In this document: in pieces, positions 1 through 64,000 of the stretch
Position numbering within the stretch: position 1 is the first letter of the stretch
Layout of the letters: each line of letters opens with the position of its first letter
Assembly: GCF_038024065.1 (NCBI RefSeq)
Contig: NZ_CP150667.1
Coordinates: 3,851,501-3,915,500 of the forward strand
DNA: 64,000 nt
Source of the DNA: Polaribacter sejongensis
GTDB lineage: Bacteria; Bacteroidota; Bacteroidia; Flavobacteriales; Flavobacteriaceae
Direction: 5' to 3'
Notes under the pieces: model-generated
Database searches by the model: none
The model's input: only the letters and a program-made list of their open reading frames with translations
Told to the model about the DNA's origin: nothing
Translations under genes and position numbers: made by a program

Positions 1-362
1 TTTTAACGGAAAAAGGTGCAAGAAGAGCATTGTTATTACCAGTTGGTGGTGCGTTTCACTCGCCAATGATGGAACCTGCAAGAGCAGAATTAGCGGCTGC
101 AATTGAAGCGACTGTATTTAGCAAACCTACTTGTGCTGTATACCAAAATGTAGTTGCCAAAGCGGTTACGAGTCCGGATGAAATTAAAGAAAACTTAATT
201 GCTCAGTTAACTGCACCAGTAAAATGGACGCAATGTGTACAAGCAATGATTGCTGATGGTGGAACGGAATTTATTGAGGTAGGACCTGGTAAAGTGTTAC
301 AAGGTTTAATGCGTAAGATTGATAGATCTGTTGCTGCTTCGGGAGCTGCATTAGCGGAATAG
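1..362 (+). CDS. fabD: Malonyl CoA-ACP transacylase FabD, C-terminal part (5' end outside window)
   Basis: This is the C-terminal ~119 residues of FabD, which loads malonyl groups onto acyl carrier protein for type II fatty acid synthesis in the cytoplasm. The reading frame is open from base 3 (the first in-window codons read LTEKGARRALLLPVGGAFHS), so the gene begins upstream. Family motifs seen are PVGGAFHSPMM, which carries the second catalytic-dyad histidine, and EFIEVGPGKVLQGLM near the end, the conserved FabD C-terminal strand. A strong terminator follows 29 bases after the stop. Degenerate copies of this 3' end recur at 7406-7477 and 8577-8648. Confidence 0.93.
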   Translation, partial: LTEKGARRALLLPVGGAFHSPMMEPARAELAAAIEATVFSKPTCAVYQNVVAKAVTSPDEIKENLIAQLTAPVKWTQCVQAMIADGGTEFIEVGPGKVLQGLMRKIDRSVAASGAALAE

Positions 363-390
363 ATTTTAACGAAATATTTAAATATTAAAA

Positions 391-420
391 AAACGAACTT
401 GTGAGAGTTCGTTTTTTTTT
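391..420 (+). terminator. Rho-independent terminator of fabD
   Basis: A 9-bp stem (AAACGAACT pairing with AGTTCGTTT) with a six-base loop is followed by a T run. Very similar hairpins follow the fabD-like fragments at 7482-7515 and 8653-8687, each about 30 bases before GTTAACG. Confidence 0.85.
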
Positions 421-440
421 GTGGCCGAATTTTTGGTGTC

Positions 441-570
441 GTTAACGTGTTGGTATATGAAAAGTAGTAGAATAATAATGCTTTTACTTTCAGTTTATAC
501 ACAAAATAGTAGAAAAGCACAAACTTTGTAGCCCACACTTAACTGCTATTTTTTATATAACGTGTTGTGG
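441..570. repeat. Imperfect palindromic element at the 3' side of cargo genes (copy 1)
   Basis: The element starts with GTTAACG and ends with GTTGTGG. Its left arm (GTTGGTATATGAAAAGTAG) is an imperfect reverse complement of its right arm (CTGCTATTTTTTATATAACG). It ends 8 bases before the stop codon of the minus-strand gene at 579-956. The heptamer CCACAAC, the complement of its right end, recurs at 2631 on the other side of the cargo. The same architecture is seen at 7536-7732, 8707-8840 and 10218-10353. A recombination function is inference. Confidence 0.6.
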
Positions 571-578
571 TTTGTATA

Positions 579-956
579 TTATTCTATTTCAGTAATTGCA
601 ACAGTTTTAGTAAAGTGTTTTTTTTCAATTATAATTACAATATGCTTATTTAAATATACAGCTAAATCATAATTTCTAACTTTATCATTATCATAATAGG
701 CTCCAGATTTTTTTATTATTGTATTCATACAATATATTTTTGTTGGCTTTAAATTATACAAAGTGTCTGTAATAGATAGTGAAGTAAATTCTGCTGAATT
801 ATCATTGTCTTTAAATACAAAAATATGTTCTTTTTCTGTATAGTCAAATCCTTTTTTTAAGTATTTGCCATCTAGCTTTATAAATAAAGTATCTTTTACT
901 TTTTGAGAGAAACAAATAAAAGGAAGAAATAATATGACTAAAAATATTTTTTTCAT
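579..956 (-). CDS. Small exported protein of unknown function
   Basis: This 125-residue protein has a clear N-terminal signal peptide (MKKIFLVILFLPFICFSQ, cleavage probable before or after the final Q), so it is probably periplasmic or surface located. No family is recognised; the mature part is a mixed hydrophilic sequence with alternating hydrophobic residues that could form a small beta-rich fold. Its ATG overlaps the stop of the upstream gene 956-2533 by one base (TAATG), which suggests translational coupling and a shared role with that metallopeptidase-like lipoprotein, perhaps as partner or inhibitor (inference). It is the last gene of the accessory segment between fabD and the M16 peptidase. 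Confidence 0.6.
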   Translation of the reverse strand: MKKIFLVILFLPFICFSQKVKDTLFIKLDGKYLKKGFDYTEKEHIFVFKDNDNSAEFTSLSITDTLYNLKPTKIYCMNTIIKKSGAYYDNDKVRNYDLAVYLNKHIVIIIEKKHFTKTVAITEIE

Positions 957-2533
957 TACTTACAAAAGTTTTTAGTTAAGCCCGATAGGTTTGTATTAAT
1001 TGTATTATTTATTTTAATTGTGTCTTTACCTTTATCTAGCCAAGCTTGTAATTTATGGTTTTTTAATCCTTGCCATGCAAGCGCCTCATAAATATTATCT
1101 AAAGTATTTAATGGATAATTTTCTTTGTAATATTTTACCTCATTAGGTATTAATTTTTGATGAGTATTTTTTAGTGCTAATATCATTTCGTTTAAATATA
1201 ATTTAGCCATAGTCTCGTGTTGAGGGTCTGGTTTAAAGTTAACATTTTTAAAATGGTTAAACGTTTGTTTAAAATCTAAATCACCGTTTATTGAATATTT
1301 TGTATTTAATTTTCTAAACATATCTGCATGTATATATTCATGTAGTATAGTTCTTATGCCAGCTAATGAAGACATATTTGATAATCTTCCAGTACTAATA
1401 TTAATATTTATTAATGAAGAACCAGGTAGATACGTAGTTTTTCCATTAAGTTCAATATTAGTATTTTTTCTAAAAATTTTATCTTTTGAAGATATATTTA
1501 TGTTAAATTCAGAGTTTCCATTAAAATTAGCTAATAAATCTTTAACAAAATCATTACTATCTTTGGTTAAACTATCGTTTAAACACTCTGCTTTACCTGT
1601 AAGGTCAGAGGAATCAATATGATCTTCCAAATCCTTTACACAATCACCATTACTATTAGGAAATAACCCTGGTCCACAATAACTAATTGCATCATTAATA
1701 AAAGCAATTTTTTCTTCTTTTTCTCCAGTATTGTTAGTGCCTGTTTTTTTATAGATACCAGCACCATTTGGCCCAAATCTATTCATTTCGGGTAAACTAC
1801 CTCTAGTTATACAAATTTCCTCATAATCATACCCAGTTATTGTTGTACCGTGGTATACTATAAAAATTCCGTCTTCATCACTAGATATATTATACCAATC
1901 TGTATATTCTGTAACAAGTCTAACAGTTTCACAATTTGAATCGCTTTTAGCAAATGTTGATGTTGAAGATTCTTTTTTTGTTTTAAAAGGTGAATAGTGT
2001 GTTACATTACCTTTATCGACTTTTTTAGTATAGACAAAGTTTTTTTCTTTATCTACTAAATAAATGATACCAGAATAATTTTTAGAATTAGAGAATGAAA
2101 CTTCTGAATTAATTAAATGACTATTTTGGGTGTCTACATTTTGATAAAATTTGGCAGCAAAAAAATTAAAATCTCCTTCATTATTTTGAATGGCTACTAT
2201 TTTATATTTAGTATAATACCCTCCTTTTCGTTTAAGTTTGTTTAACTCATTGGGGTTCAATAAAGAAGTATAATTGACAGGAAGTTCGTAGTAAAATAAT
2301 TCTAAATCTTCGGAGTAGGATTTTACAGGGCTGCTAAAATCTACAGTAAATTAATAAGGAATTAAGTTGCTAAAATCATTTTGATTAAAGGTTTTTTGTA
2401 GTTGTTCAGAAATAGTGTTTTCCTGAACTAGTTGGTTTTCTTCTTTTTCACAATTCCAGAGTAATAATGAAATTCCAATGAAAAGAATTCTAGTTTTTAG
2501 AAGGTTGATTAATTTGTTTTTGTTCGTTTTCAT
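956..2533 (-). pseudogene. Lipoprotein with HExxH metallopeptidase-like motif, interrupted by an in-frame stop
   Basis: Two open stretches lie in the same frame and are separated by one TAA at 2351-2353 (codon 61 of 525). The first 60 codons encode a Bacteroidota-type lipoprotein signal (hydrophobic core, then LLLWNCEKEEN). After the stop, 30 codons (FTVDFSSPVKSYSEDLELFY onward) run without a break into the 434-codon remainder. The C-terminal third has LHEYIHADMF, an HExxH zinc-binding motif, as in bacteroidete surface proteins of unknown substrate. The simplest reading is a recent nonsense mutation. A sequencing error or readthrough cannot be excluded, and the long downstream part may still be translated from an internal start (for example TTG at 2260). 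The frame otherwise shows no further damage. Confidence 0.7.
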
Positions 2534-2630
2534 ATATCGATATAAATTTAATGATTAATATTCGTTTTTTGTTATTTAACAAGCTGCAATTTTTGAATAT
2601 TCACTTCAGCTCATAGATGAGCCATATAAA

Positions 2631-2682
2631 CCACAACTCTAATAATATAAAATCATTCAATGTTTTATATCAGAAGTTAACG
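2631..2682. repeat. Right-boundary palindrome of accessory segment (copy 1)
   Basis: A 52-base imperfect palindrome begins CCACAACTC and ends AGAAGTTAACG. Inside it TATAAAA and TTTTATA form a hairpin. Close copies are at 8313-8366 and 10793-10846, always upstream of the first minus-strand cargo gene. The final GTTAACG is the direct repeat of the one at 441-447. Confidence 0.6.
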
Positions 2683-2789
2683 AAGTTAGCTTTTTAAAAA
2701 CTTAGAAGCAAATTAAATTAGTTCTTTTGTATTTGTTTTATGCAGATACTATTGTGTTTTACTTTGCTAAGCATTTTAATAAAAAACAC

Positions 2790-2826
2790 AAAAAAAAGCC
2801 CCAATTTCAAAATTGAAATTGGGGCT
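2790..2826 (-). terminator. Terminator of the M16 peptidase gene
   Basis: A perfect 14-bp stem (AGCCCCAATTTCAA with its complement) is followed on the minus strand by a run of T. It lies 22 bases beyond the stop codon at 2848. Confidence 0.88.
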
Positions 2827-2847
2827 TCTATAAAAATATTTTTAAAG

Positions 2848-5682
2848 CTAATTTTTTATTCTTTGTATTTTATTCAATAAAATTGGTTCTCCATAACCAA
2901 GTTCTTTCATTCTTTCTAGTTGAGTTTCTGCATCACCCACAACTAGCCAAATCATTTTATTAGGATTCACATATTTGTTAGCTAATGCTGTAATTTGTTC
3001 TTTAGTCATGTTGTTAACCGTATTTTCTTGGTCTTTTACATAATCTGCACTCCAACCATAATTACTAATATTAGACAACATATTTAGTTTTGCTCTAGAA
3101 GTTTCAAAAGCTCTTGCGTTACTTTTAATTAAGAAACTTTTTGTGGTTTCTAAATCTTTGTTAGAAAAAGTAGTTGGGTATTCTTCTAAAATTTGCTTTA
3201 CCAATTGAGCAGATTCTAAAGTAACATTAGAACGTACACTACTAGAAACGGTAAAAGCACCTTTTGCTTTTGTACCAGAAAATCCAGAACGAACTCCGTA
3301 CGTATATCCTTTTCCTTCACGTAATTCTTGCGTTAAACGAGAAGCAAAACCACCGCCACCTAAAATATAATTCATCACAGAAGCTGCGTAAAAATCTTTA
3401 TCCGTTGCCGCCAAAGCTGGAGCACCGAATTGTAAAACAGATTGTTTTGCATTCGGAATATCATAAAAATAAACAGCTGGTTTTGTTGGTGTATCTGGTG
3501 TTCTATAAGTTGGAATGGTAACTTCTTTAGCTTTCCAATTAGTGTTTAGTGTTGTTAAAGAAGCAATTACTTTTTCTTTAGAAATATCACCTACAACCAA
3601 CATTTTAGCAACAGAAGGAGAAATGTACTTGTTGTAATACGTTTTTAAATCTTCTATAGAAATGGTTTCTACAGATGTTGTTGTTCCTAAAATATTTTTA
3701 GAACGAATGTTGTCTTTTCCGTAAATTAATTGATTGTAAGCATTTCTTGCTACAGAATTAGGGCTCGCTTCTTGCTGACGTAAATTAGCAATCGTAGCTT
3801 TTTTAAGTAAATCGAATTCGTTTTCATCGAACCTTGGTTCTAATAAAATTTCTTGGGCTAAAGCCAATGTTTTATCATAGTTTTTAGCTAAAGTTGTTCC
3901 GCTTAAAGTTATGTTTTCAACATCTGAATAGACATAAATAGAAGCGCCTAATTCTTGAATAGCTTCTTCTAATTCTTTTACGCTTTTGTTTTTGGTCCCT
4001 TTATTTAATAAATCTGCAGTTAAGTTAGCAACACCTAACTTGTCCATAGATTCTAATAATTGGCCACCATCAATTGTAATATTGAATTGAACTAAAGGTA
4101 CTTCGTCATTTTCAATTCCAAAGATTCTTAAACCGTTTTCTAAACTACTTTCATATACTTTAGGAACTGCTAAAGATGGAGTTTCACCATAATTTGGTTC
4201 TACGCTTCTATCAAAAGTAGAAGGCGTTTTCTCATACGTTGCTGCAATTTTAGGGTCAAAATTTTCTTCTGCGCCTGTTACAATTTTTTCTTCAACAACA
4301 TCTGCTAATTCAGAATTTGTCAGCGCTAATTCGGCATTACTTTTAGGAACAAAACTTGTTGCTATGTAATTTTTATTTTTGATGTATGTATTATAAACAC
4401 GCATTACATCTGCTGTGGTAACAGATAATGTTCTCTTAATATCTTCTGTAACAAAGCCAGGGTTGCCTAAATAGGTATTGTATGATGCTAAATTTGTCCC
4501 TTTACCTAAAACGCTAGAAAGTCCTGCGTAAAAATTAGTTTCCTGACCTGCTTTTATTCTGTTTAAATCTTTTTCTGAAATTCCTTCAGTTTCAAACTGT
4601 GCCAATCCTTTTTCAACTCCAGCTTTTACATCGTCTAATTTTACATTATTAAAAGCTCTTATCGAAATCTGAATTTCTCCTGCCAATTCAGAATTTCTAC
4701 TGTACATACCTGTTCTAGATGTCAATTTTAAATCATCAACTAAAACTTGATTAAGAGGTGCAGATTTACCATCTGTTAAATATTGAGACAATACATCTAG
4801 CGCATAAGAGTCTGGATTGTATTGCTCTACAGTTGGCCAAACCATTGTTAATTGCGGAACTCTGGCAAAGTTATCTTCGTAATATAAAAACTTGGTTTCT
4901 TTAACAATACCAGGTCGTTTAGTTAATGCAGGTATTTCTTCTTTTCCTTTTGGTATTTCATCAAAATATTTGTGAACCCATTCTGTAGCTTGTGCAATAT
5001 CTATATCTCCAGACAAGACTAAAGTAGCATTGTTTGGTACATACCATTTCTTATAAAAATCTTTTACGTCTTGTAAGGTTGCATTTTGTAAGTCTTCTAA
5101 AGAGCCAATAACTTGCCAGTTATATGGATGGTCTTTTGGGTATAAGTTTTTACCAATTACATATTGGTTATGTCCATACGGTCTGTTGTCTATACTTTGT
5201 CTTTTTTCGTTTTTTACTACTTGTTTTTCTTTTGATAAAACGGGGTCTGTAACTGTGTTTATAAAATAGCCTAATTTATCTGCTTCTGCCCAAATCATTT
5301 TTTCTAGACCATCTTTTGGTACCGTTTGTAAGTAGTTTGTTCTGTCTCTAGAAGTAGATCCATTAGCACCAGAACCACCAATTCTTGCACTCATTTTATC
5401 CAATCCACCTTTTCCTAAATTTTCTGATTCTAAGAATAGTAAATGTTCAAATAAATGAGCAAAACCAGTTCTACCTTCCACTTCTCTTGCAGATCCAACA
5501 TGAACCATTAGTTCTACTGCTACCACTGGGTCTGATTTATCTACATGAAAAACAACACCTAAGCCGTTTTCTAGTTCAATTTTTTTATAATTGATACTCA
5601 GTTCTGGTGTTTTTTCTTCGGATGATTTTTTACAACTTAATAAGCAAGTTGTTGCTAAGAATACAAGTAATATTTTTTTCAT
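2848..5682 (-). CDS. M16 (insulinase/pitrilysin) family zinc metallopeptidase, lipoprotein
   Basis: This 944-residue two-domain M16 peptidase is predicted to degrade peptides in the periplasm or at the membrane. The start chosen is the ATG at 5682, because it gives a proper lipoprotein signal (MKKILLVFLATTCLLSC, lipidated Cys17); the longer open frame up to 5820 is rejected. The inverted zinc motif HxxEH is at residues 76-80 (HLFEH), in the first half. The second half (from about residue 510) repeats the M16 fold without the motif, as in two-domain family members where one half is catalytic. Residues typical of the family (GKGYTYGVRS, GGGFASRL) are present in the C-terminal half. It has its own terminator. 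Confidence 0.9.
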   Translation of the reverse strand: MKKILLVFLATTCLLSCKKSSEEKTPELSINYKKIELENGLGVVFHVDKSDPVVAVELMVHVGSAREVEGRTGFAHLFEHLLFLESENLGKGGLDKMSARIGGSGANGSTSRDRTNYLQTVPKDGLEKMIWAEADKLGYFINTVTDPVLSKEKQVVKNEKRQSIDNRPYGHNQYVIGKNLYPKDHPYNWQVIGSLEDLQNATLQDVKDFYKKWYVPNNATLVLSGDIDIAQATEWVHKYFDEIPKGKEEIPALTKRPGIVKETKFLYYEDNFARVPQLTMVWPTVEQYNPDSYALDVLSQYLTDGKSAPLNQVLVDDLKLTSRTGMYSRNSELAGEIQISIRAFNNVKLDDVKAGVEKGLAQFETEGISEKDLNRIKAGQETNFYAGLSSVLGKGTNLASYNTYLGNPGFVTEDIKRTLSVTTADVMRVYNTYIKNKNYIATSFVPKSNAELALTNSELADVVEEKIVTGAEENFDPKIAATYEKTPSTFDRSVEPNYGETPSLAVPKVYESSLENGLRIFGIENDEVPLVQFNITIDGGQLLESMDKLGVANLTADLLNKGTKNKSVKELEEAIQELGASIYVYSDVENITLSGTTLAKNYDKTLALAQEILLEPRFDENEFDLLKKATIANLRQQEASPNSVARNAYNQLIYGKDNIRSKNILGTTTSVETISIEDLKTYYNKYISPSVAKMLVVGDISKEKVIASLTTLNTNWKAKEVTIPTYRTPDTPTKPAVYFYDIPNAKQSVLQFGAPALAATDKDFYAASVMNYILGGGGFASRLTQELREGKGYTYGVRSGFSGTKAKGAFTVSSSVRSNVTLESAQLVKQILEEYPTTFSNKDLETTKSFLIKSNARAFETSRAKLNMLSNISNYGWSADYVKDQENTVNNMTKEQITALANKYVNPNKMIWLVVGDAETQLERMKELGYGEPILLNKIQRIKN

Positions 5683-5759
5683 TTTGGTTGATTTTAAGCT
5701 TTTAAAAATACTATTATTTATTGATGAGCATATTTTTGTGTTGTTAAATATAATGCAAA

Positions 5760-5788
5760 AAAAAATCCTAAACTTTAGTTTAGAATTT
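5760..5788 (-). terminator. Terminator downstream of the small gene 5795-5989
   Basis: A 12-bp stem with one mismatch (AAATCCTAAACT against AGTTTAGAATTT) and a two-base loop is followed on the minus strand by a run of about eight T. Confidence 0.7.
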
Positions 5789-5794
5789 TGAATA

Positions 5795-5989
5795 TTATTT
5801 AGATAAAACGCAGTCTTCACAAGCTTTAATTTCTCCGTAATATGTTTCTCTATATTTGTGTACCGTTTCTATAGGTATGATATTAAATAATCTTTTTTGA
5901 ATGTAGGTTACATTGGTGTGTAGTTTTCCCATTTTGGGCGTAAATCGTTTTTCTAAGCGTGTTTTTCTTTTAATTTTAATCAGTTTCAT
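5795..5989 (-). CDS. Small conserved flavobacterial protein of unknown function
   Basis: This encodes 64 residues if started at the ATG at 5989 (MKLIKIKRKTRLEKRF); an in-frame ATG five codons upstream (6004) is possible. The protein is very basic in its first half and ends in a short acidic segment with a CxxC pair (KACEDCVLSK). I recognise the sequence type as a short protein conserved in Flavobacteriaceae, but no function is known to me. The CxxC and basic N-terminus could indicate nucleic-acid or metal binding (inference). It is followed by its own terminator, so it is probably transcribed alone. Confidence 0.7.
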   Translation of the reverse strand: MKLIKIKRKTRLEKRFTPKMGKLHTNVTYIQKRLFNIIPIETVHKYRETYYGEIKACEDCVLSK

Positions 5990-6004
5990 GTTTTCTAGTA
6001 TCAT

Positions 6005-6468
6005 TAATAAATCGGCTGCAAATTTATTATGATTTGAAAGGGCTGTCTATTTATAACTGTTAAAATCCGATAAAAGGGTGAAGAAACATGAATATGTAAA
6101 ACATTACAAGTAGGTTTTATGGATATGATATTCTAAGGGTGATATAATTATCATATAAGAACATTAAAAAGCAGGAAACTGATTGAAAATCGTGAGAATT
6201 ACTTGTAATTAATGGTTTTTGTTTCTTGTTTGGGTGAATTATGAACTGTTTTTGTAAATTTACTAAAACTTAGCTATAAATTATTTGTCAAATAATCAAT
6301 CAGATTTAGATAGAGATTTTTTTCCACCTTTATTTTCTTTTATGATCATACTTCATAAAATAGGGGATTGATGTACCTATTAAATATTCTAAACTTATGA
6401 ATTAAGCAGCAAAACGAGTTTTAATTATTACTGATGTCGTAAATTGTTTACAAATAATAAGTTACTCG
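6005..6468. other. Gene-free 464-base interval, no feature recognised
   Basis: The stretch is AT-rich with stops in all frames. I see no convincing ORF, no hairpin with T run and no copy of the repeat families found elsewhere. It must contain the promoter for the minus-strand gene 5795-5989. Confidence 0.5.
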
Positions 6469-7143
6469 TTATTCATTCTCATAATCATGTACAAATATGA
6501 TGAAAGGACTGCTAGCCATTAAGTTCGGGTTTGTTCCTTCAATTCCTTCGGGAATTGGTTGGTTGCGTGTTTCGTAGTACTTTTTCCAACTAGGCATAGG
6601 GTTTCCTGTGCTGTCGTTAAATGTCATTGGTTGTGTAAGAAAAGGAATAGAATCTTTAGGTAGGTCTTGAGAAGAAAACATTTTATAAACTAATTCGGAA
6701 CAATAATAAGAATTGTCATCCCATAAAAAAATCTCATCATAAGGTGTTTTTATTCTTTCAATACCATAGGCTATTGCTTTAGAAATATAAGGCTGGTAAT
6801 AACTATCTAGTCTAGCCACTGTGGTTTGAGATTTATTGAGTTTATTTTTATTTCTATTCAGAAACTTTTGCAATGGAGTCTGACGAATACCTTCTTTTGG
6901 TATCGCTTCTACTACAAACCATTCTTTATTTTTTTGCATTGCCATACCAACATGCGAATAGTTTTTAGAAACTGAAGTTGCCGTTACGTTTTTAATAGCA
7001 TTGTCTATTTCACCTGTTCCTGTGTTTTGAAATAGTAAGTCTCCTTGTTGCAGTTCAAATTTATTCTTTTGACTAGTTTTGCAACTGAATAAAATTAAAG
7101 AGAGTATAAGGAAAGGATAAGTCTGATTTAAGATTTTATTCAT
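6469..7143 (-). CDS. YiiX/YebB-like cysteine hydrolase (permuted NlpC/P60 type), lipoprotein
   Basis: The 224-residue protein has a lipoprotein signal (LILSLILFSC, lipidated Cys21), so it is anchored in the envelope. It matches the YiiX-like permuted papain-fold amidase/hydrolase family: an N-terminal GDLLFQNTG block, the histidine in YSHVGMAM (His64) and the nucleophile in SYYCSELVYK (Cys148), in the permuted order His before Cys. Members act on amide or ester bonds in peptidoglycan or lipids, and the substrate here is unknown. It is a single gene; no partner is evident. Directly downstream of its promoter side lies the decayed radical SAM fragment at 7252. Confidence 0.83.
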   Translation of the reverse strand: MNKILNQTYPFLILSLILFSCKTSQKNKFELQQGDLLFQNTGTGEIDNAIKNVTATSVSKNYSHVGMAMQKNKEWFVVEAIPKEGIRQTPLQKFLNRNKNKLNKSQTTVARLDSYYQPYISKAIAYGIERIKTPYDEIFLWDDNSYYCSELVYKMFSSQDLPKDSIPFLTQPMTFNDSTGNPMPSWKKYYETRNQPIPEGIEGTNPNLMASSPFIIFVHDYENE

Positions 7144-7251
7144 GATTTATTGTTGTTAAATTTAGGAATCGCAAAATTACAACGAACTAAATAGATCTAG
7201 AATTATTTTAGATTTTTATTTTAACGATTAATCATACCAAGTATGTTTCTG

Positions 7252-7405
7252 CTATTTTTTTAAACTAACATTTACAACTTGTTTAATATTCTCAATCTCC
7301 GTATAATCCTTCCCTTGCCAAATATTTTCTAACTCCAGTTGTTTGTCAATTTGGGCAACCATTTCAAAATTTTTAAGTCCGCTGTGTTTTGGTTAAATAC
7401 TAAGA
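7252..7405 (-). pseudogene. 3'-end fragment of a TIGR01212-type radical SAM gene (copy C)
   Basis: The translation reads GLKNFEMVAQIDKQLELENI and continues WQGKDYTEIENIKQVVNVSL before a stop, matching the last ~45 residues of the intact gene at 10933-11877 up to WQGK. After that the tail differs and is longer. Upstream an in-frame TAA occurs (NLSI-stop-PKHSG, against LLIAPKWNG in the intact protein) and homology stops at about 7405, where a fabD-like 3' end begins on the opposite strand. It is a remnant with no function of its own. Confidence 0.75.
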
Positions 7406-7477
7406 TTTAAAAATGTTGCAATCGAATTTATAGAAGTTGGATATGGGGAGTTATTGAAATGTTTAATGAGTCTTTAA
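7406..7477 (+). pseudogene. 3'-end fragment resembling fabD (copy C)
   Basis: In the plus frame it reads AIEFIEVGYGELLKCLMSL then stop, which aligns with TEFIEVGPGKVLQGLMRKI of FabD at the start of the window. It is followed at the expected distance by a hairpin like the fabD terminator. The match is short but the combination of frame, stop and terminator makes a decayed fabD end the best explanation. Confidence 0.6.
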
Positions 7478-7481
7478 AATG

Positions 7482-7515
7482 AAAAAACGAACAAGAAAGA
7501 GTTCGTTTTTATTTT
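7482..7515 (+). terminator. fabD-type terminator copy (C)
   Basis: An eight-bp stem (AAACGAAC with GTTCGTTT) and an 8-base loop are followed by T-rich sequence. It is nearly identical to 8653-8687 and similar to 391-420. Confidence 0.75.
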
Positions 7516-7535
7516 TGTGATTGATTTTCGGTTTC

Positions 7536-7732
7536 GTTAACGGATTGGTATAAGAAACGTAGGGCAGTAGATAAGCACTATCGTTTCGGGTTTAACACTT
7601 AGCTAAATATAAATATTTTGATTTTATATTTTCGGATTTAAATGCCAAATTTTATATTTAGCGGACTTTGTAAATAAACACAGAACTTTGGAATTAAGAC
7701 AAAAGCCCTATGCTTTTTATACATTGTTGGCA
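7536..7732. repeat. Imperfect palindromic element at the 3' side of cargo genes (copy 2)
   Basis: It starts with GTTAACG and ends with GTTGGCA. The left arm GTATAAGAAACGTAGGGC is complementary to the right arm AGCCCTATGCTTTTTATAC with few mismatches. The interior also contains self-complementary stretches (AAATATAAATATTT-like). At 197 bases it is the longest of the four copies. It lies 27 bases beyond the stop of the small gene 7760-7927. Confidence 0.6.
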
Positions 7733-7759
7733 TTTCGTTGTTTTTATTCCGATTTTTAA

Positions 7760-7927
7760 TTATTCAGTTGAGTTTTGTTTTTTGAATGGAATCCATTTTA
7801 AAATTAATCCTAAACCTACAGCACATAAAAATCCTGAAGCTGTCTTCATAAAACTATTATCAAGTAATAAATATGCTATAATTGCGAAAATCAAAACTGC
7901 AATTCCCTTAATTTGTGATTTATTCAT
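7760..7927 (-). CDS. Small membrane protein, 55 residues
   Basis: The ATG at 7927 opens a frame MNKSQIKGIAVLIFAIIAYL with two hydrophobic segments (about residues 8-22 and 30-46) ending in WIPFKKQNSTE. The size, two-helix layout and KxIPFK-type end resemble small inner-membrane proteins common in flavobacteria, and no function is known to me. It is the second gene of a two-gene cargo, downstream of 8103-8276. A motif AATTGGCGnAAT...ATCACTCA lies upstream of both genes. The opposite-strand open frame here is not credible. Confidence 0.65.
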   Translation of the reverse strand: MNKSQIKGIAVLIFAIIAYLLLDNSFMKTASGFLCAVGLGLILKWIPFKKQNSTE

Positions 7928-8102
7928 AATGTTATTTTTTCTAATTTATAATATTTTTCAATTCCGCAAACTTTCTAAATTCCGATTTTGAGTGATAATT
8001 CCGCCAATTTAATTTTCAGAGTTTGAGTAAATTCACACGTTTTGCAATTCCCACAATTCATAAATTTAATTTTGTTGACGAGCGAGAGAGTGTTCATAAT
8101 TT

Positions 8103-8276
8103 TTATGCTGTACTTTTCTTCTTTTTTAAGGTAAATAATAGTGAAATAACACAAATTATTACAATACCAATTGGATTTACTTTTGAGTTTTCAAATTTTA
8201 TAAACTCAAAAAAAATATTTAAACCAAAAAATAATAATCCTAAACTTTGTATAATTACAAATATCTTATTTTTCAT
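8103..8276 (-). CDS. Small membrane protein, 57 residues
   Basis: The frame from the ATG at 8276 reads MKNKIFVIIQSLGLLFFGLN, then a polar hinge and a second hydrophobic stretch (PIGIVIICVISLLFTL), ending in KKKKSTA. This predicts two transmembrane helices with a positively charged cytoplasmic tail. No family is recognised. It sits as the promoter-proximal gene of a small cargo pair between the palindromes at 7536-7732 and 8313-8366. Confidence 0.62.
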   Translation of the reverse strand: MKNKIFVIIQSLGLLFFGLNIFFEFIKFENSKVNPIGIVIICVISLLFTLKKKKSTA

Positions 8277-8312
8277 ACTTTTTTATTTTGTGTTGAGTGA
8301 TTTCGCCAATTA

Positions 8313-8366
8313 CTTGCAACTCTTATGATATTAAATCATTGCAATGTTTTATATCAGAAGCTAACG
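8313..8366. repeat. Right-boundary palindrome (copy 2)
   Basis: The 54-base imperfect palindrome has GATATTAAA facing TTTTATATC and ends AGAAGCTAACG (GCTAACG instead of GTTAACG). Immediately after, AGCTAAC-GAA-GTTAGCT plus T6 forms a small terminator-like hairpin. The next ~110 bases are almost identical to those following 10793-10846. Confidence 0.6.
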
Positions 8367-8452
8367 AAGTTAGCTTTTTTTAATTTTAGAATCAAACTAA
8401 ATTAACTCTTTTGTGGTTGTTTTTAAGCTGAAAATTAGAGTGTTTTTTATAC

Positions 8453-8576
8453 TTAATTTTTCAAATAAGATGTATAATTCTTCCCTTACCAAATATTTTC
8501 TGACTCCAGTTGTTTGTCAATTTGGGCAACCATTTCAAAGTTTTTAAATCCATTGTATTTTGGGCAAATAGTAAGA
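8453..8576 (-). pseudogene. 3'-end fragment of radical SAM gene (copy B), with premature stop
   Basis: It encodes GFKNFEMVAQIDKQLESENI followed by W-stop (CAA changed to TAA), then GKNYTSYLKN and stop. The terminal part and the following intergenic DNA match the intact gene's 3' end almost exactly. The upstream part instead carries the variants of copy C (VAQIDKQLE), so the copy is a mosaic of the two. Confidence 0.75.
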
Positions 8577-8648
8577 TTTAAAAATGTTACAATCGAATTT
8601 ATAGAAGTTGGATATGGGGAGTTATTGAAATGTTTAATGAGTCTTTAA
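8577..8648 (+). pseudogene. 3'-end fragment resembling fabD (copy B)
   Basis: It gives the same reading as copy C (IEFIEVGYGELLKCLMSL then stop). The block 8573-8713 differs from 7402-7542 at only two of 141 positions, so one was recently copied from the other. Confidence 0.6.
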
Positions 8649-8652
8649 AATG

Positions 8653-8687
8653 AAAAAACGAACAAGCAAGAGTTCGTTTTTATTTTT
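8653..8687 (+). terminator. fabD-type terminator copy (B)
   Basis: The same AAACGAAC/GTTCGTTT stem as copy C has one base changed in the loop and is followed by a T-rich tract. Confidence 0.75.
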
Positions 8688-8706
8688 GTGATTGATTTTC
8701 GGTTTC

Positions 8707-8840
8707 GTTAACGTTGTTGTGTTATGGAAAGTTGCGATTTTTATGAACGGCTATTTTCCGAAGGAAAATTGAAGTGAGTAAAAATGCAACAGCCTTAGGC
8801 TTAGCTAAAAATAAGCAATTTTTTATACACGGTGTTTATC
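8707..8840. repeat. Imperfect palindromic element at the 3' side of cargo genes (copy 3)
   Basis: It begins GTTAACG. The left arm TTGTGTTATGGAAAGTTGCG is complementary with mismatches to the right arm GCAATTTTTTATACACGG. It ends three bases before the stop codon of the thioredoxin-like gene 8844-10199. It shares long stretches with 10218-10353 (GTTATGGAAAGTTGCGATTT and TTTTTTATACACGGTGTT). Confidence 0.68.
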
Positions 8841-8843
8841 ACG

Positions 8844-10199
8844 TTATTTATCTTTTAATGCTTTTTCAATCTCTTTCTCAGCTGCAATTGAGGGTTCATT
8901 AATATTTGAATTTATTATTTTTCCATCTTTACCTATAAGTATATATCTTGGTATTGATTTAATATTATAATTTTTTCCAAATTCGGTATGCATACCTTTT
9001 CTTATAAATAGATTTTTCCCAAATTCATTATTTTCTTTTTCAATAAAAGACAACCATTTATCTTTTGATGAATCTACTGAAACAAATAAAACTTCTACAT
9101 CATTATTGTTTTTGAATTTTTCAGCAAATTCTTTTACTCTTGGTCTGTGATTTATACAAGGTCCACACCATGTAGCCCAAACATCAATAAAAAGGACCTT
9201 CCCTTTTAAGCTTTGTAAATTAAAGTTTCCTCCAAATTTATCTTGAGCATCAAATAAATATGCCATTTCTCCATTTTGAGAGGCATAAAAAGAAGAAGAA
9301 GGTTGTTCAATTATGTAATGATAAGTATTATTTTTTTCAGAACTTAAAGCTTTAGATAACACTTCTGTATTGAATAGTTTTTCATGTTTTTGCCAATATG
9401 ATGGACTCTCAATCAATGCTTTAATGTAGTTTGCTTTTAAATAATCGGCTAAATCTTTATTATTTGTCTTTTTTTCAATAAACCTTAAAAAATCAGTAAT
9501 ACTTTCTATCGATTTATTTTTTCTCAAATACTCAATTTCATATTTATAGAGATAAATATCAGGAAGCGATTTTAATGTTTCGTTTACTTCCGGAATATTT
9601 TTAATAAAATCAAAGTAACTATCATTTGGGTTTAACCCTTTAGATATTCTGCCTAAAAAAAACAAAAATGAATAAATTCTTGCATCATTTTGGAAATATA
9701 AAATATCTGCTATTTCAGAACTGAATTTTTCTTTGAATTTCTTTATTTTATTTTCTCTTTTAGTTCTAAATTTTTCAAATAAGATTAGAATAGAATCTGT
9801 ATTTTTAGTTTTAAATATAAATGAACTATTTTTAGATATAAATGGCACAGTACTTTTCCAGAGATAGTTGACCAAAGAATCGCTCTTGTTATTAGTAATT
9901 ATCGTAGAATCTGAAAGAATCGATATATTCAAGTCTTTATTTCGAGCTAATATAGTCAGATATTGGTTGTTATATCTTTTATCGTGTAGGTTGGCTACAG
10001 TAGGACTATTTATTTGAACAGTTCTTATTTCGTTCTCCTTATAAATTTGGGTAATTGGTTTTTTAGTGATTAATTCGGAAACATATATTGTGTCCAATTT
10101 AATCTTTGAATTTAAACTAATCTCAAAGCTATTATTTTCTTCTTTACAGGAATACAGTAAGTATAAAACACTTAATACTAATATGTACTTTGATTTCAT
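8844..10199 (-). CDS. TlpA/ResA-like thiol-disulfide oxidoreductase lipoprotein
   Basis: The 451-residue lipoprotein (signal MKSKYILVLSVLYLLYSC, lipidated Cys18) has a C-terminal thioredoxin domain from about residue 310. The active site is the CxxC in TWCGPC (Cys345 and Cys348), inside FIDVWATWCGPCINHRPRVK, the TlpA/AhpC-TSA signature. The ~300-residue N-terminal region is alpha-rich and not recognised, as is common for bacteroidete TlpA-like proteins. It would act in the periplasm as a reductant or thiol exchanger; the partner is unknown. The gene is packed tightly between two palindromic elements (18 bases from its start, 3 from its stop), like an integron cassette gene. Confidence 0.82.
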   Translation of the reverse strand: MKSKYILVLSVLYLLYSCKEENNSFEISLNSKIKLDTIYVSELITKKPITQIYKENEIRTVQINSPTVANLHDKRYNNQYLTILARNKDLNISILSDSTIITNNKSDSLVNYLWKSTVPFISKNSSFIFKTKNTDSILILFEKFRTKRENKIKKFKEKFSSEIADILYFQNDARIYSFLFFLGRISKGLNPNDSYFDFIKNIPEVNETLKSLPDIYLYKYEIEYLRKNKSIESITDFLRFIEKKTNNKDLADYLKANYIKALIESPSYWQKHEKLFNTEVLSKALSSEKNNTYHYIIEQPSSSFYASQNGEMAYLFDAQDKFGGNFNLQSLKGKVLFIDVWATWCGPCINHRPRVKEFAEKFKNNNDVEVLFVSVDSSKDKWLSFIEKENNEFGKNLFIRKGMHTEFGKNYNIKSIPRYILIGKDGKIINSNINEPSIAAEKEIEKALKDK

Positions 10200-10217
10200 T
10201 TAGAATTTTTTTTATGT

Positions 10218-10353
10218 GCTACAACGTTGTTGTGTTATGGAAAGTTGCGATTTTGTGAACGAGTATTTTCCGCAGGAAAATATAAGTTTGCAAAAATGCA
10301 ACGACTTTGGGTTAAGCTAAAAATAGCAATTTTTTATACACGGTGTTGTAGCA
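10218..10353. repeat. Imperfect palindromic element between two cargo genes (copy 4)
   Basis: The 136-base element is bounded by GCTACAAC and its exact complement GTTGTAGC. Inner arms TGTTATGGAAAGTTGCGATT and AATAGCAATTTTTTATACA pair imperfectly. GCTACAAC appears again at 10793, on the far side of the next cargo gene. Unlike the other copies it has no terminator or fabD remnant beside it. Confidence 0.7.
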
Positions 10354-10359
10354 AGTTTT

Positions 10360-10770
10360 TTATCCATTCGGACATTCAATTATTGTTATTTCTTCTTTCA
10401 TTTTAATGTTAATTTCTAAAATATTATTCCTATTGAATAATTCTTTTTTTACATTTCTTTTTTCAGTTTTAAATCCTAAAAAAGAAAATTGGATGATTAA
10501 TTCATCTTTTTTATTCAAAAGGTCAAATACATTTACTTTATAATCTCCGTTTTCATTCACTTTAATTTTCAAATTTGAGTTTTGAATATTCACATTTACG
10601 TATTTGAATGAGTCTCCGACATTATCTTTAATATTACCATAAATTATTAAAGAATCTTTTTCTTTTCTAAATTCAACAGATTTTGATCCAAATATAATTT
10701 CAGACTTAATTTTATTTTCTAAAGGGTAAAATAGCATAGCAGAAGCTATAATTAATAAAAAATATTTCAT
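10360..10770 (-). CDS. Exported protein with a carboxypeptidase-regulatory-like (CarboxypepD_reg) domain
   Basis: The 136-residue protein has an N-terminal hydrophobic segment (MKYFLLIIASAMLFYPLEN) that could be a signal peptide or anchor. The remainder resembles the beta-sandwich domain found at the start of TonB-dependent receptors and peptidases: IYGNIKDNVGDSFKYVNVNI, then NENGDYKVNV, then a FLGFKTEKRNV strand. Stand-alone copies are common in Bacteroidota and of unknown role. It lies alone between palindromes 10218-10353 and 10793-10846, its stop 6 bases from one and its start 22 bases from the other, so it looks like a single-gene cassette. Confidence 0.62.
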   Translation of the reverse strand: MKYFLLIIASAMLFYPLENKIKSEIIFGSKSVEFRKEKDSLIIYGNIKDNVGDSFKYVNVNIQNSNLKIKVNENGDYKVNVFDLLNKKDELIIQFSFLGFKTEKRNVKKELFNRNNILEINIKMKEEITIIECPNG

Positions 10771-10792
10771 ATTTGTGTTCAGTTTTTAATTT

Positions 10793-10846
10793 GCTACAAC
10801 TCTAATAATATTAAATCGTTTCAATGTTTTATATCAGAAGTTAACG
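10793..10846. repeat. Right-boundary palindrome (copy 3)
   Basis: The 54-base imperfect palindrome runs from GCTACAACTC to AGAAGTTAACG, with ATATTAAA facing TTTTATAT. It precedes the native intergenic sequence downstream of the radical SAM gene. Confidence 0.62.
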
Positions 10847-10932
10847 AAATTAGCTTTTTTTAATTTTAGAATCAAACTAAATTAACTCTTTTGTGGTTGT
10901 TTTTAAGTTGAAAATTAGAGTGTTTTTTATAC

Positions 10933-11877
10933 TTAATTTTTCAAATAAGATGTATAATTCTTCCCTTGCCAAATATTTTCTAATTCAAGTTGTTTATCAA
11001 TTTTAGCAACCATTTCAAAGTTTTTAAGTCCGTTCCATTTTGGAGCAATTAGCAAATCTATAGGTGCTTGACTAATAAAGCGCTCTATAACAATATCTGG
11101 TCTTAATAAAGTAACAAATTTGGTTATAAAGGCAATATAGCTTTCTTGTGTAAACAGATTAAAATCTTCGGGGTTTCGTTTGTATTGAGACGCCATGATA
11201 GATTGCTTTACAATCTGTAAATGGTGCAGTTTTAAAGTGTCTATAGGTAGCTTCGAAATTTCAATGGCATGGTTTAATAAATTCTCTTTGGTTTCTCCTG
11301 GTAAACCGATAATTAAATGTGCGCCTAAATGAAAACCCCTGTTTTTACATTTATTAAAAGTAGCAATACTATCATCATAAGAATGACATCTGTTTACTTT
11401 TTCTAAAGTTTTGTTCGAAGTGCTTTCCACTCCGAATTCTAGAGAAATAAAATATGTTTTTGATAAAAAGGATAAGTAATCGATCACTTCATCAGAAATA
11501 CAATCGGGTCTTGTTCCAATAACCAAACCAATAACATTAGGAACGCTTAACGCTTCCTCGTACATTTTCTTTAACGATTCAAAATCTGAGTAGGTATTTG
11601 TATAAGCTTGAAAATAGGCTAAATATTGTTGCGTTTTATATTTGGTAGAAAACCGAGAAATTCCCTCTTCTAATTGTTGTTTTACACTTTTGGTAGGTTC
11701 GCAATAATCTGGGTTAAAAGTATCGTTGTTGCAATAGGTGCAACCACCGTATCCTTTAGAACCATCTCTATTAGGACAAGAGAAACCAATGTCTAAAGAT
11801 ATTTTTTGAACCCTTTCTCCGAAGGTTAATTTGATAAACGAAGCGTAATCTAAATAACGCTTTCCTGAAATTTTCAT
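10933..11877 (-). CDS. TIGR01212 family radical SAM protein (YhcC-like)
   Basis: This 314-residue radical SAM enzyme has the family's unusual cluster motif with cysteines at 34, 46 and 49 (CX11CX2C: CPNRDGSKGYGGCTYC) instead of CX3CX2C. Other family blocks seen are YFQAYTNTY, GTRPDCI, LEFGVES and GAHLIIGLPGE. The substrate is unknown in the family; homologues are in the same superfamily as Elp3-like and oxygen-independent coproporphyrinogen oxidases. The protein ends KNYTSYLKN, shorter than the tail preserved in the fragment at 7252-7405. Its 3' end is the apparent anchoring point of the cassette array. Confidence 0.88.
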   Translation of the reverse strand: MKISGKRYLDYASFIKLTFGERVQKISLDIGFSCPNRDGSKGYGGCTYCNNDTFNPDYCEPTKSVKQQLEEGISRFSTKYKTQQYLAYFQAYTNTYSDFESLKKMYEEALSVPNVIGLVIGTRPDCISDEVIDYLSFLSKTYFISLEFGVESTSNKTLEKVNRCHSYDDSIATFNKCKNRGFHLGAHLIIGLPGETKENLLNHAIEISKLPIDTLKLHHLQIVKQSIMASQYKRNPEDFNLFTQESYIAFITKFVTLLRPDIVIERFISQAPIDLLIAPKWNGLKNFEMVAKIDKQLELENIWQGKNYTSYLKN

Positions 11878-12068
11878 GAAAAGTAAGTTTGATAAATTAT
11901 TGCATTAATCTATTGAATATTTAGCTTTTATATGAATTCTAGATACAATTCTGTCTAAAAGCGGAATCACTAGAACTGACATTTCTAAAGTTAATTACAT
12001 TAAGTAAAACCTATATAGGTTTAGGTTTTTCAATTCGTTGTTAAAAAAGAATAGAAATATTCTAAAGC

Positions 12069-12100
12069 AAAAAAAAACTCCAATCGGTAAAGATTGGAGT
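12069..12100 (-). terminator. Terminator of galE
   Basis: A nine-bp perfect stem (ACTCCAATC/GATTGGAGT) with a 6-base loop has a T run on the minus strand. T residues also follow on the plus strand, so it may work in both directions. Confidence 0.85.
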
Positions 12101-12111
12101 TTTTTAGAATT

Positions 12112-13122
12112 TTATTTTTGAGCTAATTGCCATTTCCAAGAAGACGCTAATGCTTCTTCTAGCGTTTTTTCTGTTTTCCAGTTCAACTCTTTATTTGCAA
12201 TAGTGGTGTCTGCAAAAGCAGCAGTAATATCACCTTCTCTTCTAGGAACAATTTTATAATTTAAAGGTTTTCCAGAAGCTTTTTCAAAAGCTTTAATTAC
12301 TTCTAAAACAGAACTACCGGTTCCTGTACCCACGTTAAAGTACTCAAAAGCCTTTTTATTGTTCTTTTTAATCAAACGTTGTAATGCAGCAATGTGTGCT
12401 TTTGCTAAATCTACTACGTGAATATAATCACGAACAGCTGTTCCGTCTACGGTATCATAATCATCACCAAAAACAGATAATTCATCACGCATACCTGCAG
12501 CAGTTTGTGTAATATAAGGTATTAAGTTTTGAGGAACTCCTAAAGGTAATTCTCCAATCTTAATAGATGGATGTGCTCCAATAGGGTTAAAATATCTTAA
12601 TGCGATAATATTTAAACCATGTGCTCTACTCGCATCACTTAAAATTTCTTCGCCAATTTGTTTGGTGTTCCCGTAAGTAGATTCTGCTGCTTTTACAGGT
12701 GCATTTTCTGTAATAGGCAATTCATCTGCTTGTCCGTAAACGGTACAAGAAGAAGAGAAAATAAAGTTATCTAACTTTCTGTCTCTCATTTCTTGTAATA
12801 AATATACTAAAGAACCTAAGTTGTTTTCGTAGTAATCTAAAGGTCTGTGCATGCTTTCTCCAACCGCTTTAAAAGCAGCAAAGTGAATAATACCGTCTAC
12901 TTTGTTGTTTTCGAAAAAGCTTTTTACATCACTTTTAATTCTTAAATCGATTTGATGAAAATCTGGCTTAATACCTGTTATAGATGTAATGTTATCTAGT
13001 ACACCGATAGATGTGTTCGATAAATCATCGATAATTACTACTTCAAAACCTTCGTTTTGTAATTCTACAACGGTGTGAGAACCAATAAATCCTAATCCTC
13101 CTGTAACTAATATTCTTTTCAT
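12112..13122 (-). CDS. galE: UDP-glucose 4-epimerase
   Basis: The 336-residue extended short-chain dehydrogenase interconverts UDP-glucose and UDP-galactose in the cytoplasm and supplies sugars for surface polysaccharides. Its NAD-binding motif GGLGFIGSH is at residues 8-16, the catalytic SSSCTVYG serine is at about 124, and YGNTK (Tyr150, Lys154) is the catalytic pair. The length is normal for GalE. It has its own terminator and lies downstream of a DegT-type sugar aminotransferase on the same strand with 105 bases between, which fits a role in surface sugar supply. Confidence 0.93.
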   Translation of the reverse strand: MKRILVTGGLGFIGSHTVVELQNEGFEVVIIDDLSNTSIGVLDNITSITGIKPDFHQIDLRIKSDVKSFFENNKVDGIIHFAAFKAVGESMHRPLDYYENNLGSLVYLLQEMRDRKLDNFIFSSSCTVYGQADELPITENAPVKAAESTYGNTKQIGEEILSDASRAHGLNIIALRYFNPIGAHPSIKIGELPLGVPQNLIPYITQTAAGMRDELSVFGDDYDTVDGTAVRDYIHVVDLAKAHIAALQRLIKKNNKKAFEYFNVGTGTGSSVLEVIKAFEKASGKPLNYKIVPRREGDITAAFADTTIANKELNWKTEKTLEEALASSWKWQLAQK

Positions 13123-13227
13123 TCTGTTTTATTTATGCATAATTAAGAGGAGTTATAATGCAGTAGTATGTTTGGTTATTATAAGATAGCAATGTTGTTT
13201 TTCCTCTAAATAACAATGCTGTCCTTT

Positions 13228-14391
13228 TTAGTTTACAAATTCTAAAATAGTCTTTGTAATAAACTCTAACTGTTCTTTGTCTAGCTCTGTGTGCATTGGT
13301 AAAGAAATTACTGTTTTTATCAACTCATTAGTAACTGGGAAATCACTTTCGTTGTAACGAGTATCTGTATACGCTTTTTGAGAATGCAAAGCTACTGGAT
13401 AGTATATCGCATTCGGAATTCCGCTGTCTAACAAATGTTTGTGTAAAGCATCTCTTTTTCCGTTTGTAATTTGCAACGTATATTGATGAAAAACGTGGCA
13501 ATCGCAAGTATCGCAAATTTCTCCACAACTTTGTGTTGCGTTCGATTTTGTTACAGGTGTAATAATGTGTTCTGAAGTCGATAATGCTGTGTTATAAAAA
13601 CGAGCAGCATTTCTTCTTGCTTCACAATAAGTATCTAAAAGTGGTAATTTTGCTTTTAAAACTCCGGCTTGTATAGAATCTAAACGAGAATTTACACCTA
13701 CTACATCATGGTAATAGCGCGTGTACATTCCATGATTTACAATACCTCTAATTGTATGAGCCAATGCGTCATCATTTGTGAAAATTGCACCACCATCACC
13801 ATAACAACCTAAGTTTTTAGATGGGAAAAAAGAAGTTGTTCCTACGTTTCCAATAGTACCTGCTTTCTTTTTTGTTCCGTCTTTAAAGGTGTAATCCGCT
13901 CCAATTGCTTGTGCATTGTCTTCAATTACAAAAAGATTGTGCTCTTTTGCAATTTCCATAACAGCATCCATATTTGCTACTTGTCCGAATAAGTGAACAG
14001 GTACAATGGCTTTTGTTTTTGGAGTAATCGCTCTTTTTAAAGCTTCAATATCTATGTTGTACGTTTCTGCATCTACATCTACTAAAACAGGAGTCAGTTT
14101 TAACAATGCAATTACTTCTACAGTTGCTGCAAAAGTAAAATCGGCAGTTATTACTTCATCACCTTGTTCTAAACCTAATCCCATCATTGCTATTTGCAAT
14201 GCATCTGTTCCGTTTGCACAAGGAATTACGTGCTTTACACCTAGGTATTTCTCTAAATCTGCCTGAAATTCATGAACTAAAGGTCCATTGATGTATGCTG
14301 AAGTATCTAAAACTTGTTCTATAGAAGAATTTACAGCTTCTTTTATTTGTTGATATTGACCTTGTAGGTCAACCATTTGAATTTTTTTCAT
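13228..14391 (-). CDS. DegT/DnrJ/EryC1/StrS-type PLP-dependent sugar aminotransferase
   Basis: This encodes 387 residues from the ATG at 14391 (MKKIQMVDLQGQYQQIKEAV); a further ATG seven codons upstream is less likely. It is a PLP enzyme of the nucleotide-sugar aminotransferase family. The PLP lysine is in FFPSKNLGCYGDGG (Lys192), and IEDNAQAIGA and NSRLDSIQAGVL are family blocks. It would transfer an amino group to a keto-sugar nucleotide used in O-antigen or capsule. Oddly, a short cysteine-rich insertion (SCGEICDTCDCHVFHQYTL) precedes the conserved HQYT segment. The exact sugar cannot be told. Confidence 0.88.
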   Translation of the reverse strand: MKKIQMVDLQGQYQQIKEAVNSSIEQVLDTSAYINGPLVHEFQADLEKYLGVKHVIPCANGTDALQIAMMGLGLEQGDEVITADFTFAATVEVIALLKLTPVLVDVDAETYNIDIEALKRAITPKTKAIVPVHLFGQVANMDAVMEIAKEHNLFVIEDNAQAIGADYTFKDGTKKKAGTIGNVGTTSFFPSKNLGCYGDGGAIFTNDDALAHTIRGIVNHGMYTRYYHDVVGVNSRLDSIQAGVLKAKLPLLDTYCEARRNAARFYNTALSTSEHIITPVTKSNATQSCGEICDTCDCHVFHQYTLQITNGKRDALHKHLLDSGIPNAIYYPVALHSQKAYTDTRYNESDFPVTNELIKTVISLPMHTELDKEQLEFITKTILEFVN

Positions 14392-14466
14392 ATAAAAAAT
14401 TTTGCTCATCAAAAATACGAACTTACTTTCATTTTCTTTGTAGTTATCCGTAAATAATAATTCTGT

Positions 14467-14474
14467 TATCTTTG
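14467..14474 (+). promoter_or_regulatory. Possible -7 box (TATCTTTG) of the penicillin-acylase-like gene
   Basis: It matches the Bacteroidota TAnnTTTG consensus and lies 15 bases before the ATG at 14490. A TTTG at 14437 is too far upstream for normal -33 spacing, so support is partial. Confidence 0.4.
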
Positions 14475-14489
14475 AAAAAAATCAATTTT

Positions 14490-16874
14490 ATGAAGTTTTT
14501 AGGACGTTTTTTTAAAATTCTGTTAATTCTTGTAGTCTTGCTAGTGGTTTCTGTTTGGTTGTACTCTACAACATATCATCCAAAATATTCTGGGGAGTTA
14601 GAATTGAAAAATATTTCTGAAGAAGTAACCGTTTATTTTGATGATATTGGAGTGCCTCATATCAATGCTCAAAATCAAGAAGATGCTTATGTTGCCTTAG
14701 GATATGTGCATGCGCAAGAAAGATTGTGGCAAATGGAATTAATGCGAAGAATTGCATCAGGAAGATTGTCTGAGATTTTTGGAAAGGATTTGGTGAGCGT
14801 AGATCAGTTTTTTGGGGGATTAGGAATTGAAGAAGCTGCAGAGGTAACTATTGCAGGTTTAGATAAAACGACTCAATCTTATATTTTAACCCAGTCTTAT
14901 TTAGATGGAATCAATCAATATATAGAAGAAGGAAAAACGCCTTTAGAATTTACGATGGTAGGAGTGGAGAAAGAGAAATATACAATAAAAGATATTTATA
15001 ATGTTTTTGGTTATATGTCTTTTAGTTTTGCTGTTGCTCATAAAACAGATCCTTTATTAACTGAAATTAAAGAAAAACTTGGGGATTCTTATTTGAATGA
15101 ATTATTGAATATTAATAATGAGTATTTAACAATTAACAGAACAAGTATTCCAACTAAAGTTGAAGCAACATTTTCTAAATCAGTAGCTGCCATTATGGAC
15201 GATTTACCTGTTTCTCCTTTTATTGGTAGTAATTCTTGGATTCTAGGTCCAGAAAAAACGAAGAACGGAAAAGTGATTTTTGAAAACGATCCGCACATAG
15301 GGTTTTCGCAACCTTCAGTTTGGTATCAAAACCATATAAAAACACCAGATTTTGAAATTTATGGATTCAATATTGCTTTAATGCCATTTCCTTTATTAGG
15401 ACATAATAGAGAATATGCTTATGGTTTAACTATGTTGGCTAATGATGATTTAAACTTTTATGTAGAAGAAAATAATCCTGCGGATGCAGCAGAATACAAA
15501 ACCGTAGATGGTTATAAAAAATATGAATTTAGGGACAAAACCATTCGTATAAAGAATGAAGATGATACTACTTTTCATGTTAAAGTAAGTAAACATGGAC
15601 CTATAATGAATAATTTAATAACACATATTATAGATGATAGACCTATTGCCATGAATTGGGTGTACACGCAATTGCCTAATGAAATGTTAGATGTTTCTTA
15701 TAAAATGTCTCATGCAAACTCTATGGCAGATTTTAAAAGTGGAGTTGCTAGAATTCACGCACCAGGATTGAATGTAATGTATGGTGATGCGAAAGATAAT
15801 ATTGCTTGGTTTTCTTCGGCAAGATTGTATCAACTAAGAGACAGTTTGTCTTCTAAAACTTATTTAAGCGGATCTTCAGGTAATGATGAGATTTTAGAGT
15901 TTTTACCTTTTGAAGAAAATCCGCAAGCTATAAACCCAAGTTGGAACTATGTGTATTCGGCCAATAATCAAGTAGATTCAGTAAGAGGGAAATTGTATCC
16001 TGGTTATTATCAACCTCAAGACAGAGCTAAAAGAATTGTAGAATTATTAGATAATAAGAATGATTTTACAAAAGAAGATGTTGCGAATATGACTTATGAT
16101 GTGAAGTCGTCTACCGTGCCTAATATTATTCGTGATTTGTTAAAAAGTGTAGATAAATCTGATTTGTCTGCATCGGAAAGAAAAGCGTTTTCTGTACTTG
16201 AAAGTTGGGATGGAAACTATTTAAAAACAGCTGTAGGTCCTACAATTTACAATCGTTTTTTATATGAGTTTTTAAGTGCTACCTATAAAGATGAATTGGG
16301 TGATAGTTTCGAGTTGTTTATCAATTCGCAATTGCAAGATGAAGTATTGCCAAATCAACTAAATAGAAAAAATTCTGTTTGGTGGGATAATGTGACTACT
16401 AAAGATAAGATTGAAACAAGAAGTGATGTTGTTCAGGCTTCTTTTAAAAAGTCTTTTATGTTTTTACAAAATCAGTTAGGTGAAAATGTAGAAAATTGGA
16501 CTTGGAACAGAGTTTTTTCTGTAGAATATGAGCACGCCATAGGTAAAGCAGGTGGCTTGTTGCGTAAACTATTTAATTTAGGGCCTTATGAAACTATTGG
16601 AGGAAATGAAGTGATAAATAATCAGATTTTTAAATTAGATAGCACAGGGTATTATAAGGTAACTGCAGGGCCATCTACAAGAAGAGTTATCGATTTTTCT
16701 GATATAGAAAATAGTTTAGCAATTATTCCTACAGGGCAATCTGGAAATGTGTTTAGTAAGTATTACAAAAATCAAACTAAAAAGTATTTACAAGGTAAAT
16801 TTGTGAAAATGAAGTTGAATCAAGCTGAAATTGAACAAAGTGAAGATGTTATGATCTTTAAGCCGATGAAATAG
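14490..16874 (+). CDS. Penicillin acylase family Ntn-hydrolase
   Basis: The 794-residue protein (from the ATG at 14490; the frame is open slightly further with a TTG) has an N-terminal membrane-anchor or signal segment (FFKILLILVVLLVVSVWLY), so it acts in the envelope. It matches the penicillin acylase/acyl-homoserine-lactone acylase family: YVHAQERLWQMELMRR in the alpha part, then GSNSWILGPEKTKNGKVIFE. Autocatalytic cleavage before Ser247 would create the nucleophile of the beta chain. The family hydrolyses amide bonds of acylated amines, and the natural substrate here is unknown. It is divergent from the aminotransferase at 13228-14391. Confidence 0.88.
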   Translation: MKFLGRFFKILLILVVLLVVSVWLYSTTYHPKYSGELELKNISEEVTVYFDDIGVPHINAQNQEDAYVALGYVHAQERLWQMELMRRIASGRLSEIFGKDLVSVDQFFGGLGIEEAAEVTIAGLDKTTQSYILTQSYLDGINQYIEEGKTPLEFTMVGVEKEKYTIKDIYNVFGYMSFSFAVAHKTDPLLTEIKEKLGDSYLNELLNINNEYLTINRTSIPTKVEATFSKSVAAIMDDLPVSPFIGSNSWILGPEKTKNGKVIFENDPHIGFSQPSVWYQNHIKTPDFEIYGFNIALMPFPLLGHNREYAYGLTMLANDDLNFYVEENNPADAAEYKTVDGYKKYEFRDKTIRIKNEDDTTFHVKVSKHGPIMNNLITHIIDDRPIAMNWVYTQLPNEMLDVSYKMSHANSMADFKSGVARIHAPGLNVMYGDAKDNIAWFSSARLYQLRDSLSSKTYLSGSSGNDEILEFLPFEENPQAINPSWNYVYSANNQVDSVRGKLYPGYYQPQDRAKRIVELLDNKNDFTKEDVANMTYDVKSSTVPNIIRDLLKSVDKSDLSASERKAFSVLESWDGNYLKTAVGPTIYNRFLYEFLSATYKDELGDSFELFINSQLQDEVLPNQLNRKNSVWWDNVTTKDKIETRSDVVQASFKKSFMFLQNQLGENVENWTWNRVFSVEYEHAIGKAGGLLRKLFNLGPYETIGGNEVINNQIFKLDSTGYYKVTAGPSTRRVIDFSDIENSLAIIPTGQSGNVFSKYYKNQTKKYLQGKFVKMKLNQAEIEQSEDVMIFKPMK

Positions 16875-16919
16875 GATGTTTTCTTCTTAGTCATCTGAAA
16901 AAAATAAAACACTTAGTTT

Positions 16920-17009
16920 TGTCATTTCGACCTTTTGGGAGAAATCCCATAAAGTTAGGTAGGTCCTTGTTATCACTGTTATGAGATTTCTCCTATCGTC
17001 GAAAAGACA
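16920..17009. repeat. MITE-like palindromic repeat (TGTCATTTCGA family)
   Basis: A roughly 90-base element has near-complementary ends (TGTCATTTCGAC against GTCGAAAAGACA) and inner arms GGAGAAATCCCATAA and GTTATGAGATTTCTCC. It has no ORF. Related copies are at 17036-17123, 47883-47974, 50048-50136, 50224-50313 and a half copy at 44473-44516. Confidence 0.72.
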
Positions 17010-17035
17010 ATTGTTATGCGGTTTTGCAATCAGTT

Positions 17036-17123
17036 TGTCATTTCTATCCTTAGTGGAAAATTATATAAAATTAGGTAGGTGTTTGTTATCACTGCTATGA
17101 GACTTCTCCTTTCGTTGAAATGA
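17036..17123. repeat. MITE-like palindromic repeat, second tandem copy
   Basis: It has the same internal segment as the copy at 16920 (TTAGGTAGGT, TTGTTATCACTG, ATGAGA and TTCTCC) but more diverged ends. The two copies fill the interval between the convergent acylase and RluA-type genes. Confidence 0.65.
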
Positions 17124-17170
17124 AAATTGGAGTCAAAAATGATATTCAGAGGTGTTTTAAGAATGTAAAA

Positions 17171-17857
17171 TTACAAACAAGCGTTCCAAATAACTTCTTT
17201 TGGAGTTGGTGCTGTAACGGTAACTTGTTCTTTAGTTACTGGGTGTATAAATTGAATTTTGCGAGCATGTAAATGAATACTTCCATCTTTGTTGCTTCTA
17301 TCAAATCCGTATTTTAAGTCTCCTTTTATAGGGCTACCAATATTTGATAATTGCGATCTAATTTGGTGATGTCTACCAGTTTCTAAATCAACTTCTATTA
17401 AAGAATAATTGTCTAGTTTTTTAATTACTGTGTAATGAAGAATTGCTTTTTTACTTCCGTCAATTTCTTTAGCGTATGCTGTAGACTTATTATTCTTCGG
17501 ATTCTTTTTTAAGAAATTAATTAAAGTGTCCTTTTCTTTTTTTGGACGGTTTTTTACAACTGCCCAATACGTTTTATGAATGGTTTTTTCTCGTAACATC
17601 TTATTAAGACGTTCTAGAGATTTAGACGTTTTTGCAAAAATAATAATACCAGAAGTGGGTCTATCTAGTCTGTGTACAACACCTAAATAAACATTTCCGG
17701 GTTTGTTATACTCGTCTTTAATGTATTCCTTTACAACATCACTTAAAGGTTTGTCACCTGTTTTATCACCTTGTGTAATATCGCCTGCGCGTTTATTTAC
17801 AATGATAATGTGGTTGTCTTCAAATAAAATTTGTAGATTTTCTTTAGTAGAATGCAT
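17171..17857 (-). CDS. RluA-family pseudouridine synthase
   Basis: This 228-residue RluA-type synthase isomerises uridines in rRNA or tRNA. The catalytic aspartate is in GVVHRLDRPTSG (Asp65); GRHHQIRSQL and HLHARKIQF are the usual later motifs. It lacks an N-terminal S4 domain and is short, like the minimal RluA/TruC-type proteins, so the target base cannot be assigned. It starts 6 bases after the stop of engB and is the last gene of an operon with the hydrolase and EngB. Confidence 0.88.
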   Translation of the reverse strand: MHSTKENLQILFEDNHIIIVNKRAGDITQGDKTGDKPLSDVVKEYIKDEYNKPGNVYLGVVHRLDRPTSGIIIFAKTSKSLERLNKMLREKTIHKTYWAVVKNRPKKEKDTLINFLKKNPKNNKSTAYAKEIDGSKKAILHYTVIKKLDNYSLIEVDLETGRHHQIRSQLSNIGSPIKGDLKYGFDRSNKDGSIHLHARKIQFIHPVTKEQVTVTAPTPKEVIWNACL

Positions 17858-17863
17858 TTTTGA

Positions 17864-18475
17864 TTATTTAAAATCTTTAGCAACATCTTCATTCACTCCA
17901 TCAATAAAATCTAAAAACTCTTCTCTACCAAGTCCGGTTGAAGAAGATGTAATAAAAGATTTAGGAAGCGTTTCCCAAGTGTTTAATAATTTCTTTTTAT
18001 AAGAAGTAATTTGTTTGTTCAGTTTAGAACTTCCTAATTTGTCTGCTTTGGTAAAAGCGATACAAAACGGAATTTGGTTTTCACCTAAAAACTTCATGAA
18101 TTCTAAATCAATTTTTTGAGGATCGTGTCTAGAATCAATTAAAACAAAAGTACATACTAATTGCTCTCTTTCTTTGAAGTAGTTCTCTATAAAAAACTGA
18201 AAAATGGTTCTTTTCTTTTTAGATACTTTAGCATAACCGTAACCAGGTAAATCTACTAAAAACCACTCATCATTTATTTTAAAATGATTAATAAGTTGTG
18301 TTTTACCAGGTTTTCCTGAGATTTTTGCTAAATCTTTACGCTCCATCAACATGTTAATTAATGAAGATTTACCAACATTAGAACGTCCAATAAATGCATA
18401 TTCTGGCATTCTTTCCTGTGGAGCCTTCGTAACATTACTGTTGCTCATTACAAAATCTGCAGATCTAATTTTCAT
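17864..18475 (-). CDS. engB: Ribosome biogenesis GTP-binding protein EngB (YsxC/YihA)
   Basis: The 203-residue TrmE-Era-type GTPase is needed for assembly of the large ribosomal subunit. It has the P-loop GRSNVGKS (residues 30-37), the switch-II motif DLPGYGYAKVSK and the guanine-specificity motif TKADK. Length and order are normal. It lies between an alpha/beta hydrolase (47 bases upstream) and the RluA-type gene (6 bases downstream), all on the minus strand. Confidence 0.95.
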   Translation of the reverse strand: MKIRSADFVMSNSNVTKAPQERMPEYAFIGRSNVGKSSLINMLMERKDLAKISGKPGKTQLINHFKINDEWFLVDLPGYGYAKVSKKKRTIFQFFIENYFKEREQLVCTFVLIDSRHDPQKIDLEFMKFLGENQIPFCIAFTKADKLGSSKLNKQITSYKKKLLNTWETLPKSFITSSSTGLGREEFLDFIDGVNEDVAKDFK

Positions 18476-18522
18476 TATATAGTATAAGGTTCTTTAATTT
18501 TTATAATATTTCTCTGCGAGAA

Positions 18523-19287
18523 TTATATGTTTCTAGAAGTAAGCCAAGTATGAAGAATTGTATTAAATTCTTCTGGTTTTTCCATCATTGCTGCATGTCC
18601 ACATTTATCAATCCAGAATAAGTCTGAGTTCGATAAAAGTTTATGAAAGTCTTCGGCTGCTTCAGGTGGTGTAACACCGTCTTGTTTTCCCCAAATTAAA
18701 CATGTTGGATGTTTCATGTCGGGTAAATCATTCGCCATATTATGTCTTATGGCACTTTTGGCAATAGATAACGTTTTTAATGCTTTCATTCTGTCATTAA
18801 CAGTACTGTAAACATCGTCTACTAACTCTTTAGTTGCAATTGCAGGGTCGTAAAATACTTCTCTAGCTTTTTGCTCTATATATTCGTAGTTTCCTCTTTT
18901 AGGAAAACTATCTCCCATCGCTTTTTCATACATTCCAGAACTTCCTGTAAGTACAAGCGCACTTACCTTTTCTGGGTAGTGTTTTGTAAAATACAACGCT
19001 ATGTGTCCTCCTAAAGAATTTCCTAAAAGAATGGCGTGATCTATATTTTTATGTTCTAAAAATTCTTTTAAAAACTTCGCTAAGTTTTTAACATTCGTTT
19101 TTATAAGGGGTAATGAGTATAAAGGTAATTCAGGTATTAAAACCTTGTATCCGTTATTGGAAAAATGATCAAATGTGGAATCAAAATTACTTAAAGCACC
19201 CATTAATCCGTGTAAAATAATGATTGCAGGTCCTTCTCCAGCTTCTGCATATGTAAATTTCCCTTCCTCTGTTAACTTATCAGTCAT
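18523..19287 (-). CDS. Alpha/beta hydrolase
   Basis: The 254-residue soluble alpha/beta-fold hydrolase has the oxyanion loop LHGLMG, the nucleophile elbow GNSLGGH (Ser91), the acid in WGKQDGVTP and the histidine in CGHAAMMEKP. No signal peptide is seen. Such proteins cleave small esters or C-C bonds, and the substrate cannot be inferred. It is conserved next to EngB in flavobacteria in my experience and is first in a likely three-gene operon, divergent from mraZ with about 200 bases between. Confidence 0.88.
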   Translation of the reverse strand: MTDKLTEEGKFTYAEAGEGPAIIILHGLMGALSNFDSTFDHFSNNGYKVLIPELPLYSLPLIKTNVKNLAKFLKEFLEHKNIDHAILLGNSLGGHIALYFTKHYPEKVSALVLTGSSGMYEKAMGDSFPKRGNYEYIEQKAREVFYDPAIATKELVDDVYSTVNDRMKALKTLSIAKSAIRHNMANDLPDMKHPTCLIWGKQDGVTPPEAAEDFHKLLSNSDLFWIDKCGHAAMMEKPEEFNTILHTWLTSRNI

Positions 19288-19420
19288 TAATTTTTAATTG
19301 GCTTAGAAGCAAATGTAATTCTTTTTTGCGAAATAAATATCGTTTTCGTAAACGACTATTTTTAAAATAAAATAGATTCTAACTGCAATGAATTGTTAAT
19401 AAAAGCGTTATTTATTAACA

Positions 19421-19450
19421 AAGTGGTAAAAAGTGGTAAAAAGTGGTAAA
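19421..19450 (+). promoter_or_regulatory. Probable MraZ operator: three tandem 10-bp repeats
   Basis: Three perfect head-to-tail copies of AAGTGGTAAA lie directly upstream of the mraZ promoter. MraZ is known to bind tandem G-rich direct repeats with about one helical turn spacing in front of its own operon, and these sit where the -33 region would be, which fits autorepression. Confidence 0.72.
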
Positions 19451-19457
19451 ATTTACA

Positions 19458-19465
19458 TATTTTTG
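19458..19465 (+). promoter_or_regulatory. -7 box of the dcw cluster promoter
   Basis: TATTTTTG fits the Bacteroidota TAnnTTTG -7 consensus and lies 24 bases before the GTG start of mraZ and just after the operator repeats. It would give a very short leader. Confidence 0.55.
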
Positions 19466-19489
19466 ACTTCAATATAATATATATTAAGA

Positions 19490-19957
19490 GTGATAAACCT
19501 AATCGGTACATATGAGTGTAAATCAGATGCTAAGGGGAGATTGATGTTTTCATCAGCCTTTAAAAAGCAACTGGATTCTGTGTTACAAGATGGTTTTGTG
19601 GTGAAAAGAGCTGTTTTTCAACCGTGTTTAGAGTTGTATCCAATGAAAGAGTGGAACTTGATGATGGAAAAAATCAACAAACTTAACAGGTTTAATAAAA
19701 AGAATAATGATTTTATTAGAAGATTTACAGCAGGAGTAAAGATGGTAGAATTAGACGCTAGTGGTAGAATTTTAATTCCGAAAGACTTGTTTGAGTTTGC
19801 GGGTATTAAAAAGCAAGTAGTAATGTCTTCTTCAGTGAATATCATTGAAATTTGGGATAAAGAGAAGTATGAAAAAGCCATTGATGATGCAGCAGATGAT
19901 TTTGCTGATTTGGCTGAAGAGGTAATGGGAAATACAGAATTAGATGAATTATCATAA
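19490..19957 (+). CDS. mraZ: Transcriptional regulator MraZ
   Basis: The 155-residue protein has two SpoVT/AbrB-type swapped-hairpin domains: N-terminal LIGTYECKSDAKGRLMF and C-terminal KMVELDASGRILIPKDLFEF. It is the conserved first gene of the division and cell-wall cluster and a DNA-binding regulator of it. It starts with GTG at 19490, supported by the MINLIGTYE alignment typical of flavobacterial MraZ. Three operator-like repeats lie upstream. Its end overlaps rsmH by 14 bases. Confidence 0.94.
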   Translation: MINLIGTYECKSDAKGRLMFSSAFKKQLDSVLQDGFVVKRAVFQPCLELYPMKEWNLMMEKINKLNRFNKKNNDFIRRFTAGVKMVELDASGRILIPKDLFEFAGIKKQVVMSSSVNIIEIWDKEKYEKAIDDAADDFADLAEEVMGNTELDELS

Positions 19958-20843
19958 TCCAGTTTTATTGCAAGAGAGTGTAGACGCGTTAGCTATTAAA
20001 GAAGATGGTGTTTATGTAGATGTTACGTTTGGTGGCGGAGGGCATTCAAGAGAAATTTTGAAAAGATTGGGTGCTAATGGAAAATTGTTTGGTTTTGATC
20101 AAGATCCAGATGCTTTAGGGAATGTGATTGATGATGAGCGTTTTACTTTAATACCTGAGAATTTTAGATATATCTCAAGATTTTTAAGGTTTAATGGTGT
20201 TCGAAAAGTAGATGGCGTTTTGGCAGATTTAGGCGTTTCTTCTCATCAATTTGATGAAGCGGAAAGAGGTTTTTCTACTCGTTTTGATGGTGATTTAGAT
20301 ATGAGAATGAATCAAAAATCTAAAACATCGGCTAAAGAAATTGTGAACACGTATTCTGAAGAGAAATTAGCGGAAATATTGTTTTTATATGGTGAGTTGA
20401 GAAATTCTAGAAATATAGCAAAAACAATTGTAGAGAAAAGACAAGAAGAGAAAATTGATACAAGTTTTCAGTTAAGGCAAGTGTTGCAAAAGTATTTGCC
20501 GAAAGCAAAAGAGCATAAAATAATTGCACAGATTTTTCAGGCAATTCGAATAGAAGTAAATGAGGAATTAGATGTTTTAAAAGAGTTTTTAGAACAGATG
20601 CCTAATTTATTAAAAGAAGATGGTCGTTTAAGTGTAATTTCATATCATTCTTTAGAAGATAGATTGGTAAAAAGGTTTATAAGAACTGGTTTATTTAAAG
20701 GTGAGTTGGAGAAAGATGTGTTTGGTAGAAGTAATGAGCCAATGCAAAAAGTTGGTAAGTTAATTGTACCAACGGTAGAAGAAGTGAAGCTTAATAATAG
20801 GGCTCGTAGTGCTAAGCTAAGAATAGCAACTTTAAGAAAATAG
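19944..20843 (+). CDS. rsmH: 16S rRNA (cytosine1402-N4)-methyltransferase RsmH
   Basis: The 299-residue SAM-dependent methyltransferase (MraW) modifies C1402 in the decoding site of 16S rRNA. It shows the NHNPVLLQESV-type start, the SAM-binding FGGGGHSREIL, ADLGVSSHQFDEAERGFS and the C-terminal NNRARSAKLRIA motif. Length and position in the cluster are normal. It overlaps mraZ and is followed by the ftsL-like gene after 1 base. Confidence 0.96.
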   Translation: MNYHNPVLLQESVDALAIKEDGVYVDVTFGGGGHSREILKRLGANGKLFGFDQDPDALGNVIDDERFTLIPENFRYISRFLRFNGVRKVDGVLADLGVSSHQFDEAERGFSTRFDGDLDMRMNQKSKTSAKEIVNTYSEEKLAEILFLYGELRNSRNIAKTIVEKRQEEKIDTSFQLRQVLQKYLPKAKEHKIIAQIFQAIRIEVNEELDVLKEFLEQMPNLLKEDGRLSVISYHSLEDRLVKRFIRTGLFKGELEKDVFGRSNEPMQKVGKLIVPTVEEVKLNNRARSAKLRIATLRK

Positions 20844-20844
20844 G

Positions 20845-21171
20845 ATGTCTAAAGTTAAAAAAGGAGTCTACGATTTTCTGAGAGGAAGTTTTCTTACAGA
20901 TGAAGCGGCTTTTAAAAATTGGCGAATCATCATTTTTGTGGTTGTGTTGTTATTGATTATGATAACGAGTGCGCACAAAGCGGAGCGAAAAGTTATTCAG
21001 ATATCAAAGTTGAATAAAGAGAAAAGAGAGTTAAGAGCAGTGTATGTAGATACTGGTACTATTTTAATGAGAATGAAAATGGAGTCGAGTATCAGAGAAA
21101 AAGCAAAAGCAAGAGGTTTAGAGCCTTTAAAATCCCCTCCCAAAAAAATAAAAGTAACCATTAAAGATTAA
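20845..21171 (+). CDS. ftsL: FtsL-like division protein
   Basis: The 108-residue small bitopic membrane protein has one transmembrane helix (about residues 27-44, IIIFVVVLLLIMIT) followed by a coiled-coil-like region (ISKLNKEKRELRAVYVDT). Its position between rsmH and the PBP gene and its topology identify it as the FtsL counterpart that joins the FtsQ-FtsB-FtsL complex; sequence conservation alone is low in this family. Confidence 0.85.
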   Translation: MSKVKKGVYDFLRGSFLTDEAAFKNWRIIIFVVVLLLIMITSAHKAERKVIQISKLNKEKRELRAVYVDTGTILMRMKMESSIREKAKARGLEPLKSPPKKIKVTIKD

Positions 21172-21176
21172 TAAAA

Positions 21177-23192
21177 TTGGCAACTCACAAAAAAAGCATA
21201 CTTACCAAATTCTACATAGTAGCTGCTTTTATGACGCTGTTTTTGTTGGCTATTGTGTTTCGTATTTTTTCCATTCAACATACGGAGGGAGATAAGTATA
21301 GAAAACTGTCTACAGAATTAACTATCAGGCAAGATACTATTTACGCTAATAAAGGAAATGTCTATGCGGCAGATGGTAATTTGTTGGCTACTTCTATGTC
21401 TAAATTTACAATTAGGATGGATGTGGTGGCTGTGGATAGTGAGGTTTTTGAAAAAAACTTTGTAGCATTGTCTAAGGCTCTTTCTGGCATGTTTGGTAAA
21501 ACACCTTATTATTATCAAAATAAATTAAGAACTGCAAAAAAGAGAAGAAACAGGTATTTGTTAATCGCTAGAAATGTAGGGTATACAGATTATTTGAAGG
21601 TTAAAGAATTTCCAATTTTTAAAAAAGGTGTTTATAGCGGTGGTTTTATAGCAGAGCATAAAACGGTAAGAGCGCATCCTATTGGTAAAATTGCAGAACG
21701 TACTATTGGGTATGATGATTTTAGAGGTGAAGCAGGGATAGAAGGTGCTTTTGCAGATTATATGCAGGGGCAAAATGGTTTAAGGTGGAAGCAGAAAATT
21801 GCTAAAAATCAATGGAAACCTATAAATGATGTAAATGAAAAAGAGCCTGTTGATGGGCATGATATTATAACAACAATAGATGTTAATATTCAGGATATTA
21901 CGCATCATGCTTTGTTAGATAAGTTAGAGTATTTTGAGGCTGAACATGGTTGTGCAGTGGTTATGGAGACTGCTACGGGTGAGATTAAAGCAATTTCTAA
22001 TTTAGGTAGAACTTCTAGAGGAACTTATTACGAGAAAAGAAATTATGCTGTTTGGGAGAGTCATGAACCTGGTTCTACTTTTAAGTTAGCAAGTATGATG
22101 ATTGCTTTAGATGATAAGGTTGTAGATACATCTACGGTTATAGATACGGAGAAAGGTAGGATTTTTGTAAACCGAAGAAAGGTAGAAGATTCTCATCACG
22201 GTGGTTATGGTAAGATTTCTGTTGGTCGAATTTTAGAGGTTTCTTCTAATGTTGGTGTCGTAAAAGTGATTCAGAAATATTATGATAAAAACCCTCAAAG
22301 GTTTTATGATAAAATAGCTGAATATGGTTTTACAGAGCCAATTGGTTTTCAGATAAAAGGAGAAGGGAAGCCTTACATACCAAATCCAAAAGATAAAGAA
22401 TGGAGTAAAATTTCATTAGAATGGATGTCTTGGGGCTATGGTATTTCTATAACGCCAATGCAAACATTAATGTTTTATAATGCTATTGCAAACAATGGTG
22501 TGATGGTGAAACCAAGATTTGTAAAAGAATTAAGAAAGGAAGATAAAGTTGAAAAAGTTTTTGAAACTGAGGTTTTAAATCCGAAAATAGCTTCTGATGA
22601 AACTTTAAGTAAGTTGAAAAAAGTGTTGGAAAACGTAGTAGAAAAAGGTACAGGTAGAGGTATTTATTCTCCTAATTTTTCTATGGCGGGTAAAACAGGT
22701 ACTGCTAAAAAATACATTCCTAGAACTAAAAATAGTAAAGGAGAATGGGAAGGCGGTTTTTATTCAAGTAAACGTTATGTGGCTTCTTTTGCTGGTTTTT
22801 TTCCTGCTGATAATCCAAAATACTCTTGTATTGTAGTTATTCATGATCCGAAGAAAAAGAAAGGATATTATGGTGCAACAGTTGCTGGACCTGTTTTTAA
22901 GGAGATTGCACAGAAGATTTATACAACAACTCCTATAGACAATCAATCTGTAGATGATAAAATAGAATTTGCAGCTATTGATAAGCAGTATTTAGATTTT
23001 GATAAAAAATCAAATGTAGAGTATCAAGAAATTCCGGATGTTAGAGGAATGTCTGGTATGGATGCTTTGGCTTTGTTAGAAAATATCGGATTAAAAGTAC
23101 AGTTTACTGGTGTTGGTAAAGTGAAGTCTCAATCACTAAGAAAAGGAGAAAAATTAATAAAAGGACGAACTATTATTTTAAAACTTTCATAA
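21177..23192 (+). CDS. ftsI: Division-type penicillin-binding protein with C-terminal PASTA domain (FtsI/PBP3)
   Basis: The 671-residue peptidoglycan transpeptidase cross-links septal peptidoglycan. Start TTG at 21177 was chosen because it gives the short basic tail before the membrane anchor (FYIVAAFMTLFLLAIVFRIF). The dimerisation domain is followed by the transpeptidase domain: STFK (Ser300-Lys303), SSN, and KTGT near residue 500. A single PASTA domain (EIPDVRGMSGMDALALLENI) closes the protein, as is usual in Bacteroidota. It lies 5 bases after ftsL and 1 base before the murE reading frame. Confidence 0.94.
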   Translation: MATHKKSILTKFYIVAAFMTLFLLAIVFRIFSIQHTEGDKYRKLSTELTIRQDTIYANKGNVYAADGNLLATSMSKFTIRMDVVAVDSEVFEKNFVALSKALSGMFGKTPYYYQNKLRTAKKRRNRYLLIARNVGYTDYLKVKEFPIFKKGVYSGGFIAEHKTVRAHPIGKIAERTIGYDDFRGEAGIEGAFADYMQGQNGLRWKQKIAKNQWKPINDVNEKEPVDGHDIITTIDVNIQDITHHALLDKLEYFEAEHGCAVVMETATGEIKAISNLGRTSRGTYYEKRNYAVWESHEPGSTFKLASMMIALDDKVVDTSTVIDTEKGRIFVNRRKVEDSHHGGYGKISVGRILEVSSNVGVVKVIQKYYDKNPQRFYDKIAEYGFTEPIGFQIKGEGKPYIPNPKDKEWSKISLEWMSWGYGISITPMQTLMFYNAIANNGVMVKPRFVKELRKEDKVEKVFETEVLNPKIASDETLSKLKKVLENVVEKGTGRGIYSPNFSMAGKTGTAKKYIPRTKNSKGEWEGGFYSSKRYVASFAGFFPADNPKYSCIVVIHDPKKKKGYYGATVAGPVFKEIAQKIYTTTPIDNQSVDDKIEFAAIDKQYLDFDKKSNVEYQEIPDVRGMSGMDALALLENIGLKVQFTGVGKVKSQSLRKGEKLIKGRTIILKLS

Positions 23193-23193
23193 A

Positions 23194-24660
23194 CTGAAGA
23201 ATTTAAAAGACATATTATATCAGGTTGCTATTGATCAAGTATTTGGGATTACAGATATTGAAGTAAATGCTGTTGTTTTCGATTCTAGAAAAATTGAAAA
23301 GAATGACGTTTTTGTTGCTCAAAAAGGAGTTTCAGTAGATGGTCATTTATATATTGAGAAAGCAATTAGTTTAGGTGCAGTTGCAATTATTTGTGAGGAT
23401 TTTCCTGTGGATAAAAAAACGGGAATTACATATATTCAGGTTGCAGATGCTAATGTTGCTTTGGCGATAATGGCGTCTAGTTTTTATGAAAACCCGTCGA
23501 ATAAGATGCCGTTAGTAGGTGTTACGGGTACAAACGGAAAAACTACGATAGCATCACTTTTGTATCAATTATTTAAAAAAGCAGGTTATAAAGTAGGTTT
23601 ACTTTCAACAGTTAAAATTTTAGTTGATGATGTTGAATTTAAGGCAACGCATACAACTCCAGATTCTGTAACCATCAACAGTTATTTAGATAAAATGATT
23701 GATGCAGGTGTAGATTATTGTTTTATGGAAGTGAGTTCTCATGGAATTCATCAGAAAAGAACAGAGGGATTAACGTTTGCTGGTGGAATTTTTACCAACC
23801 TATCTCATGATCATTTAGATTATCATAAAACGTTTGCTGAATACAGAGATGTAAAGAAAGTGTTTTTTGACTCATTACCTAAGTCAGCATTTGCGCTTAC
23901 TAATATCGATGATAAAAATGGCGACTTTATGTTGCAAAATACGAAAGCTAAGAAAGTAACTTATGCTTTAAAAACATTAGCAGATTATAGAGCTAAGATT
24001 TTAGAAAAGCAATTTTCTGGTACGCTTTTAAAAATAAATGAAACAGAAGTTTGGACCAAGTTAATCGGTCAGTTTAACGCTTCTAACTTATTAGCAATTT
24101 TTGCAACAGCAGAATTGTTAGGGTTAGAGAAGTTAGAAATTTTAACCATAATTAGTCAGTTAGAGAATGTAAGTGGTCGTTTCGAGTATGTTATTTCAAG
24201 TGATGGGGTTACGGCAATTGTAGATTATGCACATACGCCAGATGCTTTAAAAAATGTGTTAGAAACCATTAATGATATTAGAAACGGTAATGAAAAACTG
24301 ATAACAGTAGTTGGTTGTGGTGGTGATAGAGATGTTACGAAAAGACCAAAAATGGCACATATTGCTTCTCAGTTAAGTAGTCAAGCAATTTTTACATCAG
24401 ACAATCCTAGAACAGAAAACGCGCAGACTATTTTAGATGAAATGGAACTTGGTGTTGCAGCTGAGAACTATAAAAAAACATTGTCAATTTTAGACAGAAG
24501 ACAAGCAATTAAAACTGCTTGTAAATTCTCTGAAACAGGAGATATTATTTTAATAGCAGGAAAAGGTCATGAAAATTATCAAGAAATTAATGGAGTGAGA
24601 GCTCATTTTGATGATTTAGAAGAAGTAAAGAACTGTTTCAATCAATTAAAAAATAATTAA
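23194..24660 (+). CDS. murE: UDP-MurNAc-L-Ala-D-Glu:meso-diaminopimelate ligase MurE, CTG start
   Basis: MurE adds meso-diaminopimelate to the cell-wall precursor. The frame reads [20 protein letters not shown] directly after ftsI, a normal MurE N-terminus, but no ATG, GTG or TTG lies before residue 72. The only fitting start is CTG at 23194, one base after the ftsI stop and 12 bases after an in-frame stop, giving 488 residues, the usual family length. A start at GTG 23407 would delete most of the N-terminal domain. The ATP loop [10 protein letters not shown] is at about 110, and DNPRTEN is the DNPR motif that marks diaminopimelate, not lysine, as substrate. Confidence 0.92.
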
Positions 24661-24662
24661 GA

Positions 24663-25889
24663 ATGCTATATTATTTATTTGAATATTTAGAAAATATAAT
24701 GGATTTCCCTGGTGCTGGATTGTTTCAGTTTATCACATTTAGAGCTGCGGGAGCTTTTATTTTATCATTATTAATTTCAACCATTTATGGTAGAAGAATT
24801 ATAGATTTTTTAAGAAACCAGCAAGTAGGAGAAACAGTAAGAGATTTAGGTTTAGACGGACAGAAACAAAAAACGGGTACGCCAACAATGGGAGGTGTTA
24901 TTATCATTTTAGCAACTTTAATTCCTGTTTTGTTATTAGCTAAATTAGATAATATCTATGTAATCTTATTGATTATTACTACCGTTTGGATGGGGTTAAT
25001 TGGTTTTTTAGACGATTATATAAAAGTTTTCAAAAAAGATAAAGGTGGTTTAAGCGGTAAGTTTAAAGTCTTAGGTCAGGTTGGTTTAGGTGTTATTGTA
25101 GGTTCTATGTTATATTTTAATGATGGAGTTACCATAAAGGAGCAATTACCAAAAGAGCAGCAAATAGTAAATAAAGATGGACGAAAAATTGTTTTTGGAG
25201 AAGCGCATAAATCTACTAAAACTACAGTGCCATTTTTTAAAGATAATGAATTAGAGTATTCAAAAGCCTTCAGTTTTTTAGGTGATGGATACGAGAAGTA
25301 TGGATGGATTGTTTTCATTTTTGTAACTGTTTTTATTGTAACAGGAATTTCAAATGGTGCAAATTTAACAGATGGAATTGATGGTTTAGCTACTGGTTCA
25401 TCTGCCATAATAGTGTTAACCTTAGCGGTTTTTGCTTGGGTTTCTGGTAATATCATTTTTGCAGATTACTTAGATGTTATGTATATACCAGATTCAGGAG
25501 AAATGACTGTTTTTATACTGGCATTTGCGGGAGCATTAATTGGTTTTCTGTGGTACAATACGTTTCCTGCTCAGGTTTTTATGGGAGATACGGGGAGTTT
25601 AACAATTGGTGGAATTATAGCGGTTATTGCAATTGCTATTCGTAAAGAGTTATTGCTGCCAATTTTAGCAGGAATATTTGTGATAGAAAATCTTTCGGTA
25701 ATTATGCAGGTTTCTTGGTTTAAGTATACCAAAAAGAAATTTGGAGAAGGAAGAAGAATTTTTAAAATGGCGCCTTTACATCATCATTATCAAAAATCAA
25801 ACTATCACGAAAGTAAAATTGTAGTCCGTTTTTGGATTATTGGAATCTTGTTAGCAGTATTTACAATTGTTACTTTAAAATTAAGATAA
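24663..25889 (+). CDS. mraY: Phospho-MurNAc-pentapeptide-transferase MraY
   Basis: The 408-residue polytopic membrane enzyme moves phospho-MurNAc-pentapeptide from UDP to undecaprenyl phosphate, making lipid I. It has about ten transmembrane helices. Characteristic pieces are [31 protein letters not shown] with the catalytic aspartates, [10 protein letters not shown], and MAPLHHHYQ near the end. The length exceeds the E. coli enzyme because of a ~45-residue loop (about 155-200), which is typical of Bacteroidota. It starts 2 bases after murE. Confidence 0.96.
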
Positions 25890-27224
25890 ATGAAAAGGCT
25901 TGTAATTCTTGGTGGAGGAGAAAGCGGTGTTGGTACAGCGCTTTTAGGAAAACAAAAAGGATACGAAGTCTTTGTTTCAGATAAAAATAAAATATCAAAA
26001 GAGTATAAAGAAGTTCTTTTAAATAACGAGATCGATTTTGAGGAAAATCAACATACAGAAAGCAAAATTTTAAATGCAGATGTAGTGATGAAAAGTCCTG
26101 GAATTCCAGACACGGTTGCTTTAATTCAGCAACTAAGAGAAAAATTAATTCCTGTTGTTTCAGAAATTGAATTTGCAGCACAGTTTACGGCCGCGACTAT
26201 TGTAGGGATTACAGGTTCTAATGGAAAAACAACCACAACATTATTACTGCATCATATTTTAAAAAAAGCAGGATTAAATGTAGGTGTTGCAGGTAATATT
26301 GGTGATAGTTTTGCACAACAAGTTGCGGAAGAATCTTACGAAAACTATGTGTTAGAGTTAAGTAGTTTTCAGTTAGATGGAATAGAGAATTTTAATAGTC
26401 ATATTGCAATTTTAACAAATATTACACCAGATCATTTAGATAGGTACGAATACGATTTTAATAAATATATAGATTCAAAATTTAGGATCACAAAGAATCA
26501 GACAGCAACCGATTATTTAATTTATGATGCAGATGATAAAGCCATCAATAATTGGTTAAAAGAACATAAAACAAGCGCAAAATTAGTTCCGTTTTCGCTT
26601 GAAAAAGAATTAGAGTATGGAGCGTATATCAAAGACAATAATATTATTATCAATATAAATAAAGACAAAATTAACATGCCGTTATCAACTTTATCAGTAA
26701 AAGGAAAACACAATACCAAAAATGCTATGGCAGCTACTATGGCGGCTCAATTATTAAAAGCTAGAAAGCAAGTTATTATTGAGAGTTTAGAAGATTTTGA
26801 AGGAGCAGAGCATCGCTTAGAAAATGTAGCAAAAGTTAGAGGTGTAGAGTATATAAATGATTCTAAGGCAACTAATGTAAACGCAACGTATTATGCGTTA
26901 GAATGTATGGACAAAACTACTATCTGGATTGTTGGTGGTGTAGATAAAGGGAACGATTATAATGATTTGTTGCCTTTGGTAAGAGAAAAAGTAAAAGCAA
27001 TTGTTTGTTTAGGTGTTGATAATGATAAAATTAAAAACACTTTTGGAAACGTGGTAGATATTATAGTAGAAACTGCAGGAGCAGAAGAAGCTGTAAAAGT
27101 ATCTCACAAATTAGCAGAAAGTGGAGAAGCTGTTTTATTGTCGCCAGCATGTGCAAGTTTCGATTTGTTTGAAAACTATGAAGATAGAGGTCGTCAATTT
27201 AAGAAAGCAGTAAGAAGTTTATAA
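25890..27224 (+). CDS. murD: UDP-MurNAc-L-alanine:D-glutamate ligase MurD
   Basis: The 444-residue Mur ligase has an N-terminal Rossmann-like domain (LVILGGGESGVGTALLG), the ATP-binding loop GITGSNGKTTTT, ELSSFQLDGI, the conserved HRLENVA and NDSKATNV, and a C-terminal SPACASFDLFENYEDRG. It adds D-Glu to UDP-MurNAc-L-Ala in the cytoplasm. It begins immediately after the mraY stop. A 79-base gap before ftsW is the largest internal gap of the first half of the cluster. Confidence 0.96.
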   Translation: MKRLVILGGGESGVGTALLGKQKGYEVFVSDKNKISKEYKEVLLNNEIDFEENQHTESKILNADVVMKSPGIPDTVALIQQLREKLIPVVSEIEFAAQFTAATIVGITGSNGKTTTTLLLHHILKKAGLNVGVAGNIGDSFAQQVAEESYENYVLELSSFQLDGIENFNSHIAILTNITPDHLDRYEYDFNKYIDSKFRITKNQTATDYLIYDADDKAINNWLKEHKTSAKLVPFSLEKELEYGAYIKDNNIIININKDKINMPLSTLSVKGKHNTKNAMAATMAAQLLKARKQVIIESLEDFEGAEHRLENVAKVRGVEYINDSKATNVNATYYALECMDKTTIWIVGGVDKGNDYNDLLPLVREKVKAIVCLGVDNDKIKNTFGNVVDIIVETAGAEEAVKVSHKLAESGEAVLLSPACASFDLFENYEDRGRQFKKAVRSL

Positions 27225-27303
27225 AAATTGTGTAATCGTGTAACTGTTTATACGTTGTATTATAAAGTAAAGTTTAATATTTAAAAAATCTAAGTACTAT
27301 TTA

Positions 27304-28488
27304 ATGAAAACCATTTTTCAATATATAAAAGGAGATAAAACCATTTGGGCAATTGTTGCTATTTTGGCAATATTCTCATTTATGCCAGTTTATAGCGCAA
27401 GCACAAACTTGGAGTATGTTGTTGGTTCTGGTTCTTCTTTTGGGTACTTGATAAAGCATATTGTGCTGTTAATAATGGGATTTGCCATTATTTATGGGGT
27501 TCATAAAGTGCCTTATCGATTTTTCTCTGGTGGCTCCGTTATAATGCTTCCTGTAATTGTCTTTTTATTGATTTATACGCTGTCTCAGGGTACAACCATT
27601 GGAGGAGCAAATGCAAGTAGATGGATTAGTATTGGAGGAATTGGTTTTCAGACTTCTACTTTGGCAGGTTTAGTGTTAATGGTTTATGTAGCAAGGTATT
27701 TGTCTAGGAATAAAGATAACACAATTGGTTTTAAAGATAGCTTGTGGCAATTATGGTTGCCAGTTGCAGTTGTTTTAATCTTAATTTTACCGGCAAACTT
27801 TTCTACAACGGCAATTATTTTCACGATGATTTTAATTGTAACTTTTATTGGTGGATATCCAGTTAAGTACTTAGGATTTATAATAGGAGCAGGAATTGGT
27901 TTGTTGTTAATTTTTATTTTAGCAGCCAAAGCGTTTCCAGATTTAATGCCAAATAGAGTACAAACTTGGGAAAACAGAATCGCTAGTTTTTCTGACGATG
28001 AAGGAAAAGAACAGTATCAAGTAGAAAAAGCAAAAATTGCAATTGCAATGGGTGAAACTTTTGGTGTTGGTCCTGGTAAAAGTGTACAAAAAAACTTTTT
28101 ACCTCAGTCTACATCAGATTTTATTTTTGCGATAATTGTAGAAGAATATGGTTTAGTTGGTGGTTTTTTAATAGTGTCTATCTATTTTATTCTTTTGTTT
28201 AGAATTTTTGTGGTGATTAGAAAAACAACTACAATTTTTGGGACTTTATTGGTGGTAGGAGTTGGACTTCCTATTATTTTTCAAGCGTCCATAAATATGG
28301 CGGTTGCAACCAATTTATTCCCAGTAACAGGGCAAACCTTACCGTTAATTAGTAGTGGAGGTACTTCTATTTGGATGACTTGTTTTGCGTTGGGAATGAT
28401 TTTAAGCGTAAGTGCATCGACAGATGAAACAGAAGAAGATATTTTAGATGATAACCCTTTAAACATACTTCATGAAACACTCGATTAA
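27304..28488 (+). CDS. ftsW: FtsW/RodA/SpoVE-type septal peptidoglycan polymerase
   Basis: The 394-residue SEDS protein has about ten transmembrane helices and polymerises glycan strands from lipid II at the septum with the FtsI-type PBP. It shows [12 protein letters not shown], the GLGPGKS-like [29 protein letters not shown] (family hallmark split over two helices), and [12 protein letters not shown]. Its position between murD and murG supports ftsW over rodA. It overlaps murG by 17 bases. Confidence 0.93.
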
Positions 28489-29566
28489 TATATTGATCTC
28501 TGGAGGAGGTACAGGAGGGCATATCTATCCTGCAATTGCTATTGCAAACGAATTAAAGTTGCGCTATCCGAATGCCAAATTTTTGTTTGTAGGTGCAAAG
28601 GATAAAATGGAAATGGAAAAAGTTCCGCAAGCGGGATATGAAATAAAAGGATTGTGGATTTCTGGAATACAAAGAAGGTTAACTGTAGATAATTTATCTT
28701 TTCCTTTTAAGTTGATCAGTAGTTTATGGAATGCTTCTAAGATTATTAGAAAATTTAAACCAGATGTAGCAATTGGTACAGGTGGTTTTGCAAGTGGGCC
28801 AACTTTAATAATGGCAAATAGAAAAGGGATTCCTACGTTAATACAAGAACAGAATTCGTTTCCAGGAATTACTAATAAATTATTAAGTAAAAAAGCGCAC
28901 AAAATATGTGTTGCATATGATCATTTAGAACGTTTTTTTCCTGCGGATAAAATTGTTAAAACAGGAAATCCTGTTCGTCAAGACTTGTTGTCAATTTATT
29001 CAAAAACAGACGAAGGGAAAGACTTTTTTAAGTTAGATAAAAAGAAGAAAACTATTTTAGTTTTAGGGGGTAGTTTGGGAGCGAGAAAAATTAATCAATT
29101 GGTGGAAGCTAATTTAGAATTCTTTAAAAAACAAGGCGTTCAGGTTATTTGGCAATGTGGAAAACTATATTTTGAAGAATATAAAAAATACAACGAAATA
29201 GAAAATATTCAAGTACATCAGTTTTTAAATAGAATGGATTTTGCATATGCTGCATCAGATATTATTATTTCTAGAGCAGGCGCAAGTTCAGTTTCAGAAT
29301 TATGTATTGTGGGTAAGCCAGTATTGTTTATTCCTTCACCAAATGTGTCGGAAGATCATCAAACAAAAAACGCAAAGTCAATTGCAGATAAGCATGGTGC
29401 AATTTTGTTAAAAGAAAGTGAATTGGAGTCGTTTCCAATCGTTTTTGAAACGTTATTAAAAGATAAAGGAAAACAAAGTAATTTGTCCGAAAATATAAAA
29501 GAATTAGCGCTTCCAGGAGCAACTACAGATATTGTTAATGAAGTAGAAAAATTATTAAAAAAGTGA
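28472..29566 (+). CDS. murG: UDP-GlcNAc:lipid I N-acetylglucosaminyltransferase MurG
   Basis: The 364-residue GT28 glycosyltransferase is peripheral to the inner membrane and makes lipid II. It has the glycine-rich [17 protein letters not shown] at the N-terminus, [26 protein letters not shown], and the UDP-GlcNAc pocket [17 protein letters not shown]. It overlaps ftsW by 17 bases and murC by 4, so translation is tightly coupled. Confidence 0.96.
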
Positions 29567-30915
29567 ATTTAAATACTATACATAACGTCTATTTTGTCGG
29601 AATTGGAGGCATAGGAATGAGTGCAGTTGCTCGTTACTTTGCGTCTAATGGGAAAAGTGTGGCTGGTTATGATAAAATTGCAACTCAAATTACTTTAGGT
29701 TTAGAAGGTTTGGGTGTTGAAATTCACTTTGAAGATGCTGTGAAAAATATCCCTATTTCATTTTTAAATACTGAAAAAACGTTGGTGGTCTACACACCAG
29801 CAATTTCTAAAAATCATGCTGAACTAAGTTATTTCTTAGAGAATGGTTTTACGGTTTTAAAGAGAGCTGAAATTTTAGGAAAAATAACGGAAACAACTTT
29901 CTGTTTAGCAGTTGCGGGGACACATGGTAAAACTACGACTTCTGCTATTTTAGGTCATATTATGAATACAGTAAATGCGACTTCCTTTTTAGGTGGTATT
30001 GCAGAAAACTATAATTCTAACCTAATTTTAGGTGATGATAAAGTGAGTGTTGTAGAAGCAGATGAGTTTGATAGGTCTTTCTTAAAGCTGAGTCCTAATA
30101 TTGCGTGTGTAACCTCTATGGATGCAGATCATTTAGATATTTATGGAGACTCAGAAGCTTTAAACGAATCGTTTATTGAGTTTACGAATAAAGTAGAAAA
30201 CACTTTAATTGTAGCAAAAGGTTTGCCTTTAGAGGGGTTAACGTATGTAGTTAATGAAGAAGCAGATTATGCTGCATTTAACTTAAAAATAGAAAGCGGT
30301 AAATATATTTTTGATGTGAAAACACCTTCATCAGAAATAAAAAATATTGAATTCCATTTACCAGGTCAGCATAATGTTATGAATGCATTGGCGGCAATAG
30401 CTATGGCAGATGTTTATGGAGTTTCGTTAGAACTAATAAAAGAACGTTTATCAAATTTTAAAGGAGTAAAACGAAGATTTTCGTATAAAATTAAAACAAA
30501 CGATTTTGTTTTGATCGATGATTATGCACATCATCCAACAGCGATAAATGCAGTAGAAAGTTCTGTCAGAGAAATGTATCCTAATGATAAAGTGTTGGTT
30601 GTTTTTCAGCCACATTTATTTTCTAGAACACAAGATTTTATTGAAGATTTTGCTGTTGCATTATCAAAATTCGATGAAGTTTTATTGCTAGATATTTATC
30701 CTGCAAGAGAAGAACCAATTGCCGGAGTAGATTCTGAATGGTTATTAAATAAAGTTGTCTGTAAGAATAAAAAATTAACTAAAAAAAATAATTTAGAAAA
30801 AGATATTAAAAATTCATCAGCAAAAGTAGTTGTAATGTTAGGTGCGGGTGATATTGGTATGATGGTTGATGAGGTAAGTAATGAACTTTTAAAAGCAATA
30901 GGAAATGAAGTTTAA
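29563..30915 (+). CDS. murC: UDP-MurNAc:L-alanine ligase MurC
   Basis: The 450-residue Mur ligase adds L-alanine to UDP-MurNAc. It has the N-terminal [21 protein letters not shown] loop [24 protein letters not shown], and [10 protein letters not shown]. Its start is GTG at 29563, which overlaps the murG stop by 4 bases and gives the standard N-terminus. It overlaps ftsQ by 11 bases. Confidence 0.96.
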
Positions 30916-31630
30916 GAAGTTTTTTAAATACATAGCATTCCTTTTGTTAATAGGAGGTTTGGCCTTTTTGTCTAGTTTTTCTGAAAAAAGAAATTCTAAT
31001 AAAAAAGTATCGGAAGTTGTCATAGAATTTGAGGCTGGAGACAATCAATTTTTGACACATTCTATGGTTGATAAATTGTTAATACAAAATGATACAACTG
31101 TGAAAAACCAAGCGAAATCTGTGATAAATTTATACAGTTTGGAAAAAACGGTTTCAGAAAACCCTTATGTTGAAAATGCATCAGTATTTTTAACCATATC
31201 GGGGACCCTAAAAACGATCATAAAACAACGTTCACCTGTTGCTAGAATTATAAATAAAAAAGATTCTTATTATGTTGATAAACAAGGTGTAAAAATACCT
31301 TTGTCTCATAATTTTACAGCAAGAGTAATGCTCGTTTCTGGCGTTAAAGAAGATGAAGAAGTTAAAGAATTATTACCATTAATATCCTTTATTTTAGAGG
31401 ATGATTTTTTGCATAAAGAAGTGGTGGGAATAGAGAAATTTGCCGATGGTGAGTATCAATTTTCTGTGAGAAGTGGAAATTATAAAATTGATTTTGGAAA
31501 ATTATCTGAAATTGATGTGAAATTTAAGAAGTTAAAAGCGTTTTATAACAAGACATTTGAAGATAAAACGATTGAAGAGTATAAAACGATTAATTTAAAA
31601 TATCACAACCAAGTTGTGTGCGCAAAATAA
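30905..31630 (+). CDS. ftsQ: FtsQ/DivIB-like division protein
   Basis: The 241-residue bitopic protein has a short cytoplasmic N-terminus, a transmembrane helix at about residues 8-25 (YIAFLLLIGGLAFLSSF) and a periplasmic domain with a POTRA-like beginning (EVVIEFEAGDNQFLTHSMVD) and a FtsQ-type beta domain. Sequence similarity to E. coli FtsQ is weak, but order (murC, this gene, ftsA, ftsZ) and topology support the call. It connects the cytoplasmic ring with the septal synthases. Confidence 0.88.
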   Translation: MKFKKFFKYIAFLLLIGGLAFLSSFSEKRNSNKKVSEVVIEFEAGDNQFLTHSMVDKLLIQNDTTVKNQAKSVINLYSLEKTVSENPYVENASVFLTISGTLKTIIKQRSPVARIINKKDSYYVDKQGVKIPLSHNFTARVMLVSGVKEDEEVKELLPLISFILEDDFLHKEVVGIEKFADGEYQFSVRSGNYKIDFGKLSEIDVKFKKLKAFYNKTFEDKTIEEYKTINLKYHNQVVCAK

Positions 31631-31636
31631 ATCAAA

Positions 31637-32992
31637 ATGGAGAACAATAAAATAGCAATTGGTTTAGATATTGGTACAACCAAAATCGCAGCAATGATTG
31701 GTCGCAAGAATGAATATGGCAAGATTGAAGTTATAGGAATTGGTAAAGCCAAAAGTTTAGGCGTAAAACGTGGAGTTGTAAGTAATATTACGCAAACCAT
31801 ACAGTCTATTCAGCAAGCAGTAGAAGAGGCAGAAAGTGTTTCTGGTTTAAAGATTCACGAAGTTGTTGTGGGAATTGCTGGGCAACATATTCGTAGTTTA
31901 CACCATAGTGATTATATCACAAGAAATAATGCTGATGAGGTAATAGATGATAACGATATTGAAGATTTAATAAACCAGGTTCATAAATTAGTAATGTTAC
32001 CAGGAGAAGAAATTATTCATGTATTGCCACAAGAATATAAAGTAGATTCTCAAGCAGATATAAAAGAACCAATTGGCATGTATGGAGGTCGTTTAGAAGC
32101 GAATTTTCATGTAGTTGTTGGACAAGTTTCTTCTATTAGAAATATTGGGCGTTGTGTTAAAAGTGCAGGCTTAGGTTTAAGTGAAATTACCTTAGAGCCT
32201 TTAGCTTCTGCAAATGCAGTATTAAGTCAGGAAGAAAAAGAAGCAGGAGTTGCATTGATTGATATTGGTGGTGGAACAACGGATTTAGCTATTTTTAAAG
32301 ACGGAATTATTAGACATACAGCTGTAATTCCTTTTGGAGGAAATGTAATTACAGAAGATATTAAAGAGGGCTGTTCTATAATAGAAAAGCAAGCAGAATT
32401 ATTAAAAATAAAGTTTGGTTCTGCATGGCCTGGAGAAAATAAAGAAACAGAAATAGTTTCTATACCTGGTTTAAGAGGTAGAGAACCTAAAGAAATTACT
32501 TTAAAGAATTTATCAAGAATTATACATGCAAGAGTTCAGGAAATTATTGAGCATGTGTATTTAGAGATAAAAAATTACGGACATGAAACTGCAAAAGGGA
32601 AACTAATTGGAGGTATTGTGTTAACTGGTGGTGGTGCACAATTAAAGCACTTACGCCAGTTGGTAGAGTATATAACAGGTATGGATGCAAGAATAGGATA
32701 TCCTAATGAACATTTGGCAGGAGAATCTGATGAACTTTTATCTAGTCCGGCTTTTGCTACAACCGTTGGTTTATTGATGGAAGGTTTAGAAAAACAAAAA
32801 CCTGTTGTAGAAGAAGAGCAAGAAGTAATTGAAGAGGAGGTTATAGAGCCAGTTGTTGATGAACAGAAAGAACAACCTATAGAAGAAAGACCACCTGTAG
32901 TTGAAGTAGAAAAAGAACGAAAACCTAAAAAGAAGTCGTTTTTTGAAAAGTTTACAGAAAGTTTAAAAGATTTTTTGGACAACGCAGAATAA
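31637..32992 (+). CDS. ftsA: Cell division protein FtsA
   Basis: The 451-residue actin-like ATPase tethers FtsZ to the membrane. It shows phosphate-1 GLDIGTTKIAAMIG, LIDIGGGTTDLAIF as phosphate-2, and the adenosine motif VLTGGGAQLKHL. The C-terminal ~65 residues are a very acidic segment (EEEQEVIEEEVIEPVVDEQK) followed by a basic amphipathic helix (KKKSFFEKFTESLKDFLDNA), which is the membrane-targeting sequence. It lies 6 bases after ftsQ. Confidence 0.96.
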   Translation: MENNKIAIGLDIGTTKIAAMIGRKNEYGKIEVIGIGKAKSLGVKRGVVSNITQTIQSIQQAVEEAESVSGLKIHEVVVGIAGQHIRSLHHSDYITRNNADEVIDDNDIEDLINQVHKLVMLPGEEIIHVLPQEYKVDSQADIKEPIGMYGGRLEANFHVVVGQVSSIRNIGRCVKSAGLGLSEITLEPLASANAVLSQEEKEAGVALIDIGGGTTDLAIFKDGIIRHTAVIPFGGNVITEDIKEGCSIIEKQAELLKIKFGSAWPGENKETEIVSIPGLRGREPKEITLKNLSRIIHARVQEIIEHVYLEIKNYGHETAKGKLIGGIVLTGGGAQLKHLRQLVEYITGMDARIGYPNEHLAGESDELLSSPAFATTVGLLMEGLEKQKPVVEEEQEVIEEEVIEPVVDEQKEQPIEERPPVVEVEKERKPKKKSFFEKFTESLKDFLDNAE

Positions 32993-33056
32993 AGATTGAG
33001 ATTAAGAAAAGAGAACAAAAATCAAAAAAATAATAATAAACAATATATCGGTTATT

Positions 33057-34910
33057 ATGAGCGCAGAATTCGATAACATTTCATTTGACATGCCTAAGAC
33101 ACAATCTAACACAATTAAGGTAATTGGAGTTGGTGGAGGCGGTAGCAACGCAGTAAACCACATGTTTACACAACAAATTAAAGGAGTAGACTTTGTAATC
33201 TGTAATACAGATGCACAGGCTTTAGAAAACAGTCCTGTTCCTAATAAAATTCAATTAGGAGTAAGTTTAACTTCTGGTTTAGGTGCAGGTGCAAATCCAG
33301 AAGTAGGAGCACAAGCAGCTAAAGAAAGTATGCAAGAAATTCAGCAAATGCTGAATACCCAAACCAAAATGGTATTTATTACTGCTGGTATGGGTGGTGG
33401 TACTGGTACAGGAGCAGCTCCTATTATTGCAAAAATTGCAAAAGATATGGATGTGCTTACTGTTGGTATTGTTACAATGCCTTTTGCCTTTGAAGGTAGA
33501 AGACGTGCTAAACAAGCTCAGTTAGGAATTGATCAATTGCGCCAAAATGTTGATTCTCTAATTGTGATAAACAATAATAAACTTCGTGAAGTTTACGGAA
33601 ACCTTGGTTTTAAAGCTGGTTTCTCTAAAGCGGATGAGGTTTTATCTACAGCTTCTCGTGGAATTGCAGAGGTAATTACGCATCACTATAAACAAAATAT
33701 AGATTTACATGATGCTAAAACTGTACTTTCTAATAGTGGAACTGCAATTATGGGTTCTGCAAAAGAAGAAGGTCAGACTAGAGCTAAAACTGCTATTATT
33801 AAAGCATTAGATTCTCCTTTATTAAATGATAATAAAATTACAGGAGCTAAGAACGTATTGTTGTTAATTGTATCTGGTACTAATGAAGTTACTTTAGATG
33901 AAATTGGTGAAATAAACGATTACATACAAGATGAAGCTGGTTATGATGCCAATATTATTATGGGTATTGGTGAAGATGAAGAGTTGGGTGATGCTATTGC
34001 TGTAACTATTGTAGCTACAGGTTTTGCTGCAGATCAACAAAGTACAATTACAAATACAGAGGTAAAAAAAATTGTTCACACCTTAGAGGATGAGCAAAAA
34101 GCGACGTATGATTTTAGTGAAAAAACCATTACGAAAGCACCTTCTTTAAACGAGCCGTTAACTAACGCTGTAGAGGAAAAAGTTGTTCATACTTTAGAAG
34201 AGGAAGTAGTAACACCAAAATCAAACTTGGTTAAAACGACCAATGAGATTGTAAATATGGCGGTTGATTATGATGAGGTAGAAGTAGAAGTTGCCGCTGA
34301 GGATGATTTTGTTATTACAGATGTAACTCCAGTTCAGGAAGTACAAGCTGTAGAAGAGCCAAAAGCAGTTCAGCCTCACCTATTATTTGATTTACCTCTA
34401 AATCCGAAAGCAGAAGTAGAAACCCCTAAAGTAAACGAGATAGAAGCTACACAACCAGAAGAGGTTGTTTTTGAAAGAAAAGTGGTAGAAAAGCGTTATG
34501 TTTTAGAAGATTTTGATGCACAGCCAACGATTGGTAAAAGTTCTGGAATTGTTGAAAAAAAAAGTGTTGAAGAAGAAATTAATTTCGAACTAAAAACAAG
34601 AGCTCCTCAAGCAGAAGTTAACCAAATAGAAACGCAAAGTGAAGAAGTTTCTCCTTTAGATTTGACAATTACCGAGTTGCAAAAAAGAGCTGAAGAGAGA
34701 CGTAAAACAATGAAAGGTTTTAATTATAAGTTCAATGATCAAATGAATAAGAACATTGATGAAATTGAGCGTCAGCCAGCTTATAAAAGACTAGGAATAA
34801 ACTTAGACACAAATAGTTCTATTAGTAGTACAGAAACATCTATTAAAAAGAATACAGATGAAATTAGTTTTAAATCTAATAATTCTTTTTTACATGACAA
34901 TGTAGATTAA
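33057..34910 (+). CDS. ftsZ: Cell division protein FtsZ, long C-terminal linker form
   Basis: The 617-residue tubulin-like GTPase forms the division ring. Its globular core (about residues 15-325) has VIGVGGGGSNAVNHM, the tubulin signature GGGTGTGAAP and the T7-loop region SNSGTAIMGS. The remaining ~290 residues are a charged, low-complexity linker rich in Glu, Val and Pro. At 617 residues the protein is much longer than E. coli FtsZ (383), as in other flavobacteria. A conserved helical piece (LDLTITELQKRAEERRKTMK, then FNYKF) near residue 545 could be a partner-binding site. It is the last gene of the cluster and a terminator follows. Confidence 0.96.
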   Translation: MSAEFDNISFDMPKTQSNTIKVIGVGGGGSNAVNHMFTQQIKGVDFVICNTDAQALENSPVPNKIQLGVSLTSGLGAGANPEVGAQAAKESMQEIQQMLNTQTKMVFITAGMGGGTGTGAAPIIAKIAKDMDVLTVGIVTMPFAFEGRRRAKQAQLGIDQLRQNVDSLIVINNNKLREVYGNLGFKAGFSKADEVLSTASRGIAEVITHHYKQNIDLHDAKTVLSNSGTAIMGSAKEEGQTRAKTAIIKALDSPLLNDNKITGAKNVLLLIVSGTNEVTLDEIGEINDYIQDEAGYDANIIMGIGEDEELGDAIAVTIVATGFAADQQSTITNTEVKKIVHTLEDEQKATYDFSEKTITKAPSLNEPLTNAVEEKVVHTLEEEVVTPKSNLVKTTNEIVNMAVDYDEVEVEVAAEDDFVITDVTPVQEVQAVEEPKAVQPHLLFDLPLNPKAEVETPKVNEIEATQPEEVVFERKVVEKRYVLEDFDAQPTIGKSSGIVEKKSVEEEINFELKTRAPQAEVNQIETQSEEVSPLDLTITELQKRAEERRKTMKGFNYKFNDQMNKNIDEIERQPAYKRLGINLDTNSSISSTETSIKKNTDEISFKSNNSFLHDNVD

Positions 34911-34943
34911 ATTTTAATAAGTTCCCCCAAAAATAGCATGAAG

Positions 34944-34976
34944 CCATATCTTTTAGATATGGTTTTTTGTTTTTTA
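34944..34976 (+). terminator. Terminator of the dcw cluster after ftsZ
   Basis: CCATATCT and AGATATGG form an 8-bp stem with a 3-base loop, followed by a T-rich run. It lies 33 bases after the ftsZ stop. Confidence 0.85.
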
Positions 34977-35219
34977 AGGAGTTAATAAGTGGAATTGTAT
35001 TAGCATTTATCTACCAAATTTATAATATATAAATCCTACTATTTTTATAATAAATTAAGAATAGAGTTGAAAAATATTGTTCTTAAAGTTAGATGTTTCT
35101 GATTCTTAATAGGCTAAAAATTCGTTTTAAGGTTATTTGCTTATCGGTTTAAAGTATCATTTTAACGGTTTATGATTGCTAATGGTCTAATTTTATATGA
35201 ATTAACTTTAGTTAAGTTC

Positions 35220-35350
35220 TATATTTGAATAAGAATAAGAAAACAACGGACTATATTATTATTATTATTAAAATTTTGTCCCCCGATTAATCCTCTAATA
35301 CTTTTCTTTATAAGTACTAAACCACATCTTTTAAAGATGTGGTTTTTTTA
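35220..35350 (+). ncRNA. Candidate small RNA with own promoter and terminator
   Basis: In the 606-base gap after ftsZ, a TATATTTG box (35220-35227, TAnnTTTG consensus) is followed about 93 bases later by a strong terminator: a 12-bp stem (AACCACATCTTT with its complement, 35320-35344) and T7. There is no start codon or ORF between. The transcript would start near 35233, carries an ATT microrepeat, and contains GTCCCCC as in the ftsZ trailer (GTTCCCCC). No -33 motif is clear. The rest of the gap (34977-35219) holds nothing I recognise. Confidence 0.45.
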
Positions 35351-35388
35351 TGTGTCTTAATTTATGAAATAAGAAGGAAAACAAGCTT

Positions 35389-35460
35389 GCGTGAAGGATA
35401 GAAGCAGTTGTTTGAGCTCTCACGCTTTTTAGCTTAGCCTGACTTTTAGGGCACGCCCAA
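35389..35460. repeat. Flavobacterial intergenic repeat (GCGTGAAGGATAGAAGC type)
   Basis: The segment GCGTGAAGGATAGAAGC through GCCTGACTTTTAGGGC and ACGCCC is a decayed copy of an intergenic repeat I have seen at gene ends in many flavobacterial genomes. It carries internal complementarity around GCGTGA and TCACGC. A second copy of a related type, in opposite orientation, is at 46540-46655. Confidence 0.5.
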
Positions 35461-35465
35461 ACAAA

Positions 35466-35492
35466 AAAATCCACCTAATTAAAGATGGATTT
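35466..35492 (-). terminator. Terminator of the aspartate-type aminotransferase gene
   Basis: AAATCCA and TGGATTT form a 7-bp stem and a T run follows on the minus strand. Confidence 0.65.
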
Positions 35493-35516
35493 CAATATAA
35501 ATATTTGTTTTAAAGA

Positions 35517-36704
35517 CTAGCTTAATGCTTCTTTAATTCTCTTGATTGCTTCTCTAATTTGTAATTCTGATGCTGCATAAGAAATTCTAATACAGTTTGG
35601 CGTACCAAAAGCTTCTCCAGTTACAGTTGCAACATTTGCTCTTTCTAAAATGAATAAAGAGAAATCACTTGCAGTTTCAATTTTAAATCCGTTGATTGTT
35701 TTACCAAAGAAGGCAGAAACATCTGGAAAAACGTAAAAAGCTCCTTCAGGAACATTTACTTTAAATCCGTCTATTTCTCTTAACAATCCAATAATGATAT
35801 CTCTACGAGTTTTAAACTCGTCTACCATAAACTGAATTTTAGAAACTGGCGCTAAAACTGCTGTAATTGCTGCTCTTTGAGCAATACAGTTTGTACCAGA
35901 AGTAATTTGACCTTGCATTTTTGTACAAGCTTTAGCAATCCATTCTGGAGCACCAATATAACCAATTCTCCAACCTGTCATAGCAAATGCTTTTGCCAAA
36001 CCGTTTACAGTAATGGTTCTGTCGTACATGCTTTCAATTGCTGCAAAACTAAAAGGTTTTGTTTCGTAATTGATATGTTCATAGATTTCATCTGATAAGA
36101 TAAAAATCTGTGGGTGTTTTTCTAAAACTGCTGCCAACGCTCTGTATTCTGCTTCACTATAGATAGTTCCACTTGGGTTGTTTGGAGAGTTAAAGAAAAT
36201 CATTTTTGTTTTAGGGGTAATAGAAGCCTCTAACTGCTCTGGAGTGATTTTAAAATCATTCTCTATAGAAGAAGGAATTTCTACATACGTTGCTTCGCAT
36301 AAAATTGCAATTGCAGAGTAACTTACCCAATAAGGTGCAGGTAATAAAACTTCGTCTCCTGGGTTTAATAATACCTGTGCAATGTTTGCAATAGATTGTT
36401 TTGCTCCTGTAGAAACAACAATTTGACTAGGTTTGTAAACTAAGTCGTTATCGCGCTTAAATTTGGTGCAAATAGCTTCTTTTAAATCTACATATCCATC
36501 TACTGGAGAATACGAATTGTAATTTTGATTGATAGCTTCAATTGCAGCGTCTTTAATAAAATCTGGTGTATTAAAATCTGGTTCTCCCAAACTTAAACCA
36601 ATAATATCTTTTCCTTCTGCTCTTAGTTCTCTTGCTTTAGCAGCCATTGCTAAGGTTTGAGATACAGGTAAACTGTTAATTCTGTCCGATAATGGATTTT
36701 TCAT
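35517..36704 (-). CDS. Pyridoxal-phosphate-dependent aminotransferase, aspartate type (class I)
   Basis: The 395-residue fold-type I aminotransferase is of the AspB subgroup. It has SLGEPDFNTPDFIKDAA near the N-terminus, FNSPNNPSGT, the PLP lysine in NGLAKAFAMTGWRIGY (Lys238) and CIRISYAAS with the carboxylate-binding arginine. It most likely makes aspartate from oxaloacetate and glutamate in the cytoplasm; related substrates are possible. It has its own terminator; the desaturase gene lies 26 bases upstream in the same direction. Confidence 0.9.
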   Translation of the reverse strand: MKNPLSDRINSLPVSQTLAMAAKARELRAEGKDIIGLSLGEPDFNTPDFIKDAAIEAINQNYNSYSPVDGYVDLKEAICTKFKRDNDLVYKPSQIVVSTGAKQSIANIAQVLLNPGDEVLLPAPYWVSYSAIAILCEATYVEIPSSIENDFKITPEQLEASITPKTKMIFFNSPNNPSGTIYSEAEYRALAAVLEKHPQIFILSDEIYEHINYETKPFSFAAIESMYDRTITVNGLAKAFAMTGWRIGYIGAPEWIAKACTKMQGQITSGTNCIAQRAAITAVLAPVSKIQFMVDEFKTRRDIIIGLLREIDGFKVNVPEGAFYVFPDVSAFFGKTINGFKIETASDFSLFILERANVATVTGEAFGTPNCIRISYAASELQIREAIKRIKEALS

Positions 36705-36730
36705 CTTACTGTTAGTTGTTGTTGTGTTAC

Positions 36731-37822
36731 TTATGCTAATTCAGGGTTTTTACCCAAAACTCCCAAATGTCTAAAATGTTCTACAATCGCTTTACGCATA
36801 GTGTCGTATTCGTTATAGGGCAAATTAAATTCTTTGGCCGTTTCTTTTACAATTTTAGCTAATTTATCATAATGTACATGAGAAATATGCGGAAAAATAT
36901 GATGTTCAACTTGATGATTTAAACCTCCTGTATAGAAGTTTACCAACCAGTTACTAGGGGCAAAGTTAGATGTGGTGTATAATTGGTGGACTGCCCAAGT
37001 GTGTTCTAAATTTCCGTCTTTATCTGGTAACGGCATTTCTGTATTTGGTACAATGTGTGCCAATTGAAATACCAAACTTAAAATCATACCAGCGGTATAG
37101 TGCATTACAAAAAAACCGATTAAAATTTTCCACCAAGCAACGTCTAAAACCAATAGAGGTAAAACGATCCAAAGGGAATAATAAGCAATTTTAGAAACGA
37201 CTAATTTTGTCCATTCTGTTGTAGGATTTGGAAATTTACCATAAGATAATTTACGTTTTAAATAACGATGCATTTGCTTAATATCTGTAGTAATAGCCCA
37301 GTTTATAGTTAGTAATCCGTATAAAAAGATAGAATAATATTTCTGAATTTTATGAATTGGTAACCATGAAGAATGTTGAGAAAAACGAATAATTCGTCCT
37401 GCGTCGATATCTTCATCATGTCCTTCTACATTGGTAAAGGTGTGGTGTAAAACGTTGTGCTGTACTTTCCAATTATATACATTTCCGGCAAGTATATAAA
37501 TACTACTTCCCATCAATTTATTAACCCATTTTCTTTTAGAAAAAGAATCATGATTGGCATCGTGCATTACATTCATTCCAACTCCAGCCATTCCTATTCC
37601 TGTAACCACCATTAAAAGTGCCATTACCCATTGTGGCATAGTAACCGTTAGAATTAAAATAAAAGGAACCAAGAATAGCGAAAACATAATAATTGCTTTT
37701 GTGTACAATTTCCAGTTTCCTGTTTTTTTGATTTCGTTTTCTTTAAAATATGTATTTACTCTTTTGTTTAGAGTTCTAAAGAATTTCGCTTTATCTACTC
37801 TTGAAAAGTTTATTGTTTTCAT
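36731..37822 (-). CDS. Membrane fatty acid desaturase (acyl-CoA/acyl-lipid type)
   Basis: The 363-residue di-iron membrane desaturase has three histidine boxes: HDANH (87-91), HNVLHH (122-127) and HQVEHH (303-308). Four to six transmembrane helices lie between them. The third box, HQVEHHIFP, is the form found in front-end and delta-9-type acyl-lipid desaturases. It introduces double bonds into membrane acyl chains, fitting a cold-adapted marine bacterium (inference). It is divergent from rsmG with about 120 bases between. Confidence 0.88.
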   Translation of the reverse strand: MKTINFSRVDKAKFFRTLNKRVNTYFKENEIKKTGNWKLYTKAIIMFSLFLVPFILILTVTMPQWVMALLMVVTGIGMAGVGMNVMHDANHDSFSKRKWVNKLMGSSIYILAGNVYNWKVQHNVLHHTFTNVEGHDEDIDAGRIIRFSQHSSWLPIHKIQKYYSIFLYGLLTINWAITTDIKQMHRYLKRKLSYGKFPNPTTEWTKLVVSKIAYYSLWIVLPLLVLDVAWWKILIGFFVMHYTAGMILSLVFQLAHIVPNTEMPLPDKDGNLEHTWAVHQLYTTSNFAPSNWLVNFYTGGLNHQVEHHIFPHISHVHYDKLAKIVKETAKEFNLPYNEYDTMRKAIVEHFRHLGVLGKNPELA

Positions 37823-37915
37823 TTATATGTTTATAATCTGCAAAAATATACTTTTTGAAATGGATTTTTATGATAAACGTCAGTTTTTGTTTAGAATTGT
37901 TCCAATACAAATAAC

Positions 37916-37923
37916 TATTTTTG
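37916..37923 (+). promoter_or_regulatory. -7 box (TATTTTTG) of rsmG
   Basis: It fits TAnnTTTG and lies 20 bases before the rsmG ATG at 37944. It supports that start against a longer frame reaching back across the desaturase gene. Confidence 0.55.
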
Positions 37924-37943
37924 CAATTCAAATTTATTTATTA

Positions 37944-38573
37944 ATGGAAATTATACTCAAGTATTTTAAGGACTTAACCCCAACTCAAATAGAACAGTTT
38001 TCTAAACTTCAAGAATTATACCAAGATTGGAATTTAAAAATAAACGTTGTTTCTAGAAAAGACATAGACGAATTGTATTTACGCCATGTTTTACATTCTT
38101 TAGCAATAGCAAAAGTGGTGCAATTTAAACCAGGGTCTAAAGTAATGGATGTTGGTACTGGTGGTGGTTTTCCTGGAATTCCGTTAGCAATTTTGTTTCC
38201 AGAAACACAGTTTCATTTGGTAGATTCTATCGGTAAAAAGATAAAAGTAGTAAATGAAGTTGTTGAAGGTTTAGGTTTAACAAACGTAAAAACTTCTAAC
38301 TGTAGAGTAGAAGAGATAAAAGATACTTATGATTTTATTGTAAGTAGAGCAGTAGCGCAAATGGAAACTTTTGTTGGTTGGACAAAAGGTAGAATCTCAA
38401 AAAAGCAAAATCACGATTTAAAAAACGGGATTTTATATCTAAAAGGTGGAGATTTATCTGAAGAATTGAAATTATACACATCTGCTACAATTTATGATTT
38501 ACCTGACTTTTTTGAAGAAGATTTTTATGAAACCAAAAAAGTGGTTCACTTAGGGATGAAATATAAAGCGTAG
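37944..38573 (+). CDS. rsmG: 16S rRNA (guanine527-N7)-methyltransferase RsmG
   Basis: The 209-residue GidB-type methyltransferase modifies G527 of 16S rRNA. The ATG at 37944 (MEIILKYFKDLTPTQIEQFS) gives the normal N-terminus; the frame is open further upstream but there it is antisense to the desaturase gene. The SAM-binding motif DVGTGGGFPGIPLAILFP and the later FIVSRAVAQ are clear. A terminator follows and overlaps the end of the convergent transporter gene. Confidence 0.93.
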   Translation: MEIILKYFKDLTPTQIEQFSKLQELYQDWNLKINVVSRKDIDELYLRHVLHSLAIAKVVQFKPGSKVMDVGTGGGFPGIPLAILFPETQFHLVDSIGKKIKVVNEVVEGLGLTNVKTSNCRVEEIKDTYDFIVSRAVAQMETFVGWTKGRISKKQNHDLKNGILYLKGGDLSEELKLYTSATIYDLPDFFEEDFYETKKVVHLGMKYKA

Positions 38574-38608
38574 CGCTTTTTATAAAAAATAAATTATTTA
38601 GATTCTTA

Positions 38609-38637
38609 AAGGTTGCTATTTTTTAGCAGCCTTTTTT
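38609..38637 (+). terminator. Terminator of rsmG, inside the 3' end of the convergent gene
   Basis: AAGGTTGCTA and TAGCAGCCTT form a 10-bp stem with one G-T pair and a T run follows. The hairpin contains the stop codon (38616-38618) and last codons of the minus-strand transporter gene. Confidence 0.75.
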
Positions 38638-39578
38638 GTTGCTACAACACTAATTATTAAAATTTGAGTTGCATGAAACAACATGAGTGGTAATAAGATA
38701 ATACCAATAGAGGCCATATTACCAAAGATTATTTTTGAAAAAACGGTACCATGAACTAAAGATTTTTTTGTTCCACAAAACTGTGCTGTAATTTGATCTT
38801 CTGTATCTAGTTGTAGTTTTTTTGATAAAAAACCAGTGAGAAAAAAAGCGAGACTAAATAAGACAATAACACCAACTAGGATTAGCATTAAGTCTACAAA
38901 AGAAACAGCACTAAATATCTTTCCTTCAAAAGATTCTGCAAAACTCTTGTAAATAATTAATAGGATAATCGATTTATCAAAAAGGGTTAATTTACTATTG
39001 TGTTTCTGAACAAAAGCACCCAAAAAATGTTGTAAAAAAAGACCTATTACAACAGGAACAATTATTTGTAAAATCAGTTTTAGGTAGATTTCTGTAAAAT
39101 CAAAATCAGATTGAATTTCATTTACAAATAACCCCATCCATAATGGAGTTATGGCAATACCAATAATGCCAGAAATACTTGCGTTAAAAATGGCTCCAGG
39201 AATATTTCCTTTAGCTAAAGAAACCATAACCACTGAAGAAGATACGGTAGATGGCAATGCGGCCAAGAAGAAGAAAGCCAACCAAATGGTTTCTTGTTCT
39301 TTATTTTGAATAAATGGATGTATCAATAAAACAAGTATTGGAAAAATTAAAAAAGTAGATAATTGTACCAAAACATGTAATTTCCAGTTTTTGAGTCCTG
39401 CTTTTAACTTACTCGGACTCAATTTTAATCCATAGAAAAAGAAAATAAGCGAAATACCAATAGAGCTAATAGTGTTGATAGGGAATTTGTTTTCTTGTGT
39501 TCCCCATTGCGGAAATAGATACGCTAGTAATATTACGATGATTATAGATACTACAAATTTATCAATCTTTATGTTCAT
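38616..39578 (-). CDS. Bile acid:sodium symporter family transporter (SBF-like)
   Basis: The 320-residue membrane protein has nine to ten predicted helices and no signal peptide. Segments such as LPSTVSSSVVMVSLAKGNIPGAIFNASISG and TAQFCGTKKSLVHGTVFSKIIFG match the SBF/YfeH branch of the sodium-dependent BASS transporters, which includes members for organic anions and arsenite-type substrates. The actual substrate is unknown. The gene 39595-40293 ends 16 bases upstream of its start on the same strand, so the two may form an operon. Confidence 0.85.
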   Translation of the reverse strand: MNIKIDKFVVSIIIVILLAYLFPQWGTQENKFPINTISSIGISLIFFFYGLKLSPSKLKAGLKNWKLHVLVQLSTFLIFPILVLLIHPFIQNKEQETIWLAFFFLAALPSTVSSSVVMVSLAKGNIPGAIFNASISGIIGIAITPLWMGLFVNEIQSDFDFTEIYLKLILQIIVPVVIGLFLQHFLGAFVQKHNSKLTLFDKSIILLIIYKSFAESFEGKIFSAVSFVDLMLILVGVIVLFSLAFFLTGFLSKKLQLDTEDQITAQFCGTKKSLVHGTVFSKIIFGNMASIGIILLPLMLFHATQILIISVVATKKAAKK

Positions 39579-39594
39579 ATATTTTATTGTAAAA

Positions 39595-40293
39595 TTAACA
39601 AATCATCATTAAACGAGGTTCACCTGTCTTTTCCTTTGGGGCTCTATGTAAGCAAGGAAGTACTTCGCTTTCTGGATGATCTATTGCTAGTTTCCATAAA
39701 TGTCCAATACCTAAGTTAATAGGTTGCGCTTCTGGCTTCGCTTGATAATGCAGATCAAAGAAAAATTCACTTAAAAAGGATTCAAAACCTTCATCAGATT
39801 CTTCTCCGTATAATTTTTTAAGTTCTGCTCTTATTTCTGGAATTAAAATTTTTTGTGTGCCTTGTGAATTGGGTAAAATATCACTTGACGCTCCGTGATA
39901 CGTGCATAAAAAAGTATCTGCAGGTATTGGAGAACGATCTACATGAAACGAATATACATCCGTAGGGAAAAAAGGAAATGCATCATCTCTTTCGTAATGC
40001 TTGATGATATTTAACGTTGGAATTTTTCCATGCTCTTTTAATACGTTGAAGTCATTTAAAAGAATTTCTCTCGCAAGTTGACCTTGTTCACTTAACTGAA
40101 GTTCTAGAAGTTGTTTAGGAAGAATTTCTGCCATATTTCCATCTAGTGTAATTTTATTGACTATTTCAGAAAAATCACCTTTTAAAGTACGGTTCCAACA
40201 GATTGCGTTAATATCTCCTTTAAATTTTGTAGATAGTAAATCATTAAAGTTATCAACTTTATAAATTTGACTTTTATGCTGAGATAAGCTCAT
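39595..40293 (-). CDS. DUF1826-like protein of unknown function
   Basis: The 232-residue soluble protein has no signal peptide. The C-terminal half has FHVDRSP, then LCTYHGASSDILPN, and ends with LHRAPKEKTGEPRLMM. This order of a HxD pair, a distal histidine and an arginine is what I associate with DUF1826 proteins and is compatible with an Fe(II)/2-oxoglutarate dioxygenase-like core (inference). No substrate can be named. It precedes the transporter gene by 16 bases. Confidence 0.6.
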   Translation of the reverse strand: MSLSQHKSQIYKVDNFNDLLSTKFKGDINAICWNRTLKGDFSEIVNKITLDGNMAEILPKQLLELQLSEQGQLAREILLNDFNVLKEHGKIPTLNIIKHYERDDAFPFFPTDVYSFHVDRSPIPADTFLCTYHGASSDILPNSQGTQKILIPEIRAELKKLYGEESDEGFESFLSEFFFDLHYQAKPEAQPINLGIGHLWKLAIDHPESEVLPCLHRAPKEKTGEPRLMMIC

Positions 40294-40397
40294 TATGGTT
40301 TCCTTCTTTTGTGTATATCTATAAAATAACGAAAAGTTATAGATGCAAAGTTCTATTTTTTTAGGATAGGATTAAGCCAAAATAAATAAAAATTTAT

Positions 40398-42332
40398 TTA
40401 TTTCTCAAACAAAACCATCATAGAAATAGCAGGAACATTTACTTGGTTTGTTACTTCTTGTTTTCCTTCAAAATCAAAAGTATCTTTTAGTACGGCAATT
40501 TTATAAGTTTGGTCTAATTGATAACTGATCGTTGTATTTTCTCTATTAAAAATAACCAATATTTTTGACCAAGAATCTTTATTGGCATTATTTTTAAGTT
40601 GATAAGAAACCAAACCATGGTCTATTTTCTTAAACTCTAAATTTTCCTGTACCTTTTTAGCAGTAGCCATTCTAAATGCAGGATGTTTCTTCCTTAATTG
40701 AATCAGGTTTTTATAATAGGCTAGAACATCTGCATTTTTTACTTTTAAAGCCCAATCTATTTCATTTATTTTATCAGGAGATTTATACGAATTATGATCT
40801 CCTTTTTTGGTACTCATTATTTCTGAACCTTCATGTAAAAAAGGAGTTCCTTGAGAAGTCATTACAATGGCAGTTGCCAACTTATGCATCGCTTTAATTT
40901 GTTTGTAATTGGCATCGGGTCTAGATATTTTTAATTTATCGTATAAGGTGTAATTGTCGTGGCAAGAAACATAATTAATAGCTTGCCAAGGTTGCTGTGC
41001 CCATGGAAAATCTGTATGATTTATGTACATGTAATTTACTTGAGGATGTTCTATAACTCCTACAATTCCACATTTTAGAGATTCCTCTTTAAATTTTGCG
41101 CCACTAACAAACCCAGTACTTCTATCATCAAACGTGCTTCCTTTTATAGCGTCTCTAATTTCATCAGAAAAAGCTGCTATTTTTGGCATTTGGGGAATGT
41201 GTTTTTTTAACGCTCTTTTTTCTTCCGGTAACGGAGAATCTCCACCTGTCCAACCTTCACCATAAATAAGTGCACTTGGATTTATTTTTGTGACTTCATC
41301 TGCAATTAAATTCATGGTTTCTACATCATGAATTCCCATTAAATCGAAACGAAAACCATCTAAATGATATTCCTCTGTCCAATACTTAACAGATTCAAGT
41401 ATGAATTTTCTGGTCATTGTTCGTTCAGAAGATGTTTCATTTCCGCAACCAGAAGCATTAGAATAGCTTCCGTCTTCATTAAAACGATAATAATATTTTG
41501 GGTTTTCTAAGTTAAAATTAGAGTTTTCTATAACTCCAGTATGGTTGTAAACAACATCTAAAATAACTCCAATTCCGGCATTGTGAAATGCTTGTACCAT
41601 TTTTTTAAATTCGGGAATTCTTACTTCTGCTTTAAACGGATTTGTAGAAAAAGAACCTTCTGGTACATTGTAGTTTTGAGGGTCGTAACCCCAATTAAAT
41701 TGTGGGATTTCTAAATGATTTTCATCAATAGAATATTGATCGAAAGTGGGTAATATATGAACGTGTGTAATTCCTAACCTTTTAATGTGATCGATAGCTG
41801 TTGGTACATCAAGATTGCTTTTTACGCCTTCTTCTATCAAACCTAAATATTTACCAGGATAAGAAGAATTGGCTTCAGTTTGAATGGTAATATTTCTAAT
41901 ATGCAATTCATAAATAATCGCAGCATTTGGCGAATCTAATTGTACATATGTATCCTTTTTCCAATTTTTAGGATTTGTTTTATTAAAGTTTAAAACCATG
42001 GCTCTTTGTCCATTTACACCTACTGCTTTTGCATAAATACCTGGGGTTTCTGCTAGCCAATTATTGTCAATACAAATTTGATAGGTGTAATAAGTTCCGT
42101 TTAAATCTCCTTTAACCATTTTTTGCCAAAGTCCATTTTCTTTAGCTTCTAAGTCTAATACTGTAAAGGCTTCAGAATTATTTCCGGTTTTGTACAAATT
42201 TAGTTTTACGGCAGTTGCAGTTGGAGACCAAATTTTAAAAGTAGTTTTTTCTTTAGAATAGTCTAACCAAAGACTTTTATCTGTTGTAGGGTATTCTTCA
42301 AATGAAGAAAATTTATGAGCATCTTGTTTCAT
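40398..42332 (-). CDS. pulA: Type I pullulanase (glycogen/starch debranching enzyme)
   Basis: The 644-residue GH13 enzyme cleaves alpha-1,6 branches of pullulan, starch and glycogen-like glucans. A CBM48-like beta-sandwich lies at about residues 15-115. The pullulanase signature is FNWGYDPQNYNVPEGSF. Catalytic residues are Asp330 (GFRFDLMG) and Glu359 (YGEGWTGG), with NYVSCHDNYTLYDK as the third acid region. No signal peptide is seen, so the enzyme is probably cytoplasmic and acts in storage-glucan turnover. It is a single gene. Confidence 0.93.
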   Translation of the reverse strand: MKQDAHKFSSFEEYPTTDKSLWLDYSKEKTTFKIWSPTATAVKLNLYKTGNNSEAFTVLDLEAKENGLWQKMVKGDLNGTYYTYQICIDNNWLAETPGIYAKAVGVNGQRAMVLNFNKTNPKNWKKDTYVQLDSPNAAIIYELHIRNITIQTEANSSYPGKYLGLIEEGVKSNLDVPTAIDHIKRLGITHVHILPTFDQYSIDENHLEIPQFNWGYDPQNYNVPEGSFSTNPFKAEVRIPEFKKMVQAFHNAGIGVILDVVYNHTGVIENSNFNLENPKYYYRFNEDGSYSNASGCGNETSSERTMTRKFILESVKYWTEEYHLDGFRFDLMGIHDVETMNLIADEVTKINPSALIYGEGWTGGDSPLPEEKRALKKHIPQMPKIAAFSDEIRDAIKGSTFDDRSTGFVSGAKFKEESLKCGIVGVIEHPQVNYMYINHTDFPWAQQPWQAINYVSCHDNYTLYDKLKISRPDANYKQIKAMHKLATAIVMTSQGTPFLHEGSEIMSTKKGDHNSYKSPDKINEIDWALKVKNADVLAYYKNLIQLRKKHPAFRMATAKKVQENLEFKKIDHGLVSYQLKNNANKDSWSKILVIFNRENTTISYQLDQTYKIAVLKDTFDFEGKQEVTNQVNVPAISMMVLFEK

Positions 42333-42422
42333 TTCATGTCAATTGAAAGTACAAGAAAGTTCCTCATTTTTATTGAACTATGCAACGAAATTATTGAAAA
42401 TATTTAGTCGTAAACAAATGCA

Positions 42423-43334
42423 TTATTCAGGTAAATCAAAAGGATGTTGAAAACCTTTTTTTATTAAGTCTACACTATATAAGTTTTTTGTAGCCGTAAC
42501 AAATAATGTTTTCTTATCAGATTTACCAAAAGTGCAATTTGTGGTTTGTTCTGGAAATAAAATAGCACCAGTTTTCGTTCCGTTTTTATCAAAAATCTGA
42601 ATTGTAAGTTTAGATGCTACGTATAAGTTGCCTTCTGTGTCTAATGCCATTCCGTCTGCTTGAGATTTTACTTCACCATCATTTGCGTTTGTGATTGTAG
42701 CAAAAACTATTTTGTTGCTAATTGTACCGTCTTTGGGGTTGATGTCAAACTTATAAATATCATGCGTATCAGAATCGTTTACAAAAAGATGTTTTCCATC
42801 AATAGAAATTAAAACGCCATTTGGGAATGTGAATCCTGATTCGGTGGCAACTGTTAGTTTTCCTGCTGGAGTGATATAATAAACGCTTCTGGCAGATTGA
42901 AAAGGAGGATTCCTTCTTGTTGGATCGGTAAAGTAAATTCCGCCTTTTTTATCGATACAAATGTCGTTTGGGTTGTCAAAACGTTTTCCATTGTATTCGG
43001 AATGCAAGGTTTCAATCAGTGTTCCATCTATCTTTCTTCTGGCAATATTTCCAGCTCTAAACCCACAGACGATTAAATTAGAATCGTTATCAAACATTAA
43101 TCCATTACAACCATCGGTATTATTATCAAAAGCTAATGAAAAGGTATTATTGGTTACAGAGTATTTGTATATTTTTTTATCAGGAATATCCGAAAAATAA
43201 ATAAATTCAGCGCCATCCCAAGCTGGACCTTCAATAAAACGAAATTGATCTGTACTTAATTTTACAGGTGTTTGTGCTTTAACCTGATAAGAAAAAGTAA
43301 TAATAATGACAAGAGATAAAAATTTAGTTTTCAT
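42423..43334 (-). CDS. SMP-30/gluconolactonase-like beta-propeller protein, exported
   Basis: The 303-residue protein has a signal peptide (MKTKFLSLVIIITFSYQVKA, cut before Q). It is a six-bladed SMP-30/LRE-type propeller: EGPAWDGAEFIYFSDIPDK, then NGLMFDNDSNLIVC, RFDNPNDICIDKKGGIYFTD and ADGMALDTEGNLYVA, which carry the metal-ligand Glu, Asn and Asp positions. It probably hydrolyses a sugar lactone in the periplasm; the substrate is unknown. It is a single gene with no strong terminator seen. Confidence 0.85.
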   Translation of the reverse strand: MKTKFLSLVIIITFSYQVKAQTPVKLSTDQFRFIEGPAWDGAEFIYFSDIPDKKIYKYSVTNNTFSLAFDNNTDGCNGLMFDNDSNLIVCGFRAGNIARRKIDGTLIETLHSEYNGKRFDNPNDICIDKKGGIYFTDPTRRNPPFQSARSVYYITPAGKLTVATESGFTFPNGVLISIDGKHLFVNDSDTHDIYKFDINPKDGTISNKIVFATITNANDGEVKSQADGMALDTEGNLYVASKLTIQIFDKNGTKTGAILFPEQTTNCTFGKSDKKTLFVTATKNLYSVDLIKKGFQHPFDLPE

Positions 43335-43445
43335 AATTCATATTTTTAATTACGAATATAGAAAGTATGTAGAGGGTTAAAAGGACTTTTATTACCCTTT
43401 AGATAGCTGTTTTTATCTGATACGAATAGTTTTATTAGAATTTCT

Positions 43446-44363
43446 CTAAAAAATTGAAGAAGCTGTTTTTGATGTAAACTTCTCTAAAAATAACATCCCT
43501 TTATAAGAATTTCCTTTTTTATTTAATTTCGGACTCCAAACGACAATACAGTATTTATCAGGATGAATAGCAACAATGCCACCACCAACACCACTTTTAC
43601 CAGGTAAACCTACACGAAAAGCGAACTCACCAGATTCATCATAAAAACCACACGTAAGCATAATGGCATTAATCCTTTTTGTTTGACTTTCAGTAATTAC
43701 TTTTTCTCCTTTTTTAGTAGTAAAATTATCAATCGTTAAAAATAAAAATATTTGAGAAAGCTCTTTACAAGTCATTTCTAAAGAGCAAGTATGAAAGTAG
43801 AGATCTAAAACTTCTTCAACATTATTTTTAATGTTACCAAAAGACTTTATAAAATTACAAAGAGCTACATTTCTAAAGCCAGAAACTCTTTCAGATTCCG
43901 CTACTTTTTCATCATAATTTAAGGTAGGATTGTTAGAAATTTCTCTACAAAAATCTAAAAAATCTGCTTTTGGGTTTTTAAGATGACTTACCAATACATC
44001 ACAAATTACAATAGCCCCTGCATTTATAAAAGGGTTTCTTGGTTTCCCTAAATCAGCTTCTAATTGTAATAAAGAATTAAAAGGGTTTCCAGATGGTTCT
44101 ACATCAACTCTGTCCCATAATTCAGCACCTTCAAACTTATAAGCTAAACTTAGAGTTAACACTTTAGAAATACTTTGAATAGAAAATTTTGTTTCAAAAT
44201 CTCCAATTCCAAAATTTTCATTTTTGATGTTCGTAATACTTATACCAAAACTATTAGCATCTACAAAAGCCAATTCCGGAATATAACTAGCTACTTTACC
44301 AATATCATCAATATTTTTAACGTCGTTATAAACGCATTCAATTACTTCCTTATATTTTTCCAT
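43446..44363 (-). CDS. glsA: Glutaminase
   Basis: The 305-residue enzyme deaminates glutamine to glutamate and has a beta-lactamase-like fold. The serine-lysine dyad is SISK (Ser64-Lys67). Other family blocks are GNPFNSLLQLE, KPRNPFINAGAI, SERVSGFRN and GLPGKSGVGGGI. Length and order are normal. It is a single gene, upstream of the lysS terminator in coordinate order but on the same strand and separated by about 170 bases. Confidence 0.94.
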   Translation of the reverse strand: MEKYKEVIECVYNDVKNIDDIGKVASYIPELAFVDANSFGISITNIKNENFGIGDFETKFSIQSISKVLTLSLAYKFEGAELWDRVDVEPSGNPFNSLLQLEADLGKPRNPFINAGAIVICDVLVSHLKNPKADFLDFCREISNNPTLNYDEKVAESERVSGFRNVALCNFIKSFGNIKNNVEEVLDLYFHTCSLEMTCKELSQIFLFLTIDNFTTKKGEKVITESQTKRINAIMLTCGFYDESGEFAFRVGLPGKSGVGGGIVAIHPDKYCIVVWSPKLNKKGNSYKGMLFLEKFTSKTASSIF

Positions 44364-44436
44364 TGATAATCTATAAAATTAGAGATTGCAAACCTATTAG
44401 AATATTTCTTAAGAAGCAACAAATTAGAAATCAAAA

Positions 44437-44466
44437 AAAAGGAACTACATTGCTGTAATTCCTTTT
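44437..44466 (-). terminator. Terminator of lysS
   Basis: AAAAGGAACTACA and TGTAATTCCTTTT form a 13-bp stem with one mismatch and a 4-base loop; T8 follows on the minus strand. It lies about 67 bases beyond the lysS stop. Confidence 0.82.
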
Positions 44467-44472
44467 GTTATT

Positions 44473-44516
44473 TATGAGATTCCTCAATCGCCTAAAAAGG
44501 CTCATTTCGGAATGAT
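44473..44516. repeat. Half copy of the TGTCATTTCGA repeat family
   Basis: It matches the right half of the element at 47883-47974 (ATGAGATTCCTCAATCGCCT, then AAAAAGGCTCATTTCGGAAT). The left half is missing. Confidence 0.55.
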
Positions 44517-44532
44517 AGTTGTTATATGGTAG

Positions 44533-46227
44533 TTAAACAATCTCTACAAACAAACCTTCGTCTGTTTTAGAAACCTTGGCAACTTTATGTTTTGTTAAAC
44601 CTTTAATGGTTTTATCCCATTTTTTATTAGACAAACCAGATTTTACTTTTAAATCATTTAAGTCTATTTTTTCTGCTTTGGTAATAATTGCTAAAAGTCC
44701 TTTTTCATCATCATTTAATTCAACTGAAGCAGCCTTTTTCTCTGGTCTCATTTGAGGGAAGAAAAGTACTTCTTGTATCGATTGATTGTTAGTTAAAAAC
44801 ATGATTAAACGGTCCATTCCAATTCCCATTCCTGACGTTGGAGGCATTCCGTATTCTAATGCACGTAAGAAATCTTCATCAATAAACTCAGTAGCTTCAT
44901 CATCACCTTTTTGAGCCAATTTAAGTTGATGCTCAAAACGCTCACGTTGGTCAATTGGGTCATTTAATTCAGAATAAGCATTTGCAACTTCCTTTCCACA
45001 AACCATTAACTCAAAACGCTCTGTTAATTCTGGGTTGTCTCTGTGTTCTTTACAAAGAGGAGACATTTCTTTCGGATAATCGGTAATAAAAGTTGGCTGA
45101 ATGTAGTTTGCTTCACATTTTTCACCAAAAATTTCATCAATTAATTTTCCTTTCCCCATAGTTTCATCCACAGGAATATTCATTCCTTTAGCAGCGGTTC
45201 TAATTTCATCTTCTGTTTTTCCAGTAATGTCAAAACCAGTAAAATGTTTAATAGAATCTGCCATTGTTACTCTGGCATAAGGAGCTTTAAAGTTAATTTG
45301 GTGTTCACCAAAAGTAGCTTCAGATGTTCCGTTTACAGCTATTGCACAATGCTCTAAAAGTTTTTCAGAAAAATCCATCATCCAATTGTAATCTTTGTAA
45401 GAAACATAGATTTCCATGGCTGTAAATTCTGGGTTATGCGTTCTGTCCATTCCTTCATTTCTAAAGTTTTTAGAGAATTCATAAACTCCATCAAAACCAC
45501 CAACAATTAATCTTTTTAAGTACAATTCATTAGCAATTCTCATATATAACGGAATGTCTAAAGAATTGTGATGCGTCATAAAAGGCCTTGCTGCTGCTCC
45601 TCCAGGAATTGGTTGTAAAACCGGAGTTTCAACTTCAAAATACCCAGCATCGTTAAAGAACGAACGCATTGCATTAAACAACTTTGTTCTTTTAATAAAC
45701 ACTTCTTTTACATGCGGATTTACAACTAAATCTGCATAACGTTGTCTGTATCTTAATTCTGGATCTGTAAAAGCATCATAAACTTTACCATCTTTTTCTT
45801 TAGGTAATGGCAATGGTTTTAAAGATTTGCTTAACAACGTAAAGTTCTTAACACGCACTGTTTTTTCTCCCACTTTAGTGGTAAACAATTCTCCTTCAAT
45901 TCCTACAAAATCACCTAAATCTAGTAATTTTTTAAAAACATCATTGTATAAGGTTTTATCCTCTCCAGCACAAATTTCATCTCTGTTAAAATACACTTGT
46001 ATTCTACCTTCTCCGTCTTGCAACTGCGCAAAAGAAGCTTTTCCTTGTATGTTGATAGACATTAATCTACCCGCAATTACCACCTGTTTCTCTGCAACAA
46101 AATCCTTTTTTATTTCCTTTGAATTTGTATCTACAGGATATAAATCTGCCGGATAAGGATTGATGCCTAAAGCGCGTAATTTTACAAGCTTTTCTCTACG
46201 TACAACTTCTTGTTCTGATAATTGCAT
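44533..46227 (-). CDS. lysS: Lysyl-tRNA synthetase, class II
   Basis: The 564-residue class II synthetase has an N-terminal OB-fold anticodon-binding domain (about residues 50-150) and a catalytic domain with motif 2 (FRNEGMDRTHNPEFTAMEIY) and motif 3 (GMGIGMDRLIMFL). Beyond residue 500 there is a ~60-residue extension (LLAIITKAEKIDLNDLKVKS onward) that looks like a small winged-helix domain and occurs in Bacteroidota LysS. It charges tRNA-Lys. Upstream lies a structured non-coding RNA on the other strand. Confidence 0.96.
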   Translation of the reverse strand: MQLSEQEVVRREKLVKLRALGINPYPADLYPVDTNSKEIKKDFVAEKQVVIAGRLMSINIQGKASFAQLQDGEGRIQVYFNRDEICAGEDKTLYNDVFKKLLDLGDFVGIEGELFTTKVGEKTVRVKNFTLLSKSLKPLPLPKEKDGKVYDAFTDPELRYRQRYADLVVNPHVKEVFIKRTKLFNAMRSFFNDAGYFEVETPVLQPIPGGAAARPFMTHHNSLDIPLYMRIANELYLKRLIVGGFDGVYEFSKNFRNEGMDRTHNPEFTAMEIYVSYKDYNWMMDFSEKLLEHCAIAVNGTSEATFGEHQINFKAPYARVTMADSIKHFTGFDITGKTEDEIRTAAKGMNIPVDETMGKGKLIDEIFGEKCEANYIQPTFITDYPKEMSPLCKEHRDNPELTERFELMVCGKEVANAYSELNDPIDQRERFEHQLKLAQKGDDEATEFIDEDFLRALEYGMPPTSGMGIGMDRLIMFLTNNQSIQEVLFFPQMRPEKKAASVELNDDEKGLLAIITKAEKIDLNDLKVKSGLSNKKWDKTIKGLTKHKVAKVSKTDEGLFVEIV

Positions 46228-46323
46228 TTGCTGTTTAGTTTTCTAATGTTTATTTAAGAGCACAAAGATACAATCAAAAGCATTAATAGACAATTGAGAA
46301 ATAAATAAAAAACAACTTCTTTA

Positions 46324-46470
46324 TTTGAGAATATTAAAAAACATCGTATATTTGTCGGCTGCTTTTTGTTAGGGCAGCATTAGTTGTGTTGTTTTGGCGC
46401 TTTAGTAAAAGCGTCGTGGTTTTGTTAACCAATGGAAAGCTTCCCTGAAACGGGACGCTTTTTTTATGCT
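46324..46470 (+). ncRNA. Structured non-coding RNA with own promoter and terminator
   Basis: A textbook Bacteroidota promoter (TTTG at 46324-46327, 19-base spacer, TATATTTG at 46347-46354) drives about 110 bases with no ORF, ending in T7 at 46460-46466. Possible helices: GCTGC/GCAGC (46358-46378), GGCGCTTT/AAAAGCGTC, GGTT/AACC, GGAA/TTCC and CCC/GGG. AAAAGCGTC can alternatively pair with the terminal GACGCTTTT, so two exclusive folds are possible. The family is not assigned; a bacteroidete SRP-type RNA or a Flavo-1-like RNA should be tested. The transcript itself is roughly 46360-46468. Confidence 0.62.
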
Positions 46471-46539
46471 TTTTAATCACTTCGAAGTACTTTCATTTAT
46501 GTGATATTCTCACTTCAATTTTACATTTTATTTTTTTGT

Positions 46540-46655
46540 AGCTATTTCCAGCTTTCCGTTATATCTTTTTTCTTCTGTTCTCGATACAAATTTTTCATTC
46601 TTCAAAATTCACTCGAACTGACAGAAAAAAGGATGCCACTTTAATCTGGGCTAAA
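46540..46655. repeat. Composite flavobacterial intergenic repeat
   Basis: The outer part (AGCTATTTCCAGCTTTCCGT, then GGATGCCACTTTAATCTGGG and CTAAAC) belongs to a class of repeats common between flavobacterial genes. Nested inside is a second palindromic repeat bounded by CTGTTCTCGATAC and CACTCGAACTGACAG. There is no ORF. The remainder of the gap up to 46730 shows nothing recognisable. Confidence 0.5.
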
Positions 46656-46730
46656 CTTGTTTGTAGGCTTATAGCTTTAGGTTAATTTTATTCTGAACCT
46701 ATGTTTTCTATGTTCCTATGTGTTCAATTT

Positions 46731-47231
46731 TTAAAAGAAATTTCCTTTAAACTCCCAAAACTGAATCACAAACAACACAAAATAAATAACTGAAATAGAA
46801 AACTTAATAGTTGTAGAAGCTAAAAAGCCAAAAAAAGCACCAAAAGAAGCCTTAATTGCTCTGTTTGTGTCTTTACTATCATAAAGTAATTCTCCGATTA
46901 GCGCACCTAAGAAAGTACCAATCAACATACCAAACGGAATAGGAGAGAGTAGGCCAACAATTAATCCGATTGTGGTTCCATAAACGCCATATTTAGTGCC
47001 GCCAAAACGTTTTGTTCCCATAGCAGGAATAAAATAATCGAGAATCCAAATTAGAATTGCTAATCCTAAAGTAATCCCTAAAAAAGTCCAATCCATCGGA
47101 ATAATCGTAATAAAATGTAATAAAAGTAAACCCACCCAACTTGTTAAAGGGCCAGGTAAAACTGGTAAAAATGAGCCAATAATACCTAAGCACACAAAAA
47201 GAAATCCTAAGAGTAATAAAAAAATATCCAT
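46731..47231 (-). CDS. DUF456 family small membrane protein
   Basis: The 166-residue protein has four or five transmembrane helices and glycine-rich turns: FLGIIGSFLPVLPGPLTSWV, GTKRFGGTKYGVYGTTIGL, PFGMLIGTFLGALIGELLYD. These match the DUF456 family, conserved in many bacteria with no known function. It is divergent from the BlaI-like gene with about 170 bases between that hold three palindromic operators. Confidence 0.85.
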   Translation of the reverse strand: MDIFLLLLGFLFVCLGIIGSFLPVLPGPLTSWVGLLLLHFITIIPMDWTFLGITLGLAILIWILDYFIPAMGTKRFGGTKYGVYGTTIGLIVGLLSPIPFGMLIGTFLGALIGELLYDSKDTNRAIKASFGAFFGFLASTTIKFSISVIYFVLFVIQFWEFKGNFF

Positions 47232-47327
47232 ATTTTATTTTAATAATTATACTGCTTTAAAGTCAATAATAACAGCATTTTTCTAATAATAAGACGATTA
47301 CAAATTAGGTTTGTTACAATAATCATT

Positions 47328-47392
47328 AACTATAAAGTTAGTTAAAACTAAATATTTAGTTATATTTGTATTTTTGAACTAAAAACTTAGTT
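47328..47392 (+). promoter_or_regulatory. Three palindromic operators and promoter of the BlaI-like gene
   Basis: There are three 16-bp sites of the form AACTAANNNNTTAGTT: 47328-47343 (one mismatch), 47346-47361 (perfect over all 16 bases) and 47377-47392. Two -7 boxes (TATATTTG at 47361 and TATTTTTG at 47369) lie between the second and third sites. BlaI/MecI/CopY repressors bind such dyads as dimers, so this is most likely the autoregulated operator; no direct evidence of binding. Confidence 0.7.
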
Positions 47393-47398
47393 GATATT

Positions 47399-47761
47399 AT
47401 GAGCAAACAATTAACAAAAGCAGAAGAGCAAATTATGCAAGTACTTTGGGATTTGCAAGAAGCTTCCGTAAAAGAAGTAATAGATAAACTACCAGAGCCT
47501 AAACCGGCATATAACACCGTTTCTACCATTATTAGAATTTTAGAAACGAAAGAATTTGTAGACCATAAACCTGTTGGAAGAGGATTTTTATATTTTCCAA
47601 TAATAGAAAAAGAAACCTACAGTAACCAAAGTTTACACAAATTAATGAATGGTTATTTCGATGGTTCATTTAAGAGTATGGTTTCCTTTTTTGTAAAAGA
47701 AAATAAAATGGATGTTTCTGAATTAGAATCTATTTTAAAGGAAGTGAATAAGAAAGAGTAA
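47399..47761 (+). CDS. BlaI/MecI/CopY family transcriptional repressor
   Basis: The 120-residue protein has an N-terminal winged-helix (KAEEQIMQVLWDLQEASVKE, then the recognition part PKPAYNTVSTIIRILETKEF) and a C-terminal dimerisation helix region, the standard BlaI size. In the known family the repressor is cleaved after a signal by a BlaR1-type membrane peptidase; such a gene follows at 48003. Three operator dyads lie just upstream of its start. Confidence 0.92.
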   Translation: MSKQLTKAEEQIMQVLWDLQEASVKEVIDKLPEPKPAYNTVSTIIRILETKEFVDHKPVGRGFLYFPIIEKETYSNQSLHKLMNGYFDGSFKSMVSFFVKENKMDVSELESILKEVNKKE

Positions 47762-47763
47762 GC

Positions 47764-47846
47764 AGTCTTTCAGTATTCAGTTGGCAGTCTCAGTTAGCAG
47801 TCTTAATTATTATGAATAAAAAACAGTTCTCAGTTGCAATTTGTAG
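47764..47846. repeat. Short CAGT-type dispersed repeat
   Basis: Between the BlaI-like and M56 genes CAGT recurs every 6-8 bases (CAGTCTTTCAGTATTCAGTT and onward). Similar low-order repeats occur at gene ends of flavobacteria. A related low-order type with GTGTAA/GTTAAAC occurs at 27228-27250 and 51430-51510. Confidence 0.45.
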
Positions 47847-47882
47847 TAGGAGTTGTTTTTTTTTTTAAATATTGAAATTATC

Positions 47883-47974
47883 TGTCATTCCGATGAAGAA
47901 TGAAGAGGAATCTCATAATTATCTGTTGGTATGAGATTTCTCAATCACCTAAAAAGGTTCATTTCGAAATGACA
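47883..47974. repeat. MITE-like palindromic repeat (subfamily with TCAATCACCTAAAAAGG)
   Basis: Its ends TGTCATTCCGA and TCGAAATGACA are inverted repeats, and inner GGAATCTCATAA faces ATGAGATTTCT. It lies between the blaI-like and blaR1-like genes, so it would be in the transcript if they are co-transcribed. Confidence 0.7.
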
Positions 47975-48002
47975 AACAGTAAAAGTTAAAATTAAAAAAA
48001 CT

Positions 48003-49415
48003 ATGATTAATTATATTTTACAAGTCATATTATTTCAAGTATTGTTCTTGGCTATTTATGATTTTTTCTTAAGTAAAGAAACCTTCTTTACAAAAAACAG
48101 ATGGTATTTACTTACAACACCCATTTTATCTTTTGTGTTGCCATTTATAAAAATACCAACGTTTCAAAAAGCAGTTCCGAAAGAAATGATTATCTATTTA
48201 CCAGAAATCTTTTTATCACCAGAAAAAGTGATACAGAAAACTGTAATGTATCAATCTGTAAGTGAAGTAAATTATATAAATATATTATTTTATGTAGGCG
48301 TTGCTATTTTTTCAGTCTTATTTTTAGTCAAGTTTTTAAAAATTATCAGCTTAATTAGCAAAAATGAAATTGTTAAAAAACCATCTTACAAATTGGTTTT
48401 ACTACCTGAAGAAACCAAAGCATTTTCTTTTTTTAACTTCATATTTTTAGGACAAGAAATTCCCGTTTCTCAACAGCAGCAAATTATAGCACATGAGTTT
48501 GTACATAGCAAACAAAAACATTCATTCGATTTGTTATTCTTCGAGTTTTTAAAAATCGTCATGTGGTTTAACCCTATGATTTATTTCTATCAGAAAAGAA
48601 TCACTTTACTACATGAGTACATTTCTGACGAAGTGGCTGCAAAATCAGCAACCAAAGAAATGTATATCAATAATTTATTATCCAACTTTTTTCAAGTTGA
48701 AAACATAGCGTTTGTCAATCAATTTTATAAAAAAACCTTAATTAAAAAAAGAATTATTATGATGAAGAAAACACAATCAAAAAAAATGAATCAATTAAAA
48801 TATTTGGTCTTGATTCCGGTATTGGCAAGTATGTTATTTTACACTTCTTGTGCCTCAAAAGCTACAGTAAATAGATTGACAGAGTCTGAAAAAATTGCAC
48901 ATGAAAATTTAAAAAATGTTGCTTTAGAAAATCAAAATTTAAAGGATTCCATTAGTAAGTTAAATGATGAAATAGCATTTAATTTAAAATCTAATAAATT
49001 TCTGAAAAAGAAACTATATGATAAAGTTGATGAAAGAGTAAAAGCTGAAAGAGATGGTAATTTTGTTTCTTTTATGATAATTGACAAAGCACCTACTTTC
49101 CCTGGCTGTGAATCTGGAGATAAAAAATGTTTTTCTAAAGGTGTTCAAAAACATTTTGGAAAATATTTTGATGCAGATATGGTAAATACACTTGGTTTAG
49201 ATGCTGGTAGAAAAAGAGTTTTTGTTGGCTTTAAAATAGATAGTGAAGGGAATGTTGTAGATATTGCGGCAAGAGCTCCACATCCAAAAATTAAAGCAGA
49301 GGTTATTAGGGTAATGAAGTCTTTACCTAAAATGATTCCAGGAGAACAAGATGGTGAAAAAGTAGGAGTAAAATATTCAATTCCGTTTGCAGTAATAGTA
49401 GAGAAAAAGGTTTAG
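48003..49415 (+). CDS. BlaR1-like M56 peptidase with C-terminal TonB-like domain
   Basis: The 470-residue membrane protein has an N-terminal part with three transmembrane helices and a cytoplasmic zinc peptidase domain, HEFVH (His164-His168) followed by the downstream glutamate region LLHEYISDEVAA. This is the M56/BlaR1 type that senses a signal and inactivates a BlaI repressor. A further hydrophobic segment (YLVLIPVLASMLFYTSC) leads into a coiled region and a C-terminal TonB_C-like domain (VFVGFKIDSEGNVVDIAARA, then KSLPKMIPG). It has no penicillin-binding sensor domain, so the ligand is unlikely to be a beta-lactam. It forms a pair with the BlaI-like gene. Confidence 0.88.
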   Translation: MINYILQVILFQVLFLAIYDFFLSKETFFTKNRWYLLTTPILSFVLPFIKIPTFQKAVPKEMIIYLPEIFLSPEKVIQKTVMYQSVSEVNYINILFYVGVAIFSVLFLVKFLKIISLISKNEIVKKPSYKLVLLPEETKAFSFFNFIFLGQEIPVSQQQQIIAHEFVHSKQKHSFDLLFFEFLKIVMWFNPMIYFYQKRITLLHEYISDEVAAKSATKEMYINNLLSNFFQVENIAFVNQFYKKTLIKKRIIMMKKTQSKKMNQLKYLVLIPVLASMLFYTSCASKATVNRLTESEKIAHENLKNVALENQNLKDSISKLNDEIAFNLKSNKFLKKKLYDKVDERVKAERDGNFVSFMIIDKAPTFPGCESGDKKCFSKGVQKHFGKYFDADMVNTLGLDAGRKRVFVGFKIDSEGNVVDIAARAPHPKIKAEVIRVMKSLPKMIPGEQDGEKVGVKYSIPFAVIVEKKV

Positions 49416-49448
49416 AAAAAGAAAATTGTATTTTTATTTGAAATGGTT

Positions 49449-49477
49449 AAAGTCGGGTTACATACTCCGGCTTTTTC
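49449..49477 (+). terminator. Terminator after the M56 gene
   Basis: AAAGTCGG and CCGGCTTT pair (one G-T pair) and T5 follows. It lies 34 bases after the stop. Confidence 0.7.
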
Positions 49478-49562
49478 TTGTTTAAATAGGTTCTTTTTTG
49501 TGTGTTAAATATTTAGAATAAAAGTCGTTAAAGTTTTGTAAATTCACATTTTAATTAAAAGT

Positions 49563-50039
49563 ATGTATTTAAGGTTTTTATCTTTTTTAATAATGATGGT
49601 TTTTATCACTTCTTGTGATTTATTTTGCCCTCCAAAAAGCAATAATAGTGCAGCTTTAGATACGATTGTAGATTTTTCTTCTGTAGATACTTTTCCTTCT
49701 TTCAAAGGTTGCGACGCTATCATTGATAAACAACAAAAAATGGATTGTTTTAGAACAACTATCCATCAGAAGATAGGAGCGGAGTTGCAACAACATTCAT
49801 TGGCTGTTAAAGATTCTATCAATGAAATTGTGTATGTAGATGTCATTATAAATGCAGAAGGAATCTTTAGTTTAGATACTATTCAGGCTTCTGAAAAGCT
49901 TAAAAAGGAATTACCAGAATTAGATAGTTTACTAAAAGCGAGTGTAGAAAAACTTCCAAAAATCTATCCAGCAAACAAAAGAGGAATACCGGTTACTACT
50001 AAATATAGATTGCCGATTAGAATTCAATTAACAGAATAA
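49563..50039 (+). CDS. Lipoprotein with TonB C-terminal-like domain
   Basis: The 158-residue lipoprotein (signal MYLRFLSFLIMMVFITSC, lipidated Cys18) has a mature domain resembling the TonB_C-like end of the preceding M56 protein: FPSFKGCDAIIDKQQKMDCF parallels FPGCESGDKKCFSKG, then VDVIINAEG and VEKLPKIYPANKRG. This arrangement is common beside bacteroidete BlaR1-like proteins. The role is unknown, perhaps as partner of the sensor (inference). A terminator separates it from the M56 gene, so it probably has its own promoter. Confidence 0.72.
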   Translation: MYLRFLSFLIMMVFITSCDLFCPPKSNNSAALDTIVDFSSVDTFPSFKGCDAIIDKQQKMDCFRTTIHQKIGAELQQHSLAVKDSINEIVYVDVIINAEGIFSLDTIQASEKLKKELPELDSLLKASVEKLPKIYPANKRGIPVTTKYRLPIRIQLTE

Positions 50040-50047
50040 TTAATTCC

Positions 50048-50136
50048 TGCCATTCGGAAAGGAGAAATTACATAGGTGAGCTAACGTAAAAAAAAGCAAC
50101 TTTATGAGATTTCTCCCGAAAAGGTTCGAAATGACA
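50048..50136. repeat. MITE-like palindromic repeat
   Basis: It has GGAGAAATTACATA facing TTTATGAGATTTCTCC and an end ATTCGAAA-type TTCGAAATGACA. The centre differs from the other copies, so it is either a decayed or chimeric copy. Confidence 0.6.
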
Positions 50137-50223
50137 ATACTGGACGCTGAAAATACAATCATTTCATTTCGAATTATTTAGACATTCCATAACTGTGCTA
50201 CCACAAAACTAAGCAACAACAAT

Positions 50224-50313
50224 TGTCATTTCGAGGTAAGGAGAAATCTCATTACAGTGATAACAAGAGACTAATCAAATTTTATGTGATTTCTCTCTCT
50301 GTTGGAAATGACA
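50224..50313. repeat. MITE-like palindromic repeat, inverse orientation to 16920-17009
   Basis: Its ends TGTCATTTCGAG and GGAAATGACA are inverted repeats. The centre ACAGTGATAACAAG is the reverse complement of the centre at 16920-17009, so the element occurs in both orientations. Together with 50048-50136 it fills most of the 384-base gap before obgE. Confidence 0.7.
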
Positions 50314-50353
50314 AAAAAGGAAATTATCATTTGCTTTCTTCTTTTTTAAGCAT

Positions 50354-50381
50354 AAAAAAACTCAAACAGTAATAGTTTGAG
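50354..50381 (-). terminator. Terminator of obgE
   Basis: CTCAAAC and GTTTGAG form a 7-bp stem with a 7-base loop, flanked by A7 and T5, so it can serve either strand. It lies about 43 bases beyond the obgE stop. Confidence 0.75.
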
Positions 50382-50423
50382 TTTTTGTTTATTTTAAAAG
50401 AATACAAAAGGCAACTGCGTTGC

Positions 50424-51413
50424 CTAATTCAACATTTTCCAAAGTTTGTCTTTCAATTCTTGTAATCCTTTTTGAGCAACAGAAGATATAAATATAGCCT
50501 CGACACCTTTTGGTAAATCTGCTTTTATTTCTGCTTCTAGCTCTTCATCTAACATATCTGTTTTAGAAATAGCTAATAAACGGTCTTTATCTAACAATTC
50601 TGGATTGTGTTGTTTTAGCTCGTTTAAAAGAATTTCATATTCTTTATTAATGTCATCACTATCTGCGGGAACTAAGAATAACAACGCCGAGTTACGTTCT
50701 ATATGACGTAAAAAACGATGTCCTAATCCTTTTCCTTCAGCAGCACCTTCAATAATTCCAGGAATATCTGCAATTACAAATGTTTGATGATTTCTATGTT
50801 CTACAATACCTAAATTCGGTTTTAAAGTAGTAAAAGCATAATCTGCAATTTTTGGTTTTGCAGAAGTTAAAACAGACAATAAAGTAGATTTTCCTGCATT
50901 AGGGAAACCAACCAAACCAACATCTGCTAATAGTTTTAATTCCATTCTAAACCAACCATCAAAACCATCCATTCCAGGTTGAGCGTATCTTGGTGTTTGA
51001 TTTGTAGAAGATTTAAAGTTCCAGTTTCCTAGACCTCCTTTTCCTCCACGTAATAAAACTACTTCTTTTTGATGTTCTGTAATTTCTATTATTACTTCGT
51101 CAGTATCAGCATCTTTAATAATGGTACCTAAAGGCACATCAATATAAATATCATCTGCATCTGCACCAGAACTTCTACTAGCACTTCCGCCACCACCACT
51201 TTCGGCTCTAAAATGACGTTTAAATTTTAGATGAAACAACGTCCACATGTTTTTATCACCACGTAAAATAATGTGTCCTCCACGTCCACCGTCTCCACCG
51301 TCAGGTCCACCTTTGGTAATATACTTTTCTCTATGTAAGTGCATAGAACCTTGTCCGCCTTTACCAGAAGAAGCGTATATTTTTATGTAATCGACAAAAT
51401 TTCCTTCAGTCAT
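50424..51413 (-). CDS. obgE: GTPase ObgE/CgtA
   Basis: The 329-residue Obg-family GTPase works in large-subunit ribosome assembly and stress signalling. The N-terminal Obg fold is glycine-rich ([20 protein letters not shown], then [14 protein letters not shown]). The GTPase domain has [32 protein letters not shown] and SKTDM. There is no C-terminal OCT domain, so the protein is of the short type. It lies about 100 bases downstream of the hpt-adk gene. Confidence 0.95.
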
Positions 51414-51510
51414 AATTCTTGTTTAATCGTGTAAATGTTTAAGTGTTTAATTGCCCTATGTAATATACGTTTAAAGGTTACACAGTTAAACAATTACACA
51501 GTTACACATT

Positions 51511-52629
51511 TTATAAAGTATCAAATACTTTTGCAATTCTTTGTGTAATTTCTTCAATAGAACCCAAACCATTAACGCCATAGTATTTATTCTGAGCTTC
51601 AAAATAATCTTTTAAAACAGCTGTTTTGGTATTGTATTCATTAAAACGGTTTCTAATTTTACTTTCATCAGTATCATCAGTTCTTCCGCTTGTTTTTCCT
51701 CTTTCTAATAAACGAGTTACTAAAGCATCTTCAGGAACTTCTAAAGCTACCATTCCGTTTATTTGTTCTCCTTTTTCAGCTAAAAAAGCATCTAATGCTT
51801 CTGCTTGAGATTCTGTTCTAGGAAACCCATCAAAAATAAAGCCATTTGCATCAGCATTTTTTTCAACTTCAGCTTTTAGCATATTTATAGTTACTTGATC
51901 CGGAACTAAATCTCCTTCATCCATATATTTTTTAGCTAACAAGCCTAATTCAGTTTTATTTTTAATGTTAAAACGGAATACATCTCCTGTAGAGATATGC
52001 ACTAAGTTGTACATGTCCTTTAAAAAATCTGCTTGTGTTCCTTTCCCTGCACCTGGAGGGCCAAATAATACGATGTTTTTCATTTTAGGTTGTGTTGATA
52101 ATTGATAAATTGCAGGGTAGTTTCTCCCTAAACCATTATAATCTAATCCGTAACCAACAATAAATTTATCTTCAATTCCTTTTCCGATATAATCGATTGG
52201 TAGTTCTTTTCTAAATACGTCTGGTTTAAAAAATAACGTTGCAACTTTTAATTGTTTTAAATTTTTATCTCTAAAGATATTATAAATTTCTTGAAGAGTG
52301 TTCCCTGTATCTATAATATCTTCTAATATAATTACAGTTCTTCCTGTTAAATCTTCATTAATACCTACTAATTGTTTTACGTTTTCTGTAGAAGTAGTGC
52401 CGCTATAAGAAGCTAATTTTACAAAAGAAACCTCACAATCTCCATTAAATTCTCTAACAAAGTCTGCTGCAAATAAAAAGCACCCGTTTAAAATTCCTAC
52501 AAAAATAGGAACTTCCCCTTTAGGTAAGTCTTCTTTTACTTGTACTGCTAATTGCTTTACGATTACTGCAATTTCTTCCTTAGTAATAAAAGGTTTAAAA
52601 TATAGATCTTGAAGTTTTATAATACTCAT
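51511..52629 (-). CDS. Hypoxanthine phosphoribosyltransferase-adenylate kinase fusion
   Basis: This 372-residue bifunctional protein has two domains. Residues 1-175 are a purine phosphoribosyltransferase: FVGILNGCFLF, SYSGTTSTENV and the PRPP motif VIILEDIIDTGNTL. Residues 183-372 are adenylate kinase: P-loop FGPPGAGKGTQ, FDGFPRTESQ, and a short lid region (SGRTDDTDESKIRNRF) without zinc cysteines. The domains are joined by a short linker (YQLSTQPK) ending at MKNIVLFGPP, which would be a perfect start for a separate Adk. It salvages hypoxanthine/guanine to IMP/GMP and balances AMP, ADP and ATP. Such fusions are typical of Flavobacteriaceae. Confidence 0.94.
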   Translation of the reverse strand: MSIIKLQDLYFKPFITKEEIAVIVKQLAVQVKEDLPKGEVPIFVGILNGCFLFAADFVREFNGDCEVSFVKLASYSGTTSTENVKQLVGINEDLTGRTVIILEDIIDTGNTLQEIYNIFRDKNLKQLKVATLFFKPDVFRKELPIDYIGKGIEDKFIVGYGLDYNGLGRNYPAIYQLSTQPKMKNIVLFGPPGAGKGTQADFLKDMYNLVHISTGDVFRFNIKNKTELGLLAKKYMDEGDLVPDQVTINMLKAEVEKNADANGFIFDGFPRTESQAEALDAFLAEKGEQINGMVALEVPEDALVTRLLERGKTSGRTDDTDESKIRNRFNEYNTKTAVLKDYFEAQNKYYGVNGLGSIEEITQRIAKVFDTL

Positions 52630-52665
52630 TAGATTGTTGTTTTTAATAGCTATTTGTTGAATGAA

Positions 52666-52706
52666 AAAACCGTTTTTAATCTGATCTCACAAATTAAAAA
52701 CGGTTT
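52666..52706 (-). terminator. Terminator of secDF
   Basis: A 15-bp perfect stem (AAAACCGTTTTTAAT with its complement) and an 11-base loop are followed by T residues on the minus strand. Confidence 0.82.
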
Positions 52707-52726
52707 TAATATTTCTATAAATAAGT

Positions 52727-55702
52727 TTAATTATTTTTTTCTTCTTTTTTAGAAGTATCAAACATAATTGGTGTTGCCACAAATAATGATGAATAGGTAC
52801 CTACTACTACACCAATAATTAAGGCGAACATAAATCCTTTAATAGAGTCTCCTCCAAATAAGAAGATTGCTAACATTACTAATAATGTTGTTAAAGATGT
52901 ATTTATAGTTCTACCTAAAGTAGAGCTTAATGCTTTGTCTACAACTTCGCTGTATTTCCAATTAGGATGTGTTCCTGTAAACTCTCTAATTCTATCGAAA
53001 ATAACCACAGTATCATTCAGAGAGTATCCAACTACGGTTAGAATTGCTGCTATAAATGATTGACCTATTTCCATATCAAAAGGCATAAAGCTGTATGTAA
53101 TAGAGAATACACTTAATACAATTAAAACATCATGGAAAACTGCAGTTACAGCTCCAATAGAGAAAGATACCTTTCTAAAACGTAATAAGATGTATAAGAA
53201 AACAACTAATAATGATCCAAATACCGCGTATAATGCTGATGTTTTAATATCATCTGCAATAGTTGGCTCTACTTTCATATAACTCATTACACCAGAACCT
53301 TCTTTTTCGAAACCTGGTTTAAAGTTTTCATAAGTAGTTGTTCCTAAATAAGATTTTAATCCTGTAAATAATGCACTCTGAACTTGGTCATCTACATCTT
53401 GTCCATCTTCATCAATTTTATAAACTGTTGTTATTTTTAATTGACGATCAGAACCGTATGTTTTTACTTCTGGAGCCGTACCAAAAGCATCTTTTAAAGT
53501 AGAAGCAACTTCTGTAGCATTCATGCTTTGATCGAAACGAACAACGTAAGAACGTCCTCCTTTAAAATCTACACCTTGCTTTAATCCGATAGAGAAAATA
53601 GAAACAATACCTGCAATAATTACAGCACCAGAAACGATGTACGCAATTTTACGTTTTCTTAAGAATTCTATATTTATGTTTTGGAACCATCCTTTAGAGA
53701 TAGAAGTATTAAATGTTAATTTACCACCTTTGTTAATAGATCTGTCTATTAATAAACGAGTAATAAATACTGCTGTAAATAATGACGTTGCAATACCAAT
53801 CATTAATGTTAAAGCAAAACCTTTAATTGGTCCTGTACCAAAAACATATAAAATAACACCTGTTAAAAGCGTTGTAATATTTGCATCTATAATTGCAGAT
53901 AAAGCTCCTTTAATAGAGAACCCTTCTTCTACAGACTGTTTTAATCCTTTCTTAATAGCTAAACTTTCCTTGATCCTTTCAAAGATAATTACGTTTGCAT
54001 CTACAGACATACCAATGGTTAAGATAATACCTGCAATACCAGGCAATGTTAACACGGCGTTGAAAGAAGCTAAAATTCCGAAGATAAATAAGATGTTTAC
54101 CGCTAAAGCGATGTCTGCATATAAACCAGCTTTTCCGTAATATAAAGCCATCCAAACTAATACTAATAAAATAGCTAATCCAAAAGATTGAATACTATGA
54201 TCTATAGATTCTTGTCCTAATGATGGCCCTACAACTTCTATTTGAATAATTCTTGCAGCTGCAGGTAATTTACCCGCTTTTAATACAGTAGCAATATCTT
54301 CTGCTTCTGTAATTGTCATTGTTCCACCAGAAATAGAAGTTCTACCTCCAGTAATTGGCGTATTTACAGAAGGAGCAGTATATACATAGTCATCTAATAC
54401 AACAGCAACAAATTTACCTTGGTTTTCGGTAGTCATTTTAGCCCATTGTTTTGTTCCAGAACTGTTCATAGTCATAGAAACTTCTGGCTTATTTAATTGG
54501 TCAAATACTTGAGAAGCATCTAAAATAACATCACCCTCAATAGTAGCATTACCACTACGGCTTCCTTTAATTGCATATAATCCAATTAGCTCAGTTCCGT
54601 CTGTACCTTTGTTAGATTTATAATCCCATAAGAATTTAACGTACTTTAATTCGTTAGGCAATAAAGCTTTTACGTCTTTTCTGCTTAATAAATCATTTAC
54701 CATTGCCGTATCTAACACTCTAGCTTGTCCTACTAGAGAACTCATTTGTTGCTGAGATTGTGCTACGTTAGGAAATAAATAGGTGAAAAGGTTTTTTTGA
54801 TTTACATCTGTAGAATCGATTGATTCACCTAATAAATCATCAATATCATCTGTTTTAGTTGAGTCGATTACTTTTTCTGCTGCACTGTTGTCTTTTAAGA
54901 TTTCAGCAATTTTAGCATTTGCAGTAAAAAAGTAATTCTGAACTTCTACATTGGTATAAACTTCCCAAAACTGTAATTCTGCTTTACTAGTAATTAAACG
55001 AGTAACACGCTCAATATCTTTTGCTCCTGGTAATTCAATTTGAATTCTACCAGAATTTCCAATTCTTTGAATGTTTGGTTGTGTAACACCAAATTTATCA
55101 ATTCTACTTCTTAATACTTCAAAAGCAGTACCAATAGAACTGTTAATCTCTTCTTGTAAAGTTGCTTTAACGGTAGCATTTGCTTCGTTAAAAGTAATTT
55201 TCTCGCTTAAAGCTTTTGTTCCAAAAATAGAAGGATCACTTAATTTAGTGTCTCCTGCAACTTTTTCAAACTCTTCAAAAAATAAGTCTAAATAAGTAGC
55301 GTTACTACTTTTTTGAGCTTCATCTGCAGCCTCTAGTGCTTGGTTAAAAGCAACGTTTTTAGAGTCGTTAGCTAAGCTTTTTAAAACTTCTTTTACAGAT
55401 ACTTGCAAAATAGCATTAACACCACCTTTTAAATCTAGACCAAGATTCATTTCTTTGTCTTTTACATCATTGTAGCTGTAAGAGGCAACACCTAAATTAA
55501 TAATCTCTTGGTTTGCAACACTGTCTAAGTACTTTCTCTCAAAAGTAGCTTTTTGTCTTGCATCAATATTATCACCTTTGCTCTCAGCGTAAGCTACAGC
55601 GTCATCTTCTACCTTAGTGGCTAAAAATGTAAATGATAATTGGTATAAACTTACTATTCCAAAAAGGATAGCAAATAACTTTATAAGTCCTTTGTTTTGC
55701 AT
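52727..55702 (-). CDS. secDF: Protein translocase SecDF fusion
   Basis: The 991-residue proton-driven accessory subunit of the Sec translocon has SecD and SecF joined in one chain. SecD: N-terminal helix, a large periplasmic P1 region (VLRSRIDKFGVTQPNIQRIG, GRIQIELPG), then GLDLKGGVNAILQV near the start and the SecD membrane motifs LTLPGIAGIILTIGMSVDANVIIFERIKE. SecF begins at about residue 675 with DFKGGRSYVVRF and has FHDVLIVLSVFSI and SLNDTVVIFDRIRE. Twelve membrane helices are expected. The fused form and length are usual for Bacteroidota. Confidence 0.96.
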   Translation of the reverse strand: MQNKGLIKLFAILFGIVSLYQLSFTFLATKVEDDAVAYAESKGDNIDARQKATFERKYLDSVANQEIINLGVASYSYNDVKDKEMNLGLDLKGGVNAILQVSVKEVLKSLANDSKNVAFNQALEAADEAQKSSNATYLDLFFEEFEKVAGDTKLSDPSIFGTKALSEKITFNEANATVKATLQEEINSSIGTAFEVLRSRIDKFGVTQPNIQRIGNSGRIQIELPGAKDIERVTRLITSKAELQFWEVYTNVEVQNYFFTANAKIAEILKDNSAAEKVIDSTKTDDIDDLLGESIDSTDVNQKNLFTYLFPNVAQSQQQMSSLVGQARVLDTAMVNDLLSRKDVKALLPNELKYVKFLWDYKSNKGTDGTELIGLYAIKGSRSGNATIEGDVILDASQVFDQLNKPEVSMTMNSSGTKQWAKMTTENQGKFVAVVLDDYVYTAPSVNTPITGGRTSISGGTMTITEAEDIATVLKAGKLPAAARIIQIEVVGPSLGQESIDHSIQSFGLAILLVLVWMALYYGKAGLYADIALAVNILFIFGILASFNAVLTLPGIAGIILTIGMSVDANVIIFERIKESLAIKKGLKQSVEEGFSIKGALSAIIDANITTLLTGVILYVFGTGPIKGFALTLMIGIATSLFTAVFITRLLIDRSINKGGKLTFNTSISKGWFQNINIEFLRKRKIAYIVSGAVIIAGIVSIFSIGLKQGVDFKGGRSYVVRFDQSMNATEVASTLKDAFGTAPEVKTYGSDRQLKITTVYKIDEDGQDVDDQVQSALFTGLKSYLGTTTYENFKPGFEKEGSGVMSYMKVEPTIADDIKTSALYAVFGSLLVVFLYILLRFRKVSFSIGAVTAVFHDVLIVLSVFSITYSFMPFDMEIGQSFIAAILTVVGYSLNDTVVIFDRIREFTGTHPNWKYSEVVDKALSSTLGRTINTSLTTLLVMLAIFLFGGDSIKGFMFALIIGVVVGTYSSLFVATPIMFDTSKKEEKNN

Positions 55703-55859
55703 TTTATAATTATTTTATTGTCTAGGTTTTTAAAAAACGAGCAAATATATAGTTTCTCGTAAAATCTGACAATTATTTTTGTTGATTGTTTTTTGTAATT
55801 ATGAGTTTGGTACTCATGATTTTAAAGTAGATATAAAAAAGTGTAAATGATTACATTTT

Positions 55860-56462
55860 TTATAGATGGAAGCTTCTGGGACCTGCTCTAACTTCTGGTT
55901 CGTTGTAAGATGTTTTATCTTTTATAAAAGGATTTGTTTTATGAACTTTATAACTAGTTTTAAAGAGTTGATTTTCTTTGTTTTGGTCTGCTTTTTTTAG
56001 GAAAGCAAATAAATTGTAATTGGTTATTTTATCTAAATTATATTTAAGTTCTACAACAAAATGAAAATCAGAATTAGAAATATCAGATTTATTTGTTATT
56101 TCATGAATATCAATATGGTATTTATAAGAATTCTCATCTTTTTCTTTATGATCAGGGTCTTCATTTAAAACTAACGTATGTTTCTTAGCTAGTTTTTTCT
56201 TGATTTTATCAATATGAAAAGTACTGTAGTAAGAAATCTTTAAAGTTCCGCTGTCTGTTTCATTGATTTTAATGTTTGAAACACCAATTTTTAATAGTTT
56301 TTCTTTTACGTCAGCAATGGTGCTTTCAATATCTTTTTGGTCAATTTTAACATCAACAAATTCGAGCACTATTTCTTGATTGGGTAAAGTAACCTCTTCA
56401 TGAAATGCTCCGAAGCAAATAAATAGTAAGAATAAAGTACCGATGTACCATTTTGTTCTCAT
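55860..56462 (-). CDS. Exported protein of unknown function upstream of secDF
   Basis: The 200-residue protein has an N-terminal signal-like hydrophobic segment (WYIGTLFLLFICFGAFHEE), so it is probably periplasmic or membrane attached. No family is recognised. The region IADVKEKLLKIGVSNIKINE, then GTLKISYYSTFHIDKIKKKL, has the same spacing as SecD P1 (RSRIDKFGVTQPNIQRIG, GRIQIELPG, IERVTRLI), which might be a distant alpha-beta relationship or chance. It ends about 155 bases from secDF on the same strand. Confidence 0.62.
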   Translation of the reverse strand: MRTKWYIGTLFLLFICFGAFHEEVTLPNQEIVLEFVDVKIDQKDIESTIADVKEKLLKIGVSNIKINETDSGTLKISYYSTFHIDKIKKKLAKKHTLVLNEDPDHKEKDENSYKYHIDIHEITNKSDISNSDFHFVVELKYNLDKITNYNLFAFLKKADQNKENQLFKTSYKVHKTNPFIKDKTSYNEPEVRAGPRSFHL

Positions 56463-56883
56463 GTGTCAAATATATAAAAAAGATTGCTTTATCGTTCTGT
56501 AATAAAGAATCTAATTTAATTTTCTTGATAGGAACTTTAACAGATTATAATGTAATTTTAAATGCAAGATAATTGTCATATTCTTGCTTCTTAAAACTAA
56601 TTATATTTACTCTTTTCTTTCATTGTAATTCTATGTTTTATGTTTTTTTTTAGTTGTTTATTACTTTGTGTTCTAGTTTTTTAAAATGTATTAGACTAGG
56701 TGTTGTGCATTTGTTTTATTACTTAGAATAGCATCGTTATATTGTACTGTTTTTATAAAATTTTGAGTTTTTTAATTGCGTTTTATTTGTGATAATCGAG
56801 TTTTATTTGTGAATTTGTTAAAAATTTTAACATAATTACAGTTATTTGATTATATTAATAAATTAAAAGGTTTTATTTAATGA
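56463..56883. other. Gene-free AT-rich interval
   Basis: It lies between the divergent genes 55860-56462 and 56948-57583. It is very AT-rich, with a direct repeat GTTTTATTTGTGA at about 56784 and 56801. No ORF, hairpin with T run, or repeat-family copy is visible. It should carry the promoter for 55860-56462. Confidence 0.45.
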
Positions 56884-56913
56884 TTTGATTGTTGTATAAT
56901 TTAAGTATGTTTG
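56884..56913 (+). promoter_or_regulatory. Promoter of the orphan gene 56948-57583
   Basis: TTTG (56884-56887) and TATGTTTG (56906-56913) are separated by 18 bases, matching the Bacteroidota -33/-7 consensus. The leader of about 30 bases contains ACCCCCAAAATATT. Confidence 0.6.
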
Positions 56914-56947
56914 TTATTATACAATAACCCCCAAAATATTATACCAA

Positions 56948-57583
56948 TTGAGTACTCTTTCCCTTTTAAAGCCTTGCTTGTTTTTTCGTTTTCTAAAAAA
57001 GAATAATTATAAAGACGCAAGTTATTTTTATAGGTCTTTTTTTAGTATTAAAAATATTAACTACTATTTGTTATTGTTTGAAGAGCTTAAACTAAGGAAG
57101 GTAGTTACTACTGAAAATGAAATTTTTTTTACTTCTAAGTTTAAATTCGGCAGTACAATTAGAAGTGTTAAAAGTGGTCTTAAAGATGATTTTCATACTG
57201 TTAAAACGCTTTGTGGTACAGTTATTTTATATTCTAAAACTATAATTGGAAGTGACAAAGTTATCTTGGAACTTCATTTTTATAAAAAAAAGTTAGTTCT
57301 TTTTAGGTATACTTTTTCTAATATGAATAATAAAAGTAAAATTGAAAATATCTTAAGGGAAAAATATTTAAATATTGACTCTAAGGTTTGTTTTTCAGAG
57401 TGTGCTATTAATGATTCTAATGGTAATTCTATCTTTGTAGATGATAAGGTTAATTTTTCTGTATTATACTTTTCTTTCAATTTTGAATTTCATGATTATG
57501 TTATGAATCTTAAAAAAATAAATGAAGAAAAAATTCTTGCTGAAAAATTAAATTGGAAGACAGAAATTATGAAAAGGCTTTAA
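56948..57583 (+). CDS. Orphan protein of unknown function, TTG start
   Basis: The 211-residue protein has no signal peptide or membrane helix and is rich in Lys, Phe, Asn and Ser. The start TTG at 56948 lies 35 bases after a good promoter; a later start is possible but the frame is open from here. No family is recognised. The middle has alternating hydrophobic residues (TVILYSKTIIGSDKVILELH, FYKKKLVLFRYTF) suggesting a beta-rich fold. It ends 57 bases from the 3' end of recQ, convergent. Its high AT content and lack of neighbours with related roles suggest an acquired or fast-evolving gene. Confidence 0.6.
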   Translation: MSTLSLLKPCLFFRFLKKNNYKDASYFYRSFFSIKNINYYLLLFEELKLRKVVTTENEIFFTSKFKFGSTIRSVKSGLKDDFHTVKTLCGTVILYSKTIIGSDKVILELHFYKKKLVLFRYTFSNMNNKSKIENILREKYLNIDSKVCFSECAINDSNGNSIFVDDKVNFSVLYFSFNFEFHDYVMNLKKINEEKILAEKLNWKTEIMKRL

Positions 57584-57639
57584 TGCTATTCTTTTTTGTT
57601 GAAAAGTAAAAATGTGTACCTATTGATAATTTATGGCTG

Positions 57640-59751
57640 TTATTCGTTTTTTAAAATGAGTGTAATACTCAACCTTATTTCCCCATAAGAAACTTCTTCG
57701 TTTAGTTTTTCGTAAATGGGTTTCAATGCTACTTTACGATCTAATTCATTAAAAGCAATTCGTACTTTATCTATAACTTTTGTATCCACAAGTTTTTCTA
57801 ATTCCACCTCTTTTCCTTCCATATACAATTGAGAAAGGTGTGAAAAAACAGTAGTGATAGATAAGTTTCTTTTTTCTGCAATTTCTGAAGCATTAAAACC
57901 TTCTTGGTATAAATTAAACGTGTGTTGCATTGTACTAACTTTTCTAGGTTTTGCCACGCTTTTAAATTTACGAATCACGCTCATAAATTCGTCACCGTAC
58001 TTTTCCATTTTGTTCATTCCAACCCCAGAAATAGCTAAAAATTCATTTTCGGTTGTTGGAAGTTCACTTGCCATTAATTTTAATGTTTTGTCATTAAAAA
58101 TGATATACGCTGGCATGTTTTCTTCTTTAGCAATGGAATATCTTATTTTTTTTAGTTCTGTAAATAAATCTTTATTTGCTTCACTTCCAATTGTTGCTTT
58201 TATAGTTTTTGCTTTCTTCTTTTTGTCATCTGAAGTTAGAGGTGTTGTTAGTCGTATTGTTTTTTCTCCTTTTAAAACTGCCCACCCGATGGGTGATATT
58301 TTTAAAGCAGAATTTTCGCTATACATAATTTCTATCAAACCTTGGTTTGCCATTTGAATTACATAATCTCGCCAATCAAAAAAACTAACATCTTTTCCTA
58401 TTCCGTATGTTTTTAGATTATAATACTGTTTGGAGTGGATATCTGCATTGTTACTTCCTCTTAAAACATTAATTAACATAGTAATTCCGTCTTTTTCTTT
58501 CATTCTTGCAATTCCAGAAAGTGCTTTTTGAGTTATAACAGTGCCTTCAAAATCTTTAGGAGGATTTTCGCAAACATCACAATTTCCACAGTTTTCTGTG
58601 AGATGCTCTCCAAAATAGGATAATAATATTTTTCTTCTACACGATTTAGCTTCTGCAAATTGAAGCATTCTGTTTAGTTTTTCTTTTTGCATATCGCTAT
58701 TTGCTCCACCATCTGCAAATTGGCTGTATAATACAAAATCTCTCATGTTGTAGTAGAGGATAGTTTCTGATGGCAATCCGTCTCTTCCTGCTCTTCCTAT
58801 TTCTTGATAATAGCCTTCTAAGTTTTTTGGTAAATTATAATGAATTACAAATCGAACATTTGATTTGTCAATCCCCATTCCAAAAGCAATCGTAGCTACA
58901 ATTATTTTAGTATCGTCATTTATAAAATCCGTTTGTGTTTTTTCTCTTTCTTCATTATTCATTCCGGCATGATAAAATGCTACAGAATGACCTCTTTGCT
59001 TCAGGTGACTCGCTACTTCTTCGGTGTTTTTTCTACTCAAACAGTAAATAATACCACTTTGTTCTTTTCGTCGTTCTATAAAATTGCCGATTTCTTGTAG
59101 CTTTTTCTGTTTTGGAACTTGACCTCTAACTTCTATGCTTAAGTTTTTTCGATCAAAAGAAGAAATAAATAATTTAGAGTTTGTTAAGCCCAATTGGTCT
59201 TCAATATCTTTTCTAGCAGATTTATCCGCAGTAGCGGTTAAAGCCATAAAAGGTACTTTCGGTAAAGAGTTTCTAAAAACTTTTAGTTGTGTGTACTCAG
59301 GTCTAAAATCGTGTCCCCACATACTAACACAATGTGCTTCATCAATAGCGACTAATTTTATGTTTAATTCTCTAAGCCAAGTATTGCTTACGGATATTAA
59401 TTTTTCTGGAGATAAATACAATAATTGTAATTCTCCATTCATTGCTCTACCAATTACATCGTTTTCTTCTTGCGGAGAAATGGAGCTGTTAAAAAAATCA
59501 GCTTTTATTCCGTTAGATTTTAAGGCTTGTACTTGATCTTTCATTAATGAAATCAATGGTGAAACTACAATGGTAATTCCATCAAAAACCAATGCGGGAA
59601 TTTGGAAACAAATTGATTTCCCTCCTCCGGTAGGCATTAGTACAAAACTATCTTTTCCGTCTATGGTTCTGTTGATTATTTCTTCCTGTAAAGGACGAAA
59701 GTTGTCGTAACCGTATACGTTTTTTAAAAGGGTATGTGTTTGATTTTTCAC
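57640..59751 (-). CDS. recQ: ATP-dependent DNA helicase RecQ
   Basis: The 703-residue RecQ helicase begins with GTG (59751). Its motifs are I MPTGGGKSICFQIPAL, II AIDEAHCVSMWGHDFRPEY, and VI YYQEIGRAGRDGLPS; then a zinc site with CRRKILLSYFGEHLTENCGN followed by CDVC (RQC), a winged-helix part, an HRDC domain (about residues 525-600) and a C-terminal helix-turn-helix-like tail (EGFNASEIAEKRNLSITTVF). It works in recombination repair and replication-fork processing. The length with the extra C-terminal domain is normal for Bacteroidota. Confidence 0.95.
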   Translation of the reverse strand: MKNQTHTLLKNVYGYDNFRPLQEEIINRTIDGKDSFVLMPTGGGKSICFQIPALVFDGITIVVSPLISLMKDQVQALKSNGIKADFFNSSISPQEENDVIGRAMNGELQLLYLSPEKLISVSNTWLRELNIKLVAIDEAHCVSMWGHDFRPEYTQLKVFRNSLPKVPFMALTATADKSARKDIEDQLGLTNSKLFISSFDRKNLSIEVRGQVPKQKKLQEIGNFIERRKEQSGIIYCLSRKNTEEVASHLKQRGHSVAFYHAGMNNEEREKTQTDFINDDTKIIVATIAFGMGIDKSNVRFVIHYNLPKNLEGYYQEIGRAGRDGLPSETILYYNMRDFVLYSQFADGGANSDMQKEKLNRMLQFAEAKSCRRKILLSYFGEHLTENCGNCDVCENPPKDFEGTVITQKALSGIARMKEKDGITMLINVLRGSNNADIHSKQYYNLKTYGIGKDVSFFDWRDYVIQMANQGLIEIMYSENSALKISPIGWAVLKGEKTIRLTTPLTSDDKKKKAKTIKATIGSEANKDLFTELKKIRYSIAKEENMPAYIIFNDKTLKLMASELPTTENEFLAISGVGMNKMEKYGDEFMSVIRKFKSVAKPRKVSTMQHTFNLYQEGFNASEIAEKRNLSITTVFSHLSQLYMEGKEVELEKLVDTKVIDKVRIAFNELDRKVALKPIYEKLNEEVSYGEIRLSITLILKNE

Positions 59752-59851
59752 TTTTTCAACAATTGGGGCTCAAATATACGGGTTTAGATATTTGTACAGT
59801 AATATCTATTTGGTTTCCTAGAAAAGATGGGATAGAAGTAGAGGTGTAAAA

Positions 59852-59880
59852 AAAGCCTCAAAGAATTTCTTTGAGGCTTT
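59852..59880 (-). terminator. Terminator of mdh
   Basis: AAAGCCTCAAAGAA and its complement form a 14-bp stem with a one- to three-base loop, flanked by A and T runs. It lies 33 bases beyond the mdh stop and may also serve transcripts of the other strand. Confidence 0.8.
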
Positions 59881-59912
59881 ATGTATTATAATTTGTTGTA
59901 AAAGACTATTTA

Positions 59913-60839
59913 TTATAATTCTAACAAAGCGTTAGTTGCTTTTACTCCTTTTGCAGAAGCTTGAATTTGAGTTTTTTCAGCATCAGATAATTTAATTTCT
60001 ACAATGCTTTCAATTCCGTTTTTACCTAAAACAACAGGAACTCCAATACATAAATCACTTAAACCGAATTCACCTTCTAATAAAGAAGAACAAGGAAATA
60101 TTTTTTTAGTATCACAAGCAATTGCTTGTACCATTGCAGAAACTGCTGCACCTGGAGCATACCAAGCAGAAGTACCTAATAAACCAGTTAAGGTTGCACC
60201 ACCAACTTTAGTGTCTTGTAAAACTTGTTCTAATCTTTCTTCAGAAATAAATTCTGAAACAGGAACAGAGTTACGAGTAGCTAAACGAGTTAAAGGAACC
60301 ATACCAGTGTCTGAGTGACCACCAATTACCATACCGTCAACATCAGAAATAGGCGCACCTAAAGCTTCTGCTAATCTGTATTTAAAACGAGCAGAATCTA
60401 AAGCACCACCCATTCCAATGATTTTGTTTTTTTGTAACCCAGTAGTTTTATGAACTAAATAAGTCATTGTATCCATTGGGTTAGAAACCACAATGATAAT
60501 TGTATTTGGAGAGTGTTCTATTAAATTAGCTGAAACTGTTTTTACAATTCCTGCATTAATACCAATTAATTCTTCACGAGTCATTCCTGGTTTACGTGGA
60601 ATACCAGAGGTAATAACACAAACATCAGAATTAGCTGTTTTAGAATAGTCATTTGTACTTCCTGTAATTTTTGTATCAAAACTGTTTAAAGAAGCCGTTT
60701 GCATTAAATCCATTGCTTTACCTTCTGCAAAACCTTCTTTAATGTCTAAAATAACAACTTCGGATGCAAAATCCTTAATTGCGATGTATTCTGCACAACT
60801 TGCACCTACTGCACCTGCTCCTACTACTGAAACTTTCAT
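59913..60839 (-). CDS. mdh: Malate dehydrogenase (LDH-like type)
   Basis: The 308-residue NAD-dependent malate dehydrogenase oxidises malate to oxaloacetate in the TCA cycle. It has the Rossmann motif VVGAGAVGASCA, substrate-binding arginines in SGIPRKPGMTREEL, SNPMDTMTYL and GMGGALDSARF, and the catalytic histidine in GGHSDTGMVPL. The sequence belongs to the lactate-dehydrogenase-like MDH group, the normal form in Bacteroidota. It lies between the outer-membrane protein gene and recQ. Confidence 0.95.
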   Translation of the reverse strand: MKVSVVGAGAVGASCAEYIAIKDFASEVVILDIKEGFAEGKAMDLMQTASLNSFDTKITGSTNDYSKTANSDVCVITSGIPRKPGMTREELIGINAGIVKTVSANLIEHSPNTIIIVVSNPMDTMTYLVHKTTGLQKNKIIGMGGALDSARFKYRLAEALGAPISDVDGMVIGGHSDTGMVPLTRLATRNSVPVSEFISEERLEQVLQDTKVGGATLTGLLGTSAWYAPGAAVSAMVQAIACDTKKIFPCSSLLEGEFGLSDLCIGVPVVLGKNGIESIVEIKLSDAEKTQIQASAKGVKATNALLEL

Positions 60840-60922
60840 ATATATAATTTTTAAGATTTATAATGTATTTGATCTCTAACAAAAGTACGAAAATTACTTA
60901 AGGTTTTAGTCTTATAAAAACA

Positions 60923-60955
60923 AAAAGACACCCTATAAAGGTGTCTTTTTACGAA
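60923..60955 (-). terminator. Terminator of the outer-membrane protein gene
   Basis: AAAAGACACC and GGTGTCTTTT form a 10-bp stem with a 7-base loop; T5-GTTTTT follows on the minus strand. Confidence 0.82.
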
Positions 60956-60972
60956 AAGGATTTCGACTCTTT

Positions 60973-62034
60973 TTATCTAAAACTAAATGCAATACCTGCA
61001 TTTACTGTGTTGTATTCTTGTAGGGTGTAGCTTCCGAAAATCTTAAAGAATCCTAAGCTTAATCTTGCTCCGATTGTAGATGTTAATCCACCAACTTTGT
61101 AGTTTAAGTTTAAAGGGTCTACAAGTGTTTTTCTATATGTTTGTCCAAGCCCTCCTGAATATTCTAATTCGTAAGTTCCGTTTATGTTTAAAGAAGAAGA
61201 ACCGCTAACGTATCCAATACCTCCATAAACATTTATAAAAGGAAAATTTAATGAAGCTAAAGCTTGTACTGTATAAGAGTCTAATTTTAATTCTCCTAAA
61301 CCGTCAGTTATGGTTACTCCATTGTCGTTAGGGTCGTCTATAGCACTTGTAACTGTCATATTCGTAAAAGCACCCATTATAGAAACATGAAGAGGTAATT
61401 TATCTAAAGGGCCAAACCAATTGGTGATTTCTTTTTTTATTCCTAAACCAAATAATTTTCCCTTTACATCATCGCTACCTACTTCTGGAACAACACGTAC
61501 AGTTGCTTCAAATTGATAAGGTAGACCTAAGCTTATTTGTACGGATGGAGTTGGTGCTGCGTTTAAAGGTAGATCATCTCCAAAACCATCTGGCATTGTA
61601 AAGTTTCTCACTAATTCTGGGTGAATACCATTATTTATCGTAGGGTCTGAGTTTGCAGGTATGGTTACCTCAAAACCATTTTGTAAAGCACTATCACCAC
61701 TCCCTAAAACGGTAGGAGAAGTTATTGGGTTTTGTGTGATTTTATCGGATAAGTTTAATGAATTTACATTAAAAATTTCTTTATCAGATGGAACAAGGGA
61801 AAGATTAGCGCCTATGGTGATATCAAAACCTAGTGTTTTGTGAACTTTTGCTGTGTGAAACCAACCGCTGCTCATTCCGTAGATAAAGCCTTCTGCCGCT
61901 GGTTTTAAATAAGCCTCTGTTAGTAGGTTTGCGTCTGAAATATCGGCAAAAAGAATGTTCTCTAAACCATCTTGTGCTTTTAGGTTAAATGTAAATGCAA
62001 ATACGCAGATAATAATTAAAATGCTTTTTTTCAT
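60973..62034 (-). CDS. Outer-membrane beta-barrel protein (DUF6588-like)
   Basis: The 353-residue protein has a signal peptide (MKKSILIIICVFAFTFNLKA, cut before Q). It shows repeated amphipathic strands ending in aromatic residues, and ends AGIAFSFR with a C-terminal aromatic/Arg typical of barrel proteins. The N-terminal GLENILFADISDANLLTEAY and GMSSGWFHTAKVHKTLGFDI match what I know as the DUF6588 family, found in Bacteroidota between gyrB and mdh. Its role is unknown. It has its own terminator. Confidence 0.8.
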   Translation of the reverse strand: MKKSILIIICVFAFTFNLKAQDGLENILFADISDANLLTEAYLKPAAEGFIYGMSSGWFHTAKVHKTLGFDITIGANLSLVPSDKEIFNVNSLNLSDKITQNPITSPTVLGSGDSALQNGFEVTIPANSDPTINNGIHPELVRNFTMPDGFGDDLPLNAAPTPSVQISLGLPYQFEATVRVVPEVGSDDVKGKLFGLGIKKEITNWFGPLDKLPLHVSIMGAFTNMTVTSAIDDPNDNGVTITDGLGELKLDSYTVQALASLNFPFINVYGGIGYVSGSSSLNINGTYELEYSGGLGQTYRKTLVDPLNLNYKVGGLTSTIGARLSLGFFKIFGSYTLQEYNTVNAGIAFSFR

Positions 62035-62201
62035 TGGTTGTGGTGCTTTATTTATAATTGGTTAAAGTTCTGTTAAAGTGATTGCTAAAATAGATAATTT
62101 TATTAATAAACAAAGGTTACTGATATTTTAATACTTTAAAAAGGGAGAAAATACCTATAAATGAGTATGTGCAAAACGTATGAAATATGTGTGTTTTATG
62201 G

Positions 62202-62240
62202 TCAAAAAAAATACACATTCCTATTGCTAGAAATGTGTAT
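62202..62240 (-). terminator. Terminator of gyrB
   Basis: ATACACATT and AATGTGTAT form a 9-bp perfect stem with a 12-base loop; T8 follows on the minus strand. It lies 27 bases beyond the gyrB stop. Confidence 0.78.
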
Positions 62241-62266
62241 GATATAAAATTATTTAGATTGAAATC

Positions 62267-64000
<1,734 letters not shown>

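Follow-up and report, generated by a model that had tools for sequence, protein, structure and literature searches.

Cassettes of a probable integron-like system at attC-like chromosomal docks in Polaribacter sejongensis

The genes found between fabD and a radical SAM gene (rSAM) in Polaribacter sejongensis are probably cassettes that a large integron-like system, acting in trans, has placed at attC-like sites of the chromosome, referred to here as docks. This interpretation draws on empty docks in relatives and the different cargo carried by the fabD dock from genome to genome, on the exact absence of one cassette from another species, and on cassette-specific complementary ends, a covarying attC-like stem and the concentration of such sites in an array. 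It draws further on an attI-like motif, the location of most long array ORFs on one strand and the uniform orientation of site clusters relative to the replication fork, as well as on a relative of a window cargo protein encoded just downstream of the recombinase gene at another locus. Among the papers listed in searches of an open-licence library, none was found to describe such a cassette system.

Architecture of the fabD–rSAM locus

The window, i.e. the whole stretch of 64,000 nucleotides that was analysed, opens with the 3' end of the intact fabD gene for ACP S-malonyltransferase (positions 3–362, plus strand; TIGR00128, 116 bits for this piece), to which the fabD ends of the 20 other genus genomes searched are 99–76% identical. 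It is followed by a terminator hairpin (388–420, plus strand; repeat family D4) and by the left core of dock 1, CGTTAAC (440–446), which is identical in the empty sites of two relatives (G039 and G112) and reads TGTTAAC in a third (G065). Dock 1 holds cassette E1 (447–2637, minus strand; ORFs 579–956, 956–2260 and 2351–2533), the ends of which match in a run of 10, and is closed by a right part with a terminal GTTAACG (2638–2682; match to the dock model R1 at contig positions 3854132–3854187). This segment stops before an M16 peptidase gene, confirming the remark in the first-pass annotation that it has a right neighbour of its own.

Two further units begin at truncated genes. A 3' remnant of rSAM (rSAM'; 7301–7405, minus strand), delimited by repeats and by protein and DNA alignment, is joined to a remnant of fabD with its terminator and a CGTTAAC core (fabD'; 7406–7541, plus strand, core at 7535–7541; by alignment). 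The unit 1 cargo (7542–8320, minus strand; ORFs 7760–7927 and 8103–8276) and the right part of dock 2 with GCTAACG (8321–8366; R1 match 3859815–3859871) come next. The second rSAM' (8453–8576, minus strand) and fabD' with terminator and core (8577–8712, plus strand, core at 8706–8712), both placed by alignment, precede a unit of two cassettes, each with one attC-like site: a thioredoxin-like cassette (8713–10225, minus strand; gene 8844–10199, site 8709–8836) and a CarbopepD_reg_2-like cassette (10226–10800, minus strand; gene 10360–10770, site 10216–10349). The right part of dock 3, with a terminal GTTAACG (10801–10846; R1 match 3862295–3862351; like those of docks 1 and 2, part of the R1 training set), separates them from the intact rSAM gene (10933–11877, minus strand; TIGR01212, MnmL/YtqA; 306 bits, cut-off 180).

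The order and positions of the parts given in the first-pass annotation proved correct, the direct repeats (7301–7542/8472–8713, 242 nt, 95%; 8308–8563/10788–11043, 256 nt, 91%) and all rSAM and fabD pieces being located. The truncated rSAM pieces are real: one encodes 42 residues with 79% identity to positions 273–314 of the intact protein, the other 38 residues with 76% identity to positions 273–310. The fabD' pieces derive from fabD, since they can be aligned to the 3' ends and terminator of intact fabD genes, and are near-identical to each other (7406–7542 versus 8577–8713, 98.5%, two differences in 137). GTTAACG follows all three fabD ends; of the boundary palindromes thought to terminate in (G)TTAACG, the one at 10840–10846 does so (GTTAACG), whereas that at 8360–8366 reads GCTAACG. 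Searches against Rfam gave no match at the locus and only Flavo-1 elsewhere in the window.

Cassettes start at AAC|G, bear an attC-like site and have ends that are mostly complementary and cassette-specific. Among dock cassettes, the ends match in runs of 8–10 in seven of the nine tested; those of the unit 1 and thioredoxin cargoes show no in-register match (run of 4 in unit 1). The unit 1 cargo perhaps represents two decayed cassettes. The left part of its attC-like site is 81% identical to that in G029, and the product of its ORF 8103–8276 shares 74.5% identity with a stretch whose coding sequence lies ∼620 bp downstream from the recombinase gene at locus L158. The site model R2 called neither the attC-like part of E1 nor that of unit 1, and the single-sequence fold of the former is no better than those of shuffled sequences. 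The called window sites fold better than shuffles (z −2.9 and −2.5), yet their lowest-energy structures lack the outer consensus stem. When the seven window cargo proteins were compared by tblastn with a set of loci including the main array of the same genome, no array copy, and hence no donor cassette, was found there. The uncalled sites, the mismatched ends, the folds and the missing array donor were all counted against the integron-like reading.

The cassette array and its candidate recombinase

Genome-wide, R2 identified at least 104 attC-like matches (a lower bound, with 150 candidates scored), at least 78 of which form an array at 4.17–4.26 Mb adjoining a tyrosine recombinase gene. The 78 matches lie on one strand and 69 of the 73 ORFs with 100 aa or more on the other, which is the one-orientation succession of cassettes and attC-like sites expected of a canonical integron. 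Certain cassettes are repeated, 51 of the 69 long array proteins being non-redundant. Restriction-type proteins were recognised in a scan of ten large array proteins, a set without the second largest, which spans two sequence stretches.

The ends match within cassettes and not between them: in 66 array cassettes 93% of 7 positions agree, compared with 43% on average (maximum 52%) after shuffling. The attC-like consensus comprises 23 pairs in two helices, with a covariation of 0.221 versus 0.072 for shuffled and at most 0.075 for slid alignments, and 28 double-change cells versus 8.9 and at most 13 in the same controls. The sites thus combine a single-strand consensus fold with complementary R'' and R' cores, as integron attC sites do. 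The core consensus of integrons is RYYYAAC/GTTRRRY. GTTRRRY is present in 17 of 72 array sites and RRRY in four of 19 distinct 4-mers, a scarcity that counts against the integron-like reading; the AAC/GTT part of the cores is kept. With one attC-like site as query, blastn retrieved no match from phage and plasmid collections, at a length at which divergent sites can escape it.

Orientation relative to the fork agrees in 12 of 12 attC clusters outside regions of weak skew and replichore boundaries. Nine of the 26 non-array sites were thereby left aside, at 0.48 Mb (n = 1, weak skew), 0.73–0.74 Mb (n = 5) and 2.775 Mb (n = 3), the latter two at boundaries. With boundaries placed at ∼0.75 and 2.77 Mb, all nine would agree, although the 0.73–0.74 Mb cluster is so near to one that it could fall on either side.

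In line with the first-pass annotation, which saw no recombinase in the window, a search for the tyrosine recombinase family PF00589 (Phage_integrase) gave no match there and six elsewhere in the genome. The suggestion that a recombinase would act in trans is supported, with the gene at 4.257 Mb, beside the array, as the candidate. It encodes a XerA-like tyrosine recombinase with an N-terminal extension of ∼100 residues. Aligned with IntI4 (2A3V), residues 113–281 and 306–375 correspond to 12–180 and 248–317, leaving an intervening gap of 24 versus 67 residues, and the protein matches TIGR02249 in two stretches with 205 bits, below the cut-off of 265. The additional IntI domain near patch III, expected of a canonical integron, is therefore missing, which counts against the integron-like reading. 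A fold comparison, based on a predicted structure with mean pLDDT 71 and pTM 0.44, barely probes the extension.

The recombinase gene has its 3' end towards the array, and attC-like sites are found 3' of this gene in eight of nine named loci and, judged by position, likewise in G109, G052, G065, G050 and G039. A putative attI-like motif, ATATAA-N3to5-GTT, occurs within 140 bases past the stop codon in 34 of 39 loci (the P. sejongensis locus, which has it, and the 38 closest, including L161, which ends at the gene end and was scored as a miss), in 31 of them within 36 bases. Shuffled sequences gave a mean of 0.5 in 39 (maximum 3) and other stretches three in 218. Relatives of the recombinase are present in 162 of 299 Flavobacteriaceae genomes at E≤1e-60, a count that grades into relatives of 36–41% identity. 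Within Polaribacter, attC-like sites were detected in 151 of 162 genomes (20 candidates scored per genome) and the recombinase, at E≤1e-90, in 71 of 162; that the sites are commoner than the recombinase again counts against the integron-like reading.

This imbalance would suit a system in which the cassettes are real but moved by another recombinase, whether Xer proteins of the host or, in other strains, a canonical IntI. The six Phage_integrase matches in the genome speak for this, and IntI1 has recombined the attC of a Polaribacter phage in a published assay (PMC9892861). It is the array-type gene, however, that heads the array, that is followed by the conserved motif and that has the attC-like sites on its 3' side locus after locus, and we regard the involvement of a different enzyme as unlikely.

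Docks and the duplicated fabD–rSAM block

In relatives, fabD and the rSAM gene are convergent neighbours, with a dock of ∼50 bp between them, CGTTAAC-N∼40-GTTAACG. The dock is empty in G039 and G065, and a duplicated copy in G112 still has it empty; the empty docks reveal no target duplication beyond the core. Five genomes clearly hold cargo there, with genes that differ between them: that of the window (G000), G034, G037 (ParDE), G029 and G052. G109 has a sixth distinct cargo with decayed ends. The filled dock of G034, a genome without the recombinase at E≤1e-90, was counted against the integron-like reading. The thioredoxin cassette is absent exactly from G109, which retains the flanking fabD' and the CarbopepD cassette, the latter with a 99% identical protein. 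The expectation that cargo comes and goes as units is supported.

Model R1 located at least 11 docks in the genome (a lower bound from 150 scored candidates, 7 of the 11 belonging to the training set). Ten share one orientation; the empty dock at 2665499 has the opposite one, and this exception weighs against the integron-like reading. Docks resemble attC sites in carrying two inverted cores, and they fold weakly, which was likewise counted against it: four of five have energies between −3.4 and −4.4 kcal/mol (z between −0.9 and −2.2), and the fifth, dock 3, gives 0 kcal/mol (z +1.4).

The search for the rSAM'|fabD' join, proposed in the first-pass annotation, found it in 3 of the 166 genus genomes (162 of which served for the site and recombinase counts), beyond chance: in the window genome and in two other species, G109 and G112, the latter with a longer fabD' tail (query 267–418) at the identical join. 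These joins stem from one old event. A circle of fabD', dock and rSAM' could have integrated once by homology, or the block could have undergone plain tandem duplication; the identical join would result from either.

The same annotation had taken the fabD and rSAM ends to be carried by the mobile unit. Mobility of the whole segment, with these ends either providing arms for homologous recombination or being the scar that a circular form left, would agree with the order of the parts and the identical join in two copies, as left by a circle integrating by homology at the rSAM end; the segment also looks inserted relative to G034, where the C92 gene and rSAM are ∼150 bp apart with no join. Nevertheless, the ends belong to a decayed duplication that three species share while the cargo inside it differs, the cargo borders fall within that duplication, at AAC|G, and empty docks occur both with the duplication, whose ends persist around one in G112, and without it (G039 and G065). 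We therefore consider mobility of the whole segment very unlikely. Slightly less probable still is that ordinary homologous recombination alone swaps cargo between strains through the fabD/rSAM repeats and shared palindromes. Repeats of 242–256 bp permit such exchange, and the second join in the window genome is probably its product, but it predicts neither single-base cargo borders and cassette-specific complementary ends nor an array of units beside a recombinase gene with a conserved attI-like motif. The palindromes are abundant enough to suggest MITE-like repeats or terminators, with cargo moved by transposition, but this hardly deserves credence given that the R2-called array sites all point one way with most long ORFs between them on one strand, that ends match within and not between cassettes, and that empty sites lack target duplications past the core.

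Proposed mechanism and comparison with known systems

Under the integron-like reading, comparison of the genomes shows that an ancestral fabD–dock–rSAM arrangement underwent block duplication, which produced the rSAM'|fabD' join and the extra docks. As the structure of the filled docks indicates, cassettes with attC-like ends would then enter the left dock core at AAC|G, being gained and lost singly. The presumed catalyst is the XerA-like recombinase, which would use folded single strands as substrates in the manner of integron integrases. The second join of the window genome probably arose later, by unequal exchange between repeats. More tentatively, and with a little less than even confidence, we suggest that a second kind of integron, derived from a XerA-like recombinase lacking the IntI insert, operates in Flavobacteriaceae, and that its dedicated attC-like docks, distributed around the chromosome directly behind housekeeping genes and oriented with the replication fork, allow largely silent array cassettes to be loaded into expressed positions. 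Empty and filled docks would offer a natural, testable case of cassettes leaving an array and settling at fixed chromosomal places.

Definitions of integrons and searches for them make use of the IntI-specific domain, and this insert is described in the literature as required for integron recombination; in a passage on IntegronFinder 2.0, the Bacteroidetes example named is Salinibacter ruber. If a cassette system does work without this domain, domain-based surveys would miss a large reservoir, a concern that follows from the frequency of recombinase relatives across the family, arrays having been counted within the genus.

Among known systems, the closest parallel is with sedentary chromosomal integrons (SCIs) such as the Vibrio cholerae superintegron: a recombinase gene with an adjacent putative attI-like motif, a long one-orientation array, attC-like sites, ends that are complementary within each cassette, repeated cassettes, restriction-type cargo and, at a dock, a toxin–antitoxin cassette. 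The recombinase differs in its missing IntI insert and its long N-terminal extension, and most R' cores are outside GTTRRRY. The intI gene usually points away from its array, whereas here the 3' end of the recombinase gene faces it. We know of no archaeal XerA that acts on cassette arrays. Alignments with the archaeal proteins 5HXY and 4A8E start 14 and 37 residues in, so that these have no extension of such length. The cassette genes run against the fork, their template strand being the lagging-strand template, an orientation opposite to that stated for SCIs in PMC11023631. Window unit 2, whose two attC-like sites (R2 calls at 3860206 and 3861719) and cargo lie a long way from tyrosine recombinase genes, resembles a CALIN (at least two attC sites, no integrase nearby), but it occupies a dock that is seen empty in relatives and was probably loaded from outside rather than left by a decayed integron. 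Cassettes in the chromosome outside an integron are also known from insertion at attG, which text citing Loot et al. 2024 describes as a broadly distributed genomic site distinct from both attC and attI; in contrast to attG as outlined there, the docks form palindromes that carry a core at each end, number at least 11 and, in the case of the fabD dock, are kept across species.

The fabD dock and its fillings

In related genomes, fabD sits next to the radical SAM gene of family TIGR01212 (rSAM), and the two are convergent. In G039 and G065 nothing but a short dock lies between them, laid out as CGTTAAC, ∼40 bases and GTTAACG, with a variant left core in G065 (TGTTAAC) and a variant right core in G039 (GTTAAG). 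Across the 13 genomes inspected, the dock is filled in six (five clearly, the sixth filling, that of G109, being decayed) and empty in two, and it was not found by blastn or in the sequence parts inspected in four (G050, G046, G122 and G134); in the thirteenth, G112, fabD falls outside the stretch examined. G029 holds a single cassette, while G034, G037 and G052 each hold a different one, followed in all three by an M16 peptidase gene; the G037 cargo is a ParD/ParE toxin-antitoxin cassette (L088 7880-8423).

The Polaribacter sejongensis genome (G000) is one contig of 4.50 Mb, on which the window occupies 3,851,501-3,915,500. The repeats, joins and gene remnants reported for the window in the first-pass annotation are present in sequence and alignment, except that the boundary palindrome at 8360-8366 ends in GCTAACG and not in (G)TTAACG. 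Its proposal that the fabD and rSAM ends travel with the mobile unit is not borne out: these ends are the scar left by an old duplication, and the mobile part appears to be an integron-type cassette. Matches across the junction of the two truncated genes were retrieved from three of 166 genus genomes searched (G000, G109 and G112), and since all three share an identical join (AAGATTTRWAAATG...CAATCGAATTTAT in the alignment), a single ancient event is its best explanation. The fabD tail at the join is longer in G112, where an empty dock and then rSAM come after the join. G112 also has another decayed fabD 3' end next to its M16 gene, with a piece of M16 5' sequence farther along (both within L147 7942-10591), which implies that this locus was rearranged more than once.

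In G109 the CarbopepD cassette directly follows the fabD remnant, and its attC-like site is identical over 128 bases to that of the CarbopepD cassette in the window (cassette at 10226..10800); in G000 the thioredoxin cassette (8713..10225) fits exactly between CGTTAAC and that attC-like site. Taken together, the exact fit and the direct adjacency show that presence of this cassette in G000 versus its absence in G109 is precise at AAC|G. Locally, the sequence comparison points to cassette insertion at a dock, outside the array. G000 has a second filled dock at 2.674 Mb (cores CGTTTAAC/GTTAAACG; L054 14401-14457), and a dock resembling it but empty lies at 2.6655 Mb (L054 5499-5555); the two are ∼9 kb apart on opposite strands. 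When nine dock cassettes were tested for complementary ends, seven matched in runs of 8-10, the exceptions being unit 1 (7542..8320) and the thioredoxin cassette. A minus-strand gene of 635 aa between two dock-like palindromes (L053 6030-8126) itself looks like a cassette. Elsewhere in the window, positions 46541-46656 match the Flavo-1 sRNA (RF01705, 62.8 bits).

attC-like sites and the cassette array

A first profile search with the ∼130-bp palindrome that the cassettes in the window carry retrieved 45 relatives, all in one direction, at 4,172,989-4,256,482; a second search added further relatives, its minus-strand hits being the palindrome matching itself. With a covariance model (E<=0.01, 150 candidates scored), at least 104 attC-like sites were identified in the genome, at least 78 of them in the array and at least 26 outside it, including two in the window. 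The array (G000:C1 4172989-4258306; 84 kb) lies beside an XerA-like recombinase gene and its cargo is partly defence-like. Eight of the ten large array proteins scanned gave Pfam matches above cut-off, namely restriction-type helicase, Mrr-like nuclease, PIN, HEPN/RES, Fic, DUF4062, LRR and MORN. Covariation is present in the consensus stem of the site; when each of the two window sites is folded alone, its lowest-energy structure lacks the outer stem. If a cassette is a circle with one folded site, its two ends should be complementary to each other, and among 66 cassettes core-adjacent bases were indeed complementary at 93% of 7 positions (shuffled, 43%).

Orientation relative to replication

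In plus-strand ORFs, GC skew at third codon positions reverses its sign at 0.73-0.85 Mb and 2.74-2.77 Mb and is weak from 0.48 to 0.75 Mb; the 16S rRNA genes agree with the resulting replichores. One 16S match (G000:C1 1557483-1558759) is in pieces, possibly a pseudogene or interrupted copy. Outside the array, 15 of the 26 sites form ten clusters at 0.93-2.68 Mb and are all on the minus strand, the two window sites are on the plus strand like the array, and the other nine fall where the skew is weak or in boundary regions. Site strands and skew regions thus place all 12 decided clusters in agreement with the fork. The same holds for 10 of 11 docks (at least 11 among 150 candidates scored, three being copies of one tandem duplication), the discordant one being the empty dock at 2.6655 Mb. 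Such orientation fits insertion through folded single strands and could also reflect selection.

The recombinase and known integrons

The tyrosine recombinase gene adjoins the array with its 3' end towards it, and its product matches XerA best. The catalytic motifs of the tyrosine recombinase family are invariant in eight homologues; the IntI insert is absent. A scan of genome contigs with the recombinase gave 12 loci, three of them distant and nine close (71-82% identity; seven named Polaribacter, two Flavobacterium). In eight of the nine named loci the gene has attC-like sites downstream, and the contig of the ninth ends there. A motif follows the recombinase stop codon at 34 of 39 loci; shuffled sequences gave 0.5 of 39 (at most 3), and among 218 other stretches 3 had it. 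Some relatives are named 'site-specific tyrosine recombinase/integron integrase' at NCBI, the title of model NF040815.

Among the papers listed by searches of the open-licence PMC library, none described a cassette system of this kind or reported chromosomal integrons from Flavobacteriaceae; related work includes PMC9024848, PMC9668308, PMC12444791, PMC12901181, PMC8138268, PMC2426708 and PMC11023631. More widely, the loci suggest a putative integron-like system whose recombinase does not pass the IntI test that defines integrons, and relatives of this recombinase occur across the family. According to PMC9892861, Polaribacter phage P12002L has attC sites, one of which (attC2) was recombined by IntI1.
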